The notes beneath the pieces are model-generated. The model searched no databases, was not told the DNA's origin, and saw nothing but the letters and a program-made list of their open reading frames with translations. 64,000 bases of DNA from Acidobacteriaceae bacterium (GTDB lineage: Bacteria; Acidobacteriota; Terriglobia; Terriglobales; Acidobacteriaceae). The DNA is taken from the NCBI GenBank assembly GCA_035944135.1, contig DASZBM010000002.1, forward strand, positions 1,612,001 through 1,676,000, written 5' to 3'. Positions 1 through 64,000 of the stretch are shown piece by piece. Both the position numbers and the translations under genes were made by a program. Position 1 is the stretch's first letter. Every line of letters starts with the position of its first letter.

Positions 1-2
1 AT

Positions 3-386
3 ACGCTGCGGTCCAACATCAACCGCGATCCCGGCCAGAAGCCGATCGTGGCGGCCCAGCAAGCCTCGATCGCCCATATTCCAACGCCCGATGGTGAAGC
101 GCTGATATGGATTGCGGATCGCTGGGGTTCGAGGCCGGACGGCATCAAGGGCCACGATTTCCAATTCTGGAGCGCTCCGCTGCGCTTCGACAGCGAAGGC
201 AACATCGCACCGATCGCGAACGTTGCGCAATGGAGTCTCACCGTGCGCGTCGGGGGCGGCCACGATTCCCATAGCACCACGCCATACGTGTGGCCAAAGA
301 AGAAGGATCCGCATCCGCTCACTATCGACCCCTGCACCGGCGCTCCTCTCGCGCCAGACCCTACCGAGCGCGAGGGGAAACTATGA
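3..386 (+). CDS. C-terminal fragment of a family-43-like glycoside hydrolase (5' truncated)
   Basis: The reading frame is open from the window edge, so the start codon lies outside; the GTG at 48 is only an internal codon. What remains is about 127 residues. The stretch with ADRWGSRPDGIKGHDFQFW followed by APLRFDSEG and a closing tryptophan resembles the last blades of a GH43-type five-bladed propeller, where an 'RW...W.PL.FD.G' pattern recurs. Such enzymes act outside the cytoplasm on plant or microbial polysaccharides (arabinan, xylan, galactan), but the substrate cannot be read from this fragment and no catalytic residue is present in it. The next gene is on the same strand after a 108-base gap. 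The family call is tentative because it rests on this motif alone. Confidence 0.5.
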   Translation, partial: TLRSNINRDPGQKPIVAAQQASIAHIPTPDGEALIWIADRWGSRPDGIKGHDFQFWSAPLRFDSEGNIAPIANVAQWSLTVRVGGGHDSHSTTPYVWPKKKDPHPLTIDPCTGAPLAPDPTEREGKL

Positions 387-494
387 GTCGGCACTTTTCG
401 AGCAGAGCGAAGCACCGCAATAAGTAGTTCGAAGCCTCAGTGCACGTCGGCCAGTGTTGCCGATGCGCCTGCTCAACACGGGGAGCCGTGAAAA

Positions 495-1196
495 ATGTAC
501 TGGAGTGTAACGATGTACGTTCCGAGCCGCAGGACGATGATCGTTGCGGCAATTTGCTTCGTTCTCCTGAGCACTGCGTTTGCCCAGGCAGCGGTGGAGG
601 ACAACCCGAATGCGCTACGTCATTTGAAAGGCAGGACAATCGTATCGGAGAAGTTCCCTAAGGTGCAGCTGACCATTGGGAGAGGATTCCTATTCGTGGG
701 TAAGCAACAAGTGAATCTCCATGGAAACGCCGAGGCCGAACAGTACGTTTTTGCCAGGCGGGACCGCGAGAACATTGCGAAGCAATTCTTCCTGATCCAG
801 TTCGAACATTTCCTGCCGACCAACAACTTTACTTATGACTATGCTTCCATGCCTACGACCCAAATCGGCAATCTTCCCGTCAACTATGACGTGAAGAGCT
901 TGCACGATCTTGGGGCCTTGATGCTGGGAGATAAAGGATCGGACGGCGCCGCCATGGTAGAGCTGCTTGCGAAACGGCACATTTCGTTGCCGCATAACAC
1001 TGCCATGGTCCGTATGTTTCATGTGCCCTCTGCGGATCGCCGGACGGAATTGATGATTATCTACGGCGAGGCTTTGCCGCAGAATTTCGCCGTTCCTGTT
1101 GAAAAGAGGGGAGACTCCCTGGATAAGGAATCCTCCAGTTCGGCACAGATGTTCCTTCAACACGCGCGCCAGGCACTTGTCGTTCAAGCGAGGTGA
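495..1196 (+). CDS. Exported hypothetical protein
   Basis: A 233-residue protein with a short basic start and a hydrophobic stretch (about residues 14-30) ending in AFAQA, which looks like a signal peptide with cleavage after that motif, so a periplasmic or secreted location is likely. A GGGAG ribosome site at 480-485 supports the ATG at 495; in-frame ATGs at 513 and 537 would give shorter signal peptides. The mature part is mixed, without repeats, cysteine pairs or membrane segments, and I recognise no family. It lies alone between a sugar-hydrolase remnant and a GH16 enzyme, which hints weakly at a role in extracellular carbohydrate use. Confidence 0.7.
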   Translation: MYWSVTMYVPSRRTMIVAAICFVLLSTAFAQAAVEDNPNALRHLKGRTIVSEKFPKVQLTIGRGFLFVGKQQVNLHGNAEAEQYVFARRDRENIAKQFFLIQFEHFLPTNNFTYDYASMPTTQIGNLPVNYDVKSLHDLGALMLGDKGSDGAAMVELLAKRHISLPHNTAMVRMFHVPSADRRTELMIIYGEALPQNFAVPVEKRGDSLDKESSSSAQMFLQHARQALVVQAR

Positions 1197-1547
1197 GAGT
1201 TCTGCCTCGCTCCCTCAGTTATCGGAATGGGCTCGGAACGTCTGGTGAGCGCCGAGTAAAGAAAGTCCTGTTCGGGGTTCTTAGATGGTGTGACGTATAA
1301 GTCTGGAGAAGACGGCTCAGCGATGCAATCGGTTCGGGTGTCAACTATCCATAACAGGGCAATGCGCTCATTGACTGCTTAGCGAGCGTCGTCGGCAATC
1401 CGGACATTTCAATCCGTTCCACGAACTTCCGGATTGCCGGCCACGCGGGAGGCGATCCGTTAGAGCAAAGCGCATTGCGGCCAGCTCACCGAATTGTGAC
1501 CGGAATACACCACCCTCTCGAACAATCGTGCGGATACCATCATCTCG
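1197..1547. other. Intergenic region, no gene seen
   Basis: 351 bases without a convincing reading frame. The only structure noted is a perfect 12-base inverted repeat, annotated separately. The promoter of the GH16 gene should lie here, but no strong -35/-10 pair stands out. Confidence 0.6.
1393..1439. repeat. Perfect 12-bp inverted repeat
   Basis: Arms at 1393-1404 and 1428-1439 (CGGCAATCCGGA and its exact complement) enclose a 23-base loop. There is no T-run on either side, so it is not a typical intrinsic terminator. It sits 109 bases before the GH16 start and could be a transcript structure or a remnant of an intergenic palindromic repeat. Confidence 0.5.
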
Positions 1548-2402
1548 ATGACACGAATGCACTCGCGGCTCCTCACTCTGGCCTTCACACTCTTCGCCGT
1601 CACATCCGCACACGCTCAAACCTGGCACCTCGTCTGGTCCGACGAGTTCAATGGTTCCGCCAACTCGCTTCCCTCCTCCGCCGATTGGAACTTCGTCCGC
1701 GGCTGGGGACCCAAGGGCAATCACGAGATCCAGTTCTACTGCCGCCCCGAAGACAACGACGGCCCCTGCGACAGCAAGACCCATCCCAACCTCTACGAAG
1801 ACGGCAACGGCCACCTCGTCCTCACCGCCATCCACACCGGCCAACTCTGGAGCTCCGCCCGCCTCAACACCCAGGACAAACGCTCGATCCTCTACGGTCG
1901 CGTCGAAGCACGCCTCCGCATGGAACCCGGCGCCGGCTTCTGGCCTGCCTTCTGGCTGCTCGGCGAAGACCACGAGAAGACTGGCTGGCCCGGTTGCGGC
2001 GAGCAGGACATCATCGAGTGGGTCCAGAAGTATGGTCCCTCCACCACCTCAGCCACCGTCCACGGTCCCGGCTACTCCGGCGGCAAAGGCATCAGCCGCA
2101 CCTTCACCTTTCCAACTGTGAATGGCGTTCCCGGACGGATCGACGACGGCCAATTCCACACCTACGGCATGACCTGGTCACCCAACCGCATGGAGTTCTA
2201 CCGCGACGACCCGTCCAAGCCCTTCTCGGTCGTTACGCCGGCCGATCTCCCACCCGGCACAAAGTGGGTCTTCGACCACCCCTTCTACGTGATCCTCAAC
2301 TTCGCGATCGGCGAAGCCGGCTTCCCCGGCACAACCGACTCCACCACCCCCGCCACCGGTCGCATGTGGGTTGACTACGTCCGCCTCTACCAGCAGCAGT
2401 AA
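1548..2402 (+). CDS. Secreted GH16 family endo-beta-1,3-glucanase-like enzyme
   Basis: A 284-residue protein with a signal peptide (residues 1-24, ending HAQ) followed by one GH16 jelly-roll domain that fills the rest. The opening HLVWSDEFNG is typical of the family. The catalytic signature reads EQDIIE, with E152 as likely nucleophile, D154 as helper and E157 as acid/base. W28, W133, F135 and W136 match the aromatic cleft positions. Family enzymes cut internal beta-1,3 (or mixed 1,3/1,4) glucan bonds in laminarin, fungal wall glucan or lichenan; the sequence alone does not fix the linkage. No carbohydrate-binding module is attached. The C-terminal MWVDYVRLYQ is the usual last strand, so the gene is complete. 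Alternative: another GH16 activity such as agarase or a transglycosylase. Confidence 0.9.
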   Translation: MTRMHSRLLTLAFTLFAVTSAHAQTWHLVWSDEFNGSANSLPSSADWNFVRGWGPKGNHEIQFYCRPEDNDGPCDSKTHPNLYEDGNGHLVLTAIHTGQLWSSARLNTQDKRSILYGRVEARLRMEPGAGFWPAFWLLGEDHEKTGWPGCGEQDIIEWVQKYGPSTTSATVHGPGYSGGKGISRTFTFPTVNGVPGRIDDGQFHTYGMTWSPNRMEFYRDDPSKPFSVVTPADLPPGTKWVFDHPFYVILNFAIGEAGFPGTTDSTTPATGRMWVDYVRLYQQQ

Positions 2403-2456
2403 AACCTAAGTGCTTGGCAGGGTATTTACTCTTAAACTTGAGGATGAAAGAGAACG

Positions 2457-2475
2457 GCCCGGCTCAACGCCGGGC
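2457..2475. terminator. Hairpin between convergent genes, candidate terminator
   Basis: A 7-bp perfect G/C stem (GCCCGGC / GCCGGGC) with loop TCAAC. It is followed on the plus strand by ATTCGCATTT, a weak T-rich tail. It lies between the GH16 gene and the convergent uxaC, so it could serve the former and perhaps both. Confidence 0.5.
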
Positions 2476-2490
2476 ATTCGCATTTCATAA

Positions 2491-2608
2491 CTCAAGTTCT
2501 TTGAAGACTTTGCAGCTTCCACCATACGAAAAATGGGACTCTTGACACAAAGTCCAGACCTAAGTCCCCTTCTTCGAAGACTTTGCACAAAAAGTAGGGG
2601 GAGGGGGT
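2491..2608 (-). repeat. Dispersed intergenic repeat, copy A
   Basis: About 120 bases directly behind the uxaC stop. Read on the minus strand it begins with a C/T-rich run (CCCCCTCCCCCTAC), then TTTTTGTGCAAAGTCTTCGA, a GACTT..TGGAC core, and a second CTGCAAAGTCTTCAAA about 85 bases after the first. The same order of elements appears at 42174-42290 on the plus strand (copy B). The two copies diverge in the middle but share the ends and the doubled GCAAAGTCTTC motif. No reading frame inside is convincing. Confidence 0.7.
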
Positions 2609-2610
2609 AC

Positions 2611-4008
2611 CTACAACTTATACGCCTTCCTCACCAGATTCACCGTTAGGTCCTGGGCCAGCTCGAAGGCCTCATCCTCATCGAGTCGGCCCTCAGCCAC
2701 CAGCTTTCCGAGGAACGCGCAGTCCACCCTGCGGGCCACATCGTGCCGCGCCGGAATCGACAGGAACGCCCTGGTGTCGTCGTTGAACCCGACCGTGTTG
2801 TAGAACCCGGCTGTCTCGGTCGCCTCCTCCCGGAAGCGCCGCATCCCCTCCGGCGAGTCATGGAACCACCACGGCGGCCCCAGCCGCAGGCAGGGATAAT
2901 GCCCCGCCAGGGGGGCCAGCTCCCGCGAGTATGTCGACTCGTCGAGCGTGAACAAAATAAAGGTGAAGTTCGGCTCGTTGCCGTACTTCGAGAGCAGCGG
3001 CTGCAAGCCGCGAACGTACTCGGTCGGCGATGGGATATCTGCTCCCTTGTCGCGCCCGAACTTCGCGTAGACCAGCGCGTTGTGGTTGCGGATCGAGCCC
3101 GGATGAAGCTGCATCGTCAGCCCATCCTCCACGCTCATTCCGGCCATCTCCGTCAGCATCTGGGCCTGGAAGAGCTCGATGTCGCCGGCCTTCGTCTTGC
3201 CGGTGTAGATGCGCTCGTAGAGCGCGGAGGCGTCGCTAAACGGTAGATCGGCGGTACGCGCGGTGAGGTGCCCGTGATCCGTAGCCGTGGCACCGTTCTC
3301 CTTGAAGAACGCGCGCCGCTTGCGCAAGGCGGTGAGGTAGCCCTTGTAGTTCGAGACGTCCTCGTTCGCGGAATCCGCGAGCTTCTTCAGGTTGTCGTGG
3401 AAGCCGATGTACTCGGCGTCGATAACGGCGTCAGGACGGAACGTGGGCACGATGCGTCCCTTCCATCCGCTCTCGCGAATCTTCTTGTGCTGCGTCAGGG
3501 GATCGAAAGCGGTGTCCGTCGTTGCGAGCACCTCAATGTTGAAGCTTTCGAAGAGGGCGCGGGGACGAAATGCGGGTGTGCGCAGTTCCTTGTCGATGGT
3601 GTCGTAATACTCGTCGGCATTGTCGGTGCTGAGGCGGTCCTTCAGGCCGAACTGCTTTTCGAACGCGTAGTCGATCCAGAGGCGCGTGGGAGTTCCGCGG
3701 AAGAGGTAGTAGTTCCTGGCGAAGATGCGCCAGACCTCGCGCGGATCAGCCTTCTGTTTGCCGTCCGACTGTGGAATTCCGAGGGACTCCAAACTAATTC
3801 CCTGCGAGTAGAGCATGCGGAAGATGTAATGATCCGGCTGAATGAAGAGCGCAGCAGGATCAGGAAACGGCTGGTCGTCAGCGAACCATTGGGGATCCGT
3901 ATGGCCGTGCGGGCTGATGATCGGAAGGTTCTCAACGGATTCATAGAGTTTTGCCGCAACACGTCTCGTCGCAGGTTCGGCAGGAAATAGCCTGTTTTCA
4001 TCCAACAT
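2611..4008 (-). CDS. uxaC: Glucuronate isomerase
   Basis: A 465-residue full-length member of the uronate isomerase family in the amidohydrolase superfamily. It converts D-glucuronate to D-fructuronate and D-galacturonate to D-tagaturonate, the first cytoplasmic step of uronate catabolism. The N-terminal ISPHGHTDPQW carries the metal-binding H34 and H36. LFIQPDHYIFRML and the later LGPPWWFHDSP, GFNDDTRAFLSIPARHD and the DCAFLG ending are typical of the family. An AGAGGG ribosome site precedes the ATG. No other uronate-pathway gene (uxaA, uxaB, uxuA, kdgK) is adjacent, so it is a stand-alone gene here. The stop codon is immediately followed by a dispersed repeat. Confidence 0.97.
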   Translation of the reverse strand: MLDENRLFPAEPATRRVAAKLYESVENLPIISPHGHTDPQWFADDQPFPDPAALFIQPDHYIFRMLYSQGISLESLGIPQSDGKQKADPREVWRIFARNYYLFRGTPTRLWIDYAFEKQFGLKDRLSTDNADEYYDTIDKELRTPAFRPRALFESFNIEVLATTDTAFDPLTQHKKIRESGWKGRIVPTFRPDAVIDAEYIGFHDNLKKLADSANEDVSNYKGYLTALRKRRAFFKENGATATDHGHLTARTADLPFSDASALYERIYTGKTKAGDIELFQAQMLTEMAGMSVEDGLTMQLHPGSIRNHNALVYAKFGRDKGADIPSPTEYVRGLQPLLSKYGNEPNFTFILFTLDESTYSRELAPLAGHYPCLRLGPPWWFHDSPEGMRRFREEATETAGFYNTVGFNDDTRAFLSIPARHDVARRVDCAFLGKLVAEGRLDEDEAFELAQDLTVNLVRKAYKL

Positions 4009-4079
4009 GGTTCAACCCTCTTGTTTACGCTCGTTCGTCTCTGTAGCTAGCCACGACAGGCTATCAAAGGTTGGGCACT

Positions 4080-4092
4080 CCTGTCTGACAGG
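4080..4092. promoter_or_regulatory. Palindrome between uxaC and the HAD gene, possible operator
   Basis: CCTGTC-T-GACAGG is a perfect 6-bp-arm palindrome in the 144-base divergent region, 72 bases from the uxaC start and 61 bases from the HAD gene. Position and symmetry would fit an operator for a uronate-responsive regulator, but this is only inference. Confidence 0.3.
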
Positions 4093-4152
4093 TCTGTGAT
4101 TCGCAGGCTTGTTACGTGGTCTACTTAATCTGAAAGTCTTCCCAAACCACCA

Positions 4153-4881
4153 ATGCTGGAGATTTGTTTGAACGCTCTCGAAAGCCCTGAAACGCTGACC
4201 ACTACTGAGTTTCTTGCTCGCGTCTACGAGGCCGCACCGCGCGTGGCAGTGTTTGACTGCGATGGGACCCTGTGGGGACCGGACTCGGGCTCCGCATTCA
4301 TGTACTGGACGATGGAGACGGGGCTGCTCTCTGCCGAAGCGACGGCCTGGCTGAACGAGCGATATGCCGGATACAAGCGTGGCGACGTCTCGGAACTCGC
4401 GATCTGTGGCGAGATGGTCCAGGTGTATCAGGGTATTTCCGAAGAGAGGCTGCGCACCGCGGCGGCAGCGTTCTTTCGCGAGAAGATCGAAGCGCAGATT
4501 TTTCCCGAGATGCTTCAGGTCGTGCGTGATTTACAGGCTGCCGGCACTGAGATCTGGGCGGTGAGCTCTACGTGCGACTGGGTTGTGGAAGAGGGCGTGA
4601 AGCGATTCGGAATTCCAGCGGAGCGTGTGCTCGCCGCCTGCGTGGAATGCAGAAATGGAGTGGCGTCCGATGTGCTGTGCGATATACCGACGGATGAGGG
4701 CAAGGTAACGTCGCTGGCTCGCGCTGCGGTCACGTCGCCGGATGCCGTTTTCGGCAACTCGGTTCATGATGCGGCCATGCTATCGATTGCGCGGCGTCCG
4801 TTCCCGGTGAACCCGTCGGCGGAACTGGCACGATTCAGCGCGGACCGCGGATGGCCTGTTTACTATCCGGTTCCACGATAA
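4153..4881 (+). CDS. HAD-family phosphatase (SerB-like subclass)
   Basis: A 242-residue cytoplasmic HAD hydrolase. Motif I is FDCDGTLW with nucleophile D35 and acid/base D37. Motif II is the SST of AVSSTCDWVVEEG. A lysine in DEGKVTSLAR fits motif III, and GNSVHDAAML gives the motif IV acid that binds magnesium. The helical cap inserted between motifs I and II (about residues 45-125) places it in subclass I with phosphoserine-phosphatase-like enzymes. The substrate is unknown; candidates are small phosphomonoesters. The start at 4153 follows the uxaC divergent region and leaves a short 30-residue lead before motif I. It is followed by a Nudix gene 93 bases downstream. Confidence 0.85.
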   Translation: MLEICLNALESPETLTTTEFLARVYEAAPRVAVFDCDGTLWGPDSGSAFMYWTMETGLLSAEATAWLNERYAGYKRGDVSELAICGEMVQVYQGISEERLRTAAAAFFREKIEAQIFPEMLQVVRDLQAAGTEIWAVSSTCDWVVEEGVKRFGIPAERVLAACVECRNGVASDVLCDIPTDEGKVTSLARAAVTSPDAVFGNSVHDAAMLSIARRPFPVNPSAELARFSADRGWPVYYPVPR

Positions 4882-4924
4882 CAATCCAGTGACAATCTGG
4901 TTGCTCCGTGAAAAGCGTGAACCC

Positions 4925-4938
4925 TGGGGTGTACCCCA
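4925..4938. promoter_or_regulatory. Short palindrome before the Nudix gene
   Basis: TGGGGT-GT-ACCCCA, with 6-bp arms, lies 36 bases before the GTG start of the Nudix gene. It could be an operator or a weak terminator stem of the HAD gene; there is no T-run. Confidence 0.25.
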
Positions 4939-4974
4939 AGCCGTCTGACAACCGTCTTACACTGACAGCACGAC

Positions 4975-5433
4975 GTGAAAGAGTCCATTCGCAAACTGCC
5001 GTCGAATAATTCATCCCCCGCTCGGCCTCTTCGCTACGTGGTCGCCGGGTTGATACTTCGCGGGGAGCATCCGCAGCGCGAGGTGCTGATCTGCCAGCGA
5101 AGCGTCGACAAGCCGATGGGGCTGAAATGGGAGTTTCCGGGCGGCAAGGTTGAACCGGGAGAGACTCCGCAGCAGGCGCTTGCGCGGGAGCTCGACGAGG
5201 AGCTCGGCATTCGGGCGACGGTCGGGCCGGAGATAACTGCGATTCGTCATAAGTATCGCAATGGCGGCTCAATCCATATTCAGTTCTTCACGATCGAAAG
5301 CTTTACGGGCGAGCTGCAGAACCTGGTGTTTGAGGAGATGCAGTGGACCACGTTCGATCGTCTGCCGGAGTATGACTTCCTCGCCGCAGATCTCACGCTC
5401 ATTCGTGAGCTGGCGGAAGGCAAGCTGCTTTAG
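4975..5433 (+). CDS. mutT: MutT-like Nudix hydrolase
   Basis: A 152-residue Nudix protein with a complete box: G57, E63, R71, E72, E75, E76 and G78 fit GX5EX7REUXEEXGU. The segment ICQRSVDKPMGLKWEFPGGK ahead of the box matches the MutT/8-oxo-dGTP diphosphatase group, which removes oxidised nucleotides from the pool and prevents A:T to C:G changes. A role in hydrolysing other nucleoside diphosphate derivatives is also possible, so the symbol is a family-level guess. The start is GTG at 4975; no ATG precedes the conserved beta strand. The stop overlaps the stop of the convergent Nramp gene by 4 bases, leaving no room for a separate terminator. Confidence 0.85.
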   Translation: MKESIRKLPSNNSSPARPLRYVVAGLILRGEHPQREVLICQRSVDKPMGLKWEFPGGKVEPGETPQQALARELDEELGIRATVGPEITAIRHKYRNGGSIHIQFFTIESFTGELQNLVFEEMQWTTFDRLPEYDFLAADLTLIRELAEGKLL

Positions 5434-6683
5434 CTTGCCTTGAGCAAGCCGATCAACATGACAGCCGTGAGGATCGTAGCGAGAGCCGTGAGCGTCCACG
5501 CGACGATATTGTAGGAGGTCTTGTTGCGCCTGGCGCCCATCAGCGACTTCTTGTTGACCAGGATGAGCATGAAGACCAGCACCGCCGGCAGCAGCACGCC
5601 GTTGAGCACCTGCGAAAGAACGGCGAGCTTTGCAGGGGGCCGGTTCGAGATAAGAATGACGGCGGCCCCGACGACCAGAAGACCCGTGTAGAGCCAATAG
5701 AAGACGGGCGCTTCGCGGAACTTCTTGCTCAGGCCGCTCTCGAAGCCGAGCGCTTCGCAAACCGTATAGGCGGTGGAGAGCGGAAGAATGGAGGCCGCGA
5801 AGATGGACGCGTTCAGGAGGCCGAAGGCGAACAGCACGGAGGCGTATTGGCCGCCGAGGGGGCGGAGGGACTGAGCAGCGTCAGCGGCGTCAGAGATGTT
5901 GTGGACGTTGCCGACAAAGAGCGTGGCCGCGCAGGCGATGACGATGAACGCGGCGACGATGATCGAAAAGACGGAGCCGAAGACAGCGTCCGTCTGAGCA
6001 AACTTGAGCTTCGATGTCGGCGTGCCCTTGTCGACGACCGAAGCCTGCAAATAGAACTGCTGCCAGGGAGCAACAGTGGCTCCGATGAGGCCGACGGACA
6101 GATAGAGATAGTCCGAGTTGCGGAGATCGCGAAGGCGCGGGAAGCGAAGCGTGTCCTTCACGGCGGAGCTCCAGTTGGGGTGCGCGAGCACGGCGGTGAT
6201 GATGTACGCGATGTAGAGGAAGCTGAGAACGACGAAGAGTTTTTCGAGTTTCTTGTAATCCCCGTAGACGACGAGCACCCAGACGAGCACCATCACGATG
6301 GGTACTGAGATCCATTTGCTGATGTGGAAGAGCGAAGCGCTGGAGCTGACGCCGGCGAACTCGCTGACGACGTCGCCGAGATTGCAGAGGACGAGGCCGA
6401 ACATCAGCATGGCCGTGATACGAAGACCGAATTCCTCGCGGATGAGTTCGCTGAGTCCTTTACCGGTGACAACGCCCATGCGCGCGGAGATCTCCTGCGC
6501 GAAGGCAAGCATGATCGCCATGGGGATCATGGTCCAGAGGAGGGCGTAGCCGAACTGCGCGCCTGCGGTGGCATAGGTGTAGATGCCGCCGGAGTCGTTG
6601 TCTACATTGGCCGTGATGAAGCCGGGGCCAAGCACCGCGAGGATCAGCAGTATGCTTGTGCGCCAGCGTCTCCAGCGGTTCAT
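5430..6683 (-). CDS. Nramp-related metal transporter with altered metal site
   Basis: A 417-residue, roughly 11-helix inner-membrane transporter of the Nramp fold. TM1 (GPGFITANVDNDSGG, residues 19-33) replaces the usual DPGN motif with D28-N-D-S-G. TM6 (GATVAPWQQF, 201-210) has A205-P-W207 where manganese/iron Nramps have M-P-H. Loss of the soft methionine ligand is a known mark of Nramp-related magnesium transporters, so Mg2+ or another hard divalent cation is a reasonable substrate (inference). It is the last gene of a four-gene minus-strand block whose first gene encodes a soluble MgtE-type Mg-sensing protein, which supports this. An 18-base gap to the aldo/keto reductase gene suggests co-transcription. 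Calling it MntH would be misleading. Confidence 0.88.
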   Translation of the reverse strand: MNRWRRWRTSILLILAVLGPGFITANVDNDSGGIYTYATAGAQFGYALLWTMIPMAIMLAFAQEISARMGVVTGKGLSELIREEFGLRITAMLMFGLVLCNLGDVVSEFAGVSSSASLFHISKWISVPIVMVLVWVLVVYGDYKKLEKLFVVLSFLYIAYIITAVLAHPNWSSAVKDTLRFPRLRDLRNSDYLYLSVGLIGATVAPWQQFYLQASVVDKGTPTSKLKFAQTDAVFGSVFSIIVAAFIVIACAATLFVGNVHNISDAADAAQSLRPLGGQYASVLFAFGLLNASIFAASILPLSTAYTVCEALGFESGLSKKFREAPVFYWLYTGLLVVGAAVILISNRPPAKLAVLSQVLNGVLLPAVLVFMLILVNKKSLMGARRNKTSYNIVAWTLTALATILTAVMLIGLLKAS

Positions 6684-6701
6684 CGGCGGCCCTCCGGCGG
6701 G

Positions 6702-7676
6702 TTAGTTGGCTGCGGAGGACAAGCCTTCACGCTGCACAAGTTGATGAAGACGTCGAGCGGGCTCTTCGAGGCTCGCGTCCTCTGCTACATGGACATTCTC
6801 TCTGATGTGCGCAGGGTTCTTCGAGGACACCAGAAGGATGGTGTTTGGATGCAGAATCAGCGCTGCCTTCAGCATAAGCGCTGCGAGGACTTCGCGTCGC
6901 GCCAAATCCCGGCCCGTGATCTCGGACCAACGGCGGCAACGGGCTTTGTCGCTGGTGAGAGCGTCGTGGAGGGTGTGCAAATGTTCGGTCAACGCACGGT
7001 GGTGGATGTGGAAGTCCGTCTCGCGGCGCGGAGATTCGAGAGGATCGAGGATGGACCAGTCGTGCTGGACGACGCGGCAGTAGCCGGGGCGGTCGCGGAG
7101 GAGTGCCGGGAGTTTCGCACTGTCGCTGCCAACGCCAAAGTCGCCAATGATTTTTTCCGCGACGGCGTTGTTGAGGAAATCGAGCAGGGTGAAGTCTGTG
7201 AGGTCCGTTGATTCGGGTTCGTGCAGGAGCAGGAGGTCGACGTGGGTCGTGCGGAGATTGCGGAGGCTGCGATCAAGTGAGGCGCGGGCCTCTGCGGCAG
7301 TGAATCTGGATTTTGCGGGAGGGGCGGCAGCCGCTCCGGCCGAGCGCGCGAGGCGCTTGAGCGAGGGGACGCGCTGGAGGAGTGGGCCGACGGCGCGGCG
7401 GACGGTGCGGAGGAGGCTGCCGCGGCCGGGCGGGGCTATGCCGAATTTTGTGGTGATGGTGATGTCAGGGTGGCGGGCGATGAGATCGCCGAGGCAGCTC
7501 TCGGCTTCGCCGTAGCCGTAGAGAGGAGCGACGTCGAAGTGACGAATGCCGGCGTCGTAGGCGGCGTCGAGAAGGCGGAGGCTCTGACGGCGCGAGATGC
7601 CGGCCATGAGGATGGAGCAGCCGAAGCCGAGGCGGGTTGTCTCGCGCCCGCTGGATGCGAGCCGGATGTGCTCCAT
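6702..7676 (-). CDS. Aldo/keto reductase
   Basis: A 324-residue TIM-barrel oxidoreductase using NAD(P)H. Tetrad elements are visible: D and Y in HFDVAPLYGYGEAE, K in ITTKFGI and H in LLLLHEPES. An open frame continues 87 codons further upstream but is Arg/Pro-rich antisense noise over the glycosyltransferase gene. The ATG at 7676 has a GGAGG ribosome site and fits the usual N-terminus (glycine-rich LGFGCSILMAG). The substrate is unknown; the family reduces aldehydes, ketones or sugars. It follows the glycosyltransferase by 11 bases and precedes the Nramp gene by 18, so all are probably one transcript. A sugar-nucleotide or glycan-linked role is possible from the neighbour, not proven. Confidence 0.88.
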   Translation of the reverse strand: MEHIRLASSGRETTRLGFGCSILMAGISRRQSLRLLDAAYDAGIRHFDVAPLYGYGEAESCLGDLIARHPDITITTKFGIAPPGRGSLLRTVRRAVGPLLQRVPSLKRLARSAGAAAAPPAKSRFTAAEARASLDRSLRNLRTTHVDLLLLHEPESTDLTDFTLLDFLNNAVAEKIIGDFGVGSDSAKLPALLRDRPGYCRVVQHDWSILDPLESPRRETDFHIHHRALTEHLHTLHDALTSDKARCRRWSEITGRDLARREVLAALMLKAALILHPNTILLVSSKNPAHIRENVHVAEDASLEEPARRLHQLVQREGLSSAAN

Positions 7677-7687
7677 GAGGCCTCCAC

Positions 7688-8743
7688 TCAGGATTTTTTG
7701 AGGATATCGCGCAGGCGGGCGATGATTTTGGCGACCTGCGCGTCGTTGTGGTAGCCGCTGCGCTCGGCCCGGACGCGGCCGGCGGCGGCGATGCGGGTGC
7801 GGGAGGCTTCGTCGGGAAGATAGCGGCGGATTTTTTCGACGCATTCCTGGATGCCCTCGAAGAAGACTGCCTCTTCGTCTTCGACGAAACGGGCGAGGTG
7901 GCCGGGGGAGCGCTCGACGAGCAGGAAGCCTTCGCATGCGGCGATCTCGAAGCTCTTGTGCGCGAACTCGTCGTGGTTGGAGTGGGTGAGAAAGCTGAGG
8001 TTGATTTTGGCGCGCCAGATGGCTTCGCGGTAGTCGCGGCCGTAGAGTTCCCTGCCCGTGTAGATGGCCTGCTGGGCCTCGGGTGTGAGGCGCTCACGCC
8101 AGACGGAGCTGCCGGAGATGGTGACGGGGAGGCCGAATTCCTTCCAGAGGCGGGTGAGAAAGCCGGCGCGGTCATCGTACGGCGTGCCGATGAAGGAGAC
8201 GCCGCTGGTGCGGTCGGCGTCGCTCCAGCCGGGGGGCGGCGGGAAGTGGATGGTGGGTTCGTATGCGGTCTGGATTTTGAGGACGTCGCGGGCGCCGTGC
8301 TCGCGGTATTCGAGGACGTTTTTGTCGCGCTGGACGACGTGGAGATCGAAATGAGTGAGGTCTTTTTTGTAGAGACGCCAGCCTGGGTCGCCACGGACGC
8401 CGAAGACGTTGTCGATCATGTAGCTGACGCTGACAATGCCCATGCGGCGGAGTTTGCCGAGGATCCGGGGCTGGAGGGAGAGGAGCTTGTCGGCCCAGAA
8501 GATGTCGGGGCGCTCCCGTTCGGCGGCGGCGAGGATGTCGCGGTTGAGGCGCGTGACGCCGGGGCCGACCTGGGCGCGGTGAACGATTTTTTTGACGAGC
8601 GCGCTGGAGGGTTCGTACTCGTAAGCGTTGATGGGGATAACGGTGTGGCCCTGGCGCTCGAGCGCCCAGAGGCGGTAGAGCGAGGAGTCGTTGGGCGAGA
8701 GGCCAGAGGCGTAGAGGATTTTTAGCGGGCGTTCGGCAGGCAT
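7688..8743 (-). CDS. CgeB-like glycosyltransferase
   Basis: About 351 residues of a GT-B-type glycosyltransferase related to the spore-protein CgeB/DUF3880 group. The N-terminal LKILYASGLSPNDSSLYR begins the first Rossmann-like half. The C-terminal half contains HKSFEIAACEGFLLVERSPG followed by FVEDEEAVFF, the donor-binding signature of this group. It probably transfers a sugar from a nucleotide donor to an envelope or exported acceptor; donor and acceptor cannot be named. I prefer the ATG at 8743, seven bases after the stop of the upstream MgtE-domain gene, with GAGGG upstream. A GTG at 8761 would overlap that gene by 11 bases. Confidence 0.82.
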   Translation of the reverse strand: MPAERPLKILYASGLSPNDSSLYRLWALERQGHTVIPINAYEYEPSSALVKKIVHRAQVGPGVTRLNRDILAAAERERPDIFWADKLLSLQPRILGKLRRMGIVSVSYMIDNVFGVRGDPGWRLYKKDLTHFDLHVVQRDKNVLEYREHGARDVLKIQTAYEPTIHFPPPPGWSDADRTSGVSFIGTPYDDRAGFLTRLWKEFGLPVTISGSSVWRERLTPEAQQAIYTGRELYGRDYREAIWRAKINLSFLTHSNHDEFAHKSFEIAACEGFLLVERSPGHLARFVEDEEAVFFEGIQECVEKIRRYLPDEASRTRIAAAGRVRAERSGYHNDAQVAKIIARLRDILKKS

Positions 8744-8750
8744 GCTGCGA

Positions 8751-10016
8751 TCAGCCCTCACGCAGCGCTGCGATCACCTGCTCGGCGTGGATGACGCCGG
8801 CGACGTGTCGGGTGGCATTTACCACGGGCAACGAGCGCAGGTTGTACTTGTCGAAGAGCTCGGCGACCTCGGCGTCGCGCGCGTGCAGACCGCAGGAGAC
8901 GATGTGGCCTTCGGAGAGCGAGGAGAGTTTGGCATCAGGCTGCGCTAACAGAAGACGGGGCAGCATGACGACATCATTGAGCTTCTCCTCGTCATCGAGC
9001 AGGTAGATTTCGGAGATGGTGTCGGGGTCGCCTTCGAACCGGCGGAGGGCATCGATGGCCTCGGCGACGGTTGCCTCGCGGGAGACGCTGATGAAGTCCG
9101 TGGTCATGCGACCCGCGGCGGTTTCCGCCGAGAACTCGAGGAGTTCTTCGACATCCTGGCGCTCCTCGGGCTCCATCTCCTCGAGGATCTTTTCGGACTC
9201 TTCCTCGCTGAGTTCGGCGAGGACATCGGCGGCGGCGCCGGGGTCCATCTCCTCGATGATGTCTGCTGCGCGCTCGGAGTCCATGCGCTGCAGTAGTTCC
9301 TTTTGAACCCGTGGATCGATCTCTTCGAGGGCCTCGGCGGCGGTCTGTTCGGGGAGGCTCGTGAAGACCGCTTCGCGTTCAGCAGGTGCGAGTTCTTCAA
9401 GAATGTCGGCGATGTCGGACGGGTGCAGCTTGGCGAGGCGTTCCTGACCGATCTTGAGGCGAACTCGGCGCGCAGGGTCGCGCTCGATGACGTCCACGCA
9501 GCTCCACGGGATGACGCGCGAGGGAATGCTGCTGACGATGGTATCGATTGTGCCTGCGGGAAGGCCTTTGAGCAGGCGGCGAGCGGCGCCGCGCAGGCCG
9601 ATTTCGACGTCTTGAATCAGGAGAGTTGTGGTGCGTGCGCCTCCTCCGTCCTCGGTCCAGGCGAGGTTGACGTCGTTCACGCGAACGACCTTGCGGCCAT
9701 CGACGTCGATGATTTGCTGATCGAGCAGGTCACGTTCGAGCAGGAGGGTGTCTCGAAGGCTCGGGACGGGATGAGGTTTGGCGTTGGTGCGGAGGCGTTT
9801 GGGCGAAGCGCCGGGATTATCCAGTTCCTCAATGGCGACCATGAAGCGGTCAGCCTTGCCGCGTTTAGAAAGCAGCAGACCCGAGACCCGATTTGCATCC
9901 TTGCCAACGTCAACTGCGAGCTCCTGCACGTGGCCGTAACTATGGCCGGAGGAGTCCACGACCTGCATGCCGACAAGCATGGCTACCGAGGTCGGATTGG
10001 TCGCGGCGTTTTCCAT
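8751..10016 (-). CDS. Soluble PRC-barrel / MgtE-N / CBS protein (Mg2+ sensor-like, no channel)
   Basis: A 421-residue protein without any membrane helix. Residues about 9-70 resemble a PRC-barrel (MQVVDSSG..YGHV) and a second similar block follows to about 170. Residues about 190-295 are the acidic helical MgtE-N superhelix (LHPSDIADILEELAP and repeated DIIEEMDPG, ILEEMEPEER units), which binds Mg2+ in MgtE. Residues 300-421 are two CBS domains. The MgtE membrane pore is absent, so the protein may act as a cytoplasmic regulator of a separate transporter, most simply the Nramp-related protein three genes downstream. The frame extends upstream to 10118, but the ATG at 10016 has an AGGGA site 5 bases away and starts a sensible N-terminus. 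First gene of the block. Confidence 0.85.
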   Translation of the reverse strand: MENAATNPTSVAMLVGMQVVDSSGHSYGHVQELAVDVGKDANRVSGLLLSKRGKADRFMVAIEELDNPGASPKRLRTNAKPHPVPSLRDTLLLERDLLDQQIIDVDGRKVVRVNDVNLAWTEDGGGARTTTLLIQDVEIGLRGAARRLLKGLPAGTIDTIVSSIPSRVIPWSCVDVIERDPARRVRLKIGQERLAKLHPSDIADILEELAPAEREAVFTSLPEQTAAEALEEIDPRVQKELLQRMDSERAADIIEEMDPGAAADVLAELSEEESEKILEEMEPEERQDVEELLEFSAETAAGRMTTDFISVSREATVAEAIDALRRFEGDPDTISEIYLLDDEEKLNDVVMLPRLLLAQPDAKLSSLSEGHIVSCGLHARDAEVAELFDKYNLRSLPVVNATRHVAGVIHAEQVIAALREG

Positions 10017-10111
10017 GAGTCCCTGAATCTTTTCTAACCCTAATCCATCACGCGCGACGGATGCACTCCGCGAGTGTAGAGGCAGTCTATCGGATGCTAC
10101 TGCACAGCAAA

Positions 10112-10135
10112 CAGCCACCGCTTGGGCGGTGGCTG
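10112..10135 (-). terminator. Candidate terminator after lemA
   Basis: A perfect 10-bp stem (CAGCCACCGC / GCGGTGGCTG) with a 4-base loop lies 22 bases after the LemA stop on the minus strand. It is followed by TTTGCTGT, a short T-tract. Confidence 0.6.
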
Positions 10136-10156
10136 CGCGGTCTGGTGTAAGGACCG

Positions 10157-10729
10157 CTATTTGCTGAAGTCCACAGTCGGCACCTGGCTGTTCTGCGGGT
10201 TGCCCTTGAAGTATTCGTCACGCACAGGGAATCGAGCGCCCGCCCAGAGGCTATTGGGAAACTGCTGGACGTACGTGTTATAGGCCCGGAGGGTTTCGTT
10301 ATAACGGCGGCGGGCAACGGCGATGCGGTTCTCTGTACCGGCCAGTTCGTCCTCGAGGCGCATGAACTGATCGTTGCCCTTCAGGTTCGGATACTCCTCC
10401 TGCAGGCGATAAAGGGGGCCAAGCGCCACGTCCAGACGCTGGTTGGCATTAATGCTGGAGGCGCGATCAGAGCCCGAGGCGAGGACGGCCGCGCGGGCGT
10501 TCGCGATGTTCGTGAGGACGGTCTCTTCCTCCTTGACATAGCCCTTGACGCTGGCGACCAGGTTCGGAATGAGATCAAGCCGGCGTTGTTGTTCGATGTC
10601 GACCTGTGAATAGGCGCTATTGACCTGCTCATTCAGTTGCACCATGTGGTTCCTGGAACTGACATAGCTGCCACCGACCAAGAGAGCCACCAACACGACT
10701 ACTACAAGTGCTACCCAGGCACCTTTCAT
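10157..10729 (-). CDS. lemA: LemA family protein
   Basis: A 190-residue membrane-anchored protein. One N-terminal transmembrane helix (residues about 5-25) is followed by the all-helical LemA domain, with LNEQVNSAYSQVDIEQQRR, the RLDLIPNLVASVKGY signature, and RYNETLRAYNTYVQQFPN near the end. The family is widespread and its biochemical role is unresolved; the bulk is predicted to lie outside the membrane. An AAGGAAG ribosome site precedes the ATG. It lies directly downstream of a TPM-domain gene on the same strand, a pairing that recurs in many bacteria and suggests a joint envelope function. Confidence 0.95.
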   Translation of the reverse strand: MKGAWVALVVVVLVALLVGGSYVSSRNHMVQLNEQVNSAYSQVDIEQQRRLDLIPNLVASVKGYVKEEETVLTNIANARAAVLASGSDRASSINANQRLDVALGPLYRLQEEYPNLKGNDQFMRLEDELAGTENRIAVARRRYNETLRAYNTYVQQFPNSLWAGARFPVRDEYFKGNPQNSQVPTVDFSK

Positions 10730-10774
10730 GTTCTTCCTTTCGTGCGCTTTGCGCTTGAACTCAGATTACTTGAA

Positions 10775-11566
10775 CTACCAGTCGCCGCTGGCACCGCCGC
10801 CACCAGAGCCCCCACCGAAACCGCCGCCGAAGTCGTCGTTACCCCCGCCGCCCCCGCCACCACCACCGCCGCCCCCACCCCAGCCGCCACGACCTCCTCC
10901 GCCCATCATGTTTCCGAGGATGAACCAGGGCAACCAGCCGCCGCCGCGACGGCCGCTGCCGAACATGAAGAACAGAATGACGAAGAAAATAATGACGCCG
11001 AGCCAGTCATTGCGACCACGCTGCGGAGCGGGCTGACGGACGGGATGCTGCAGAGGGGTGAGAGTTACGTGTGCGTCAGCGGCGATAACGTTGGCAATCT
11101 GCTGCTCAGCTTCGAGCAGACCAGGACCGTACTCACCACGCTGCAGGTACGGCACCATCGTGCGGCCGATGTCACCGACCTTTGCGTCGTTGAGGATACC
11201 CTCAAGCCCATAGCCGACCTCGATGCGGCGTTTGCGGTCATTAATCGCAAGGATCATGAGCAGGCCGCGGTCGGTGTCTTTGGCACCGACCTTCCATTTG
11301 TCTTCGAGGTCTGTCGCGAACTCCTCGATGCTTTCGCCCTGCAGGGAGTGGATCGTGACAATGATGACTTTGGCGTGGGCCTGTTGCCAGAGTTCCCCGC
11401 TGAGCTGCTCCATTTCCTGCTTCGAGCCGGCGTCGATGACCCCGGCGAAATCCTGCACGTAGCTGGTGGGCTGGGGAAGCTGGCTGACAGTTTCGGCGTA
11501 CGCGCCAACGCAGCGGACCGCGGTGACGATGAGAAGCAGGACGCTCAGACGCCGGAGAGTTCGCAC
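10775..11566 (-). CDS. TPM domain protein (YgcG-like) with glycine-rich tail
   Basis: About 263 residues: signal peptide, then a TPM/phosphatase-like domain (VQDFAGVIDAG ... VIIVTIHSLQGESIEEFATDL ... KDTDRGLLMILAINDRKRRI ... YGLEGILND), one transmembrane helix (WLGVIIFFVILFFMF) and an extreme glycine tail that gives the poly-C runs near 10850. The domain probably faces the periplasm; the family is linked to thylakoid repair in plants and is of unknown role in bacteria. The frame begins at a TTG at 11608, but that codon lies inside the terminator hairpin of the upstream gene. I therefore favour the GTG at 11566, which gives MRTLRRLSVLLLI as a signal peptide start. LemA follows 45 bases downstream. 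Confidence 0.88.
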   Translation of the reverse strand: MRTLRRLSVLLLIVTAVRCVGAYAETVSQLPQPTSYVQDFAGVIDAGSKQEMEQLSGELWQQAHAKVIIVTIHSLQGESIEEFATDLEDKWKVGAKDTDRGLLMILAINDRKRRIEVGYGLEGILNDAKVGDIGRTMVPYLQRGEYGPGLLEAEQQIANVIAADAHVTLTPLQHPVRQPAPQRGRNDWLGVIIFFVILFFMFGSGRRGGGWLPWFILGNMMGGGGRGGWGGGGGGGGGGGGGNDDFGGGFGGGSGGGGASGDW

Positions 11567-11594
11567 AAGCCTATCGTACGCTGCGCAAAGAGAA

Positions 11595-11622
11595 AGCCCC
11601 TGCAGCAATGGCCACAGGGGCT
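11595..11622 (-). terminator. Candidate terminator after the DUF4142 gene
   Basis: Perfect 8-bp arms (AGCCCCTG / CAGGGGCT) with a 12-base loop, followed on the minus strand by TTCTCTTT. It lies 26 bases after the stop of the DUF4142 gene and separates it from the TPM gene. Confidence 0.65.
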
Positions 11623-11647
11623 GCGTGATGAGTCGATGAGAGGCCGG

Positions 11648-12160
11648 CTACAGCTTCTTCTTCAGGTCGTAGGCCATGTTCTTATGAGCGGCTACGACGC
11701 TCTTGCCCTGCTCGACGGACGTGCGGAACTTGGCGTCCTTGGTGTCCTTCACCTCTTTGGTAAAGGCGTCAAGATCCTTGCCGTGATCGCTGACCATATC
11801 ATCGATGTACTTCTTATCGAAGTCATTGCCGGACCGGCCCTGCAGGTCGTCGTACTCCTTCTGTGCGTCAGAGCTAAGGGCTGTGGGCGCTGCGATTCCC
11901 CACGATTCTGCATAGGGTTTCATCTTTTCAGTAAGCTTCGTATGGTCAGTGACCATGCGCCGACCGAAGTTTTTGACGGCGGGATTTGTGGCTTTCTGCT
12001 CAGCGAGCTTGCCGAGTTGGATCTCGTCGTAGTTACCTTGCGAGGCGTTCGTGAGGAACTGCTTGTCCTGGTCGGTGGCCTGGGCCTTCGATGTCTGCGT
12101 GAACATCAGTGCTGTTGCGCCCATGGCAGCGCAGCACATGAAATAGCTAACCCGTTTCAT
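11648..12160 (-). CDS. Exported DUF4142 protein
   Basis: A 170-residue protein with a signal peptide (MKRVSYFMCCAAMGATALMF..SKAQA) and one DUF4142 four-helix, ferritin-like domain: DKQFLTNASQGNYDEIQLGKLA, then KNFGRRMVTDHTKLTEKMK, then YIDDMVSDHGKDLDAFTKEV. The family is periplasmic and of unresolved function, and is common in soil bacteria in many paralogues, often stress-linked. The ATG at 12160 has an AGGAG site; the open frame reaches 12280 but the extra part is arginine-rich noise. Divergent from oligopeptidase B with a 129-base shared upstream region. A terminator-like hairpin closes the gene. Confidence 0.92.
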   Translation of the reverse strand: MKRVSYFMCCAAMGATALMFTQTSKAQATDQDKQFLTNASQGNYDEIQLGKLAEQKATNPAVKNFGRRMVTDHTKLTEKMKPYAESWGIAAPTALSSDAQKEYDDLQGRSGNDFDKKYIDDMVSDHGKDLDAFTKEVKDTKDAKFRTSVEQGKSVVAAHKNMAYDLKKKL

Positions 12161-12289
12161 TTTTCGTCTCCTGGGCGCGGGCAGGCCGCGCCTCATAAAT
12201 GGCACACGATAGTGTGAGGCCGGGGACTCACTGCGCGTTGCATCGCATTCCGCAACCCATATCGATATCCTGTACATCATCGGAGATTT

Positions 12290-14410
12290 ATGCAGACCAC
12301 AACTGACCTACAGCCACCCGTTGCAGACCGTGAACCACGCACAACCTCGATCCACTCGACTGAGCTGCGTGATGATTACGCGTGGATGCGAGACAAGGAG
12401 AGCCCTCGCGTGCTGGACTACCTGCGGGCCGAAAATGCGTATACGGCCGCGATGATGGCGGGCACGGAAGAGCTGCAGAAACAGCTCTATGATGAGATTC
12501 TGTCGCACATCAAGGAAGATGATGTCTCGGTGCCTTACCGCGACGGCGAGTGGGAATACCTGGCGCGCACGGAGAAAGGCTTGCAGTATCCGCGATATTG
12601 CCGGCGGCCAGCGGGGTCGGCGGCGAGCTTGTATTCCACGGAGATTTCGCCGGGCGAGGCGGTGATCCTGGATGTAAACCGGCTTGCCGAAGGGCAACCG
12701 TTTATGGCGATTGGCGACAGCGCTGTGAGCCCCGACGGAAAGCTGCTGGCGTACACAACAGACAACACGGGATTCCGGCAATACACGCTGCACATCAAGG
12801 ACCTGTCGACAGGAAAGGTGCTCGGCGACACGGCGGAAAGGGTTGGATCGCTGGCGTGGGCCGCGGATTCGAAGACGCTGTTTTACTCGACTGAAGACGA
12901 GCAGACGAAGCGGCAGGATCGGCTGTTCCGCCATCGGGTGGGCGATTCGGCGAGTGCGGACGTGGAGGTATTTCATGAGCCGGATGAGCGCTTCAACTTA
13001 GGCGTGGGGCGGACGCGGGACCGCAAGTACCTGCTGCTGCAGATTGGCAGTCATACAACGAGCGAGAACTGGTTCGTTTCGAGCGCGAATCCGGAGCAGC
13101 AGTTCAAGCTGATTGCTCCGCGCGTCGATGACGAGGAGTATTACGTCGATCATCGCGATGGATACTTCTACATTCGCTCGAACCGTGAGGCTGAACAGTT
13201 CAAGCTGATGCGAACGCCGGTGGACGCAGCGGACCGCGAACACTGGGAGGAGTTGCTGCCGGAGCACAAGGATGCGCCATTCGAAGATTTTGACCTGTTC
13301 CAGAACTTTCTAGTTGCAGGGTATCGCGAGCGCGGATTGCCGGTGCTGCGGGTGTTCTCCCTGGAGGGTGAAGGGCGCCCGGTAGCGCCGCGGGACATAC
13401 GCTTCCCTGACCCGGCGTACACGGCCTTCAGCGAAATTAATCGCGACTTCAACGCGAAGACGTTTCGCTATGCGTATCAGTCGCTGGTGCGGCCGTCGTC
13501 AGTGTTCGAGTACGAGATTGCGACGGGCACGTCGACGCTACTGAAGCAACACGAGGTTCCGGGCGGATTCGACGCGGCAAATTACCAGTCGGAGCGGCTA
13601 TGGTTTCGTGCGCACGATGGCACCGAGGTGCCGGTCTCGCTGGTGTACCGGCGAAGTGCGTTCGAGAAGAACGGCAAAAATCCGCTGTACGTGTACGGTT
13701 ATGGAAGCTACGGATATCCGCTGCCGCTCGGATTCTCGGCGTCACGTCTTGCGTTGCTCGATCGTGGGCTCGTTGTAGCGTATGCGCACATTCGCGGCGG
13801 CGGTGAGTTGGGTGATCCGTGGCACGACGCCGGCAAGATGATGCAGAAGCAGAATACGTTTACGGATTTCATCGAGACCGTAGAGTTCCTGGTACGCGGG
13901 GGTTATGGCGATCCGTCGCGTGTCGCGATTGAAGGTGGGAGTGCGGGCGGTCTGCTGATGGGAGCGGCTGTGAACCTTGCGATCGAAGCCGGAAAGCCGA
14001 ACCTGTTCCGTGCAGTTTTGTCGCATGTGCCGTTCGTGGATGTGATGAACACGATGCTGGATGCTTCCCTTCCCTTGACGGTCGGCGAGTATGAGGAGTG
14101 GGGCAATCCGAATGAGCCCGAAGCATTCGCCTACATGCGCGGCTACTCTCCCTATGACAACCTGCGCAAGGCTGAGTATCCGGCGATGCTGGTGAAGACA
14201 AGCCTGAATGACTCGCAGGTGATGTACTGGGAGCCGGCGAAGTATGTCGCCAAGATGCGCACGTTGAAGACAAATGATACGTCGCTACTGCTGCACATCA
14301 ACATGGATGCGGGCCATGGCGGCGCGTCGGGGCGTTACGACTATTTGAAAGAGATTGCGTTTGACGATGCATTCCTTCTGCGGGAGTTGGGCGCAGAGAA
14401 ACGGATCTAA
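12290..14410 (+). CDS. ptrB: Oligopeptidase B (S9A serine peptidase)
   Basis: A 706-residue cytoplasmic prolyl-oligopeptidase family member that cleaves short peptides after Arg or Lys in the best-studied relatives. The N-terminal half (about residues 10-420) is a seven-bladed propeller that restricts access. The C-terminal half is an alpha/beta hydrolase with nucleophile S551 in EGGSAGG, D641 in SLNDSQV and H676 in DAGHGGASGR. The conserved DDYAWMRDKESPRVLDYLRAE start and AHIRGGGELG are typical of oligopeptidase B. A CGGAG ribosome site lies before the ATG. Length and all catalytic residues are normal, so it should be active. Convergent with the ABC exporter gene, 12 bases apart. Confidence 0.95.
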   Translation: MQTTTDLQPPVADREPRTTSIHSTELRDDYAWMRDKESPRVLDYLRAENAYTAAMMAGTEELQKQLYDEILSHIKEDDVSVPYRDGEWEYLARTEKGLQYPRYCRRPAGSAASLYSTEISPGEAVILDVNRLAEGQPFMAIGDSAVSPDGKLLAYTTDNTGFRQYTLHIKDLSTGKVLGDTAERVGSLAWAADSKTLFYSTEDEQTKRQDRLFRHRVGDSASADVEVFHEPDERFNLGVGRTRDRKYLLLQIGSHTTSENWFVSSANPEQQFKLIAPRVDDEEYYVDHRDGYFYIRSNREAEQFKLMRTPVDAADREHWEELLPEHKDAPFEDFDLFQNFLVAGYRERGLPVLRVFSLEGEGRPVAPRDIRFPDPAYTAFSEINRDFNAKTFRYAYQSLVRPSSVFEYEIATGTSTLLKQHEVPGGFDAANYQSERLWFRAHDGTEVPVSLVYRRSAFEKNGKNPLYVYGYGSYGYPLPLGFSASRLALLDRGLVVAYAHIRGGGELGDPWHDAGKMMQKQNTFTDFIETVEFLVRGGYGDPSRVAIEGGSAGGLLMGAAVNLAIEAGKPNLFRAVLSHVPFVDVMNTMLDASLPLTVGEYEEWGNPNEPEAFAYMRGYSPYDNLRKAEYPAMLVKTSLNDSQVMYWEPAKYVAKMRTLKTNDTSLLLHINMDAGHGGASGRYDYLKEIAFDDAFLLRELGAEKRI

Positions 14411-14422
14411 GCGTAAAGTCGA

Positions 14423-16291
14423 TCAGCGCTCGACTTCTTCAGGAAGACCACCGTCGCCTTCGCCCGGAGCGAGGAAGAGGTTGGTCTCGAGACCGTGCTG
14501 GCGCGTGTAGAGGTCAAAGTAGCGGCCGCCGACTGCGTAAAGCTCCTCATGGGTGCCGCGCTCGATGATGCGGCCCTCTTCGACCACGAGTATCTGATCG
14601 GCGCGGCGAATCGTGGAGAGGCGGTGCGCGATGACGAATGTTGTGCGGCCCTGCATGAGGTAGCTGAGACCGTGCTGGATCATGGCTTCGCTCTCAGAGT
14701 CGAGCGAACTCGTGGCTTCGTCGAGGATGAGAATGCGCGGGTCGGCGAGGATAGCGCGCGCGATGGAAAGGCGCTGGCGCTGACCACCGGAGAGCTTTAC
14801 GCCGCGTTCGCCGACGATGGTCTCGTAGCCTTCGGGAAAGCGCTCGGCGAATTCATCCACGCGTGCAATGGAGCACGCCTGCTGGAACTGCTCTTCGGTC
14901 GCCGACGGCCGGGAGAACATGATGTTTTCGCGAATGGTTCCGTCGAAGAGGAAGGTCTCCTGCAGAACGACGCCGAGTTGACGGCGATAACTGCTGAGCC
15001 GGATCGTTGCGAGGTCCTGGCCGTCAATGAGCACGGCGCCAGATTGCGCGGTATGAAATCCGCAGACCAGGCTGATGATCGTGGACTTGCCGGAGCCGCT
15101 GGAACCGACGAGAGCGGTTACGGTGCCTGGCTGGGAGTGGAAGCTGACGTTGTGCAGCACCGGCTTGTCGGCGACGTAGGCGAAGCTGACGTCCTCGAAC
15201 CGCACGTCACCGCGGATGATGCCGGCATCGTGCGCACGGTTCGGGTCAGCGTCCTCGGCGTGCTCGCTCATCACTTCGCGTGTGCGGTCGAGGCCGGCCA
15301 TCGCTTCAGTCAGTTGTGTGCCGATCGCGACAAGTTGCACGAGAGGCGCGGTCATGAAGGCTAAAACCATCACATACGCGAAATAGCCACCCGTGGTTAG
15401 TCGGCCGATTGCGTGAAGGTGTGCGCCCATCCACATGACCACTACACCGACGACACCGAGAATGACGGTCGAGGAGAGTGTCATGAGCGATTGCGCGGTC
15501 AGCGAGCTGATGACATTGTTCAGCAGTCGGGCGACACCACCGGCGAAGACGTTGGCTTCGCTCGCCTCCGCGTGATAGCCCTTGACTACGCGGACGCCGC
15601 CCAGCGACTCGGTGAGTCGGCCAGTCACCTCAGCGTTGATTTTGGCGCGCTCGCGAAAGATCGGCCGAATGGTCTTGAACGCGCGCTGGAGCACGAGCGC
15701 GAAGGCAGTCATGATGACGAACGCGAGCAACGTCATGCTCACGCTGACATGCAGCAGATATGCGAACGCAAAGAGAGCCGTCAGCACCCCGCCAACGAAG
15801 TCCACAACGCCGGTACCGATGATGTTGCGCACGCCTTCAACGTCAGTCATGATGCGTGCGACAAGTGTGCCTGTGCGGTTCTCGTCGTAGAAGGCGACGG
15901 GCAGGCGACCGACATGCTGCTGCACCTGCTTCCGCAGTTCGGCGATCATGCGCTGGCCGGATTTCGAAAGCAGTTGCGTCAGGGCGTATGAGGTTACACC
16001 TTGAATTAGCGTGGCCAACAAGACAGCGCCAACGACAATGGGCAGCAGCCGCATGTGCCCAAGCGTGAATACCTGATCGATGAGCGGTTTGAAGGACAGG
16101 GGCAGAACCAGCGAACAGGCACGGTTCACAATCATGATGCAAAAGCAGCCGGCCATGAGCCAGCGGCGCGGCTTCACGAGCGTCCAGATCTCCGGCCAGA
16201 CGTCGCGAAACTTCACCTTCGGCCGCTTTGCCGTGAGATCGGCGCCGATTGCTTTGCCGGTGTTGCGTGATGGGCGATCAGCTGCCTTCAT
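14423..16291 (-). CDS. ABC exporter, fused permease-ATPase (MsbA/multidrug type)
   Basis: About 622 residues: a six-helix type IV permease domain (roughly residues 40-345) and one nucleotide-binding domain (375-600). Walker A is GSSGSGKST, the signature is LSGGQRQRLS, Walker B is ILILDEATSSLDSES and the switch histidine is in VIAHRLSTIRRAD. It would work as a homodimer exporting lipids or drugs across the inner membrane; MsbA-type lipid flipping is possible but not shown. The frame continues upstream to 16648, overlapping the next gene in an unlikely sequence; the ATG at 16291 after a G-rich stretch is the best start, 80 bases after the preceding gene on the same strand. Confidence 0.9.
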   Translation of the reverse strand: MKAADRPSRNTGKAIGADLTAKRPKVKFRDVWPEIWTLVKPRRWLMAGCFCIMIVNRACSLVLPLSFKPLIDQVFTLGHMRLLPIVVGAVLLATLIQGVTSYALTQLLSKSGQRMIAELRKQVQQHVGRLPVAFYDENRTGTLVARIMTDVEGVRNIIGTGVVDFVGGVLTALFAFAYLLHVSVSMTLLAFVIMTAFALVLQRAFKTIRPIFRERAKINAEVTGRLTESLGGVRVVKGYHAEASEANVFAGGVARLLNNVISSLTAQSLMTLSSTVILGVVGVVVMWMGAHLHAIGRLTTGGYFAYVMVLAFMTAPLVQLVAIGTQLTEAMAGLDRTREVMSEHAEDADPNRAHDAGIIRGDVRFEDVSFAYVADKPVLHNVSFHSQPGTVTALVGSSGSGKSTIISLVCGFHTAQSGAVLIDGQDLATIRLSSYRRQLGVVLQETFLFDGTIRENIMFSRPSATEEQFQQACSIARVDEFAERFPEGYETIVGERGVKLSGGQRQRLSIARAILADPRILILDEATSSLDSESEAMIQHGLSYLMQGRTTFVIAHRLSTIRRADQILVVEEGRIIERGTHEELYAVGGRYFDLYTRQHGLETNLFLAPGEGDGGLPEEVER

Positions 16292-16371
16292 GCCGCCCCC
16301 ACCGATGCCGTGTCTAAATCCGCCCATGTGTGTGTAAGTGTAGCCGCAGAGCGATGGTTCGAAGAATTCTT

Positions 16372-16749
16372 CTAAGCAGTGCGTGAGCGTCGCGCGGCGA
16401 TGAAGCTGCGCACGCAGAGCAGCGTAAAGACGAGGCAGACGGCTGACATGATCGCCTGCTCCTGCACGGCCGCAGGATGAACAAGTGGACCACCGCTGGC
16501 GGCGACCCACTCCTTGATCGCCATGAATCCCGGAAACAAAAATCCTAGCAGCGAGATCGTTACAGCGATATGCATCCAGAGCATGCGGCGGCGGGCATTC
16601 TCTGTCAGCGAGAGGACGCCACAGACGACGAGTGCCAAACCAAACCACAGCGGAATGAGCGCTGTCGGATGAGTGCTACCGGTGCCGACGAAATATGCGA
16701 CACCGATGATTCCAAGCAATATGCCAAATACGATCGTCAGCTTTGCCAA
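16372..16749 (-). CDS. Small four-helix membrane protein
   Basis: A 125-residue protein with four predicted membrane helices (about residues 4-22, 30-47, 57-76 and 96-115) and no recognised domain. It starts with TTG rather than ATG; the choice is supported by an AGGAG site 7 bases upstream. It begins 9 bases after the SCO gene on the same strand, so the two are very likely co-transcribed. A perfect palindrome (16361-16372) overlaps its last base region. Function unknown; a link with copper or respiration is suggested only by the neighbour. Confidence 0.75.
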   Translation of the reverse strand: MAKLTIVFGILLGIIGVAYFVGTGSTHPTALIPLWFGLALVVCGVLSLTENARRRMLWMHIAVTISLLGFLFPGFMAIKEWVAASGGPLVHPAAVQEQAIMSAVCLVFTLLCVRSFIAARRSRTA

Positions 16750-16758
16750 TGTTTTCTC

Positions 16759-17694
16759 CTATGCAGCCGCAGCCTGCTTCACTTGATCGAGCACTGTCGT
16801 GACGCTCCAATCGTTGGTCGGGTAAAACGCGATCACCTTGCCATCCTTGCCGATGACCACCGTTGCGAGTGAGTGCTGCAGGGTGCCTTTCTCGCCGGGC
16901 GTTACGCCAACGTCAAAGAACTGCTCCATCTTCGGCAACTCCTTTTCGCTAGGGGCGGCAAACTCCCAATGGTCGAAGGTCTCCTTCGAGTACTTGCCGG
17001 TGTATGCGCCGCCATAGCTCTTGAGCACCTTGGGCGTATCGTACGTCGGATCAAAGCTGACGCTGAGCAGGTGCGTATCGTTGTAGAGCTTCGGATCTGC
17101 GGCTAGTTGCTGGTCGATTTGCGCGAAGTTGTGGCTCATGCGCGGGCAGTAGTCCGCCAGCGGACAACGGGTGTAGATGAAGGTCATGAGCAGCACCTTG
17201 CCACGATACTGCCTGAGATCGATCTTCTTATCGGATTGATTCAGGAGAGCGAAGTTCGGCACCTCATCACCCAGCGTGGGCACGTGATATTGCACTGCCT
17301 GGACGTAGTCGGGCTTCGCCTGCGCGATGACGACGATCTCGCTCACACGCAGATTCACAGGGCCCTCCGGGCTCGGGTCCGCGAGCACCGTAGCCATAAT
17401 CTTGTCACCGGGGTGCAGTTCCGATAAGGCTGAGCGATCCGTCACAGGGTATGCCATCGTCATCGCTTCCATGAGGCCAGGAATGTCTTGATGCTGCAGC
17501 GTCACCTGCCCGTCCTGTGCGTCGACGGCCACAACGGTCGCGCGGATCGGATATTGCTTCGTTGTGCTTGTCGCTGTGCTCGAAGTGCGATGGCAGCCCT
17601 CGATGCTTGTTAGCGCCATTCCGCCGAGGGCGGCAGTGAGTGTAAGAACTGCCATGGATAGCCTTTGTCGTGCGCTTCGGTTCACACCTTCCAT
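16759..17694 (-). CDS. SCO1/SenC family protein with N-terminal copper-binding-like domain
   Basis: A 311-residue, membrane-anchored or lipoprotein-type periplasmic protein. A hydrophobic start ends in a cysteine (C34), a possible lipid site. Residues 50-125 resemble a small CusF/DUF-like beta domain (VVAVDAQDGQVTLQHQDIPG). Residues 140-311 are a thioredoxin-fold SCO domain with the metal site in TRCPLADYCPRMS: cysteines C177 and C183 are separated by five residues rather than the usual three. A histidine in LQHSLATVV completes the site. SCO proteins deliver copper to cytochrome oxidase or act as thiol reductants. The ATG at 17694 has no clear ribosome site; the ATG at 17655 has AAAGG and may be the true start. 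Confidence 0.88.
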   Translation of the reverse strand: MEGVNRSARQRLSMAVLTLTAALGGMALTSIEGCHRTSSTATSTTKQYPIRATVVAVDAQDGQVTLQHQDIPGLMEAMTMAYPVTDRSALSELHPGDKIMATVLADPSPEGPVNLRVSEIVVIAQAKPDYVQAVQYHVPTLGDEVPNFALLNQSDKKIDLRQYRGKVLLMTFIYTRCPLADYCPRMSHNFAQIDQQLAADPKLYNDTHLLSVSFDPTYDTPKVLKSYGGAYTGKYSKETFDHWEFAAPSEKELPKMEQFFDVGVTPGEKGTLQHSLATVVIGKDGKVIAFYPTNDWSVTTVLDQVKQAAAA

Positions 17695-17800
17695 GATAGT
17701 CGCGTGCTAGCATCAAGGTTTTGCTGCGTTTCAACAGGGTCGACCAGGTGCGGCGGCCACTGCGGGGAGGCGCGGCTCACGCTGTTGCAGCAGCCCCGCC

Positions 17801-19039
17801 TTGAGCGCACCTTCACTCGCGATTCTGCTCGCCTTTGGAGCCGTGCTCTTGCCGGAAGAAATCAAACCATCCGCGATCAGTTCGGGCCCAGCGCTGCCGT
17901 GGCTCGCGGTTGATTTCTTGCTTGCAGGGCTCGGTACGGTGTTGCTCGGCCCGCTGCTTCCGTCTGTAGCGCACGCATGGAGCCTGACGGATGCGCAGAG
18001 CGGATTGCTGCTGTTGGCCAAATTTGTCGGAGCCTTTCTTGGTGGCGTTACCGTTCCGCGGCGCCTTGGTCTGGGGATCTTCGCAGGGTCGCTGCTGGCA
18101 TTCGTCGGCTTCACGTCGTTCGCACTTTCGAGTTCCCTGCTGCCAGGTTGTGCGGCTCTGTTCGTGAGCGGGATCGGGCTGGGCCAGATCATCGCATCGA
18201 CGAACATTCTCACTGGACGCCGCTATCGCACGCATACCGGGTCTGCCCTTTCGTCGCTGAATTTCTTCTGGAGTTTCGGCGCCGTCATCACCGGCGTCCT
18301 GGTCGGTGCATTTGTGCCCCGCTTCGGGCTGCGCAATCCGCTGCTGTGTTTCGCGGCTCTCTACCTTGTCAGCGGGATGGGCGGCGTTGCTCGCAATACG
18401 GGTTCCGGTGCTTACGTCGAGAGTGAGTCTGAGCAGCCGCGGGCGCTCGCGGCGGGCACGATCGCGTTTTTCGCACTGTTGCTTTTTCTATATGGCGGGC
18501 TGGAGACGTGCTTGACCGCATGGATTACAACGTTCACGGTGCGGTTTTCAGATCTTCGTCTGCTGGGTGGACAGTCAGGAGTTGTGCTGATGTGGGCCTC
18601 ACTGACGGGCGGCCGCGCACTGTCATCTATTGCATTACGGCACGCGACCGAACAGGCCGTGCAGCGTATGGGTCTTTTGCTTGTAGGCATAATGATCGCG
18701 GTGCTGGGGTGGGCACATCACGGTTGGACACTCTCTGCCTGCTGTATCCTCATCGGACTTGGCCTTGCGCCATTTTTCCCTGCGACTTTTGCAGTGCTGA
18801 TGCGAAAGCAGCCTCCGGCGCGGACTGCAGGATTTGTCCTGGCCGTCTCGGGCCTCGGCGCAGCGTTTTTCCCCTGGATGATGGGGGTACTGTCGACCCG
18901 GACAGGATCCCTGAGAATTGCGATGGCGATTCCCTGGACGCTGGCGATTGTGCTGCTTCTTCTGAGCCTGGTATTCCGCTCAACGGACGCGTTTTCCACT
19001 CCGCAGCCAGGCGAAGATTCGGTGAAAGTCGGCGTATAA
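17801..19039 (+). CDS. MFS transporter
   Basis: About 412 residues with 12 predicted membrane helices in two halves, joined by a loop near residues 205-220. Small glycines in TM pairs (LLLLAKFVGAFLGG, GIGLGQIIASTN, SALSSLNFFWSFGAV) and FGLRNPLLCF resemble the sugar/fucose-permease branch of the major facilitator superfamily, but the substrate is unknown. The start is uncertain: the first available codon is a TTG without a clear ribosome site; GTG codons follow downstream. Divergent from the SCO gene and 25 bases before the AddB-like gene on the same strand. Confidence 0.85.
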   Translation: MSAPSLAILLAFGAVLLPEEIKPSAISSGPALPWLAVDFLLAGLGTVLLGPLLPSVAHAWSLTDAQSGLLLLAKFVGAFLGGVTVPRRLGLGIFAGSLLAFVGFTSFALSSSLLPGCAALFVSGIGLGQIIASTNILTGRRYRTHTGSALSSLNFFWSFGAVITGVLVGAFVPRFGLRNPLLCFAALYLVSGMGGVARNTGSGAYVESESEQPRALAAGTIAFFALLLFLYGGLETCLTAWITTFTVRFSDLRLLGGQSGVVLMWASLTGGRALSSIALRHATEQAVQRMGLLLVGIMIAVLGWAHHGWTLSACCILIGLGLAPFFPATFAVLMRKQPPARTAGFVLAVSGLGAAFFPWMMGVLSTRTGSLRIAMAIPWTLAIVLLLLSLVFRSTDAFSTPQPGEDSVKVGV

Positions 19040-19064
19040 AGGATAGAGGGCAAAAGCGCCGCGG

Positions 19065-21785
19065 ATGCCGAAGTTTGTCACTGAGCCCGATCTGTTGGAT
19101 GCGCTGGCGCGCGGCGTTCTCGTCGTATTACCAAACCGGCGAGCGTCGCGGACCCTGCGCCAGGCTTACGACGCACGCCAGCGCGCGGCCGGGCTCCGGG
19201 CGTGGAACGCTGCCGGAGTTCTGACTTGGACGGACTGGACGCGCAGTCTATGGTCGGGCCTTGCGGTTCAAGGGCAGGAGCTTCGGCTGCTGCTAAACCC
19301 TGCTCAAGAGCACAGTTTGTGGCGCGAGATCATTGAAGTTTCGACCGCCGGTCGCACTCTGAGTTCACCGGACGCTTTAGCGGAAATCGCGCATTCTGCC
19401 TGGTCACTCGCCGCTGCTCACGGCGCAACTGGCCGCATCCGTAGTACCGCGACCACGTTCGACAGCCGAACTTTCGCGGGTTGGTCGGAGAGCTTCAGGA
19501 AGATCTGCGCGTCGGAGAATTGCATTTCCTCCGCACAGATCGAGGAGGCCCTTCGCGCGCATGCGGTGGCTCGCACTCTGCGCCTGAGTGATCCCGTCCT
19601 CCTGGCGGGATTCGAGGAACTAACACCAGCACAGGCGGGGCTTATTGAGGGCTTACGCGTGAGCGGCGCGCAGATCGACGAAGCGGCGATCGAATGGGCC
19701 GGACCGTCTGCTCCGTCGCGAGTCAGCAGTGTCGTTCCCTCGTCGCGGGATGAGATCGTTTTCGCGGCGCGATGGATTCAGCAGTTCTTCTCGGACGGCG
19801 CGTCTCAATCAGCCACCCCCCGGATAGCAGTGCTATTGCCAAAGCCGCAAGAGAGCCGGGCTGAGGTCGAGTCCGTCTTTCGAGAGATTCTGGCACCCGA
19901 ACTGCAGCCCATCGAGGCCGACAACTCGGCTGCACCATGGGAGTTCACGGGCGGTGCTCCGTTGCTCGGTCAACCGATGGTTGCGGATGCGCTCGCATTC
20001 TTGCACTTGCTGCTGCGTCCGCTTCCTATTGAACGGCTTAGCGCACTTCTTCGTTCTCCATTTATCGGATCCAGCTCAGACCTCTTGGCTGCGGCACGAT
20101 TCGATTCACAGGTTTTGCGGCGTCGACCATACCTCTTGCCGGAGCTCGACCTGGATGGACTCACGCGCGTCATTCAGCAGCAATCCGGATTGAACAGGGC
20201 TCCGAACTTTCGTCCAGCATGGCTGAATGCGGTGAATGAGGTTGCAGCGAGGCTGCGGACGCCGGCTTCACGAAGCTATGCGGAATGGGCGGAGATGGTG
20301 CGCACCTTGTTGCGAGCCGCAAACTGGCCCGGGGATCGGGCCCCGACGCCCTCTGAGTTCGCCGCCGCCGGTGCCTGGGACGCGACGCTTGACTTGCTCG
20401 CCACGCTGGACTTCCGCGGCTCTCGCATCAGCTTCGCAGTAGCCGTCAAGGCGCTGGAGCAACTGTTGAAGTCCTCGCACGCGAGCACTCCGGCCGCGCA
20501 TGGTCCCATTCAGGTAATGTCTCCTGAGGATGCAGAAGGCTCAGTGTTCGATGCGATCGTCCTTCTACATGCGACAGATGAAGCGTGGCCCGAGCCGTCC
20601 CGTTTGCATCCGCTACTCGGATGGCCTCTGCAACAGCAGCTCGGTCTTCCCGGCGCCGATCCCGCACGCGATGCGGAACGGTCGATGCGGCATGCAGAGT
20701 CTCTGTTGCGCCGCACGCAGAATGTGCTTGTGCTTAGAGCGGCCTCAGATGAACGCGGCCCGTTGCGGTCCTCGCCGCTGCTAAGCCGCATCGGCATCAC
20801 TTTCGCGTCGGCGGACTCACTTTTGCCGGAGAGCGCGCCGCCTGAGCCCATCGCGGAGGAGGTTGCGCCTGATGATGCCGCGCTCCCGCCGCTTCCTTCG
20901 CCCGAACTTCGGGGCGGAGCGGTCGTTCTGAAGCATCAGGCGGCCTGCGGGTTCCTTGCCTTCGCAGAGATGCGCCTGAACTCCACAACTGTTGATCCTT
21001 GCGAGCTTGGTCTGAATGCAATCGAGCGCGGAAACCTGGTCCATCGCGCTCTCGAAAGCTTCTGGAGTGCCACGCAGTCACAAGCGGAGTTGCGCGCGCT
21101 TTCGCACGAAGAGCGTGAGCGCCGTCTTGGCGAGGCCATCGACATCGCGTTTTCCAGGTTCCCGACGCCCGCACCAGGCTGGAATGCGGCGTACCTTCGG
21201 CTTCAGCGCGAGCGCCTCCGCCGTCTCCTTCTAGGATGGCTGGATTTTGAATTGCAGCGCGGCCCATTCACGGTTCGCAAGCGTGAAGAACGCACCTCGA
21301 TTCCGATCGGGCCACTGCAGCTGAAGGTTCAGCCCGACCGCGTGGACGAGGTCGAAGGCGGAATCGTACTCGTCGACTACAAAACTGGCTACAAGGTCCA
21401 CCCTTCGAACTGGGAAGGTGAACGCCCCGATGACCCGCAGCTTCCGCTTTATGCTCTGCTGAGCGAACCTGGCACACTGCAGGCGTTGCTATTCGGGCGC
21501 ATCCGCCCAGGCATTGAGATGAAATGGCAGGGATTGGCAAGCAGTCAGACCGTTCTTCCCAAACAACGGCAGAAGCTGGTCGACCTCGATCTACGGCGCG
21601 AGGAGTGGAATTCTGTCCTGACGACCCTCGCGGAGAACTTCGCAGCAGGCCGTGCAGACGTCGATCCCAAAAGCTTCACTGTGAATTGCGAGGGCTGTCG
21701 GCAACGCATGCTCTGCCGCGTGGACCCCGTAGCGCTGGCAGGTGCTATCGAGGAGAGCGAGAGCGAGGAGGAGTTCGATGTCTGA
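19065..21785 (+). CDS. AddB-like nuclease subunit (PD-(D/E)XK, iron-sulfur)
   Basis: A 906-residue protein. The N-terminal two thirds resemble an inactivated UvrD-type helicase fold as in AddB (VLPNRRASRTLRQAY start; no intact Walker A; HATDEAWPEPSR). The C-terminal third is a RecB-type nuclease: ERGNLVHRALESFW, then KVQPDRVDEVEGGIVLVDYK with D771-x-K773, and a DPQLPLYALL segment. Four cysteines, C628 and C875-x2-C878-x5-C884, match the iron-sulfur staple of AddB nucleases. With the next gene, overlapping by 8 bases, it should form a helicase-nuclease that resects double-strand breaks for RecA, like AddAB or RecBCD. It is related to the 'probable DNA repair protein' group, so the exact subfamily is open. 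Confidence 0.85.
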   Translation: MPKFVTEPDLLDALARGVLVVLPNRRASRTLRQAYDARQRAAGLRAWNAAGVLTWTDWTRSLWSGLAVQGQELRLLLNPAQEHSLWREIIEVSTAGRTLSSPDALAEIAHSAWSLAAAHGATGRIRSTATTFDSRTFAGWSESFRKICASENCISSAQIEEALRAHAVARTLRLSDPVLLAGFEELTPAQAGLIEGLRVSGAQIDEAAIEWAGPSAPSRVSSVVPSSRDEIVFAARWIQQFFSDGASQSATPRIAVLLPKPQESRAEVESVFREILAPELQPIEADNSAAPWEFTGGAPLLGQPMVADALAFLHLLLRPLPIERLSALLRSPFIGSSSDLLAAARFDSQVLRRRPYLLPELDLDGLTRVIQQQSGLNRAPNFRPAWLNAVNEVAARLRTPASRSYAEWAEMVRTLLRAANWPGDRAPTPSEFAAAGAWDATLDLLATLDFRGSRISFAVAVKALEQLLKSSHASTPAAHGPIQVMSPEDAEGSVFDAIVLLHATDEAWPEPSRLHPLLGWPLQQQLGLPGADPARDAERSMRHAESLLRRTQNVLVLRAASDERGPLRSSPLLSRIGITFASADSLLPESAPPEPIAEEVAPDDAALPPLPSPELRGGAVVLKHQAACGFLAFAEMRLNSTTVDPCELGLNAIERGNLVHRALESFWSATQSQAELRALSHEERERRLGEAIDIAFSRFPTPAPGWNAAYLRLQRERLRRLLLGWLDFELQRGPFTVRKREERTSIPIGPLQLKVQPDRVDEVEGGIVLVDYKTGYKVHPSNWEGERPDDPQLPLYALLSEPGTLQALLFGRIRPGIEMKWQGLASSQTVLPKQRQKLVDLDLRREEWNSVLTTLAENFAAGRADVDPKSFTVNCEGCRQRMLCRVDPVALAGAIEESESEEEFDV

Positions 21786-24700
21786 GCTCCTCAACTTCCC
21801 GCCGCTTGATCTGGTCCCGCCGGATGATCAAGGCCGGCCGCCTGATCACGAAGCCCGGCGTCGGGCGCTCGATGTGCGGCTCTCCGCGATCGTCGAGGCA
21901 CCTGCAGGGTCAGGCAAAACCGGACTCCTGTTGCAGCGCTATCTGAAACTGCTCGCGGAAGGTGACATCTCGCAGCCGGAGGAGATTCTTGCGATCACCT
22001 TCACGCGCAAGGCAACTGCAGAGCTGCGCGAGCGAGTGCTGGAGCAGCTTCAGGCTGCAGCCGACGGGCAGCCGCTGCCGGAGGACGCCAGCAGCTTTGA
22101 ACTACAGACGCGATCGCTTGCGGCGGCCGCCCTCGCTGCCGATGCACGCCACGGATGGCGGCTCCTCGATCAACCTCAACGACTGCGTATCCGGACGATC
22201 GACGCGTTATGTGCCGAGATCGCTCGAACGCTTCCGCTGCTCTCGGGATCCGGAACGAACCAGCCCATAGAGTCTGCCGAGTCGCTGCATCGCGAAGCCG
22301 CGCGCCGGACCCTGCTCGAGCTCGGCGGACCCGATGCTGCCCTCAATAGCGCTCTCGAGACGGTACTTCTGCACCGGGACGGCAACCTGAATGATTGTGA
22401 GGCGCTGATCGCGCGAATGCTGGAACAGCGTCAGCAATGGGGCGAGCTCGTTCCGCTGGACAGTGCGTCGATCTCGGAGGAACACCTCGACACGGAGGTA
22501 CGTCCACGGCTCGAACGATCGCTGGAGACCATTGTTTGCGCCGGTTTGAACCGCGCTATCCGCGCTGTCGAGACAATCGACCGAGCCATCTTGCCCGACT
22601 TGGCTTCTCTGCTGGGCAAGCTCGGAGCCGAGCCCTCGCTTCATCCAACGAAGCCATCAGCCATTGCAATCTGGGCCGGGAGGTTCGAGGCTCCGGAAGC
22701 CTGCGCTGGTGATCTGGCTCACTGGCGTGCCCTGTTACACCTGCTGTTCACGCAGGCCGGGGATTGGCGCAAGTCGTTCGCAAGCGGCTACATGGGCTTC
22801 GATACCTCTTATGAAGATCGAGGCATCCTCACGGAAATCGTGAACCACCTTCAGGCAAACGGAGTGGCCGAAGTGCTCCTTGCCATCCGTGAGTTGCCGC
22901 CGGGGCGCCTGCCTGAGGAACAGTGGCGGGTTGCGAAGGCACTCTTCAGGTTGCTGCGCCACGCGCTTGCCCACCTCAAGGTGGTTTTTGCCGAGACTGG
23001 CCACTGCGACTTTTCCGAGTTGGCGCTCGCGGCCTGCGAAGCGCTGTCCGCCGAAGATGGTGCTGCCGATCTCTCGCACTCACCCGGGGCGCGGCTCACC
23101 CACCTGCTGGTCGACGAGATGCAGGACACCTCGTCTTCGCAGTACATGCTGCTCGAGCGCCTGACGCGCTCCTGGGATGGTCACTCGCAGACTGTCTTCC
23201 TCGTCGGTGATCCGAAGCAGTCTATTTATCTCTTCCGGCAGGCGCGCGTAGAGCGATTTCTTCGAACCGTGGCAGAACGGCGGCTCGGAGATGTACCGCT
23301 GGAAGCGCTGCGGCTAACCGCGAATTTTCGCTCTCAGGGTGCGCTCGTTGAGGCATTCAATGGCATGTTTTCAGAGCTCTTCCCGCAGACCGCGGTTGCT
23401 ACACAGGCGTTGGGCGAAGAACTTGAGGTTCCGTTTGTGCGCGCGGATGCAATTCGGTCTGCGTCTGCGCATCCGCTCGCAATTGAGTGGCACCCAGAGA
23501 TCCTCGGCAACCAGCCGCTATCAAGCAACTGCGATACAAAAACAGCCGAGCCACGCGCCGCGCGCATGCAGCGTGAAGCCCGGCATATCCGACGGATTAT
23601 TGAAGAATGGCGAGCAAAGCCGCTTCCGGAGGGCCGCACTAAGCCCTGGAGCATCGCAGTGCTTGCCCGCGCCCGAAAGCATCTCACCTCGATAACCGCC
23701 GAGCTGTCGCGCGATGGTGGCACAGGTCCAATCCCGTTCCGCGCAGTTCAGATCGATGCCCTTGATGAATGCCCGGAGGTGCTGGATGCGCTTGCGCTTA
23801 CGCGCGCCCTGCTTCATCCAGCCGACCGTGCCGCATGGCTCGCCGTCTTACGCGCTCCATGGTGCGGCCTTGCGCTTGCTGACCTTCTTCACCTCACTGG
23901 AGAAGGGCCGGAGGCTGACCGCGATGTGACCCTTCCAGAACTGATCGGCTTACGCGGCGGTCAACTCAGTGCAAACGGCCAGCAGCTTCTGGCGCGGGCA
24001 TGGACGACGCTCGATCGCGCTGTACGCACGCTCGGCCGAACGTCTTTTGCCGCGCACGTTGAACGCACATGGCTGAGCCTTGGTGGAGATGCCTGCTTGT
24101 CGCCGGCACGCCGGGCAAACGTGCGCCGCTTCTTCGAGGTGCTGCGGGAACTGGAGCAGGAGAGCGACGGAGCTATCGATACCGCAGTCCTCAACGCACG
24201 CCTTGCGAAGCTTTTCGCCGAAAGTACGCCCGATGAGAACGCCGTCCAGCTACTGACGATCCATAACAGTAAGGGCCTTGAATTCGATGTGGTGCTCATT
24301 CCCGGGCTTGAGCGGTCAACAAATCGCAGCCGCTCTGAGCTACTGAACTGGCTTGAGGTCGATCCTGCAGATGGTGCAGCGGCTCATATCCTGCTGGCTC
24401 CGATTGGATCGCGCGGGGATCAGGCCCAGGGCCTGAACCAATGGATCTCGAGGGTTAAGCGGTCGCGCGAAAATGCGGAGCTCCGCCGTCTCCTGTACGT
24501 TGCGTGCACGCGGGCTCGCGAAGCACTCCATCTCTTTGCTGCCTGCGATGCCCAAAAGGACGGAACAGCTCGTATCCCGGGAGAAGGGACGCTGCTGCGG
24601 GCAGCGTGGCCCGTGGCCGCGATGCACTTTCACGCGCACGGAAACTCGGCCGAAGCGCCCGCGGCAATTCCAACGATATCCACGCGGCAAAGCAATCTCC

Positions 24701-25461
24701 TGCCGTTTACATCCGGTTCAGTTTCCGAGGAAGGTCTCGCGCTGGCGGCCTCTGCGGGCGAAGCCACGCGGGCGGTTCCAGTCATCCACCGGCTCCCGTT
24801 AGCCTTCAACCCGCTGGCACGGTTCACCTCCACGGACATGCTGAGGCTGCCCTACACACCCGCTTCCGAGCTGCCACAGTCGCCTGCGTTCGAACGCCCG
24901 GAGGGCTCATTCACTGTGCGCGCATTCGGCAACACAGTCCATCGCTTCCTTCAGCTCGTGAGTAGCATGCTCGCAACCGGCGATACTCCCGATACACTCC
25001 TCGGCAGAATCCCTTCATGGGAACCGCGCCTCGTGGCTGCTCTTCGGAATGAGGGTCTTTCCTCTGCATCGGCGCAACGCGAATCGCAGCGTGCGATGAG
25101 AGCTCTGCTCAAGGCCCTCGAAGATCCTGTCGGCCGGTGGATCCTGTCGCCCCACAAATCGGCCGTCAACGAACACTCAATTGCCTCGGTTGGCTCCTCG
25201 CTTCTGCGGGCCGACCGGACGTTCGTCGCGGGCTCGGCTCCCCTGACCGCCGGTGACGACCGAATCTGGATCATCGACTTCAAAACCACAGAGCAGGGTT
25301 CACGTTCTCCTGAAAGATTTGAGCAGGATGAGCTCCTTAAGTACCGTGACCAACTCGAGCGCTACGCTGCTGTGCAGAGCGACCTATCTCCTGTGTCTCG
25401 TAGCATTGGCCTCGGTCTCTACTACCCTCTTATTCCCCGCCTGTTGCACTGGACTTTCTAG
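21778..25461 (+). CDS. AddA/RecB-like UvrD-family helicase-nuclease
   Basis: A 1227-residue SF1 helicase with a C-terminal nuclease. Walker A is VEAPAGSGKTG (K47, T48), motif Ia is ITFTRKATAELRERV, motif II is LLVDEMQDTSSSQ (D446, E447), motif III is FLVGDPKQSIYLFR, motif V is TIHNSKGLEFDVVLI and motif VI is LYVACTRAREALHL. The end holds a RecB nuclease: FGNTVHRFL, DRTFVAG and WIIDFKTT with D1167-x-K1169, then KYRDQLERYAAV. It would unwind and degrade DNA ends in double-strand-break repair. The ATG at 21778 overlaps the partner gene and has a GAGGAG site. Both subunits keep nuclease motifs, as in AddAB rather than RecBCD. Confidence 0.9.
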   Translation: MSELLNFPPLDLVPPDDQGRPPDHEARRRALDVRLSAIVEAPAGSGKTGLLLQRYLKLLAEGDISQPEEILAITFTRKATAELRERVLEQLQAAADGQPLPEDASSFELQTRSLAAAALAADARHGWRLLDQPQRLRIRTIDALCAEIARTLPLLSGSGTNQPIESAESLHREAARRTLLELGGPDAALNSALETVLLHRDGNLNDCEALIARMLEQRQQWGELVPLDSASISEEHLDTEVRPRLERSLETIVCAGLNRAIRAVETIDRAILPDLASLLGKLGAEPSLHPTKPSAIAIWAGRFEAPEACAGDLAHWRALLHLLFTQAGDWRKSFASGYMGFDTSYEDRGILTEIVNHLQANGVAEVLLAIRELPPGRLPEEQWRVAKALFRLLRHALAHLKVVFAETGHCDFSELALAACEALSAEDGAADLSHSPGARLTHLLVDEMQDTSSSQYMLLERLTRSWDGHSQTVFLVGDPKQSIYLFRQARVERFLRTVAERRLGDVPLEALRLTANFRSQGALVEAFNGMFSELFPQTAVATQALGEELEVPFVRADAIRSASAHPLAIEWHPEILGNQPLSSNCDTKTAEPRAARMQREARHIRRIIEEWRAKPLPEGRTKPWSIAVLARARKHLTSITAELSRDGGTGPIPFRAVQIDALDECPEVLDALALTRALLHPADRAAWLAVLRAPWCGLALADLLHLTGEGPEADRDVTLPELIGLRGGQLSANGQQLLARAWTTLDRAVRTLGRTSFAAHVERTWLSLGGDACLSPARRANVRRFFEVLRELEQESDGAIDTAVLNARLAKLFAESTPDENAVQLLTIHNSKGLEFDVVLIPGLERSTNRSRSELLNWLEVDPADGAAAHILLAPIGSRGDQAQGLNQWISRVKRSRENAELRRLLYVACTRAREALHLFAACDAQKDGTARIPGEGTLLRAAWPVAAMHFHAHGNSAEAPAAIPTISTRQSNLLPFTSGSVSEEGLALAASAGEATRAVPVIHRLPLAFNPLARFTSTDMLRLPYTPASELPQSPAFERPEGSFTVRAFGNTVHRFLQLVSSMLATGDTPDTLLGRIPSWEPRLVAALRNEGLSSASAQRESQRAMRALLKALEDPVGRWILSPHKSAVNEHSIASVGSSLLRADRTFVAGSAPLTAGDDRIWIIDFKTTEQGSRSPERFEQDELLKYRDQLERYAAVQSDLSPVSRSIGLGLYYPLIPRLLHWTF

Positions 25462-25546
25462 GCACCTCCCCCTTTAGGCACATCTGAACTTCCTTGCGCC
25501 GGTGCTATCCTTCTATCGCACGGCTCCGGAGGATTCACAGGGCTAT

Positions 25547-25918
25547 ATGTCACATTCAAGCCGCCTGGTCCTCTGCGTCGATGACGAGCGGGTAGGACTC
25601 CACGTACGCAAGCTTCTTCTGGAGCGCTCTGGCTATAACGTCCTCACCGCGAATGACGGCAGGACCGGACTGACACTCTTCCGGGAAAATCCCGTCGATG
25701 CGGTTGTCCTCGACTACGCCATGCCCGGCATGCATGGCGGTGAAGTGGCCGCACAGATGCGTGCTGAGAAGCCGTATGTTCCTATCCTTTTGCTATCGGC
25801 CTATGTCGGGCTCCCGTCCGATGTTACCGGGTTAGTAAACGTCTATATGACGAAAGGTGAAGGGGCACCTGCGCTTTTGGAGAAACTCGATCGCCTTTTT
25901 TCGCAACTTAACTCTTAG
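25547..25918 (+). CDS. Single-domain response regulator (CheY-like)
   Basis: A 123-residue receiver domain with no output domain. Acidic pocket D12-D13 in CVDDERV, phosphoacceptor D56 in VVLDYAMPG, the switch serine in LLLSAY, and the conserved lysine in YMTKGEG. It probably accepts phosphate from a histidine kinase and acts by protein contact. A CAGGG ribosome site before ATG 25547 supports this start; a GTG at 25502 would add 15 residues. It lies 107 bases upstream of a histidine kinase on the same strand, a likely partner, although that kinase carries no receiver of its own. Confidence 0.9.
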   Translation: MSHSSRLVLCVDDERVGLHVRKLLLERSGYNVLTANDGRTGLTLFRENPVDAVVLDYAMPGMHGGEVAAQMRAEKPYVPILLLSAYVGLPSDVTGLVNVYMTKGEGAPALLEKLDRLFSQLNS

Positions 25919-26025
25919 TTATTGCGAATATTAAAGTGTGGCGTCTGCGGCACTTAAGACTCACCTCTGCGGCGACTGGATCGCCGTTTTGCGAACCCTG
26001 AACGATTTTCTTTGCGAGCGGTCGA

Positions 26026-27840
26026 GTGAACCTGAGTCAGCTAAATCGGATACTTCTGCAGACTCTGCTGCTTCCTGTAGTTGCACTGCTGCTTGTCTCC
26101 GGGGCGCTCATCTGGCAGGTTGGCAATGCATTGAGGACAGTCACCGATCTCCGGGACTCTGACCGCAACATCGCTACCGCAACGTCTATCCTCGCGAAGA
26201 CTGTTGACGAGGAAACCGGGCTGCGCGGCTTCCAGAACACCTCGAACGAAGCTTTTCTGGAGCCTTTTCAGAAGACACAGGCTCCCCTCGCATCCGATGT
26301 GACCTCCCTCCGGAAGGACCTCGTACGGCACGGCAAAGATACGAGTCTGCTGAACCAGTTTGTCACGACGCACCGCGCCTGGGTGGACAGCTTCGCTACT
26401 CCGATGATCGGCTTGATCCGGTCCGGCGGAGACACACGCGACGTTGCTCTCAACCTCAGCGGCAAGAACCAGATGGACCAAATGCGCGCTCTGCTGAACG
26501 AATTAATCGATGAGCAGAAAATGCAGCGTCAGAATGAGGTCGAACACTGGCAGAATCAGGTTCGGCACACGCTCGAAGCGATCGTTGGTTGCGCCGCGCT
26601 CATTGGTCTTTTGATCGGACTGTTCGCTCGCAGCCGACTCCACATGGTGACGCAAGCATTCCAGGGCGCCATCGCCGCTCTTCGCAAGAACGCGCAAGCA
26701 ACATATGACTCCGAGCAGCGCCTGCGGACCACGCTCACCTCCATAGGTGATGGCGTCATCGTCTGCGATCAGCATGGCCGCATCGAACTGCTGAATGCGG
26801 TCGCTGAGCAGCTAACAGGCTGGACCCAGGCTGAAGCGGCGCAACAGCCTATCAGCGACGTCTTCCTCATACTGGATGAGGCTACACGTGAGCTTATGGA
26901 GAACCCTGTCGATGCCGTGCTTCGCACGCGTCGCGCTGTTTCACTCGCCAACCATGCCGTTCTCCTTCGTCGAGGCGGCGGAGAGATTCAGATAGACGAC
27001 AGCGGCTCACCAATTCTCGATCGCTCTGGCGAACTCGCCGGTGTCGTTATGGTCTTTCGGGACGTCAGCCAGCAGCGGCGGACACAAGCCGCACTTCTTG
27101 CGAGCGAAAAACTTGCCGTCACCGGAAGGCTCGCCGCCACGCTGGCGCACGAGATCCATAATCCACTCGACTCGGTTGTCAATCTGCTCTATCTGATGAA
27201 GAACGGGTCGACGCCCGAGGAGAATATTGAGTTCCTCGACCTGGCGCGTTCGGAACTCGATCGCGTTACGCAAATCAGCCGCGCTATGCTCGGCATGTAC
27301 CGCGAATCCAAGACGCCCATTGAACTTAACCTGAAGGAACTTCTCGACAGCATTCTGCTCCTGCTTCAACGCCAAATCACACAAGCGGGCATCACTCTCA
27401 AGAAGGACCTCGCTGACAATGTCACGATCAGCGGCTACCCCGCGGAATTGCGACAGGTCTTCACGAACCTGCTCACGAATGCAATGGACGCCTCCACGCC
27501 AGGGTCGGTCATCGAAGTTTCACTCCGTTGCACGCCGGCGCCCGATGACCAGCGTTTGCGCTCCAGCCGCAGTGGCGTGACCGTTTCTGTAATCGACCAT
27601 GGCCCCGGTATTCCTTCCGACACGATCAAACATCTCTTCCAGCCCTTCTTCACGACCAAGGGTGAGAAAGGCACCGGACTAGGGCTGTGGGTCAGCCAGG
27701 GCATCGTGCAGCGGCACGGCGGTGACATCCGGCTCGAATCGCGCACCGACGAAACGAATCACGGCACAACCGTGTCTGTCTTCCTTCCTCCCACAGCACT
27801 TGAAATCGCCGCTCCGGAGAGCGCCGCGTCTCAGGCTTGA
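26026..27840 (+). CDS. Sensor histidine kinase (CHASE3-PAS-HisKA-HATPase)
   Basis: A 604-residue inner-membrane kinase. TM1 is about 12-32. A CHASE3 extracytoplasmic domain spans 40-180 (TVDEETGLRGFQNTSNEAFL), TM2 184-202, and PAS 230-350 (RTTLTSIGDGVIVCDQHGRI..TGWTQAEA). HisKA follows with H375 in LAHEIHNPLDS. HATPase_c has N in FTNLLTNAMDAS, G1 in DHGPGIPS, the F box FQPFFTTK and G2 GTGLGLWVSQGI. The signal is unknown; PAS may bind a small ligand or sense redox. The start is GTG at 26026. The stop overlaps the convergent threonine aldolase by 10 bases. The preceding single-domain receiver is the natural partner. Confidence 0.93.
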   Translation: MNLSQLNRILLQTLLLPVVALLLVSGALIWQVGNALRTVTDLRDSDRNIATATSILAKTVDEETGLRGFQNTSNEAFLEPFQKTQAPLASDVTSLRKDLVRHGKDTSLLNQFVTTHRAWVDSFATPMIGLIRSGGDTRDVALNLSGKNQMDQMRALLNELIDEQKMQRQNEVEHWQNQVRHTLEAIVGCAALIGLLIGLFARSRLHMVTQAFQGAIAALRKNAQATYDSEQRLRTTLTSIGDGVIVCDQHGRIELLNAVAEQLTGWTQAEAAQQPISDVFLILDEATRELMENPVDAVLRTRRAVSLANHAVLLRRGGGEIQIDDSGSPILDRSGELAGVVMVFRDVSQQRRTQAALLASEKLAVTGRLAATLAHEIHNPLDSVVNLLYLMKNGSTPEENIEFLDLARSELDRVTQISRAMLGMYRESKTPIELNLKELLDSILLLLQRQITQAGITLKKDLADNVTISGYPAELRQVFTNLLTNAMDASTPGSVIEVSLRCTPAPDDQRLRSSRSGVTVSVIDHGPGIPSDTIKHLFQPFFTTKGEKGTGLGLWVSQGIVQRHGGDIRLESRTDETNHGTTVSVFLPPTALEIAAPESAASQA

Positions 27841-28898
27841 ACTGCCGCACCACAGAGCAGCTGCGCAAGCACAGCCGCGGCACGCTCGCAATCGTCGCGA
27901 CTTACGTCGTAGTGTGTTACCAGCCGCACCGCATGCGGCCCAATTGCACTCGCCAGCACGCCGTGCTCTCGCAATTTGCGGACAAGTGCCGACGCATCAC
28001 CACTCTCGCCGCTGCCCTGCTTCAATGTAAAGATCACAATATTCGTCTGCACATCCGCGGGACCGATCTCCGCCCCGTCGCAGCGCGCGATCGCTTCTGC
28101 GAGCAGCCGCGCGTTTGCATGATCCTCTGCGAGCCGCTTCGGCATCTCTTCCAGGGCAATAAGTCCCGCGGCCGCCAGAACGCCCGCCTGACGCATCCCA
28201 CCACCCAACGCCTTACGAAACACCCGGGCCCGCTCGATCACCTCACGCGAGCCCACCAATATCGATCCGACCGGCGCACCCAAACCCTTGCTCAAGCAGA
28301 ACATCACCGTATCGAAACCTTGCGTGAGCGTCGCAACATCTACTCCCAAGGCAGCAGCTGCATTGAAGACGCGAGCTCCATCCAGATGCACCGGCAGTCT
28401 GGCGTCCCGTGCGCCCTCCCAAATCTCTTCCAGAACCTCCAGCGGAGTTACCGTCCCACCAGCCATATTGTGGGTGTTCTCCACAGCAATGAGTCCCGTT
28501 GGCGCGCGGTAATAGATCTTCGGGGCAATCGCCCGGCGGATCGATTCCCACGACAACACACCGCCATCACCCTCCACCGCACGTGGCACGCAACCCGAGA
28601 ACGCGGACACCATGGCCATTTCCCAGTCGAGGATGTGCGATCGCGCCTCGCAGATGACCTCCTGCCCGTGATCCGTATGAAGCCGGATCGCGATCTGATT
28701 CCCCATCGTCCCGGTTGGTACAAAGATCGCGGCCTCGCGCCCGAAGACCCCGGCCGCACGCTGCTCCAGACGATTCACAGTTGGATCTTCACCATATACA
28801 TCGTCCCCAACTTCAGCCGCAGCCATCGCCGCACGCATCGCTGCTGTTGGCTTGGTCACTGTATCGCTGCGTAGATCAATTACATTTCCGCTTCCCAA
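27831..28898 (-). CDS. ltaE: Low-specificity L-threonine aldolase
   Basis: About 355 residues of a fold-type I PLP enzyme that splits L-threonine or L-allo-threonine into glycine and acetaldehyde in the cytoplasm. The start [20 protein letters not shown] and [14 protein letters not shown] are diagnostic. [10 protein letters not shown], the [10 protein letters not shown] aspartate that holds the PLP ring, and [13 protein letters not shown] with the Schiff-base lysine complete the active site. The open frame begins at a TTG (28913) that overlaps the stop of hemW; a second TTG at 28898 has AGAGG about 8 bases upstream and is the better start. Tightly coupled to hemW on the same strand. Confidence 0.93.
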
Positions 28899-28909
28899 AC
28901 TTTCACCTC

Positions 28910-30106
28910 TCAAGCCACAACGGCTAACAGTTCACCAAAAATCTCGCTTGAAACCAGCCGGCCTCGCGTGGTGAGCGACCACCGCCCATCCGCGACACCC
29001 ACTAAACCGTCGCCCGCTAGTTCGCGGACGCGGTCCTCACATTCGCGAACCCAGTCTAGTGGGAACCGCTCGCGCAGATTGCCGACCGAAAGTCCCTCAT
29101 TCAACCGCAGAGCGAGGAAGATCGATTCCTCAAACTCATCACGCCCGGTTATCTCAATCAGATCAACAGCAAGTTCTGCGTCGTAATCATCGAGCTCGTC
29201 TGGATTCGCAAATCGAACTGCCCTTCCATCGTCGCGCAACAGCATGGAGTGTGCATCCAAACCAAACCCGAGATACGGCGCGCGCTCCCAGTACTTGCGA
29301 TTGTGACGGGACTGATGCTGCGCGCCATACGCAAAGTTGGAGATCTCGTATTGCGCGAACCCGTAGGCCGGCAGGAGTTCGCAGGCTTCCTCATACATCT
29401 CTGCTGCGAGCTCCTCGCTTGCCACTGCCGGTGCATGCAGTCGAGCACCGCCGCCCAGTACCTCGCGGCCGAGCCGCGACCCCTCGTCAATCTCCAGCAG
29501 ATACACACTCAGATGAGTGAGCTCCGAAGAGCACGCAGCCTCGAGCGATATCCGCCAGCTATCACGCGTTTGATGAGGCAGTCCGGCAATCAGGTCCGCT
29601 CCAATATCCCGCACCCCTGCTGCACGGAGCCGCGCAAACTCGCGCATGCACGATTCACCGGTGTGCGTCCGGCCCACGGCCGCACTCTCGCGATCCACAA
29701 AACTTTGCACTCCTAGACTCACGCGACTAACGCCCAATCGCAACGCCTCGTCCAGGACCTCATCCGCAATCTGCCCCGGAGCCGCCTCAAGCGTAATCTC
29801 CGCATCCGACTGCAGCGTAAACTGCCGCCGCAACGCCGCGAAGATGTCCCGCAGTTGCTTCGGATCGAGCAGGCTGGGTGTGCCCCCACCGAAGTACACC
29901 GTATCTACCAGGCTCGGGAGTTGCGCTCCAGCCCGCTCCGCCTTCGCCGCAGCGCCATCGATCTCCTCGCACAGCCTGCGCACATATTCAGCAATGCGCT
30001 CGGCCGACGAAACTCCTGATGCAAAGTTGCAGAAGCTGCACTTGGCCCGGCAGAACGGCACGCTTACGTACACGCCCAAGCGCTCCGTCTGTGCCAAATC
30101 ACTCAT
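28910..30106 (-). CDS. hemW: HemW-like radical SAM heme chaperone
   Basis: A 398-residue radical SAM protein, often mislabelled as oxygen-independent coproporphyrinogen oxidase. The cluster motif [13 protein letters not shown] gives C19, C23 and C26 (CX3CX2C) followed by phenylalanine rather than the fourth cysteine of Hem[18 protein letters not shown] and [10 protein letters not shown] are the usual SAM-binding strands. An HNRKYW motif is the HemW heme-binding hallmark (HNxxYW), absent from HemN. The C-terminal HemN_C-like domain is intact. It would bind heme and hand it to respiratory enzymes such as nitrate reductase or quinol oxidases. Divergent from the following ABC exporter gene with a 49-base spacer. 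Confidence 0.94.
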
Positions 30107-30155
30107 AATTCCATTCTTTCATGCGACCAAATCCCGCCACTACAATCTATTCATC

Positions 30156-32186
30156 ATGGCCGCAGTTACGGATGACAAGCAGAGCAAGCCACAACCGGCC
30201 GATCCCGCGCCCGAACAGCGTTCCGGTCCTGACGAGGACGTCGTCGGCAGGGCTTATGACTCCCGCCTAATGCGGCGGTTGGCCCGCTATCTCACTCCAT
30301 ACAAGCTCGCCGCCGGCTTTTCCGCCTGCGCCACCATCATTAAATCGGCGTCTGACGTTGCTGGTCCCTACCTTGTGAAAGTGACCGTCGACGCTTATCT
30401 TGCCCCCAGCGGCCACCCCGGCTGGCTCGCCCGGCACCTCAGCCCACACCCTCTCACAGGCATCAACGAGCTTGCGCTGCTTTACCTGGGAGCTCTGCTC
30501 CTCAGCTTCGGCCTGGAGTTTGTCCAAACCTACCTGATGCAGTGGACAGGTCAGAAGATCATGTACGATCTGCGCTCGCAGATCTTCCGCCACATCCAGA
30601 GCATGCACGTCGGCTTCTTCGACCGCAATCCCGTTGGGCGCCTCGTCACCCGTGTCACATCGGATGTCGATGCCCTCAACGAGATGTTCACCTCCGGCGT
30701 TCTCGCCATCTTCGAGGACGTCTTTGCGCTCAGCTTCATCGTCTACATCATGCTCAGGATGAGCTGGCCGCTCGCGCTGCTGACACTCTCCGTGATTCCC
30801 GGGATTCTCTATGCGACGAAGCTGTTCCGCGAGCATGTCCGCGACAGCTATCGTCGCCAACGCGCCGCCACCGCTCGCATCAACTCCTTCACGCAGGAGT
30901 ACGTGTCTGGCATGAGCGTCGTGCAGCTTTTCAACCGCGAGCGCCGCGCCTTCCGCGATTTCTCCGCAGTCAATGCTGAAAACAAGCACGCATGGACCGA
31001 CGCGATCTTCGCCTACGCACTTTACTATCCTGTCGTCGAATTCCTCAGCTCGACAGCGATTGCACTAGTCATTCGGTTCGGCGGCCGTGCAGTGCTGCGA
31101 AACACTGCCTTGGGTTCATTGGGCAGCGCGTCTATACATTCCTCCGTCTTCCACACTGTTACGCTCGGCATTCTGATCGCGTTCATCCAGTACGCACAAC
31201 GCTTTTTCCGGCCGATCCAGGACCTCAGCGACAAGTACAACATCCTGCAAGCGGCAATGGCCGCAGCCGAGCGCATCTTCAAGCTGCTCGACACCGCACC
31301 TGACATCTCCTCACCCGCACATTCGCGCACTGGTGATCACTCAGGGCGCATCGAGTTCCGCAACGTCTGGTTCACCTACCAGAAGCTCACTGCGCAAGAC
31401 GTTACCATCCTCGCGTCCTCATCTAACCCCGAGCGTGATCTCCCGCATGTGGAATGGATTCTTCGCGACGTCAGCTTCACTGTCCATCATGACGAGACTG
31501 CAGCCATCGTGGGACATACCGGGGCCGGCAAGACCACGCTCACGGCATTGATGATGCGGTTCTACGATGTGCAACGCGGCCAGGTTCTCGTCGACGGCAT
31601 CGACGTCCGCGAGCAGGATCTCCTCACTTTGCGCCGTCGCTTCGGTGTGGTTCTTCAGGACCCTTTCCTCTTCTCGGGCGACATCCAGTACAACATCCGC
31701 CTCGGCTCCTCCTGGATCACTGAAGACGAGGTCGCCAACGCAGCCGACCAGGTCAATGTGGGCGACTTCATCCGCACACTTCCAGCCGCGTTCCACGAGC
31801 CTGTGCTCGAGCGCGGCTCGACTCTCTCAACCGGCCAGAAGCAACTTGTAAGTTTCGCCCGGGCGCTTGCACACAAGCCGGGCATCCTCATCCTCGATGA
31901 GGCCACCAGTTCGGTCGATACCGAAACAGAGCTCCGCGTGCGTTCTGCTCTCGAACGCATGATCACAGGCCGCACCAGCGTTCTCATAGCGCATCGCCTC
32001 TCGACGATTCAACGCGCCGACACCATCCTCGTCATGCATAAGGGCAAACTCCGCGAACAGGGAACGCACCAGCAATTGCTCGCAAACCGGGGTCTCTACT
32101 ACAAGCTCTATGAGTTGCAGTACAAGGATCAGGAATCTGGGACGGCCGCACTCGGCACTCCGTTCCCCGAGACCTTTACCGCCTGA
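30156..32186 (+). CDS. ABC exporter, fused permease-ATPase (MdlB/multidrug type)
   Basis: A 676-residue exporter: a cytoplasmic lead with acidic residues, six helices in the permease domain (about residues 55-350) and a C-terminal ATPase. The ATPase has Walker A GHTGAGKTT, signature LSTGQKQLVSFARAL (LSTGQ instead of LSGGQ), Walker B ILILDEATSSVDTE and H-loop IAHRLSTIQRAD. An unusual insertion of about 20 residues lies before the ATPase beta strands (KLTAQDVTILASSSNPERD). Substrate unknown. The frame is open from 29646 but that stretch is the antisense of hemW; the ATG at 30156 is the first sensible start. A single subunit would homodimerise. Confidence 0.9.
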   Translation: MAAVTDDKQSKPQPADPAPEQRSGPDEDVVGRAYDSRLMRRLARYLTPYKLAAGFSACATIIKSASDVAGPYLVKVTVDAYLAPSGHPGWLARHLSPHPLTGINELALLYLGALLLSFGLEFVQTYLMQWTGQKIMYDLRSQIFRHIQSMHVGFFDRNPVGRLVTRVTSDVDALNEMFTSGVLAIFEDVFALSFIVYIMLRMSWPLALLTLSVIPGILYATKLFREHVRDSYRRQRAATARINSFTQEYVSGMSVVQLFNRERRAFRDFSAVNAENKHAWTDAIFAYALYYPVVEFLSSTAIALVIRFGGRAVLRNTALGSLGSASIHSSVFHTVTLGILIAFIQYAQRFFRPIQDLSDKYNILQAAMAAAERIFKLLDTAPDISSPAHSRTGDHSGRIEFRNVWFTYQKLTAQDVTILASSSNPERDLPHVEWILRDVSFTVHHDETAAIVGHTGAGKTTLTALMMRFYDVQRGQVLVDGIDVREQDLLTLRRRFGVVLQDPFLFSGDIQYNIRLGSSWITEDEVANAADQVNVGDFIRTLPAAFHEPVLERGSTLSTGQKQLVSFARALAHKPGILILDEATSSVDTETELRVRSALERMITGRTSVLIAHRLSTIQRADTILVMHKGKLREQGTHQQLLANRGLYYKLYELQYKDQESGTAALGTPFPETFTA

Positions 32187-32308
32187 AAACAGCTCGTTCC
32201 GTGCACTTCCGGTTCCTTCCCGTGTAGCCAAAACGTTGCTGTGAAGCCGCCCTATGGCTCCCGGCTCGCATCACATTTGCCAGTCCCTTATCGCCGGGAG
32301 CAGCCCGC

Positions 32309-33268
32309 ATGCACGTTCGTTCTGTCGTCCTCTTTACCGCGCTCACGATTACTGCCTCCGCCCAAACGCACACCGCTCACCGCACCGCGCCGGCCGACGA
32401 GACCGCCATCCATAACGTCTTCTGGCAGCCCAACAATCTGCACCAGGGCTCACCCATGTTCCTTACGGTTGAGCTCGAGCGCCCGGCGAGGCGTGTCACC
32501 GGCAACTTCGTGAACAAGACGATCACCTTCTTTTCCGACTCGCCGGGGAAGAAAACCTGGCACGCGCTTGCCGGAGTCGATCTCGATGCGCAGCCGGGCG
32601 ACTACGGCCTGGACGTCACCGCAACTCTCGTCGGCGGCCGCGTCGCGCATTGGAGCCAGAAGGTCACGGTTGCCGCCGGCGACTTCAAGACCGGGGACAT
32701 CAACGTCCCAGAAAACTACGTCAATCCGACCGACGTTGAGCAGAAGCAGATCGCGCAAGACGAATTGCTCAAGAAACGAGCCTACGCGCACTCCGCTCTG
32801 CATCCGCTCTGGTCTGGCGATTTCATCAAGCCGGTGAACGCCGCTTCCACACCCACGTTCGGTGAATCCCGCATCCTCAACGAAGAGAAGACCAGCCTGC
32901 ATACCGGCACCGATTTTCCCGTCGCTGAAGCCACGCCCGTCATCGTCTCCAACTCGGGCACAGTCGTTCTCGTGCGCGATCTCTTCTACGAAGGCAACAC
33001 GGTGATCGTCGATCACGGCGTTGGCCTCTTTACGGTCTACCTGCACATGTCGCGCATCGACGTCCATGAAGGCGACAAGCTGGATAAAGGCGCGAAGCTC
33101 GGCCTTTCCGGAGCGTCCGGCCGCGTCACTGGACCACATCTTCACCTTGGTGTTCGCTGGAGCGGCGTGTGGCTCGACCCCGTTCAACTCCTCGCCATCA
33201 CATTGCCGAAGACCAGCTTCGCCGCTTCCGAGCGCCATACGGCCGAACGGCTCGCGCACCGGCGATAA
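32309..33268 (+). CDS. M23 family metallopeptidase (LytM-like)
   Basis: A 319-residue exported protein with signal peptide (1-19), an Ig-like beta domain (about 35-125), and a C-terminal LytM/M23 domain (about 170-300). Zinc ligands are H198 and D202 in LHTGTDFP and H279 in GPHLHLGV; H246 in YLHMS and H277 are the catalytic-site histidines. All are present, so an active peptidoglycan endopeptidase in the periplasm is likely, cutting stem-peptide cross-links; an activator role as in EnvC is less likely with an intact site. GGGAG precedes the ATG by 8 bases. Convergent with the sulfatase-like gene. Confidence 0.93.
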   Translation: MHVRSVVLFTALTITASAQTHTAHRTAPADETAIHNVFWQPNNLHQGSPMFLTVELERPARRVTGNFVNKTITFFSDSPGKKTWHALAGVDLDAQPGDYGLDVTATLVGGRVAHWSQKVTVAAGDFKTGDINVPENYVNPTDVEQKQIAQDELLKKRAYAHSALHPLWSGDFIKPVNAASTPTFGESRILNEEKTSLHTGTDFPVAEATPVIVSNSGTVVLVRDLFYEGNTVIVDHGVGLFTVYLHMSRIDVHEGDKLDKGAKLGLSGASGRVTGPHLHLGVRWSGVWLDPVQLLAITLPKTSFAASERHTAERLAHRR

Positions 33269-33314
33269 ACGTAACTCGTCACCAATAATCCTGTGGAGGC
33301 CGCGGCTCCGCGCC

Positions 33315-34937
33315 TCACCTGCTTGAGGTTTCACTCCATGGGGCTTGCCGCACGACCGCCCGTCCCGCCGCGGGCGTTGCCTGCCGCTGTTTCACAGGCG
33401 ACACTGCCTTGCCCTGCACCACATCTTCAAGCGCGTCGTGCACGAACAGCAGCGACAACGCACGCCCGTCAGTGAGCGCCTGCATCTGTCCCGCGTTGTG
33501 AATCAACAGTGCAGGACGCGAATCAAACTCGCCGCGCGAAGCCTGATCGTCCTCTTCCGTCCAGGCCGGCAACCAATCCCAGAGCATGATGCGCCAGGCA
33601 TGATCGCCCTGCACAATCACCGTCGTATCCTTCCATCTTGGCGACTGCTGCAAAACTGCCATCATCGCCCCGAGCGTCCGGTCCGCCAACGCCAGGTTGT
33701 CCAGATACGAACTCCCGCATCCGTGGGCGTATTCGTCGTTTACGCGGCTCCAGATATTCGGGCTGTGCGGAATCGGCAGGTGTAAAAAGATGAAGTCCGC
33801 CTGATCCTGCTTCAACAGTTCCATCGCATGCTGCTGCAGACTCAAATCCGTCTGCAATCTTTGCCGCACATCGAAGTCGCAGCTCCTGCGGTCTGCAAGG
33901 ACTGGCGAAAAAAGCTGGATCACTAACCCTTGAAACGGCCGGGCTGTATTCCGCCACAGGCTGTACCGCTGCGCCATATCGCCGTCGGTCCGATCCAGGT
34001 TAGTCCAGTAGCAGCTATCCAGCGCGCTCCGGTAAATCGTGCAGTACGGGTTGTACCAGCCAACGGCTGCAGTCCTCCATCCCGCGCGCTCCGCATCATG
34101 AAAAATTGTTCCGCTGCCATCCAGCGGATGCCACCCATGTACACCGTCATAGTGCACCCTAAAGCTGTTGTTGAATTCATAGCGAAAATCGTCGACTGCC
34201 GCGCCGCTCAGTAACGAAGGCACAATCTTTACCGTCTTTAGCCCCACCGGCTGCATGTTCGTGTAGAGCGTGCTCTGCGCGCGCAACGCGTCAAAGTTCG
34301 GCAGAGCCAGGTCGTGCGCTCTGTGTTCGAATAGCTGATCGTACGAGAGTTCATCAAACAGCACCCACACCACACGCGGATGTACACGCGGTGATTGCGG
34401 ACTCTTGCTCCACGCCGCCTTAATCTGCTGCGGACCTGGTCTCCATGCCATCACCCAAAGCAACTGCACGATGCTGCATATTCCGAAGATCGCAAAGAAA
34501 ACACCCACCGCATCACCTATGCGAATCACGCGACGGTATCCCAACGGAAACCGCAGCAACAACAGCAGCAGCAACGCAGCCCACACCACGCCAACGATGA
34601 GAATCACACCGTCCGTCAATGTCAGCGGACTCACCGTGCGCGTCCGCTCCAGCAGATATGGCGGCGCCAGGATCATCACCATCAGGCGCACCCAGGAGTA
34701 GTAAGTTGTGCGAGCCGCGAACGCGAGCACGACAAACAAGACCAGGCCGAGCAGCAGAATGTCCGCAACCTGCGCGAGACAGATTCCGGTCAGAGGATAC
34801 GGAACGTGCATACGCACATCCGATCCACCGCCCAGCAGATCGCCATAGTTCACAACGAGAATCAGCGAAGCCAGCCCGATGCACTGGCAAAGCCGCTTCA
34901 ACACATGGCGCCATCGCAGCTGTGCACGTTCAGTCAC
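33315..34937 (-). CDS. Membrane-anchored sulfatase/phosphoethanolamine-transferase-fold enzyme
   Basis: About 540 residues: five or so transmembrane helices in the first 190 residues, then an alkaline-phosphatase-fold domain. Metal and nucleophile region: VWVLFDELSYD near its start; later HLPIPHSPNIW, and VIVQGDHAWR with the D-H pair. The arrangement resembles LtaS/EptA-type enzymes that move phosphoglycerol or phosphoethanolamine on the outer face of the inner membrane, or sulfatases; the substrate is unknown. The GTG start overlaps the stop of the methyltransferase gene as GTGA, with GAGG upstream, so the pair is translationally coupled. A 31-codon upstream extension in the open frame is rejected. 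Confidence 0.85.
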   Translation of the reverse strand: MTERAQLRWRHVLKRLCQCIGLASLILVVNYGDLLGGGSDVRMHVPYPLTGICLAQVADILLLGLVLFVVLAFAARTTYYSWVRLMVMILAPPYLLERTRTVSPLTLTDGVILIVGVVWAALLLLLLLRFPLGYRRVIRIGDAVGVFFAIFGICSIVQLLWVMAWRPGPQQIKAAWSKSPQSPRVHPRVVWVLFDELSYDQLFEHRAHDLALPNFDALRAQSTLYTNMQPVGLKTVKIVPSLLSGAAVDDFRYEFNNSFRVHYDGVHGWHPLDGSGTIFHDAERAGWRTAAVGWYNPYCTIYRSALDSCYWTNLDRTDGDMAQRYSLWRNTARPFQGLVIQLFSPVLADRRSCDFDVRQRLQTDLSLQQHAMELLKQDQADFIFLHLPIPHSPNIWSRVNDEYAHGCGSSYLDNLALADRTLGAMMAVLQQSPRWKDTTVIVQGDHAWRIMLWDWLPAWTEEDDQASRGEFDSRPALLIHNAGQMQALTDGRALSLLFVHDALEDVVQGKAVSPVKQRQATPAAGRAVVRQAPWSETSSR

Positions 34938-36328
34938 CCACGCGCCTCGCCTGAAATTCGTTCCAGAAGGTACAACACCCGCCCGTTCCCCAGCGTCTCC
35001 GTCCGCGCGACCGTGAAAAGCCCTTCGCAAGCTGCGAGCAGATCGCGCTCACTCAACGCGCCATACAGTGAATCTCGTCCACGCATCAGGCTCACAAACA
35101 TCGGATCCGTCACGGGCACCCACTCCATAACAACAAATCTTCTCGTCAATCTGCTGCACAGCTCCACAATCGCACGCAACGGAATCTGCTCCAGCAGCAG
35201 TAGATGATGGATCACGGCCAGCAGCATCACAAGATCAAACTGCCCCTCGAGCCGTTGCAACAGCGCACTCGATTCGCGGTTTTCCCAGCCCACCGCTGGC
35301 GTAGGCCGCGCAAGATCGGCATGAATCGTCTGAATCTTCAGATTCTTCGCGACGCTCATCTGCGCGATCCGCTCCGCTGCGTCGGCATCGCGTTCAACAG
35401 CCACCACCTCCGCACCGGCCTTCGCGGCCATCGCGCTGAACTCACCCGTATTCGCCCCGACATCCAGCACCGTCGCCGGCCGCAGCTCTTCCAGCACATC
35501 ACGAATCCACGTACGCTTCTGCTCGCTCTCAGCCGCGCTGTAGTGCGAGTTCGTGCTCGTGTACTCTGCCCATTCAGAGTTCGCACTCTTCGGCATGACG
35601 GCTCGAGTACGTTTGCGCAACCCCGCAACAGTTCGCTTCAACGTATGCAGTGTCAACTCCGGATCACGCGCCGGCTGCTTCCTTGTCACACTCGCCTGTT
35701 GATCCTTGCGCCGATCAAGCAGCGCAGGAATTGTGACAGGCCATAACGCCGCTGGCGACAGCCGCTTTCCCCAACTCAGCGCCGCGTACAGCTCAGCCGG
35801 CTCATATCCATCGCGCTTGAACGATGTCAGTTCCAGCGGCCAGTGGAGCAGCTTCTTCATTAGCAGCGGCAGCAGAAACGTCCGCACATACTGGCCGTAA
35901 GCCAGCCACAACGAGCTCCCCACATCGCGCCGCTCGAACGACAGCACATCCACCAGCACTGGCCGCGGTCCTTCGAACAAGACATTCAGCGGTGTCGCGT
36001 CCTTCAGAATCCATCCCTCATCCAGAGCCTCGTCGCACAGCCGCAACGTCAGCTCCGCCGCAGCAAGCCACTGCAAGGCGGTCCACTCCCACGGATACAC
36101 AGGAATTCGCACGCGCGGATGAATCAGGCGCAACCCACTCGCGCCGTCATCCACCTCGCTCGGAATCATGTCGCCGCGCTCGACTGCACGACGATAAAAA
36201 CCGGAGTTCAGAAACTCGAACACCGGCTCCCGGAACTCGGGCCGTATCGACCGCACAGCCCGGTCCTGTTCGACAACCAGAGAACCTGCGGGATCGCGAA
36301 ATGTGGGATCAGCGGCAGCGAAGCTCAT
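34934..36328 (-). CDS. Class I SAM methyltransferase with NoeA-like N-terminal domain
   Basis: A 464-residue two-part protein. Residues about 1-215 form a kinase-like region with LKDATPLNVLFEGPRPVLVD and LSFERRDVG, a pattern of the nodulation NoeA-related methyltransferases. Residues 265-460 are a Rossmann methyltransferase with motif I VLDVGANTGEFSAMAAKAG, acidic E in VAVERD, and DLVMLLAVIHHLLL as motif IV/V. It probably methylates an envelope glycan or lipid intermediate (inference). It sits between a mini membrane protein (5-base gap) and a sulfatase-fold enzyme (4-base overlap), forming one transcript. Confidence 0.85.
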   Translation of the reverse strand: MSFAAADPTFRDPAGSLVVEQDRAVRSIRPEFREPVFEFLNSGFYRRAVERGDMIPSEVDDGASGLRLIHPRVRIPVYPWEWTALQWLAAAELTLRLCDEALDEGWILKDATPLNVLFEGPRPVLVDVLSFERRDVGSSLWLAYGQYVRTFLLPLLMKKLLHWPLELTSFKRDGYEPAELYAALSWGKRLSPAALWPVTIPALLDRRKDQQASVTRKQPARDPELTLHTLKRTVAGLRKRTRAVMPKSANSEWAEYTSTNSHYSAAESEQKRTWIRDVLEELRPATVLDVGANTGEFSAMAAKAGAEVVAVERDADAAERIAQMSVAKNLKIQTIHADLARPTPAVGWENRESSALLQRLEGQFDLVMLLAVIHHLLLLEQIPLRAIVELCSRLTRRFVVMEWVPVTDPMFVSLMRGRDSLYGALSERDLLAACEGLFTVARTETLGNGRVLYLLERISGEARG

Positions 36329-36333
36329 GCCAC

Positions 36334-36579
36334 CTAGCGCGCATCACCCTTCTCCTCGGCGAGAGGAACAAACACCTCGGCCTTGCGACGCCAGCCGAAC
36401 AAACCCCGTATCTTCCTCCGGAGAAAGAACGCCGCGGCAGCCATTACCGACGCAGCAGACTGTAATGCAAGCAACCCCGAACCTGGATCTACGTACATGG
36501 CCATCGCTCGCCGCTCCGTGGCAATCAGCACACATACACACATCAGGCAGCCAAGCGCAAAAGAAAGGAGACGCTTCAT
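36334..36579 (-). CDS. Small DPGSG membrane protein
   Basis: An 81-residue protein with an N-terminal hydrophobic segment (about 4-20), a YVDPGSGLLALQS motif, a second membrane helix (about 36-53) and a basic end (RRKIRGLFGWRRK). The DPGSG-helix-basic pattern recurs in tiny proteins encoded beside sulfatase-like and methyltransferase genes in other bacteria, as far as I recall; no function is established. GGAG seven bases before ATG 36579 supports that start over the GTG six bases earlier. First gene of the three-gene unit. Confidence 0.75.
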   Translation of the reverse strand: MKRLLSFALGCLMCVCVLIATERRAMAMYVDPGSGLLALQSAASVMAAAAFFLRRKIRGLFGWRRKAEVFVPLAEEKGDAR

Positions 36580-36847
36580 CGACACTCTCCGTACGGTCCG
36601 GCAGTCACTCTTCCGGCCGAAATCGAATCTAATTGAGCCCTTTACGTCATTCGCGTAAACGCACGATCTCCAAATCTGTCGTGCAACTTAAGTCCGCCGC
36701 TCGTGCGAGTGGACACAATTCACACACAGAGACGAGCAAGGCCGCCGAAAAGACGACCCCTAAAGGGAGAAAAATTTCGAGAATGTCATTTTGGCCCGCT
36801 TTGAGAACAAAGACCATTAACTCTGAAAGACATGTGAATCTTCTCAG

Positions 36848-37516
36848 TCATCTCCCACCGTGCTGCTCCGCCGCCTCCAGCAGCTTCTGCAGCCGCCGAT
36901 CGCGGGCCTCGGGCGTTTGATAATAAAAAATCCCTAGCAATTGCTGCCTGCGTTGAACAACTGTCATTCGCTCCCACCCGGTGTTCGCTTTCCTATTGCC
37001 CCGCAGGGCACGTGCGATCAACGGAGGTAACTCCTGCTCGGCCTCCATCGTCGCCAGCAGCCGCTCTGCCATCTGCTGTGCGCGCCGTCGCTGCGACTCC
37101 TCGCTCTTCACTCCTAAAACCCACTTCCCAATCTCACGACGCATCGACTCCGAAAGTGCGTCGTACCACTCCCTCAGGCCGTTCTCATCGTCCAGCAGCA
37201 CTTCCAAAACCTCGGGCAGCTCCGCCGGACGCGGCTCCATGTCGGGCTCCAAAGCCACCTCAACGGAATCGCCGCACGCCACCCCACTCTGCTTCTGCGT
37301 TTCGCGATTCACCAGCAGGTAATAGCCTTTACCATCGGCAAACAGCGACGTCCGAAACGTCGCTCCGTTGACTGCACCGCGCACGCGATGTCGGATCATC
37401 TTCGGCCACATCTTCGCCGGATCGAATGGCACGCGCGCGATTGTCCATCCCAGCCCGTGCTCCTTCTCCAGCACCGCTTTGAATCTCTTCGTCGAATTCG
37501 CCGCAGTCTTCGCCAT
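36848..37516 (-). CDS. YdeI/DUF1905 family protein
   Basis: A 222-residue cytoplasmic protein. Residues 8-105 form a DUF1905 beta barrel (FKAVLEKEH..WTIARVPFD, VRGAVNGATFRTSLF, YYLLVNRETQ). Residues 115-180 are the YdeI/OmpD-associated helical segment (LREWYDALSESMRREIGKWVLGVKSEESQRRRAQQMAERL). The last 40 residues are basic. The family is linked loosely to stress and antimicrobial tolerance; no biochemical activity is established. Divergent from lpxB with a shared upstream region of about 75 bases. Confidence 0.88.
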   Translation of the reverse strand: MAKTAANSTKRFKAVLEKEHGLGWTIARVPFDPAKMWPKMIRHRVRGAVNGATFRTSLFADGKGYYLLVNRETQKQSGVACGDSVEVALEPDMEPRPAELPEVLEVLLDDENGLREWYDALSESMRREIGKWVLGVKSEESQRRRAQQMAERLLATMEAEQELPPLIARALRGNRKANTGWERMTVVQRRQQLLGIFYYQTPEARDRRLQKLLEAAEQHGGR

Positions 37517-37589
37517 CTCGCGACTATCTTAACCGGCGCCACATCTCGCCCCCCGAGAAACGAAGCCCAAACGACGGTAAACTCGACGC

Positions 37590-38924
37590 ATCACCACGTC
37601 ACCCAACCCGCGCATCTTCCTCTCCGCCGGCGAGGCCTCCGGTGACGCCTACGGTGCCCAGCTCATCGCTGCCCTTCGCGCCCGGCTTCCCGACGCATCC
37701 TTCACAGGTCTGGGTGGCGCTCAAATGGCCCGCCAGCACCAGCAGCAGATCGTCCGTGCCGAAGACGTCGCAGTCATGGGCCTCACTGAAATCCTCCGCC
37801 ACATCCCGCACATCTATTCGAGCTACCGCCGGCTCGTCCACTCCATCCGCACGAACCGCCCCTCCATCGCCGTCCTCATCGACTTCCCCGACGTCAACTT
37901 CCGGCTCGCGCGCCATCTCCACCGCGACGGCGTCCCCGTCGTCTGGCTCGTCTCGCCCCAGCTCTGGGCCTGGAAGCGACGCCGGCTCCGCTGGGTCCAG
38001 CAGCGCGTCTCCAAGATGCTCGTCATCTTCCCCTTTGAGGAGACCTTCTACCGCGACCGCGGCGTCGACGCCGAATTCATCGGCCACCCGCTCCTCACCG
38101 CCGAGTCCACCAGCCCGTCACTGCCGCGCGAAACCTACGCCGCCCAGCATCACCTCGACCCCGGCAAGACCTGGGTCGCCCTCCTGCCCGGCAGCCGCTG
38201 GAAGGAGATTCACGCCAACCTTCCCGCACTCCACGAGCTCGCCATGAGCGACCTCATCGCCACCGCCGCCGCCGAAACCACCTTCGACGGCCGGAAGATT
38301 TCCACACCCCGTGACCCAGCCGCCCACACCCGATTCGAATTCCTTCTTCCAGTCGCCTCCACAATTAAACCCGCCGACGTCCAGGCCCACATAGAGGAGC
38401 TCAACCGCGAGCACCTCAAATACTTTGGACCTGAAGCCTCAACCGTCCGTTTAACTCTTGTACCCGACGCGCGCGAGGCACTGCACCACGCCCGCGCCTC
38501 CGTGGTCGCCAGCGGGACCGCGACCGTCCTTGCCGCAATTGTGGGAAATCCCTTCGTTGTGGTCTACCGGGTGTCTCCCCTCACCTTCGCGCTAGCCAAA
38601 CGCCTCATCCGCTACCCGGACGAGTTCCCCGAGATGACCGACTCGTCCGGGAACCTCCCCGTCGCCATGCCCAACCTCATTGCCGGCCGCCGCATCGTGC
38701 CCGAGCTCCTCCAGGCTCACTTCACCGCCCAAAACGTCGCCACCGAGCTCGCGCCTCTTCTCACCGACACTACCGAACGCCACGCCCAGATCGCCGCCCT
38801 CGCCGACCTCCGCCACCGCCTCCTGGCACACGGTGGCCGTCACCTCACCCCGATCGATCGCGCCGCCGAGATCGTGGTCGATCTGCTTCAGCAACCCGAA
38901 CGCCCCCAACACCGTTTCCTATAG
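37590..38924 (+). CDS. lpxB: Lipid-A-disaccharide synthase, no canonical start codon
   Basis: LpxB (GT19) joins UDP-2,3-diacylglucosamine and lipid X into the lipid A disaccharide at the inner membrane, so the cell is a diderm with lipopolysaccharide. The conserved N-terminus RIFLSAGEASGDAYGAQLI lies upstream of the first ATG (37725), hence the protein must start earlier. The in-frame stop at 37578-37580 is followed only by ACT CGA CGC ATC ACC ACG...; no ATG, GTG, TTG or CTG exists in any frame from 37517 to 37613. ATC at 37590 would give (M)TTSPNPRIF and looks like a mutated ATG or a rare AUC start; a sequence error is also possible. Later motifs WLVSPQLWAWKRRR, LLPGSRWKEI, ASGTATVLAA and PNLIAGRRIVPEL are intact. 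Confidence 0.93.
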   Translation: MTTSPNPRIFLSAGEASGDAYGAQLIAALRARLPDASFTGLGGAQMARQHQQQIVRAEDVAVMGLTEILRHIPHIYSSYRRLVHSIRTNRPSIAVLIDFPDVNFRLARHLHRDGVPVVWLVSPQLWAWKRRRLRWVQQRVSKMLVIFPFEETFYRDRGVDAEFIGHPLLTAESTSPSLPRETYAAQHHLDPGKTWVALLPGSRWKEIHANLPALHELAMSDLIATAAAETTFDGRKISTPRDPAAHTRFEFLLPVASTIKPADVQAHIEELNREHLKYFGPEASTVRLTLVPDAREALHHARASVVASGTATVLAAIVGNPFVVVYRVSPLTFALAKRLIRYPDEFPEMTDSSGNLPVAMPNLIAGRRIVPELLQAHFTAQNVATELAPLLTDTTERHAQIAALADLRHRLLAHGGRHLTPIDRAAEIVVDLLQQPERPQHRFL

Positions 38925-39038
38925 CTCGTAGTCCGAACATCCACTCTGTCGTCTAATTTGACAGACACTCGCGGAGAACCCTCTATCTGCGGTAGCTTTG
39001 GCTTAGGCTGACTTCCCCGCGAATCCGCCAAGGACCCC

Positions 39039-41027
39039 ATGCTTCGCCTGCACTTCACGCTGCGCCGCCTTCTCTCGATCGCCCTCCTCGCTCTGACCTC
39101 GGTCGCGGTTAGACCGTTACACGCCGCTATACCGACGCGGCAGCAGATCGATGTCTCCGGCTATGTGATCAAGGCTGATCTCGACCCTGCCACCGGGCGC
39201 CTGAACGCAACCGCCACCGTTACGTTCACCACGCTCGAAGACCTCACCAGCGTCGTCTTCGGCTTCAACAACGGCCTGCAGATCTCCTCACTCACATCTG
39301 CCGACAAGTCCACCCTCACGCCCGAGCGCAATGCCGCTGACTCCACCGTCCGCGTCAGCGTTCCCGCACCACTCGCCAAAGGTACAAGCTCCACTTGGAC
39401 CTTCACCTACACCGGCGTCCCAACCGTAGACACCAGTCCCGTCGACGGTATCAACTTCGTTCACGTTGCCGACCCGGTGAGCATTCTTCTCTACCCTGGC
39501 CGGTGGTTTCCCATCTCGTTGCCCGGGCTCTACACCGATCGCTTCACCGCTGAAATCCACGTCAGCGTACCCACTGGGGAGCGCGCCATCGGCAGCGGCA
39601 TTGCCGGTTCGCATCCGGCACCTGGCGGCAAAACCGAGTTCATCTTCAACTGGACCAAGCCCGGCTTCCCCGGCACCATCGTCGCCGGCAAATTCCTCCC
39701 GCCCGTCTCCGCCGCGGACGCCCCCAACGTGCACGTCTTCCTCACCGACGCCAACAAGGCCAAGGCCCACGACTTCGCCGAGACCGTCGCCAAAGAGTTC
39801 GAATACATGACGAACGAATTCGGCGGCGCCGAGTCCCCGCTTATTAATGTCGTCGAGCTCCCGCCCGACTCCGTCTCCGCCTCTTGGGCGCCCGAGATGG
39901 TAGCCATCCGCCCGGACCGCGGAACCACCCGCCTGCTCGCCAATACCGTCGCCCATCAGTGGTGGGGCTCTGAGGTTTCGCCCGCCACACTCAACGACGA
40001 GTGGATCTGCAACGGCATGACTCGCTACGCCGAGCTTCTCTACCTTGAAGACCAGAGCGGCAAAACAGCACTCCAGAACGCCATCACCGACACCGAAGCC
40101 GCCGCGCTCGCCTACGACACCGAACCCCTCACCTCACTCTCCCGCCTCGACCCCTTCTCGCCGCAGTTCCAGAACATGACCTACGACAAGGGAGCGATGG
40201 TCTTCCATATGCTCCGCTGGGAGATGGGTGACGACGTCTTCACCACCTTCCTCCGCGCGCTTCTTTCGCAGAACATGGACAAGAGCATCCGCACCTCGCA
40301 GGTCCAGACTATCGCTGAAGCGCAGTCGCACCTCCAGCTCACACCTTTCTTCTCGCAATGGGTCGACGGCACCGGCGCGCCGGACTTCGGCAACAACTAT
40401 CAGGTTTATCGACTCGGCAATGGCAAGGGTTTCCGCACCGTCGGCACCGTCACCCAGGACCTCGACCTCTTCAAGATGCCCGTCGAGCTCCGCATTGAAA
40501 CAGAAGGCAAAACCGAAGAGCGCCGCGTCGATCTCTCCGGCACCGAGTCCGCCTACAACGTCGAGACCTTTGGCCGGCCGCGCAAAGTGACTATCGACCC
40601 CGATAACTGGCTCCTCAAGTCAACATCCGATCTCGCCGTCCGCGTAGCCGTTCTACGCGGCCAGCAGGACGTCGCCCAGGGCGATCTCCTCGGCGCGATC
40701 GGCGAATACCAGAAGGCACTCGACCAGGACCGCGGCAGCTCGCTCGCGAACTACCGCCTCGCCGAAGTGTTCCTCATGCAGAAGAACTACCAGTCCGCTG
40801 CCAACAGTTTCCGTGACGCTCTCCGCGGCGACGGCGATCCCAGATGGATTGAGGTCTGGAGTCACATCAACCTCGGCAAGATCTTCGACATCACCGGCCA
40901 GCGTGAGCGCGCCGTCAACGAGTACCGTCTCGCCATCCAGACCAACGACAACACGCAGGGCGCCATCAACGAAGCGCGCTCGCTCATGCAGAAGCCTTAC
41001 CAGCGTCAGGACAACACCGGCGACTAG
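39039..41027 (+). CDS. M1-like peptidase homologue with TPRs, zinc site lost
   Basis: A 662-residue exported protein with signal peptide (about 1-30), an M1-type N-terminal beta domain (35-225), a gluzincin-like domain (235-450) and a C-terminal TPR region (about 540-655, ALDQDRGSSLANYRLAEVFL). The position of the HEXXH motif reads N302-T303-V304-A305-H306 before QWWG, so the first zinc histidine and the catalytic glutamate are gone. The third ligand 19 residues on is N325 (CNG instead of NEG). It should not hydrolyse peptides by the M1 mechanism and may act as a binding or scaffold protein in the periplasm. AAGGA before the ATG supports the start. A strong terminator follows. Confidence 0.85.
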   Translation: MLRLHFTLRRLLSIALLALTSVAVRPLHAAIPTRQQIDVSGYVIKADLDPATGRLNATATVTFTTLEDLTSVVFGFNNGLQISSLTSADKSTLTPERNAADSTVRVSVPAPLAKGTSSTWTFTYTGVPTVDTSPVDGINFVHVADPVSILLYPGRWFPISLPGLYTDRFTAEIHVSVPTGERAIGSGIAGSHPAPGGKTEFIFNWTKPGFPGTIVAGKFLPPVSAADAPNVHVFLTDANKAKAHDFAETVAKEFEYMTNEFGGAESPLINVVELPPDSVSASWAPEMVAIRPDRGTTRLLANTVAHQWWGSEVSPATLNDEWICNGMTRYAELLYLEDQSGKTALQNAITDTEAAALAYDTEPLTSLSRLDPFSPQFQNMTYDKGAMVFHMLRWEMGDDVFTTFLRALLSQNMDKSIRTSQVQTIAEAQSHLQLTPFFSQWVDGTGAPDFGNNYQVYRLGNGKGFRTVGTVTQDLDLFKMPVELRIETEGKTEERRVDLSGTESAYNVETFGRPRKVTIDPDNWLLKSTSDLAVRVAVLRGQQDVAQGDLLGAIGEYQKALDQDRGSSLANYRLAEVFLMQKNYQSAANSFRDALRGDGDPRWIEVWSHINLGKIFDITGQRERAVNEYRLAIQTNDNTQGAINEARSLMQKPYQRQDNTGD

Positions 41028-41047
41028 TCTCAACCTGATCAGCAGGA

Positions 41048-41080
41048 AAGGCAGACTCGTCGAGTCTGCCTTTTCCTTTT
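41048..41080 (+). terminator. Intrinsic terminator of the M1-like gene
   Basis: A perfect stem (AAGGCAGACTCG and its complement, centre at 41060) followed by TTTTCCTTTT, 20 bases after the stop codon. Confidence 0.9.
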
Positions 41081-41098
41081 CACCCCAAAGCAGCTGGT

Positions 41099-41203
41099 TT
41101 ACCGCTGAGTGAACCGGCGACGCAGCACGTCCGCCGCGCCGAGAATCGAGGTCCCGAGAGGCGCCAGCGCGTTCGGCTCTGGCGCCACGTTCAAGCGGCG
41201 CAT
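41099..41203 (-). pseudogene. Remnant of a PEP-CTERM protein C-terminus
   Basis: Translated on the minus strand, the last 34 residues before a TAA read MRRLNVAPEPNALAPLGTS followed by ILGAADVLRRRF. That is the layout of a PEP-CTERM sorting signal: VPEP-type motif, a hydrophobic span with LG..ILGAA, and an arginine cluster. Upstream in the same frame there is only sequence from the repeat region and no exported-protein body or signal peptide, so this is a detached tail, not a gene. It implies that the ancestor used exosortase-type protein sorting. The hydrophobic span contains P and D at unusual places, in line with decay. Confidence 0.6.
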
Positions 41204-41439
41204 TAGGGGCTTACGACACCGTTGCTGTGTTGAACGCAGTTTATGCATCGGCCACGGTCGAAGACCATCTACGCGCGTATGAATTCGTAATGAAGATCGA
41301 TTACGCCGCGACAGGTATGTCCAGGCACCGACACTCTTCGAATCACCCATCGCGTCGTGTGCCGTCGTGATGGAATGAAACTCATTCGGAGCTCCACAGG
41401 AAAGCACCCGGATATCCACACAACTCAATCGATTCGCAC

Positions 41440-41469
41440 TTGCATGCACAGGGGCGCGATCCGTAATGT
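41440..41469 (+). promoter_or_regulatory. Candidate promoter for the tandem-hairpin transcript
   Basis: TTGCAT (41440-41445) and TAATGT (41464-41469) are spaced by 18 bases, close to a sigma-70 layout, and would start transcription near 41476, just before the first repeat unit. The match is only moderate. Confidence 0.35.
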
Positions 41470-41487
41470 CTGTCCAACTGATGAACG

Positions 41488-41880
41488 AGCAGTAAGTCGG
41501 AAGTGAATCGCTGAAGAGGCAGACGAACCCAGCAGCCGGCGCAAGTCGGAAGTTGATCGAAAGCAACTACAGAGGATGAGCGGAAGATTGAGGCTGGAAG
41601 TCGGTCGAAGGCAAAAGGCCTGAGGACGGAGCGCTCGACGAGAGTCGGGAGAGCCAGCCACAGGAAGCCGGAAACCAAGGCACCCGACGCAAGTCGGAAG
41701 AAGCCGGGAGACCGGACGGTTCGAAGGAAGAAGCGCCTGGCGCAAGTCAGGAAGCTGGCCAACGGGAGAGCCGGAGGATTTGAGCGCGCGGCGCGAGTCG
41801 CTAACTCAACCGAAGGCGGAGACGAAGGATGCGGCACCCGGCGCAAGTCGGGAAGGCTGGCCAACGGAAAGCCGGAGACG
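41488..41880 (+). repeat. Degenerate tandem repeat, 8 units of about 50 bp
   Basis: Consensus near the core is CCnGGCGCAAGTCnGGAAG followed in the best units by CTGGCCAACGGnnAGCCGGA. Units 6 and 8 are closest to each other; units 1, 3 and 7 are the most diverged. The period varies from 44 to 55 bases. Confidence 0.7.
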
Positions 41881-41916
41881 GGATCTGCCACACTGCGAGA
41901 TTGTCAACGATGAAAG

Positions 41917-41949
41917 CGCCAGAGGCTTCGGCCCCTGGCGTTTTCGTTT
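41917..41949 (+). terminator. Strong intrinsic terminator with UUCG loop
   Basis: A 10-bp stem (CGCCAGAGGC / GCCCCTGGCG, one A-C mismatch) with TTCG tetraloop followed by TTTTCGTTT. It ends the tandem-hairpin region; no protein gene lies upstream on this strand for 890 bases. Confidence 0.88.
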
Positions 41950-41979
41950 GTGGCGCGGATTGCTCCTTCGTGTGTTGTC

Positions 41980-42178
41980 CTACGGCTGTCCCTTTCCGCC
42001 GCCGGCACCGTAGATGTTGCCTGTGGTGTAGCTCGCGTCTTCTGCGGCAAGCTGCACGTAGATGCTGGCGAGTTCCGCCGGCTGGCCGGCTCGCTCAGCG
42101 GGTAGTCACCGCCGAAGTTCTGTAAATGCTCTTTGGTAGCTCCTCCGGAGATCTGCAGCGGGGTGTAGATCGCACCCC
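41980..42178 (-). pseudogene. 3' remnant of a short-chain dehydrogenase gene, frameshifted
   Basis: On the minus strand the sequence encodes GAIYTPLQISGGA..KEHLQNFGGDYPL, then, after a one-base frame change near 42092, AGQPAE followed by LASIYVQLAAEDASYTTGN and IYGAGGGKGQP before TAG. This is the substrate-loop-to-C-terminus part of a classical SDR of the stress-protein/YhdG-like group. The N-terminal two thirds, with the cofactor glycines and the YxxxK site, is absent: homology stops right at the edge of dispersed repeat copy B. It is a non-functional fragment. Confidence 0.75.
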
Positions 42179-42290
42179 CTCCCCTCCCCCCTTTTTTTGC
42201 GCAAAATCTTCAAAACAAATGACTTGAGGGTGGACCTCGGTGGCGCGAAAGGGTAAAGTCCTGCAAAGTCTTCAAACCAAAGGGGTAGAG
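42174..42290 (+). repeat. Dispersed intergenic repeat, copy B
   Basis: Begins with a C-rich run (CCCCCTCCCCTCCCCCC), then TTTTTTTGCGCAAAATCTTC, GACTTGAGGGTGGACC, and after about 75 bases CTGCAAAGTCTTCAAACC. The order and wording match copy A (2491-2608, opposite strand). It abuts the broken end of the SDR remnant. Confidence 0.7.
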
Positions 42291-42340
42291 CTCACAGGGG
42301 GAACCACTCGTAATTGGGCGGCTGAAGCCGATCCGGCGCA

Positions 42341-42529
42341 CTAAACGTGTTTACCGCGCCCTCGCGATCTTTTGCTGTTCGTGAAGATGTCTTGCAACAC
42401 CCAGAGCAGCAGCGAAGCTGCAAATGGCACCAACACAAGAATGAACATCGTGACGGTAGTGAGTGATCTGGCGTACATAGGACTTCCAAGTGCCAAAGTC
42501 TTTGCGCACTCCTTGCAATACTCAAGCAC
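42341..42529 (-). CDS. Possible small membrane protein (doubtful)
   Basis: A 62-residue frame with a CKEC pair at the start, one convincing hydrophobic span (TTVTMFILVLVPFAASLLLW) and a basic tail. It would start with GTG; a strong AGGAGG lies only one base upstream of it, which is too close for normal initiation. An overlapping frame starting at TTG 42525 has better spacing but an unlikely cysteine-rich product. No family recognised. Listed because the composition is protein-like. Confidence 0.3.
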   Translation of the reverse strand: MLEYCKECAKTLALGSPMYARSLTTVTMFILVLVPFAASLLLWVLQDIFTNSKRSRGRGKHV

Positions 42530-42598
42530 TCCTCCTGATTACAGAGGTCCAGCCACTAAAAAGTCAGTATGGGATTCGTTAGGAATTTGTGAAGGCGA

Positions 42599-43603
42599 TC
42601 AGGTGGTCAGGATGTTCTCGAGCCTTTGGAGGTTCGTACGTTCGCCCATGACGATGAGGACGTCGCCTGCAGAGATCGCGAATTCGGATGGAGGGTTGAA
42701 TGTCGTCTCTCCACCTTGTTTGCGGATGGCGAGCACGATGACACCCGCTCTCCTCAATTCCAGCAACTCACCGAAGGTCTTCGCAGTGACGTCCGTCCCC
42801 GGCGTTACGCGCACCTGTTCCACTACTACTCCCGTTCCCACGTTGCTCCGGGCGAACTCCATGAATTCGACGACCTGAGGGCGCAGCAGAACGTCGGCGA
42901 GTTGTCTGCCTGCCATTGAGAATGGAGTAAGGACGGTGTCGGCTCCGGCCCTGCGCAGCTTCTCACCGGCCTCTTCTTCCGAAGCGCGCGTGACGACGGT
43001 CAGCTGCGGGTTGAGAGCCTTCGCCGAGAGGATGATGAACAGGTTTTCGGCGTCGGAGGGCAGGGCCGCGATGAGCCCCTTCGCACGGAGAACGCCGGCG
43101 TCTCGCAAGCTGTCGTCCTGTGTCGCGTCCGCTACAACGGCGAGCATGCCAGCGGTCGTAGCCTTTGTGACGCGCTGTTCGTTGCGGTCAATGATGAGGA
43201 AGGGCGCACCGGTTCGCTGGAATTCGAGCGATGCATTGCGGCCCACGCGGCCATAGCCGCAGACGATGAAGTGATCGCGAAGTTGGTGGATCATTTTCTT
43301 TTTCCTGTGTTCTCCGAAGAGACCTTGCAACTCAAGCTCGATGATTGTTTGCGCCATGGCACCGACAGATACGAACATTCCAGTCACACCAAACAGGATC
43401 AGGAAGGTGTTGAACACACGGCCGGCATGGCTCAGCGGCCTGGGCTCCGGATAACCGATTGTCGTGATGGTAGATATGGTGACGTAGAAGGCGTCGAACC
43501 ACGAATAGTGCTCGATGAGGACGAAGCCTGTCGTACCGACGCCGACAATGAGACTCAGGAGGGCCAGGATAAAGAGTATGCGGCGGATCAGACGCGCATG
43601 CAT
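42599..43603 (-). CDS. Two-TM potassium channel with RCK (TrkA-N/TrkA-C) domains
   Basis: A 334-residue channel subunit: TM1 (about 8-30), pore helix and filter TTIGYPE (47-53), TM2 (about 62-88), RCK-N Rossmann domain from HFIVCGYGRVGRNAS with nucleotide-binding glycines, and RCK-C (about 250-334, ending DVLIVMGERTNLQRLE). Works as a tetramer, like MthK or Kch, gated by ligands at the RCK ring. The filter has P-E where most channels have G-D (TVGYGD), so selectivity or conductance may differ. AAGGAG before the ATG fits well. Monocistronic: 150 bases separate it from the next upstream gene. Confidence 0.92.
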   Translation of the reverse strand: MHARLIRRILFILALLSLIVGVGTTGFVLIEHYSWFDAFYVTISTITTIGYPEPRPLSHAGRVFNTFLILFGVTGMFVSVGAMAQTIIELELQGLFGEHRKKKMIHQLRDHFIVCGYGRVGRNASLEFQRTGAPFLIIDRNEQRVTKATTAGMLAVVADATQDDSLRDAGVLRAKGLIAALPSDAENLFIILSAKALNPQLTVVTRASEEEAGEKLRRAGADTVLTPFSMAGRQLADVLLRPQVVEFMEFARSNVGTGVVVEQVRVTPGTDVTAKTFGELLELRRAGVIVLAIRKQGGETTFNPPSEFAISAGDVLIVMGERTNLQRLENILTT

Positions 43604-43753
43604 CCAGGACTCCTTTGAGTCAGGATCAAACCCGAGGACGCGACCGCAACCTCAGCGTATCGTTTGCTATGCAAACGATATCCCACCTTTTCCAGCTCGG
43701 GCCGTAAAAGATAAGCTACCGACTGGAAGCGTTTCGGGACATTTTCCGGCCTG

Positions 43754-44458
43754 TTAGCTAGCCATCGCCGGGACCCCATCCGGGAGTGGACGGGTTGCAG
43801 GCGAGGTGTCCCGCAATCGGAGAATCCAGAAGACAAGCACTCCAACCCACACGAGGCTGTTGGCGTAAGCCCAAACGAGAAAGAGCCGGGCGTCATGTTG
43901 TGAGGCCGCCAATGTTCTGCCGGACTGCGAGAGGATGCTCGCCACGCTGACGATCCAGAAGCCCAGGAGGAGACGGCGTTCTGCAGTGTTGTCGCTTCGT
44001 TTCGGCAGAACGAGCAGAAAGAGAAAGACGAATCCAGTGAATACTGCTCCCCTGTCGAGCGGGGCCGGAGAAAGATCAGGTAGAACGGAGACGAGCAGCA
44101 TTGTGAGGCCGCCGGCTATTAGCAACGCGGCCGCGAATAGAAACAATGCAGAATCGCGCAACCTTCGGCCCGCGTGACGAGTGACCCGGGACTGAATGAA
44201 TCTGCGCGTGAGAGAGTAGGCGATGGCAAGCTGCAAGGCCAAATCAAAGAGCGACATCAAGGATGCGACCTGGAAGTAACTCGCCGGATCGAACACCTTC
44301 ATTCCCACCTGGAGGATGGCGGCGCGCAGGATATAGAGCAGCAACAGTGCGGCAAAGAGAGACAAGCGCCGGATCAGATGCCGTCTCTGCATGACCGCGA
44401 GTAACGCTACGGATGCAATGAATGTGACGAACAACAATAGAACGTTGGCAAGGCGCAT
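43754..44458 (-). CDS. Seven-helix membrane protein, unknown
   Basis: A 234-residue integral membrane protein with about seven hydrophobic segments (roughly 3-22, 32-52, 65-85, 104-126, 137-152, 164-182 and 192-212). It has charged loops rich in arginine on the presumed cytoplasmic side and a short polar tail. The layout resembles 7-TM proteins of unknown function seen in Acidobacteria, but I cannot name a family and see no catalytic motif. No clear ribosome site precedes the ATG. It lies 30 bases after the phosphoesterase lipoprotein gene on the same strand and may be co-transcribed. Confidence 0.72.
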   Translation of the reverse strand: MRLANVLLLFVTFIASVALLAVMQRRHLIRRLSLFAALLLLYILRAAILQVGMKVFDPASYFQVASLMSLFDLALQLAIAYSLTRRFIQSRVTRHAGRRLRDSALFLFAAALLIAGGLTMLLVSVLPDLSPAPLDRGAVFTGFVFLFLLVLPKRSDNTAERRLLLGFWIVSVASILSQSGRTLAASQHDARLFLVWAYANSLVWVGVLVFWILRLRDTSPATRPLPDGVPAMAS

Positions 44459-44488
44459 CGGATCGCTTTCTGGATGGAGATGTTTCCG

Positions 44489-45808
44489 CTAATCGTTGTC
44501 GGGCGGCGAGTGGTCCTTGTTGGCTACGAAAAATGACGGCTTGAATGTCACCGGAACCTGGGTGTACGGCTCAGGTGTTTGTGTGTAGTCGAAGCAGTCC
44601 GAGAAGTCGTCGGCGTTCACATCGCGTTGGCCGAGGCTCGGTAAGTTGAAGACCTCTTCGGTGTATTTGAGGAAGCCGCTGAACTCGTGAACCTGGTGCG
44701 AGACGTAACCGTGTTTCGCGTAAGGCGAAACGATGATGAGCGGAACGCGGAAGCCGAGGCCCATGTTGTCGACCTGCGGCGGGGGAACGTGATCGTACCA
44801 GCCTCCCCAATCGTCCCAGCTGATGAAGATTACGGTGGAGTCCCAGAACGGGCTGGCCCCGATGGCGTTCACGATGTTTGCAACCCAGTCGGGACCTTCT
44901 GAAGTCTGGCCTGGACCAGCGTGATCGGAGTAGGTATACGCCGGCACAATCCACGTAACCTGAGCCAGCTTGCCGGCCGCAATGTCGGTGAGCACCTGAG
45001 GCGCGGGCGAGATGACATTGTTGGACCAGTCAGGACCATAACGGATGTGCTTGATCGCCTGAAATGCGGACCAGACGCCGCCGCCTAGTGCCCAGCCACC
45101 TGTGGCGAGCGGCGGAGCGTAGTACTTCCACGTGATGCCCTTTGCGTCCAGAGTGTCGGCGATCGTTTGATAGTCAAAGCAGGGGAAGACGCCGGGGAGG
45201 TCTGTTCCGTTAGGGCCGATCAGAGCTACGGTCGTTGTCGGCTTGGCGTCGCATCCCCACTGATCAGTTACAGGAGCGGGATTTTCATCTGCACCCTGAG
45301 ACTGACCGGCAATCATGTACTGGTGCGCGACAAAGCTCGGACCGCTGTTGGACTGAAACATGCGGTCGCCGAAGGTGTAGGCCTCGCCGAGCGTGAAAAG
45401 CGGCACGGTTTCAGACTGCGGTACATAGGCTAGCGCAAGGTTCGCTACAGGATAGTCCGTGGTGACGTGCCCGAAGTTATCCATTAGCCCGTTGTCATAG
45501 TCGGCAAACCATCCGGGGTGGCTGTGATCGAGGTCTGATCCCTGCTCAAACGGAATCGGCTGCAGCGGGACGGATTTGCCCTTCTGCATCGCGGACTGGG
45601 CGGTGTCGGCGCCGGGAAAGCCGTTGAACAGGTTGTCGGTACTGCGATTCTCCTGCATGATCACGACGATGTGTTTGATCACCGTCGCATTCGTTGGCGG
45701 CGGCGTGGTCGGTGTCTGCTGACTCGGACCGGTGGAGCATCCCTGGAGCAACAAGAAGCCGAGTGAGAAGCCGAAGGCAATTCCTGCGTGGTGTATGTGC
45801 CGCAACAT
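44489..45808 (-). CDS. Phospholipase-C-type phosphoesterase lipoprotein
   Basis: About 439 residues. An N-terminal signal ends in LLLQGCSTG, a lipobox, so the protein is probably lipid-anchored at the outer or inner membrane. The rest is a PF04185-type phosphoesterase (alkaline phosphatase superfamily): VVIMQENRSTDNLFNGFPGA holds the N-terminal metal and nucleophile region, DLDHSHPGW follows, and SWDDWGGWYDHVPPP and HQVHEFSG carry the C-terminal metal ligands. Relatives are phospholipases C and acid phosphatases; the substrate here is unknown. ATG 45808 has GAGGAAAG just upstream; the frame's TTG start five codons earlier overlaps that site. Confidence 0.9.
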   Translation of the reverse strand: MLRHIHHAGIAFGFSLGFLLLQGCSTGPSQQTPTTPPPTNATVIKHIVVIMQENRSTDNLFNGFPGADTAQSAMQKGKSVPLQPIPFEQGSDLDHSHPGWFADYDNGLMDNFGHVTTDYPVANLALAYVPQSETVPLFTLGEAYTFGDRMFQSNSGPSFVAHQYMIAGQSQGADENPAPVTDQWGCDAKPTTTVALIGPNGTDLPGVFPCFDYQTIADTLDAKGITWKYYAPPLATGGWALGGGVWSAFQAIKHIRYGPDWSNNVISPAPQVLTDIAAGKLAQVTWIVPAYTYSDHAGPGQTSEGPDWVANIVNAIGASPFWDSTVIFISWDDWGGWYDHVPPPQVDNMGLGFRVPLIIVSPYAKHGYVSHQVHEFSGFLKYTEEVFNLPSLGQRDVNADDFSDCFDYTQTPEPYTQVPVTFKPSFFVANKDHSPPDND

Positions 45809-46262
45809 ATCTTTCCTCGCCAACGGAAATTACCTCGACCAATCCGGGACAGGCCCTTAGTTGTACATGAGGCTGAGTCGGTTAGATGCACGAAAAATAG
45901 TGCGCCGGAGCACCGTTGGGAGTTACTTTCGTGTCCTGTCGGGTTATTCAGGTACCCTCGCAACGCATCGCTGCCGTTCCGGCGTCGTCTTCGATTAATC
46001 CAAGAGTTATGTACGCGACGGGCAGCCACCAGCGAGCCGTGTGCTGATATCCACTCATCACAAAAGACGCAATGAATGGACGTCTGCAAAGGGCTCTGGG
46101 ATGACTGGCAGAGGCTCCGCTAATGCGTTGCACCGGGCCTTGTGCACTTCGCTTTCGTAATCGACGATAAGGCACTATTCGTAATTGACAAGCGGTTACC
46201 GAGGGATAATACTGCGGCATCATCACGGGCCGGTTTCTTTCTAGCAAGCCAGGAGAGACGAT
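45809..46262. other. Intergenic region with a strong promoter at its end
   Basis: 454 bases between two divergent genes. Apart from the promoter of the nitrobindin-like gene I see no gene, repeat or stable hairpin. Short frames on both strands lack protein-like composition. Confidence 0.6.
46185..46213 (+). promoter_or_regulatory. Sigma-70-type promoter of the nitrobindin-like gene
   Basis: TTGACA at 46185-46190 is the exact consensus -35. A -10 box follows as TAATAC (46207-46212, spacer 16) or AATACT (spacer 17). The predicted start is about 45 bases before the ATG at 46263, which has an AGGAGAG ribosome site. Confidence 0.75.
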
Positions 46263-47459
46263 ATGGCCGATCAGGTAAAAACCACAGCTACTATTGCTAT
46301 TCCAACCGATTTCGAGTTTGGAGCAGTGCCGCCCATTCGCGTTATCGGCGAACCCATCCCTGTAGCACCGGCGCCTCCACCACTTGGGCCCCTTGCAGCG
46401 TTCATAGGTGAATGGATCGGCGGCGGATTCAACACGATTTTTCGGCCTGACAGCGGGGCTACACCGACGCCGATGCCTGGGCCCATTACAACCACCGATC
46501 CGGCGGACAATGTTCTGGAGTTGAATCTCACCTCGGAGAGCCTCACGTTTTCACCTTCTCTGGGCACAGTTCCGAACCGAGGCTCCAGCACGCAGGCGGA
46601 TATTTCGCTGAATGGTGTGCCCTACCTGCAAACGATCAAGGATGTAACCATTCCAACAGCACCCGTTGGCATTCATGCGGAACCAGGATTGTGGATGGCT
46701 GTTCCGGCCACCACTGCCCCGCAAGATCCGGCAACCGTCGTGCGGATGGGGTCAATCCCTCACGGCACAACGATCGAAGCGCAGGGGACCTCAACGGTGA
46801 CGAATGGGCCGCCGAACATACCTGCGGTGGATATCACGCCTTTCTTCAGGGGCCAGCCCGGAAACAAGGTGCCCTTTCAGAATCAGGATGCTGCTAACCA
46901 GGGGACCAGGCGGATTCCGCAGAATCTTTCCGTGGCGCCGTTCAGCTCTCTGACAATCGCCCAATGGCAAGCGATGATCACTGATCCGAATTCGGTTCTT
47001 CGCAACGCCATCAAAAATCAGACGATCAAGTCAACGACGACGATCTCTATTAGCACCACGCAACCACCGGTTCCACCAGCGTTTGGCGGCGGCACGGACA
47101 ATATCGCTTTTCTGCAAGGCGATGCGACCGGGACCAACCCCAATGCGCAATCAATCCAGCTAACGGCGACATTCTGGATTGAGGAGGTGGAGCACACGAT
47201 TCTGGTGCCCATTTCAAAGCCTGGCCAAACCCAGATACTGAAGCCTCAAACAGCAGTTCTTGGGCTTCCCACCCCGACGTTCTCGGTTTCACCGCCGATA
47301 GCGATTACTACACCGCGTACCATCACGTTTACATCGGCCCAGATCCAGTACTCGCAAACGGTTTTGCTGAACTTCGGTCCGCTTAGTTGGCCCCATGTTT
47401 CTGTTGCGACATTGGTGCCGGCAAGCCCGATCACCGTGCCGCCGTCTGTCTGGGGTTGA
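46263..47459 (+). CDS. Nitrobindin-like beta-barrel protein (putative heme-binding)
   Basis: A 398-residue protein without a signal peptide. Residues 46-62 (AFIGEWIGGGFNTIFRP) and 136-145 (GIHAEPGLWM) recall the GxWxGxG and HxExG(F/L)W motifs of nitrobindin-type ten-stranded barrels, where a histidine binds heme. NVLELNLTSESLTF and MGSIPHGTTIEAQG are further beta strands. The second half (210-398) is a Thr/Pro-rich beta region ending in a conserved-looking THVSVATL-type strand. If heme-binding, it could handle NO or peroxynitrite; this is inferred from motifs only. It has an excellent promoter and ribosome site, a single-gene layout and a strong terminator, suggesting high expression. Confidence 0.65.
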   Translation: MADQVKTTATIAIPTDFEFGAVPPIRVIGEPIPVAPAPPPLGPLAAFIGEWIGGGFNTIFRPDSGATPTPMPGPITTTDPADNVLELNLTSESLTFSPSLGTVPNRGSSTQADISLNGVPYLQTIKDVTIPTAPVGIHAEPGLWMAVPATTAPQDPATVVRMGSIPHGTTIEAQGTSTVTNGPPNIPAVDITPFFRGQPGNKVPFQNQDAANQGTRRIPQNLSVAPFSSLTIAQWQAMITDPNSVLRNAIKNQTIKSTTTISISTTQPPVPPAFGGGTDNIAFLQGDATGTNPNAQSIQLTATFWIEEVEHTILVPISKPGQTQILKPQTAVLGLPTPTFSVSPPIAITTPRTITFTSAQIQYSQTVLLNFGPLSWPHVSVATLVPASPITVPPSVWG

Positions 47460-47501
47460 GCAGTCAAGAGTAGTCGAGCCTCATGGGAAAGCAACACGCG
47501 A

Positions 47502-47532
47502 AGGCGGACTCGAAAGAGTCCGCCTCTTTTTT
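47502..47532 (+). terminator. Intrinsic terminator of the nitrobindin-like gene
   Basis: A perfect 10-bp stem (AGGCGGACTC / GAGTCCGCCT) with a GAAA loop followed by CTTTTTT, 43 bases after the stop. Confidence 0.92.
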
Positions 47533-47579
47533 GCGCGAAGTGGTTTCGTGGCTTCACCTACATCAGACGCGCAGGCGGG

Positions 47580-49760
47580 TTATCGTTTCACGATTACGGC
47601 GAGCTGTTGCGGAGGAATCGTGAGCCGAACGGGTAACGTCTCGGCGTGGTCGGCATGGAAGGGCGTGGCTACCTCGACCTGGCCGGAGGCGCCATCGAGG
47701 TTCACGTCAACGGTCTGCGGTGTAGTGTCGAAGTTAACCACCACGCATGCTTCTCCGCTCTGGCCTGCTTTCAATGGCTTGAAGACGGAGTAGCGGACAT
47801 TGGGGCCGCCGTGAACCGTTGCGCCCATCCTGTCGTTGAATCGTCCGAAAAACAGCAGGTCCGCGTATTCCTTGCGGATCCTTATTAGCTCGCTGACGTA
47901 GCGGGCAAGCGGTCGCGTGAGTGGGTTGTCGACGGAGGTGGTGTAGTGGAGAGGTGACAGGTCCCACACGAATCCATAGCGCATGCCGTTATTCATTTGA
48001 TGGTAGTCGCCGGGGGTTTCGCCGAAGAGCGTCGCAGTCCACTCGGGAAAGGTGTATTTCAAAACCGGCGATCCGATATCGATGCTTCCCATGCGCATGT
48101 AGGAGACGTCGATGTAAGGCATCGATCGGTCGAACCACACCTCGCCGGCGAGAGAGAAATCCGGAGTGATCGTGCGGGCGTTGGCGAGCAACTGCTTGAA
48201 GGTTTCAAGGATGCTGGGCACGAGCGACTTGTCAGGGGAGACGGAAAGTGTTTTGTTGAAGTCCAGCACGGCTGAACCGGCCGACTTGTCGAGCTGGAAG
48301 CCTTCTGCGCCGTCACGAACGAGCTGCATGTATTGGTCCATCTCGAACTTTCTGAATTCGGGGTGGGCAGGACTGACGAGTGTCATCTCCGATCGCGCCA
48401 GCCCGGCGCGGCCGCCGATCGTGCCTTCTCCCCAACCGAAATGAGTCCAGTCCGGCGCATAGCGACCCTCGACAGCATATTGCTTGAGATTGTTCTGGAA
48501 GAGCGGGGTGGCCGTATCGGCTACATCAATATTGGAGAAGATGAGTGGGTGAACGCCGATGGCGCGGACATCCGCGAGGGCCTTGCGAAATTCTTCCGGC
48601 GTGCCGAGTCGCGGGTCCGGCTGATACTGCGGGTATCCGCGATCGATACCGCCGATGTCCCAGCCAAGAATTTCAAAGGTGGTGATTCCATATTTTTTGG
48701 CGTCGGCGGCGAGCTTCGGAAGTTCGTTGAAGCGATGCAGTACTACATCTTCGCCGTTGAAGAGAATGATGGACTGCCATGCATTTTCTTTCCGAAGCCA
48801 GTCGGGCGGCCGCTCGACCGTGAAGTGCTGGTCGAACCATGACCGGTAAATCTTGCTGGCCTCGTGCCAGTCTCCGGTGTGGACCTCGAGCGCGATGGGG
48901 CCAGACGTGAATGTTCCGTGGCTGAGGTATGGGAGGTTGACCCATCCCATCGTCATGCCAATGGGATCTCCCGGGGGCAGTTCAGAAGGTGAAGGCCAGT
49001 CATCCCTGGGATCTGAGCCCTTCGAAAACGGCCGCAGCTCCATGTCCAGCAGCATCAGGCGAGTCTCAGGATCCTCGTTGGCGTAGTAATAGCCGATGCC
49101 GGCCTTTGGGTTATAGATATCGATCCAGCCCATCGACATGCCCCCGGGGTAGGTGAAGGTCATGGCGTCGTAGGGTATGCCGAAATTGCCTCCGCGAAAG
49201 CCGCCACGGAACTGAGTGAAAAGTGCGGGAGAAATGTTGTCGTTCGCACCGGGGATCATCGACCGCGTGTCGGCCCGATCGCCAATGCCTTTTTGTCCAC
49301 CGATGATGCCGTACATCACTTCCGCGAGTTTGCGGTCCGTCGGATTGTCGACCGCGATTGAGAAGTGAATCTGCGCATCCACAGCCTCGATACGGTACTG
49401 GACTTTGACGGGCAGGGACTCTCGATCATTGCGCAGCGAATCGTACGTGCACAGGACTCCGCCGGGTATTGGCTCGATGTGGCTTACGCGTTGGTCACGG
49501 CTGTTGAAGTAATTCGCCTCATAGTCCTTCTGCGGAAGAAGGATGCGAAAGTTCTCACCGAGACGGGCTTCACCGATGATGTCGAGTTCAGGATTCTTCC
49601 AGTGCACGCCGATGAGATCGCCGTTCCTCTCTGACAGCCGTAGCGTGGCTACAGGAGTATCGATCGTGCGGACCTGCGCGGAAACGCAAAGAGCTGTTAC
49701 GCAAATTGCAAATGCGGAAACAAAACGGATCAGGTACTTCAACGTGTGTGCTTGCCTCAT
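47580..49760 (-). CDS. Exported DUF6259-like glycoside hydrolase homologue
   Basis: A 726-residue protein with signal peptide (ending CVSAQ), an N-terminal beta-sandwich (about 35-280, RLSERNGDLIGVHWKNPELD), a TIM-barrel-like centre (300-600) and a C-terminal beta domain (640-726). In the barrel, FEILGWDIGGIDRGYPQYQPD, GVHPLIFSNIDVAD, DGAEGFQLDKSAG and LAGEVWFDRSMPYIDVSY have the spacing of retaining glycosidases of the GH31/GH36 clan, with D and E candidates for catalysis. I recall this layout under DUF6259; the substrate is not known. ATG 49760 follows GGAGAG. Convergent with the nitrobindin-like gene. Confidence 0.78.
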   Translation of the reverse strand: MRQAHTLKYLIRFVSAFAICVTALCVSAQVRTIDTPVATLRLSERNGDLIGVHWKNPELDIIGEARLGENFRILLPQKDYEANYFNSRDQRVSHIEPIPGGVLCTYDSLRNDRESLPVKVQYRIEAVDAQIHFSIAVDNPTDRKLAEVMYGIIGGQKGIGDRADTRSMIPGANDNISPALFTQFRGGFRGGNFGIPYDAMTFTYPGGMSMGWIDIYNPKAGIGYYYANEDPETRLMLLDMELRPFSKGSDPRDDWPSPSELPPGDPIGMTMGWVNLPYLSHGTFTSGPIALEVHTGDWHEASKIYRSWFDQHFTVERPPDWLRKENAWQSIILFNGEDVVLHRFNELPKLAADAKKYGITTFEILGWDIGGIDRGYPQYQPDPRLGTPEEFRKALADVRAIGVHPLIFSNIDVADTATPLFQNNLKQYAVEGRYAPDWTHFGWGEGTIGGRAGLARSEMTLVSPAHPEFRKFEMDQYMQLVRDGAEGFQLDKSAGSAVLDFNKTLSVSPDKSLVPSILETFKQLLANARTITPDFSLAGEVWFDRSMPYIDVSYMRMGSIDIGSPVLKYTFPEWTATLFGETPGDYHQMNNGMRYGFVWDLSPLHYTTSVDNPLTRPLARYVSELIRIRKEYADLLFFGRFNDRMGATVHGGPNVRYSVFKPLKAGQSGEACVVVNFDTTPQTVDVNLDGASGQVEVATPFHADHAETLPVRLTIPPQQLAVIVKR

Positions 49761-49793
49761 ACTCTCCACAGTAACGCGATTTTCAACGAAAAA

Positions 49794-49822
49794 AGGAGCG
49801 GACTCTTTTGGAGTCCGCTCCT
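49794..49822 (-). terminator. Terminator of the rpoBC transcript
   Basis: A 12-bp stem (arms 49794-49805 and 49811-49822) with a 5-base loop. On the minus strand it is followed by TTTTTTCG, 35 bases after the rpoC stop. The plus-strand side has CTTTGGTTT, so it may work both ways. Confidence 0.92.
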
Positions 49823-49856
49823 TTGGTTTCTGGCGCGCAGTGCTTCTCGCGTTGGG

Positions 49857-54056
<4,200 letters not shown>

Positions 54057-54213
54057 GTTTTTTCTCTCCGTTGCAGTGCTTAGCTCGATGCCAACTTTTT
54101 GGTTCGCTCTCTCGGGTTCTGAGAGCCTGTTGCGAGCTTCGCTGCTGTACTGCTGCTTATTGCGTTGTGACTGCGGTGGTCTGCGGTCACTGAATCTTTG
54201 GTCATCGCCCTGT

Positions 54214-54258
54214 CCTCTGCTCTTCCCTGCCGTTACGCAAGCTCAGGAAGAGCAGAGG
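54214..54258 (-). other. 13-bp hairpin between rpoB and rpoC
   Basis: A perfect inverted repeat (CCTCTGCTCTTCC / GGAAGAGCAGAGG, arms 54214-54226 and 54246-54258) with a 19-base loop, 12 bases after the rpoB stop in the transcript direction. No T-run follows on the minus strand, so it looks like an mRNA processing or stabilising element rather than a terminator. Confidence 0.6.
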
Positions 54259-54270
54259 TGGGCGGATTGG

Positions 54271-58776
<4,506 letters not shown>

Positions 58777-59443
58777 GAGCTCTCCTGTTGCTCGGCCCCG
58801 GGTTGTGGGGCCAGTTGCTGGGCTCGAGGGAGCGAGAAGAAGCCGCCGGTCGGACGATCTCTTTCGCTTGGACTTGCTGTTGCGCCCGTTCGGGGTGACC
58901 GTCCTCGTTTACCGGCCACGCCCAAGGCGCGCTGTGCTGCTCCCCGCGAAGCATTCTGCGAGGTACAAACTTGGTATTTCGCTTCCACATGGGAAGCTGC
59001 TACAAAAGGCGCTACGCAGGACAGAAGGTCCGGCATGAGCGCGCGGCGTTAGGTGCTTGCAAAGACGCCGAAAACGCCCTGCGGGCGCGGATGCCCGAAG
59101 AGCGCGGATTGATCTCTTGGTTCAGAATGTAGGTCGAAACGCTGTATAGTCGCCGCCCTTTGAGAGCCCGCCGCAAGGCCTCAAGAGTTTGCCGCTTGGT
59201 CAGACGTTTCACCCTGTGGATCCGCCGCTCGAACCACAGGATGGCCGGCTCCGTAGCCTGCGTCCCAATCCGCAGGATGAACCGGATAATGCTAGGAAAC
59301 TTCTGCTGCCTTACTTCGCCGCCGAATACTGGTGCCGTATCACGAATGCCTGGTATGTGGATCACCGAGCCCTTGCTCGTAACGGCTGCGCCCGTTAGCA
59401 GCCGCGATCCTCGCCCATTGGTAAGGATACAGTAAACATACAC

Positions 59444-59519
59444 AAGAATGCAAGTGAAGTGCCAGAACGGTACCGCCGAAGCCGAAGCCCCGACGATACC
59501 GACCGGTCACTGCATTCTT
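59444..59519. repeat. Imperfect 13-bp inverted repeat with 49-base loop
   Basis: Arms AAGAATGCAAGTGA (59444-59457) and TCACTGCATTCTT (59507-59519) match except for one extra A. The loop holds a second short stem (CGGTA / TACCG). On the minus strand it is followed by TTGTGTATGTTTAC. It may be a transcript attenuator or a small mobile palindromic element. Confidence 0.5.
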
Positions 59520-59530
59520 ATTTCTGTGGC

Positions 59531-59604
59531 CAGCCAGGACTAAAGTCCTGAATAACCTTACCCTTACGAAGGCTGAGGCTGGCGCCGACTAAAGCCGGTC
59601 GCCC
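59531..59604. repeat. REP-like palindromes around ACTAAAG
   Basis: CAGGACT-AA-AGTCCTG (59535-59550) is a perfect palindrome. About 34 bases on, CCGACTAAAGCCGG (59585-59598) is a near-palindrome with the same ACTAAAG centre. CCAGCC and GGCTGG flank the pair as a further inverted repeat. The doubled motif resembles intergenic REP units. Confidence 0.55.
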
Positions 59605-59609
59605 TCCCC

Positions 59610-59636
59610 GTAAATTCACGAAAGTCGTGAATTTAC
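59610..59636 (-). repeat. Perfect 11-bp hairpin across the rplL stop codon
   Basis: GTAAATTCACG (59610-59620) and its exact complement (59626-59636) enclose five bases. The TAA stop of rplL lies inside the 5' arm as read on the minus strand. No T-run follows, so it may protect or process the mRNA end rather than terminate it. Confidence 0.65.
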
Positions 59637-60007
59637 TTGATCTCGACGGTCGCGACGCCTTCGAACTTCTTGGCGATGGCTGCCGCATCTTCCTTCGAGA
59701 TGTTCTCCTTCAGAGGCTTGGGAGCGCCGTCGACCAGGTCCTTGGCCTCCTTGAGACCAAGCGAGGTGACCTCGCGCACTGCCTTGATGGTGTTGATCTT
59801 GTTCGCTCCGGCATCCTTGAGGATGACGGTGAACTCGGTCTTCTCCTCGGCTGCCGGAGCCGCAGGGCCGCCCGCTGCCGGAGCCGCCGCAACGGTGGCC
59901 GCAGCCGCCGAAACGCCAAGACGCTCTTCGAGCTTCTTCACCAACTCTGAAGCCTCGAGCAGGGTGAGGCTAACGATCTGATCTTCCAACTGCTGAATGT
60001 CTGCCAT
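59633..60007 (-). CDS. rplL: Ribosomal protein L7/L12
   Basis: A 124-residue stalk protein of the 50S subunit that binds elongation factors. The N-terminal dimerisation helices ([26 protein letters not shown]) are joined by an Ala/Pro/Gly hinge (about 34-54, [20 protein letters not shown]) to the C-terminal domain with [21 protein letters not shown] and [18 protein letters not shown]. Length is normal. A TGGAGAA ribosome site lies before the ATG. Directly downstream of rplJ, with which it forms the L10-L12 complex; copy number of L12 is usually raised by a strong translation signal. Confidence 0.99.
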
Positions 60008-60149
60008 TTTGTTCTCCAGTTACTGCTAATTTCTAAAACTCGGTGTTTCCGATTGCATTTCCCAGGGCTCGCGCCCAAGGTTGCCGCCCCTCACCTCCGG
60101 GTTTCCGTTGCGCCCAGACCAGCGCCCCCGAAGCTCAGAACGGCGAAAC

Positions 60150-60881
60150 TTATTTGCCTTCGACCGGCGCTTCGCCAGCGGCCGCGCCGCCCTGCGATGC
60201 CGTCGAATTCTCCGGCTGAGCCGCGCCGGAGGGCTGCTCGCCCGCCTGGGACTCCTCCACATGCGCTTCAGCTTCGGTGGCCGCGGCCTTGTCAGCCGCC
60301 GGCTCAGACTTGCCCTCTGCCTTCGCCTCGGCCTGGGGAGCTTCGCCAGCGCCACCGCCGAGCTTGTTCTGTTCGACAGCCTGGTTCACCACGACAGCCA
60401 GGTTGCGGCCGGTCGCATTGATCACGGTGGCCAGACGCGTCGCCGGAGCGTTGATCAGGAAGAGCAGCTTCGAGAAGAGCTCCTCCTTGCCCGGGAGGGT
60501 CGCGAGCGACTGAATCTCCTGGACATTGATGACCTTGCCGTCGACGATGCCAAGCTTGAAGGTGAACTCCGCGTTGTCCTTCACCCAGGTCGAGAGCGCC
60601 TTGGCCAGCGCGACCGGGTCGCCCGAGGTGTAAGCCACTGAGCTGACACCCTTCAGTCCCTGCAGCGCCTTCTCAACCTTCGTGCCCTGCGCCGACTTCG
60701 CCGCCAGCTTGTTCTTCACAACGTGGTAACGTCCGCCCGCCGCGCGAATCGTCTTGCGCAGTTCGAAGTCCTTCGCGGCGGTGAGGCCGGTGAAGGTTCC
60801 GATGATGGCCGAGGTCGAAGTCTCCAGCTCAGATGCGAGCTGCTTCACCTTCTCGTTCTTCTTTGACTTACTGAGTGCCAT
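60150..60881 (-). CDS. rplJ: Ribosomal protein L10 with acidic C-terminal extension
   Basis: A 243-residue L10, the anchor of the L12 stalk. Residues 1-170 are the normal domain (GTFTGLTAAKDFELRKTIRAAGG, VVKNKLAAKSA and the L12-binding helix PATRLATVINATGRNLAVVVNQAVEQ). Residues from about 172 are an added tail rich in Ala, Glu and Gly (EAKAEGKSEPAADKAAATEA), so the protein is about 65-70 residues longer than usual. AAGGG lies 8 bases before the ATG. 142 bases separate it from rplL and 112 from rplA. The tail has low complexity and may be disordered. Confidence 0.97.
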   Translation of the reverse strand: MALSKSKKNEKVKQLASELETSTSAIIGTFTGLTAAKDFELRKTIRAAGGRYHVVKNKLAAKSAQGTKVEKALQGLKGVSSVAYTSGDPVALAKALSTWVKDNAEFTFKLGIVDGKVINVQEIQSLATLPGKEELFSKLLFLINAPATRLATVINATGRNLAVVVNQAVEQNKLGGGAGEAPQAEAKAEGKSEPAADKAAATEAEAHVEESQAGEQPSGAAQPENSTASQGGAAAGEAPVEGK

Positions 60882-60993
60882 GAGAAAACCCTTGCCTTCC
60901 AGTTGCCGCTCGCGCCTTTAGCTGCGGGACGGCTCAATATTCCTGGCGCGATGCTACATTCCGCCCGCGCATGCGGGGCTTACGCCCCAGTCG

Positions 60994-61707
60994 TTACGCC
61001 TTGGTCGCGATATCCGCGGTCTCGGCCTGCAGCTCAATGCCGGGGCCCATCGTGGAGCTCAGCACAATCCGCTTGATGTATTTGCCCTTCGCCGCTGACG
61101 GCTTCGCCTTCACAACAGCGGAAACGACCGTCATCGCGTTGGCCTCAAGCTTGTCCGGCGTGAAGCTCAGCTTGCCCACGGGAACATGAACCAGCGCCGT
61201 CTTGTCCGCGCGGAACTCGACCTTACCGGCCTTGATCTCGCGGATCGCACCGGCAACATCCGTCGTCACCGTGCCAGTCTTGGGATTCGGCATCAAGCCA
61301 CGCGGGCCGAGCACCTTCCCGAGACGGCCGACCGAACGCATCATGTCGGGCGTCGCAATCAGCGCGTCAAAAGCTGTCCAGTTCTCCTTCTGGATCTTCT
61401 CAACCAGGTCCTCGCCGCCAACAAACTCCGCGCCAGCCGCCTCGGCCTCGCGAACCTTGTCGCCCGAAGCGATGACCGCTACAACCTTGCTCTTTCCGCC
61501 CAAACCGTGGGGAAGAACGACCGTCCCGCGGACCATCTGGTCAGCGTGGCGGGTGTCGACACCCAGGCGCAGGGTCAGGTCGACGGTCTCGTCGAACTTG
61601 GCGAACTTCGCCTTCTGGAGCAGCGGGATTGCCTCGTTGATGGCATACGGACGCTTCTCGACAAGCGCGCGCGCCTTCGCTGTATTCTTGGAAACTTTAC
61701 GTGCCAT
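60994..61707 (-). CDS. rplA: Ribosomal protein L1
   Basis: A 237-residue L1 of the 50S stalk base; in many bacteria it also represses its own mRNA. The start [58 protein letters not shown] and [21 protein letters not shown] are diagnostic. The frame reaches 61815, but ATG 61707 with a GAAGAG site gives the standard N-terminus. No rplK lies upstream; the gene has its own promoter and leader, so it now heads the rplAJL-rpoBC block. Confidence 0.99.
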
Positions 61708-61805
61708 ATCTCTTCTAAATTCCCTTCGTCTCCCACCCCGGTTCCCTCGATCGGCTGGCGCCAGAGAGACATGCAGTGCACCGCATGGGCGTGGTTTCGA
61801 CTGCG

Positions 61806-61826
61806 GTCTGTGCAAGAGGCACAGAC
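61806..61826 (-). promoter_or_regulatory. Leader hairpin of rplA, possible L1-binding site
   Basis: A perfect 8-bp stem (GTCTGTGC / GCACAGAC) with loop CTCTT on the minus strand begins a few bases after the predicted transcription start and about 100 bases before the rplA ATG. L1 represses its operon by binding leader RNA in other bacteria; whether this stem is that site is inference. Confidence 0.45.
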
Positions 61827-61835
61827 AACCCTCTA

Positions 61836-61864
61836 AGTATGACGGAATTGGTTCGCAGAGTCAA
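61836..61864 (-). promoter_or_regulatory. Sigma-70 promoter of the rplA operon
   Basis: On the minus strand TTGACT (61859-61864) and CATACT (61836-61841) are separated by exactly 17 bases. It is oriented towards rplA and lies 129 bases upstream of its start codon. Confidence 0.75.
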
Positions 61865-61956
61865 CGGAACCCATGAAAAATGCCCAGTTTCGCTAGTTTC
61901 GGGCAACCATTCTCCGGGACAACGCGCTTTTGCGGCCTGTCGTCCCAATCCTGAGT

Positions 61957-62796
61957 ATGTGGGCCTTTGTACGCAAATCGGGCGCCAGACGGCGCATTTC
62001 GGGGCTGCCGATCGCATTGGCGATGGCACTGGCGGTGGGGTCTGCCGGAGCGCAGGATTCGAGAACGGATGCGGCCAAACCGGCCGAAAACATAGCCGCG
62101 ATAGCGGCATTGCCGGACTCTCCGGGCACGCTGCTGGCGGCCAGCACCTCAGACGCCGAGATCGCGCCGGACGCGCCGGTTGTGCCTGTGAGAAATGTCG
62201 AGGAAAGCGCCGTCGAAAGGCCCGCGCGCAAGTACCACCGCGTCGTACGTCCGTATGAGCAGGCCCAGCCGCTGGATGCGCTTGAGAAGGTCAAGTTGTC
62301 GATCGCCAGCCGCGTGACGGTGGGCGAAGCGTTTGGAACGGTGTTCTCCGCGGGCTGGAGCCAGTGGCGCAATAGCCGTCCCCACACGGGAACCGACACA
62401 GGAGCCTTCGAAGAACGCCTCCGCGATCTCGCCATCAAGCAGACGACGCAATCGTTCTTCGCCTACGGCGTCTACGCAGCTGCGTTCCGTGACGACCCGC
62501 GCTACTACATCATGGGTCCGACTATGACTCCGGTTCACCGCCTGGTATATGCGGCCGAGCGAACCGTAATCACGCAGAAGAACGACGGCTCGCCGGCGAT
62601 CAACTGGCCGAAGTTTGCGGGCATCGCGACCGCAACGGCGCTAACAACGGCCTATTACCCGAAGGTTGACCATGGATTTGGGAACGAATCCGAGGCCTTC
62701 GCGATGTCCCTCGCGACGTCGGTGCTGAACGACGAGCTGCATGAGTTCGGAGGGGATGTGTTCCGCCTGATTCGCCGGAATAAAGATCAAAAGTGA
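61957..62796 (+). CDS. Exported hypothetical protein with hydrophobic C-terminal half
   Basis: About 279 residues. A basic N-terminus and hydrophobic stretch (LPIALAMALAVGSAGAQ) form a signal peptide. Residues about 30-90 are Ala/Asp/Pro-rich and probably flexible. The rest is moderately hydrophobic with YGVYAAAFRDDPRYYIMG, NWPKFAGIATATALTTAYYP and FAMSLATSVLNDELHEFGGD. I know similar proteins only as conserved hypotheticals of Acidobacteria and cannot assign a role; an outer-membrane-associated location is conceivable. The open frame starts at TTG 61930, but ATG 61957 gives a better signal peptide; the ribosome site is weak. Divergent from rplA. Confidence 0.78.
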   Translation: MWAFVRKSGARRRISGLPIALAMALAVGSAGAQDSRTDAAKPAENIAAIAALPDSPGTLLAASTSDAEIAPDAPVVPVRNVEESAVERPARKYHRVVRPYEQAQPLDALEKVKLSIASRVTVGEAFGTVFSAGWSQWRNSRPHTGTDTGAFEERLRDLAIKQTTQSFFAYGVYAAAFRDDPRYYIMGPTMTPVHRLVYAAERTVITQKNDGSPAINWPKFAGIATATALTTAYYPKVDHGFGNESEAFAMSLATSVLNDELHEFGGDVFRLIRRNKDQK

Positions 62797-62849
62797 GCCT
62801 TGACACACCCAAACTATACCGCTACTCTCGTCTTCAATGAGGCGAAGAA

Positions 62850-63998
62850 ATGGCGAAAATCAAGACAGCTCCAGCGAACGGCCAGTTCCTCTTCCCTATC
62901 CTGCCTTCCGGGCCCGTCGGTCTGGCGCGGCTGGCCGCTGAAGCCACGCATGCGGACGACGGCCACCTCATCGAGTTCAAGGCGATGAAGGCACGCTCCC
63001 TGCTCAACCACTCCGTCTCGAAGCGCATGGGCTGGGTCGCCTGGTCCATTAATCCGTTCCGCGGATGCGAGTTCGGCTGCCGCTACTGTTACGCCCGCTA
63101 CACCCATCAGTTTCTTCAGCCAGAGCCGGTTGCCGATGTGCCCATCGGCACCTACGACGGGCCGGTGCAGCCCTGGGCGGCGGCCTTTGAGCATGAGATT
63201 TATTTGAAAGAGAACGCCGCGTGGCTGCTTGAGCAGGAGTTGAAGCGCATTGATCCGAAGCAGGAGATCGCCATCGGGACGGCGACAGATCCCTATCAGC
63301 CTGTTGAGAGGCGCGTGGGGATCACGCGATCGCTTCTGGAGGTCTTCGCGCGGCGTGAAGGATACCGCATCGGCATTGTTACCAAGTCGACGCTGATCGA
63401 ACGGGATATCGATCTGCTCGGCGAGATCGCGCAGAAGAACACGCTGGTGGTTCACCTCACAATCACGACGACGGACTCGGCGCTCGCGCGCAAGCTCGAG
63501 CCGCGTGCGCGGCGTCCGGATCTTCGCTTTGCTGCAGTGAAGAAGCTGCGCGATGCGGGCATAACGACGGGCGTGCTCTGTTCGCCGTTGCTGCCCGGAA
63601 TCAACGACACTCCGCGCGCGCTGGACGCGGTCGCCAGCCGCGCGGCGGCAGCGGGTGCGAGCTTCCTGGGAGCGCACCCGCTGTTTCTCAAGTCGTGCTC
63701 GCGTCCCACGTGGATGAGCTTTGTTCGCGAGCACTTCCCCCATCTTGTGGACGACTACACGAAGCGCTTCGCGCGCGCTGACTTCGTGGACGCGGGCTAT
63801 CGCGAGATGGTCGCCGAACGTGTACGCGCCGCCTGCCGCAAGCACGGACTCGCGCGCCGCTTTACCGATGCGCTGTTGTCGAATGCGCTCGGCTCGCAAG
63901 CCGCGGGAGCGATCGGGAAGAAGTCGCCGCAACCGGCACGCCTAACGGGATTCGCTTCCCCGCAGCACGCGCAAGGGACGCTCTTCGCGACTGCATGA
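62850..63998 (+). CDS. SPL/PA0069-type radical SAM protein
   Basis: A 382-residue radical SAM protein with the cluster motif RGCEFGCRYCYAR (C73, C77, C80; CX3CX2C) preceded by SINPFRGC, as in the spore-photoproduct-lyase-like PA0069 group. Further family marks are TATDPYQPVE, GIVTKSTLIERDIDLL, and TTDSALARKLEPRARRPD. The enzymes probably use a 5'-deoxyadenosyl radical, but their substrate is unknown; repair of thymine photoproducts is established only for true SPL of spore formers. GAGG precedes the ATG. The stop lies 2 bases before the window end, so the gene is complete. Confidence 0.92.
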   Translation: MAKIKTAPANGQFLFPILPSGPVGLARLAAEATHADDGHLIEFKAMKARSLLNHSVSKRMGWVAWSINPFRGCEFGCRYCYARYTHQFLQPEPVADVPIGTYDGPVQPWAAAFEHEIYLKENAAWLLEQELKRIDPKQEIAIGTATDPYQPVERRVGITRSLLEVFARREGYRIGIVTKSTLIERDIDLLGEIAQKNTLVVHLTITTTDSALARKLEPRARRPDLRFAAVKKLRDAGITTGVLCSPLLPGINDTPRALDAVASRAAAAGASFLGAHPLFLKSCSRPTWMSFVREHFPHLVDDYTKRFARADFVDAGYREMVAERVRAACRKHGLARRFTDALLSNALGSQAAGAIGKKSPQPARLTGFASPQHAQGTLFATA

Positions 63999-64000
63999 CC

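Follow-up and report, generated by a model that had tools for sequence, protein, structure and literature searches.

Comparison of homologous loci shows that a row of repeated hairpins in a soil bacterium of the Acidobacteriaceae forms, as read from sequence, an RNA gene of its own whose promoter and terminator are conserved. The candidate RNA, located in a 64-kb window (the whole stretch of DNA analyzed), would be a transcript of ~470 bases whose predicted fold is a series of like hairpin rods. This RNA family appears to be new and, within the genomes searched, is restricted to a single family of Acidobacteriota. Since the relatives each have one copy with its own promoter and terminator, the array probably has a genuine regulatory or scaffolding role rather than being a chance pattern. 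The features of the locus are given below, with bit scores from R2, a covariance model built from 88 rods (window rods 2 to 5 included, rods 1 and 6 excluded).

41413-41419, + strand: ATCCACA element 5′ of the promoter core, seen in the window; most of 37 homologues have a similar ATCCACA/TTCACA at an equal distance
41433-41451, + strand: promoter core TTCGCACTTGCATGCACAG, consensus TTTGCACTTGCATnCACAG, from near-invariant columns in 37 homologues
41440-41445, + strand: putative -35 element TTGCAT within the promoter core, from comparison of homologues
41464-41469, + strand: putative -10 element TAATGT, 18 nt past the putative -35, from the alignment of ten leaders and from 37 homologues
41476-41949, + strand: putative noncoding RNA, ~474 nt, from comparison of leaders and terminators, with the start estimated from the -10
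41479-41500, + strand: 5′ strand of closing helix P1 (matched ends outpair swapped ends), with TGATGA at 41479-41484, GCAG at 41489-41492, and AGTCGG, holding the first AGTC, at 41495-41500
41519-41566, + strand: rod 1, GCAA loop; 30.2 bits, outside the R2 training alignment
41570-41617, + strand: degenerate unit holding the AGTC of 41599; R2 matches it weakly (6.6 bits, 41579-41614)
41618-41665, + strand: rod 2, GAGA loop; 27.5 bits, among the 88 training rods
41667-41714, + strand: rod 3, GCAA loop; 26.1 bits, among the 88 training rods
41720-41768, + strand: rod 4, GCAA loop; 22.3 bits, among the 88 training rods
41771-41818, + strand: rod 5, GCGA loop; 24.3 bits, among the 88 training rods
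41821-41869, + strand: rod 6, GCAA loop; 26.0 bits, outside the R2 training alignment
41893-41906, + strand: 3′ strand of P1, CTGC at 41893-41896 and TTGTCA at 41901-41906, from the end-pairing test
41908-41949, + strand: putative terminator, a hairpin with a UUCG loop and then a T-rich stretch, from predicted folds; its CGCCAG...CTGGCG recurs in homologues

Neighboring genes encode, according to Pfam, an M1 peptidase-domain protein, a TrkA-domain ion channel, and LpxB, and there is no tRNA in the 64-kb window. A strong hairpin followed by a T-rich stretch at 41047-41079, directly 3′ of the M1 peptidase-domain gene, is probably the terminator of that gene.

Promoter, ends, and length of the candidate RNA

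Leader and terminator were both found by pattern in 37 RNAs, taken from 25 of the 38 carrier genomes and from 12 chosen contigs. Across these homologues, TTTTGCACTTGCATnCACAG was almost unchanged and TAnTGT lay mostly 18 nt past TTGCAT; we read TTTTGCACTTGCATnCACAG/TAnTGT as a likely -35/-10 promoter overlapped by a putative regulator site. Many loci of one genus (g9) had an additional upstream CACCA-TGGTG dyad. At their 3′ ends, the RNAs carried a hairpin around CGCCAG...CTGGCG and then a T-rich stretch. The distance from promoter core to terminator was 315 to 1,195 nt in these 37 homologues with both ends found; because it is counted from the promoter core, the RNAs would be ~40 nt shorter.

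An earlier sequence-only reading of this DNA had proposed a structured RNA at 41476-41950, with a moderate promoter in front and a strong UUCG terminator at its end. The proposed extent nearly equals that of the putative transcript, and a strong + strand UUCG hairpin does end the run, with the same sequence in relatives; a simple terminator scan reports none. A + strand promoter is indeed evident in front when homologues are compared, but a sigma-70 consensus scan gave one site only, on the - strand. As simple scans returned neither a + strand promoter nor a terminator, comparison of relatives was needed.

The two ends of the RNA are predicted to pair with each other. UGAUGA...G[C/U]AG at the 5′ end has its partner at the 3′ end, directly before the terminator, and in the 37 RNAs matched ends reached -20.5 kcal/mol, compared to -18.5 kcal/mol for swapped ends (6 of 20,000 permutations were as good). 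Among clear cases, GUAG was matched by CUAC nine times and by CUGC five times, and GCAG by CUGC in 10 of 10; the remaining 13 of the 37 RNAs fell outside these classes. From this end pairing and the rods, the predicted transcript would be a closed ring of rods.

A regulon sharing the promoter core was considered and rejected: with ≤2 mismatches allowed, all 10 genomes scanned had the core at their RNA locus, and 3 of these had one extra site. One near-copy with 2 mismatches (L186; G316:C48:221363-221381) lies upstream of a gene for an HTH_3-domain regulator, which might be coregulated with the RNA or be there by chance. The other extra sites that we viewed were, by eye, unlike the RNA locus.

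Structure of the rods and selection on pairing

The sequence-only reading had described eight tandem hairpin units of ~50 nt, each with a core AGTC flanked by complementary arms. AGTC occurs at exactly the eight positions claimed (41495, 41544, 41599, 41643, 41692, 41745, 41796, and 41846), yet the count alone is weak evidence because two other window sites (near 44587 and 15399) hold seven AGTC per 475 nt. The complementary arms exist as well, with the "core" forming the 3′ side of a GNRA-capped stem, e.g., CCCGAC-GCAA-GTCGGA. The structured-RNA interpretation as such is supported, but the number and boundaries of the units had to be revised. R2 found six clear rods at 41519-41869 on the + strand, the next-best window match having an E value of 0.13; with filters off and 601 bases searched, two extra weak matches appeared (E = 0.31 and 0.61). 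Six of the AGTC copies lie in rods, but the one at 41495 belongs to the helix that closes the 5′ and 3′ ends, and the one at 41599 is part of a unit that lacks a proper tetraloop hairpin. The true unit, a rod of ~49 nt closed by its flanks, is longer than the short hairpin claimed.

That the unit is one long rod follows from a comparison of pairing partners. Sequences flanking GNRA hairpins paired better when matched (-12.1 kcal/mol) than when swapped (-9.0 kcal/mol; 78 cases). No such gain was seen for the halves of the stretches between hairpins (-8.45 versus -8.47 kcal/mol), and a local second hairpin in each unit was rejected on this basis. In the predicted rod, two small internal loops rich in purines interrupt the stem, and a GNRA tetraloop caps it. 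GNRA hairpins of at least 4 pairs numbered 201 on the RNA strand and 2 on the opposite strand, with a shuffle mean of 22 (32 of 38 RNAs); G007 had none, and G260, G358, and G173 had one each. GNRA made up 332 of the 509 hairpin loops in minimum-energy folds of the 37 RNAs, and rods were spaced ~49 nt apart in many of them. The predicted fold of 41476-41950 reached -190 kcal/mol (z = -3.75), a stability equaled by 0 of 100 shuffles. The short RNA of G018 gave a z of -8.2, and the minus strand of G007 folded slightly better than the plus strand.

Covariation was examined in an alignment (A3) of 88 rods with a GNRA loop, ≥4 pairs, and a neighbor at 45 to 53 nt. It holds at most 4 rods per RNA (90 were drawn, and two L136 rods that did not fold as rods were dropped) and omits six near-duplicates (G286, G354, L148, L154, G353, and L155). 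Paired cells amounted to 63.1%, versus 53.6% in shuffled alignments, and cells changed on both sides to 228 versus 136; neither value was reached by any of 500 shuffles, which keep relatedness. Since the rods were chosen by their GNRA hairpin, the tip pairs are biased, and the middle and basal pairs are unselected. Every covariation measure fell when the partner strand was slid. One of the five measures was weak, with 31 of 500 shuffles reaching the observed number of pairs changed on both sides. In seven orthologues of 907 to 922 nt, a joint fold of -327 kcal/mol showed compensatory change in 38 of 267 pairs. The rods vary considerably in sequence, with a mean column identity of 54%. As judged from these alignments, rod structure is under selection; covariation, on which the sequence-only reading could have failed, exceeds both shuffled and slid controls.

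These results bear on the view that the locus has no RNA function and arose by chance, from the decay of a coding gene, or as a selfish or palindromic repeat. The copy number of the unit varies, long frames run on the minus strand (e.g., 169 amino acids at 41382-41891), and stretches with seven AGTC occur elsewhere in the window, all of which such a view would accommodate. It is nevertheless very improbable in our judgment: there is one locus per genome, promoter core and terminator are kept, the 49-nt period is not divisible by three, and pairs change in a compensatory manner. In addition, and as the sequence-only reading had expected, the five frames of at least 60 amino acids over 41476-41950 had no Pfam match.

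Distribution and comparison with known RNAs

Among the many weak matches of a blastn search against 61 genomes, those in G018, G025, and G005, of the window's genus, were taken as true relatives; they have a 5′ block and a 3′ hairpin in common. The pattern of the 5′ block matched 14 of 300 genomes of the family; four matches look like chance, and ten are leaders of the rod-array RNA (G000, G005, G007, G018, G025, and five of genus g9). R1, a sequence model of these leaders that the ten match by construction, identified 28 of 300 family genomes (G261 being doubtful) and 37 of 249 genomes of the order. With G261 (E = 0.004) left out, carriers number 38 genomes including that of the window, each with one locus at an E value of ≤0.01 and all in the same family (genera g1, g9, g51, and g61). 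The existence of homologous arrays, an outcome on which the structured-RNA reading could have failed, thus supports it. In g9, 19 of 20 sampled genomes carry the RNA, assuming that the membership list and the R1 search drew on the same 300 genomes (their handles agree). In the window's genus, 7 of 28 genomes carry it with E values of <1e-8, and every other match had an E value of ≥0.07. An R1 scan of the phylum matched 3 of 247 genomes, all already-known carriers.

R2 gave 229 matches with an E value of ≤1 in 37 of 41 loci (585 kb), two of them outside the RNAs by coordinates, and no such match in G260, G027, G358, and G223. Where it finds any rods, there are 1 to 14 per RNA. Scanning the class at an E value of ≤0.01, R2 matched 19 of 299 genomes, of which 13 were noncarriers; two of the latter scored better (E = 1.6e-4 and 3.5e-4) than the window's best rod (0.0026). 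Single R2 matches are therefore unspecific genome-wide, and only clusters of neighboring matches are telling. G056, from another family, had three single rod-like matches on C138, C28, and C164 (best E, 1.6e-4) and no array.

A pattern scan of named genomes returned 35 stretches. Twenty-seven have Acidobacteriota titles, among them Occallatibacter savannae AB23, a carrier that is a named strain, and two Granulicella metagenome-assembled genomes; three end ≤51 nt from the site. One with a Rhodanobacteraceae title may correspond to carrier G348, and seven from other phyla lacked a leader or terminator match. Plasmids searched with the window RNA and phage records searched with the G316 RNA gave no match, and none of four pattern matches in viral contigs had a rod array. 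One phage-like contig (L208:227-283 / L161:12949-13005; IMGVR_UViG_3300036790_000802) has the same promoter block (CACCA-TGGTG dyad, ATCCACA, and TTTGCACTTGCATCCACAG) ahead of a 49-amino-acid frame (L208:381-530) whose product would resemble a small membrane protein. No rod array follows, and the contig has perhaps captured a host promoter.

Neighboring genes vary among the 38 loci, and a fixed partner gene was rejected, none being constant. A transporter-like protein is encoded close to the RNA at 11 of 38 loci; we take it to be a DHA2-type MFS protein, a name that is unproved because its first 70 residues, scanned alone, matched nothing in Pfam.

Rfam yielded no family at gathering score, either for the window or for seven homologous loci, as the sequence-only reading would have it for a new RNA. 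Matches below that score were weak and differed between homologues; the CsrC model matched the terminator alone (E = 1.9). Like CsrB, CsrC, and RsmZ, the rod-array RNA would be a stand-alone RNA of some hundred nucleotides with repeated hairpin sites, its own terminator, and a regulated promoter, but its loops are GNRA and theirs are GGA. None of 21 genomes, 13 from the window's genus and 8 from another family, with carriers G000, G005, and G007 among the 21, had a match to CsrA (PF02599) in a search whose controls matched in 3 of 14, which makes a CsrB-type sponge hardly tenable. GGA occurs 24 times in the window RNA, as it does in another stretch of the window, and is found in 3 of 13 predicted hairpin loops of the window RNA and in 28 of 509 across the 37 RNAs. 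A CsrA sponge was set aside on the CsrA count, with g9 outside the sample, and on the rarity of GGA in loops. Two other partners were considered. TROVE (Ro60-like) proteins are patchy in the family (8 of 20 genomes), and their presence in 5 of 13 carriers versus 3 of 7 noncarriers showed no link. Hfq was found in all 20 genomes and was uninformative (19 have three Hfq-domain proteins and one has a single one).

The rod-array RNA resembles OLE, ROOL, and GOLLD, which PMC12286853 presents as large, highly structured bacterial RNAs of a single gene with roles unknown or partly known. It differs in having no match at Rfam gathering score, a variable number of like rods, and a location on Acidobacteriota chromosomal contigs, with the window free of tRNA genes. 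Acido-1 (RF01686) and Acido-Lenti-1 (RF01687), structured RNA candidates from Acidobacteria according to PMC2864571, share its phylum, and neither matched the window or the seven loci at gathering score. Repetitive extragenic palindromes are likewise repeated hairpin-forming units outside genes; rods, in contrast, cluster at one locus per carrier, inside a transcript-like unit, and are not scattered. The literature matches listed, from a search with supplements, preprints, and most subscription journals outside its scope, contain no report of the rod-array RNA. The family would add a structured RNA to a major soil phylum for which we found little literature on RNA regulation; the term "acidobacter" is absent from the main texts of PMC11109978 and PMC8632094.

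Possible functions

Our leading reading, held tentatively and rated somewhat below an even chance, is that the rod-array RNA works in trans, its many sites titrating an RNA-binding protein. CsrB and RsmZ operate on this principle. Each rod would hold one copy of the same RNA-binding protein; once the promoter is switched on, the array would soak up the protein and free its other RNA targets. Partner protein and binding site would both differ from those of Csr. An RNA that acts in trans by capacity is suggested by the many like sites in variable number, the varied neighbors, and the strict retention of the promoter core, and this favors titration. A range of 1 to 14 rods suits capacity and not a fixed shape, and a single locus with no constant neighbor, a near-invariant promoter, and the g9 dyad suit a regulated trans-acting RNA. 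Against titration, the tested partners CsrA, TROVE, and Hfq do not fit, the 54% column identity of the rods is unusual for one strict protein site, and some homologues have few or no recognizable rods (G260, G027, G358, G223, and G007). If titration is true, a previously unrecognized RNA-binding regulator would be indicated in these bacteria, whose searched genomes gave no CsrA.

The main rival, which we consider unlikely though by no means negligible, is that the RNA is a scaffold or assembles with RNA only: GNRA caps would dock into the helices of other rods, within or between molecules, to give a compact particle. GNRA docking is established, and OLE, ROOL, and GOLLD build compact particles, each in its own way. 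Self-assembly would account for the predominance of GNRA among the loops (332 of 509), the near-constant 49-nt spacing, and ends joined by a closing helix, and RNA-only complexes of large bacterial RNAs have a precedent in those reported in PMC12286853. The widely varying number of rods among relatives is, however, a poor fit to a fixed particle. If self-assembly is true, the RNA would be a natural scaffold made from simple repeats. With a probability that we place only just short of even, the family is a new modular RNA class whose capacity is set by the number of GNRA rods, and which either titrates a global RNA-binding protein, as a separately evolved Csr-like system, or docks into an RNA-only particle.

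A regulator that targets mRNAs by base pairing through single-stranded or conserved parts, with the rods serving stability or Hfq-type handling, seems quite improbable. Hfq was present in 20 of 20 genomes searched, and a highly conserved additional block is present in some g9 RNAs, but by eye this block is absent from the window RNA, most of which is paired in the predicted fold. The block, GAATACTCATCG...CGATGCAAGGTTCGG, occupies A2 columns 311-350 in a group of g9 RNAs (e.g., L088, ~8580-8625) and may be a separate binding domain.
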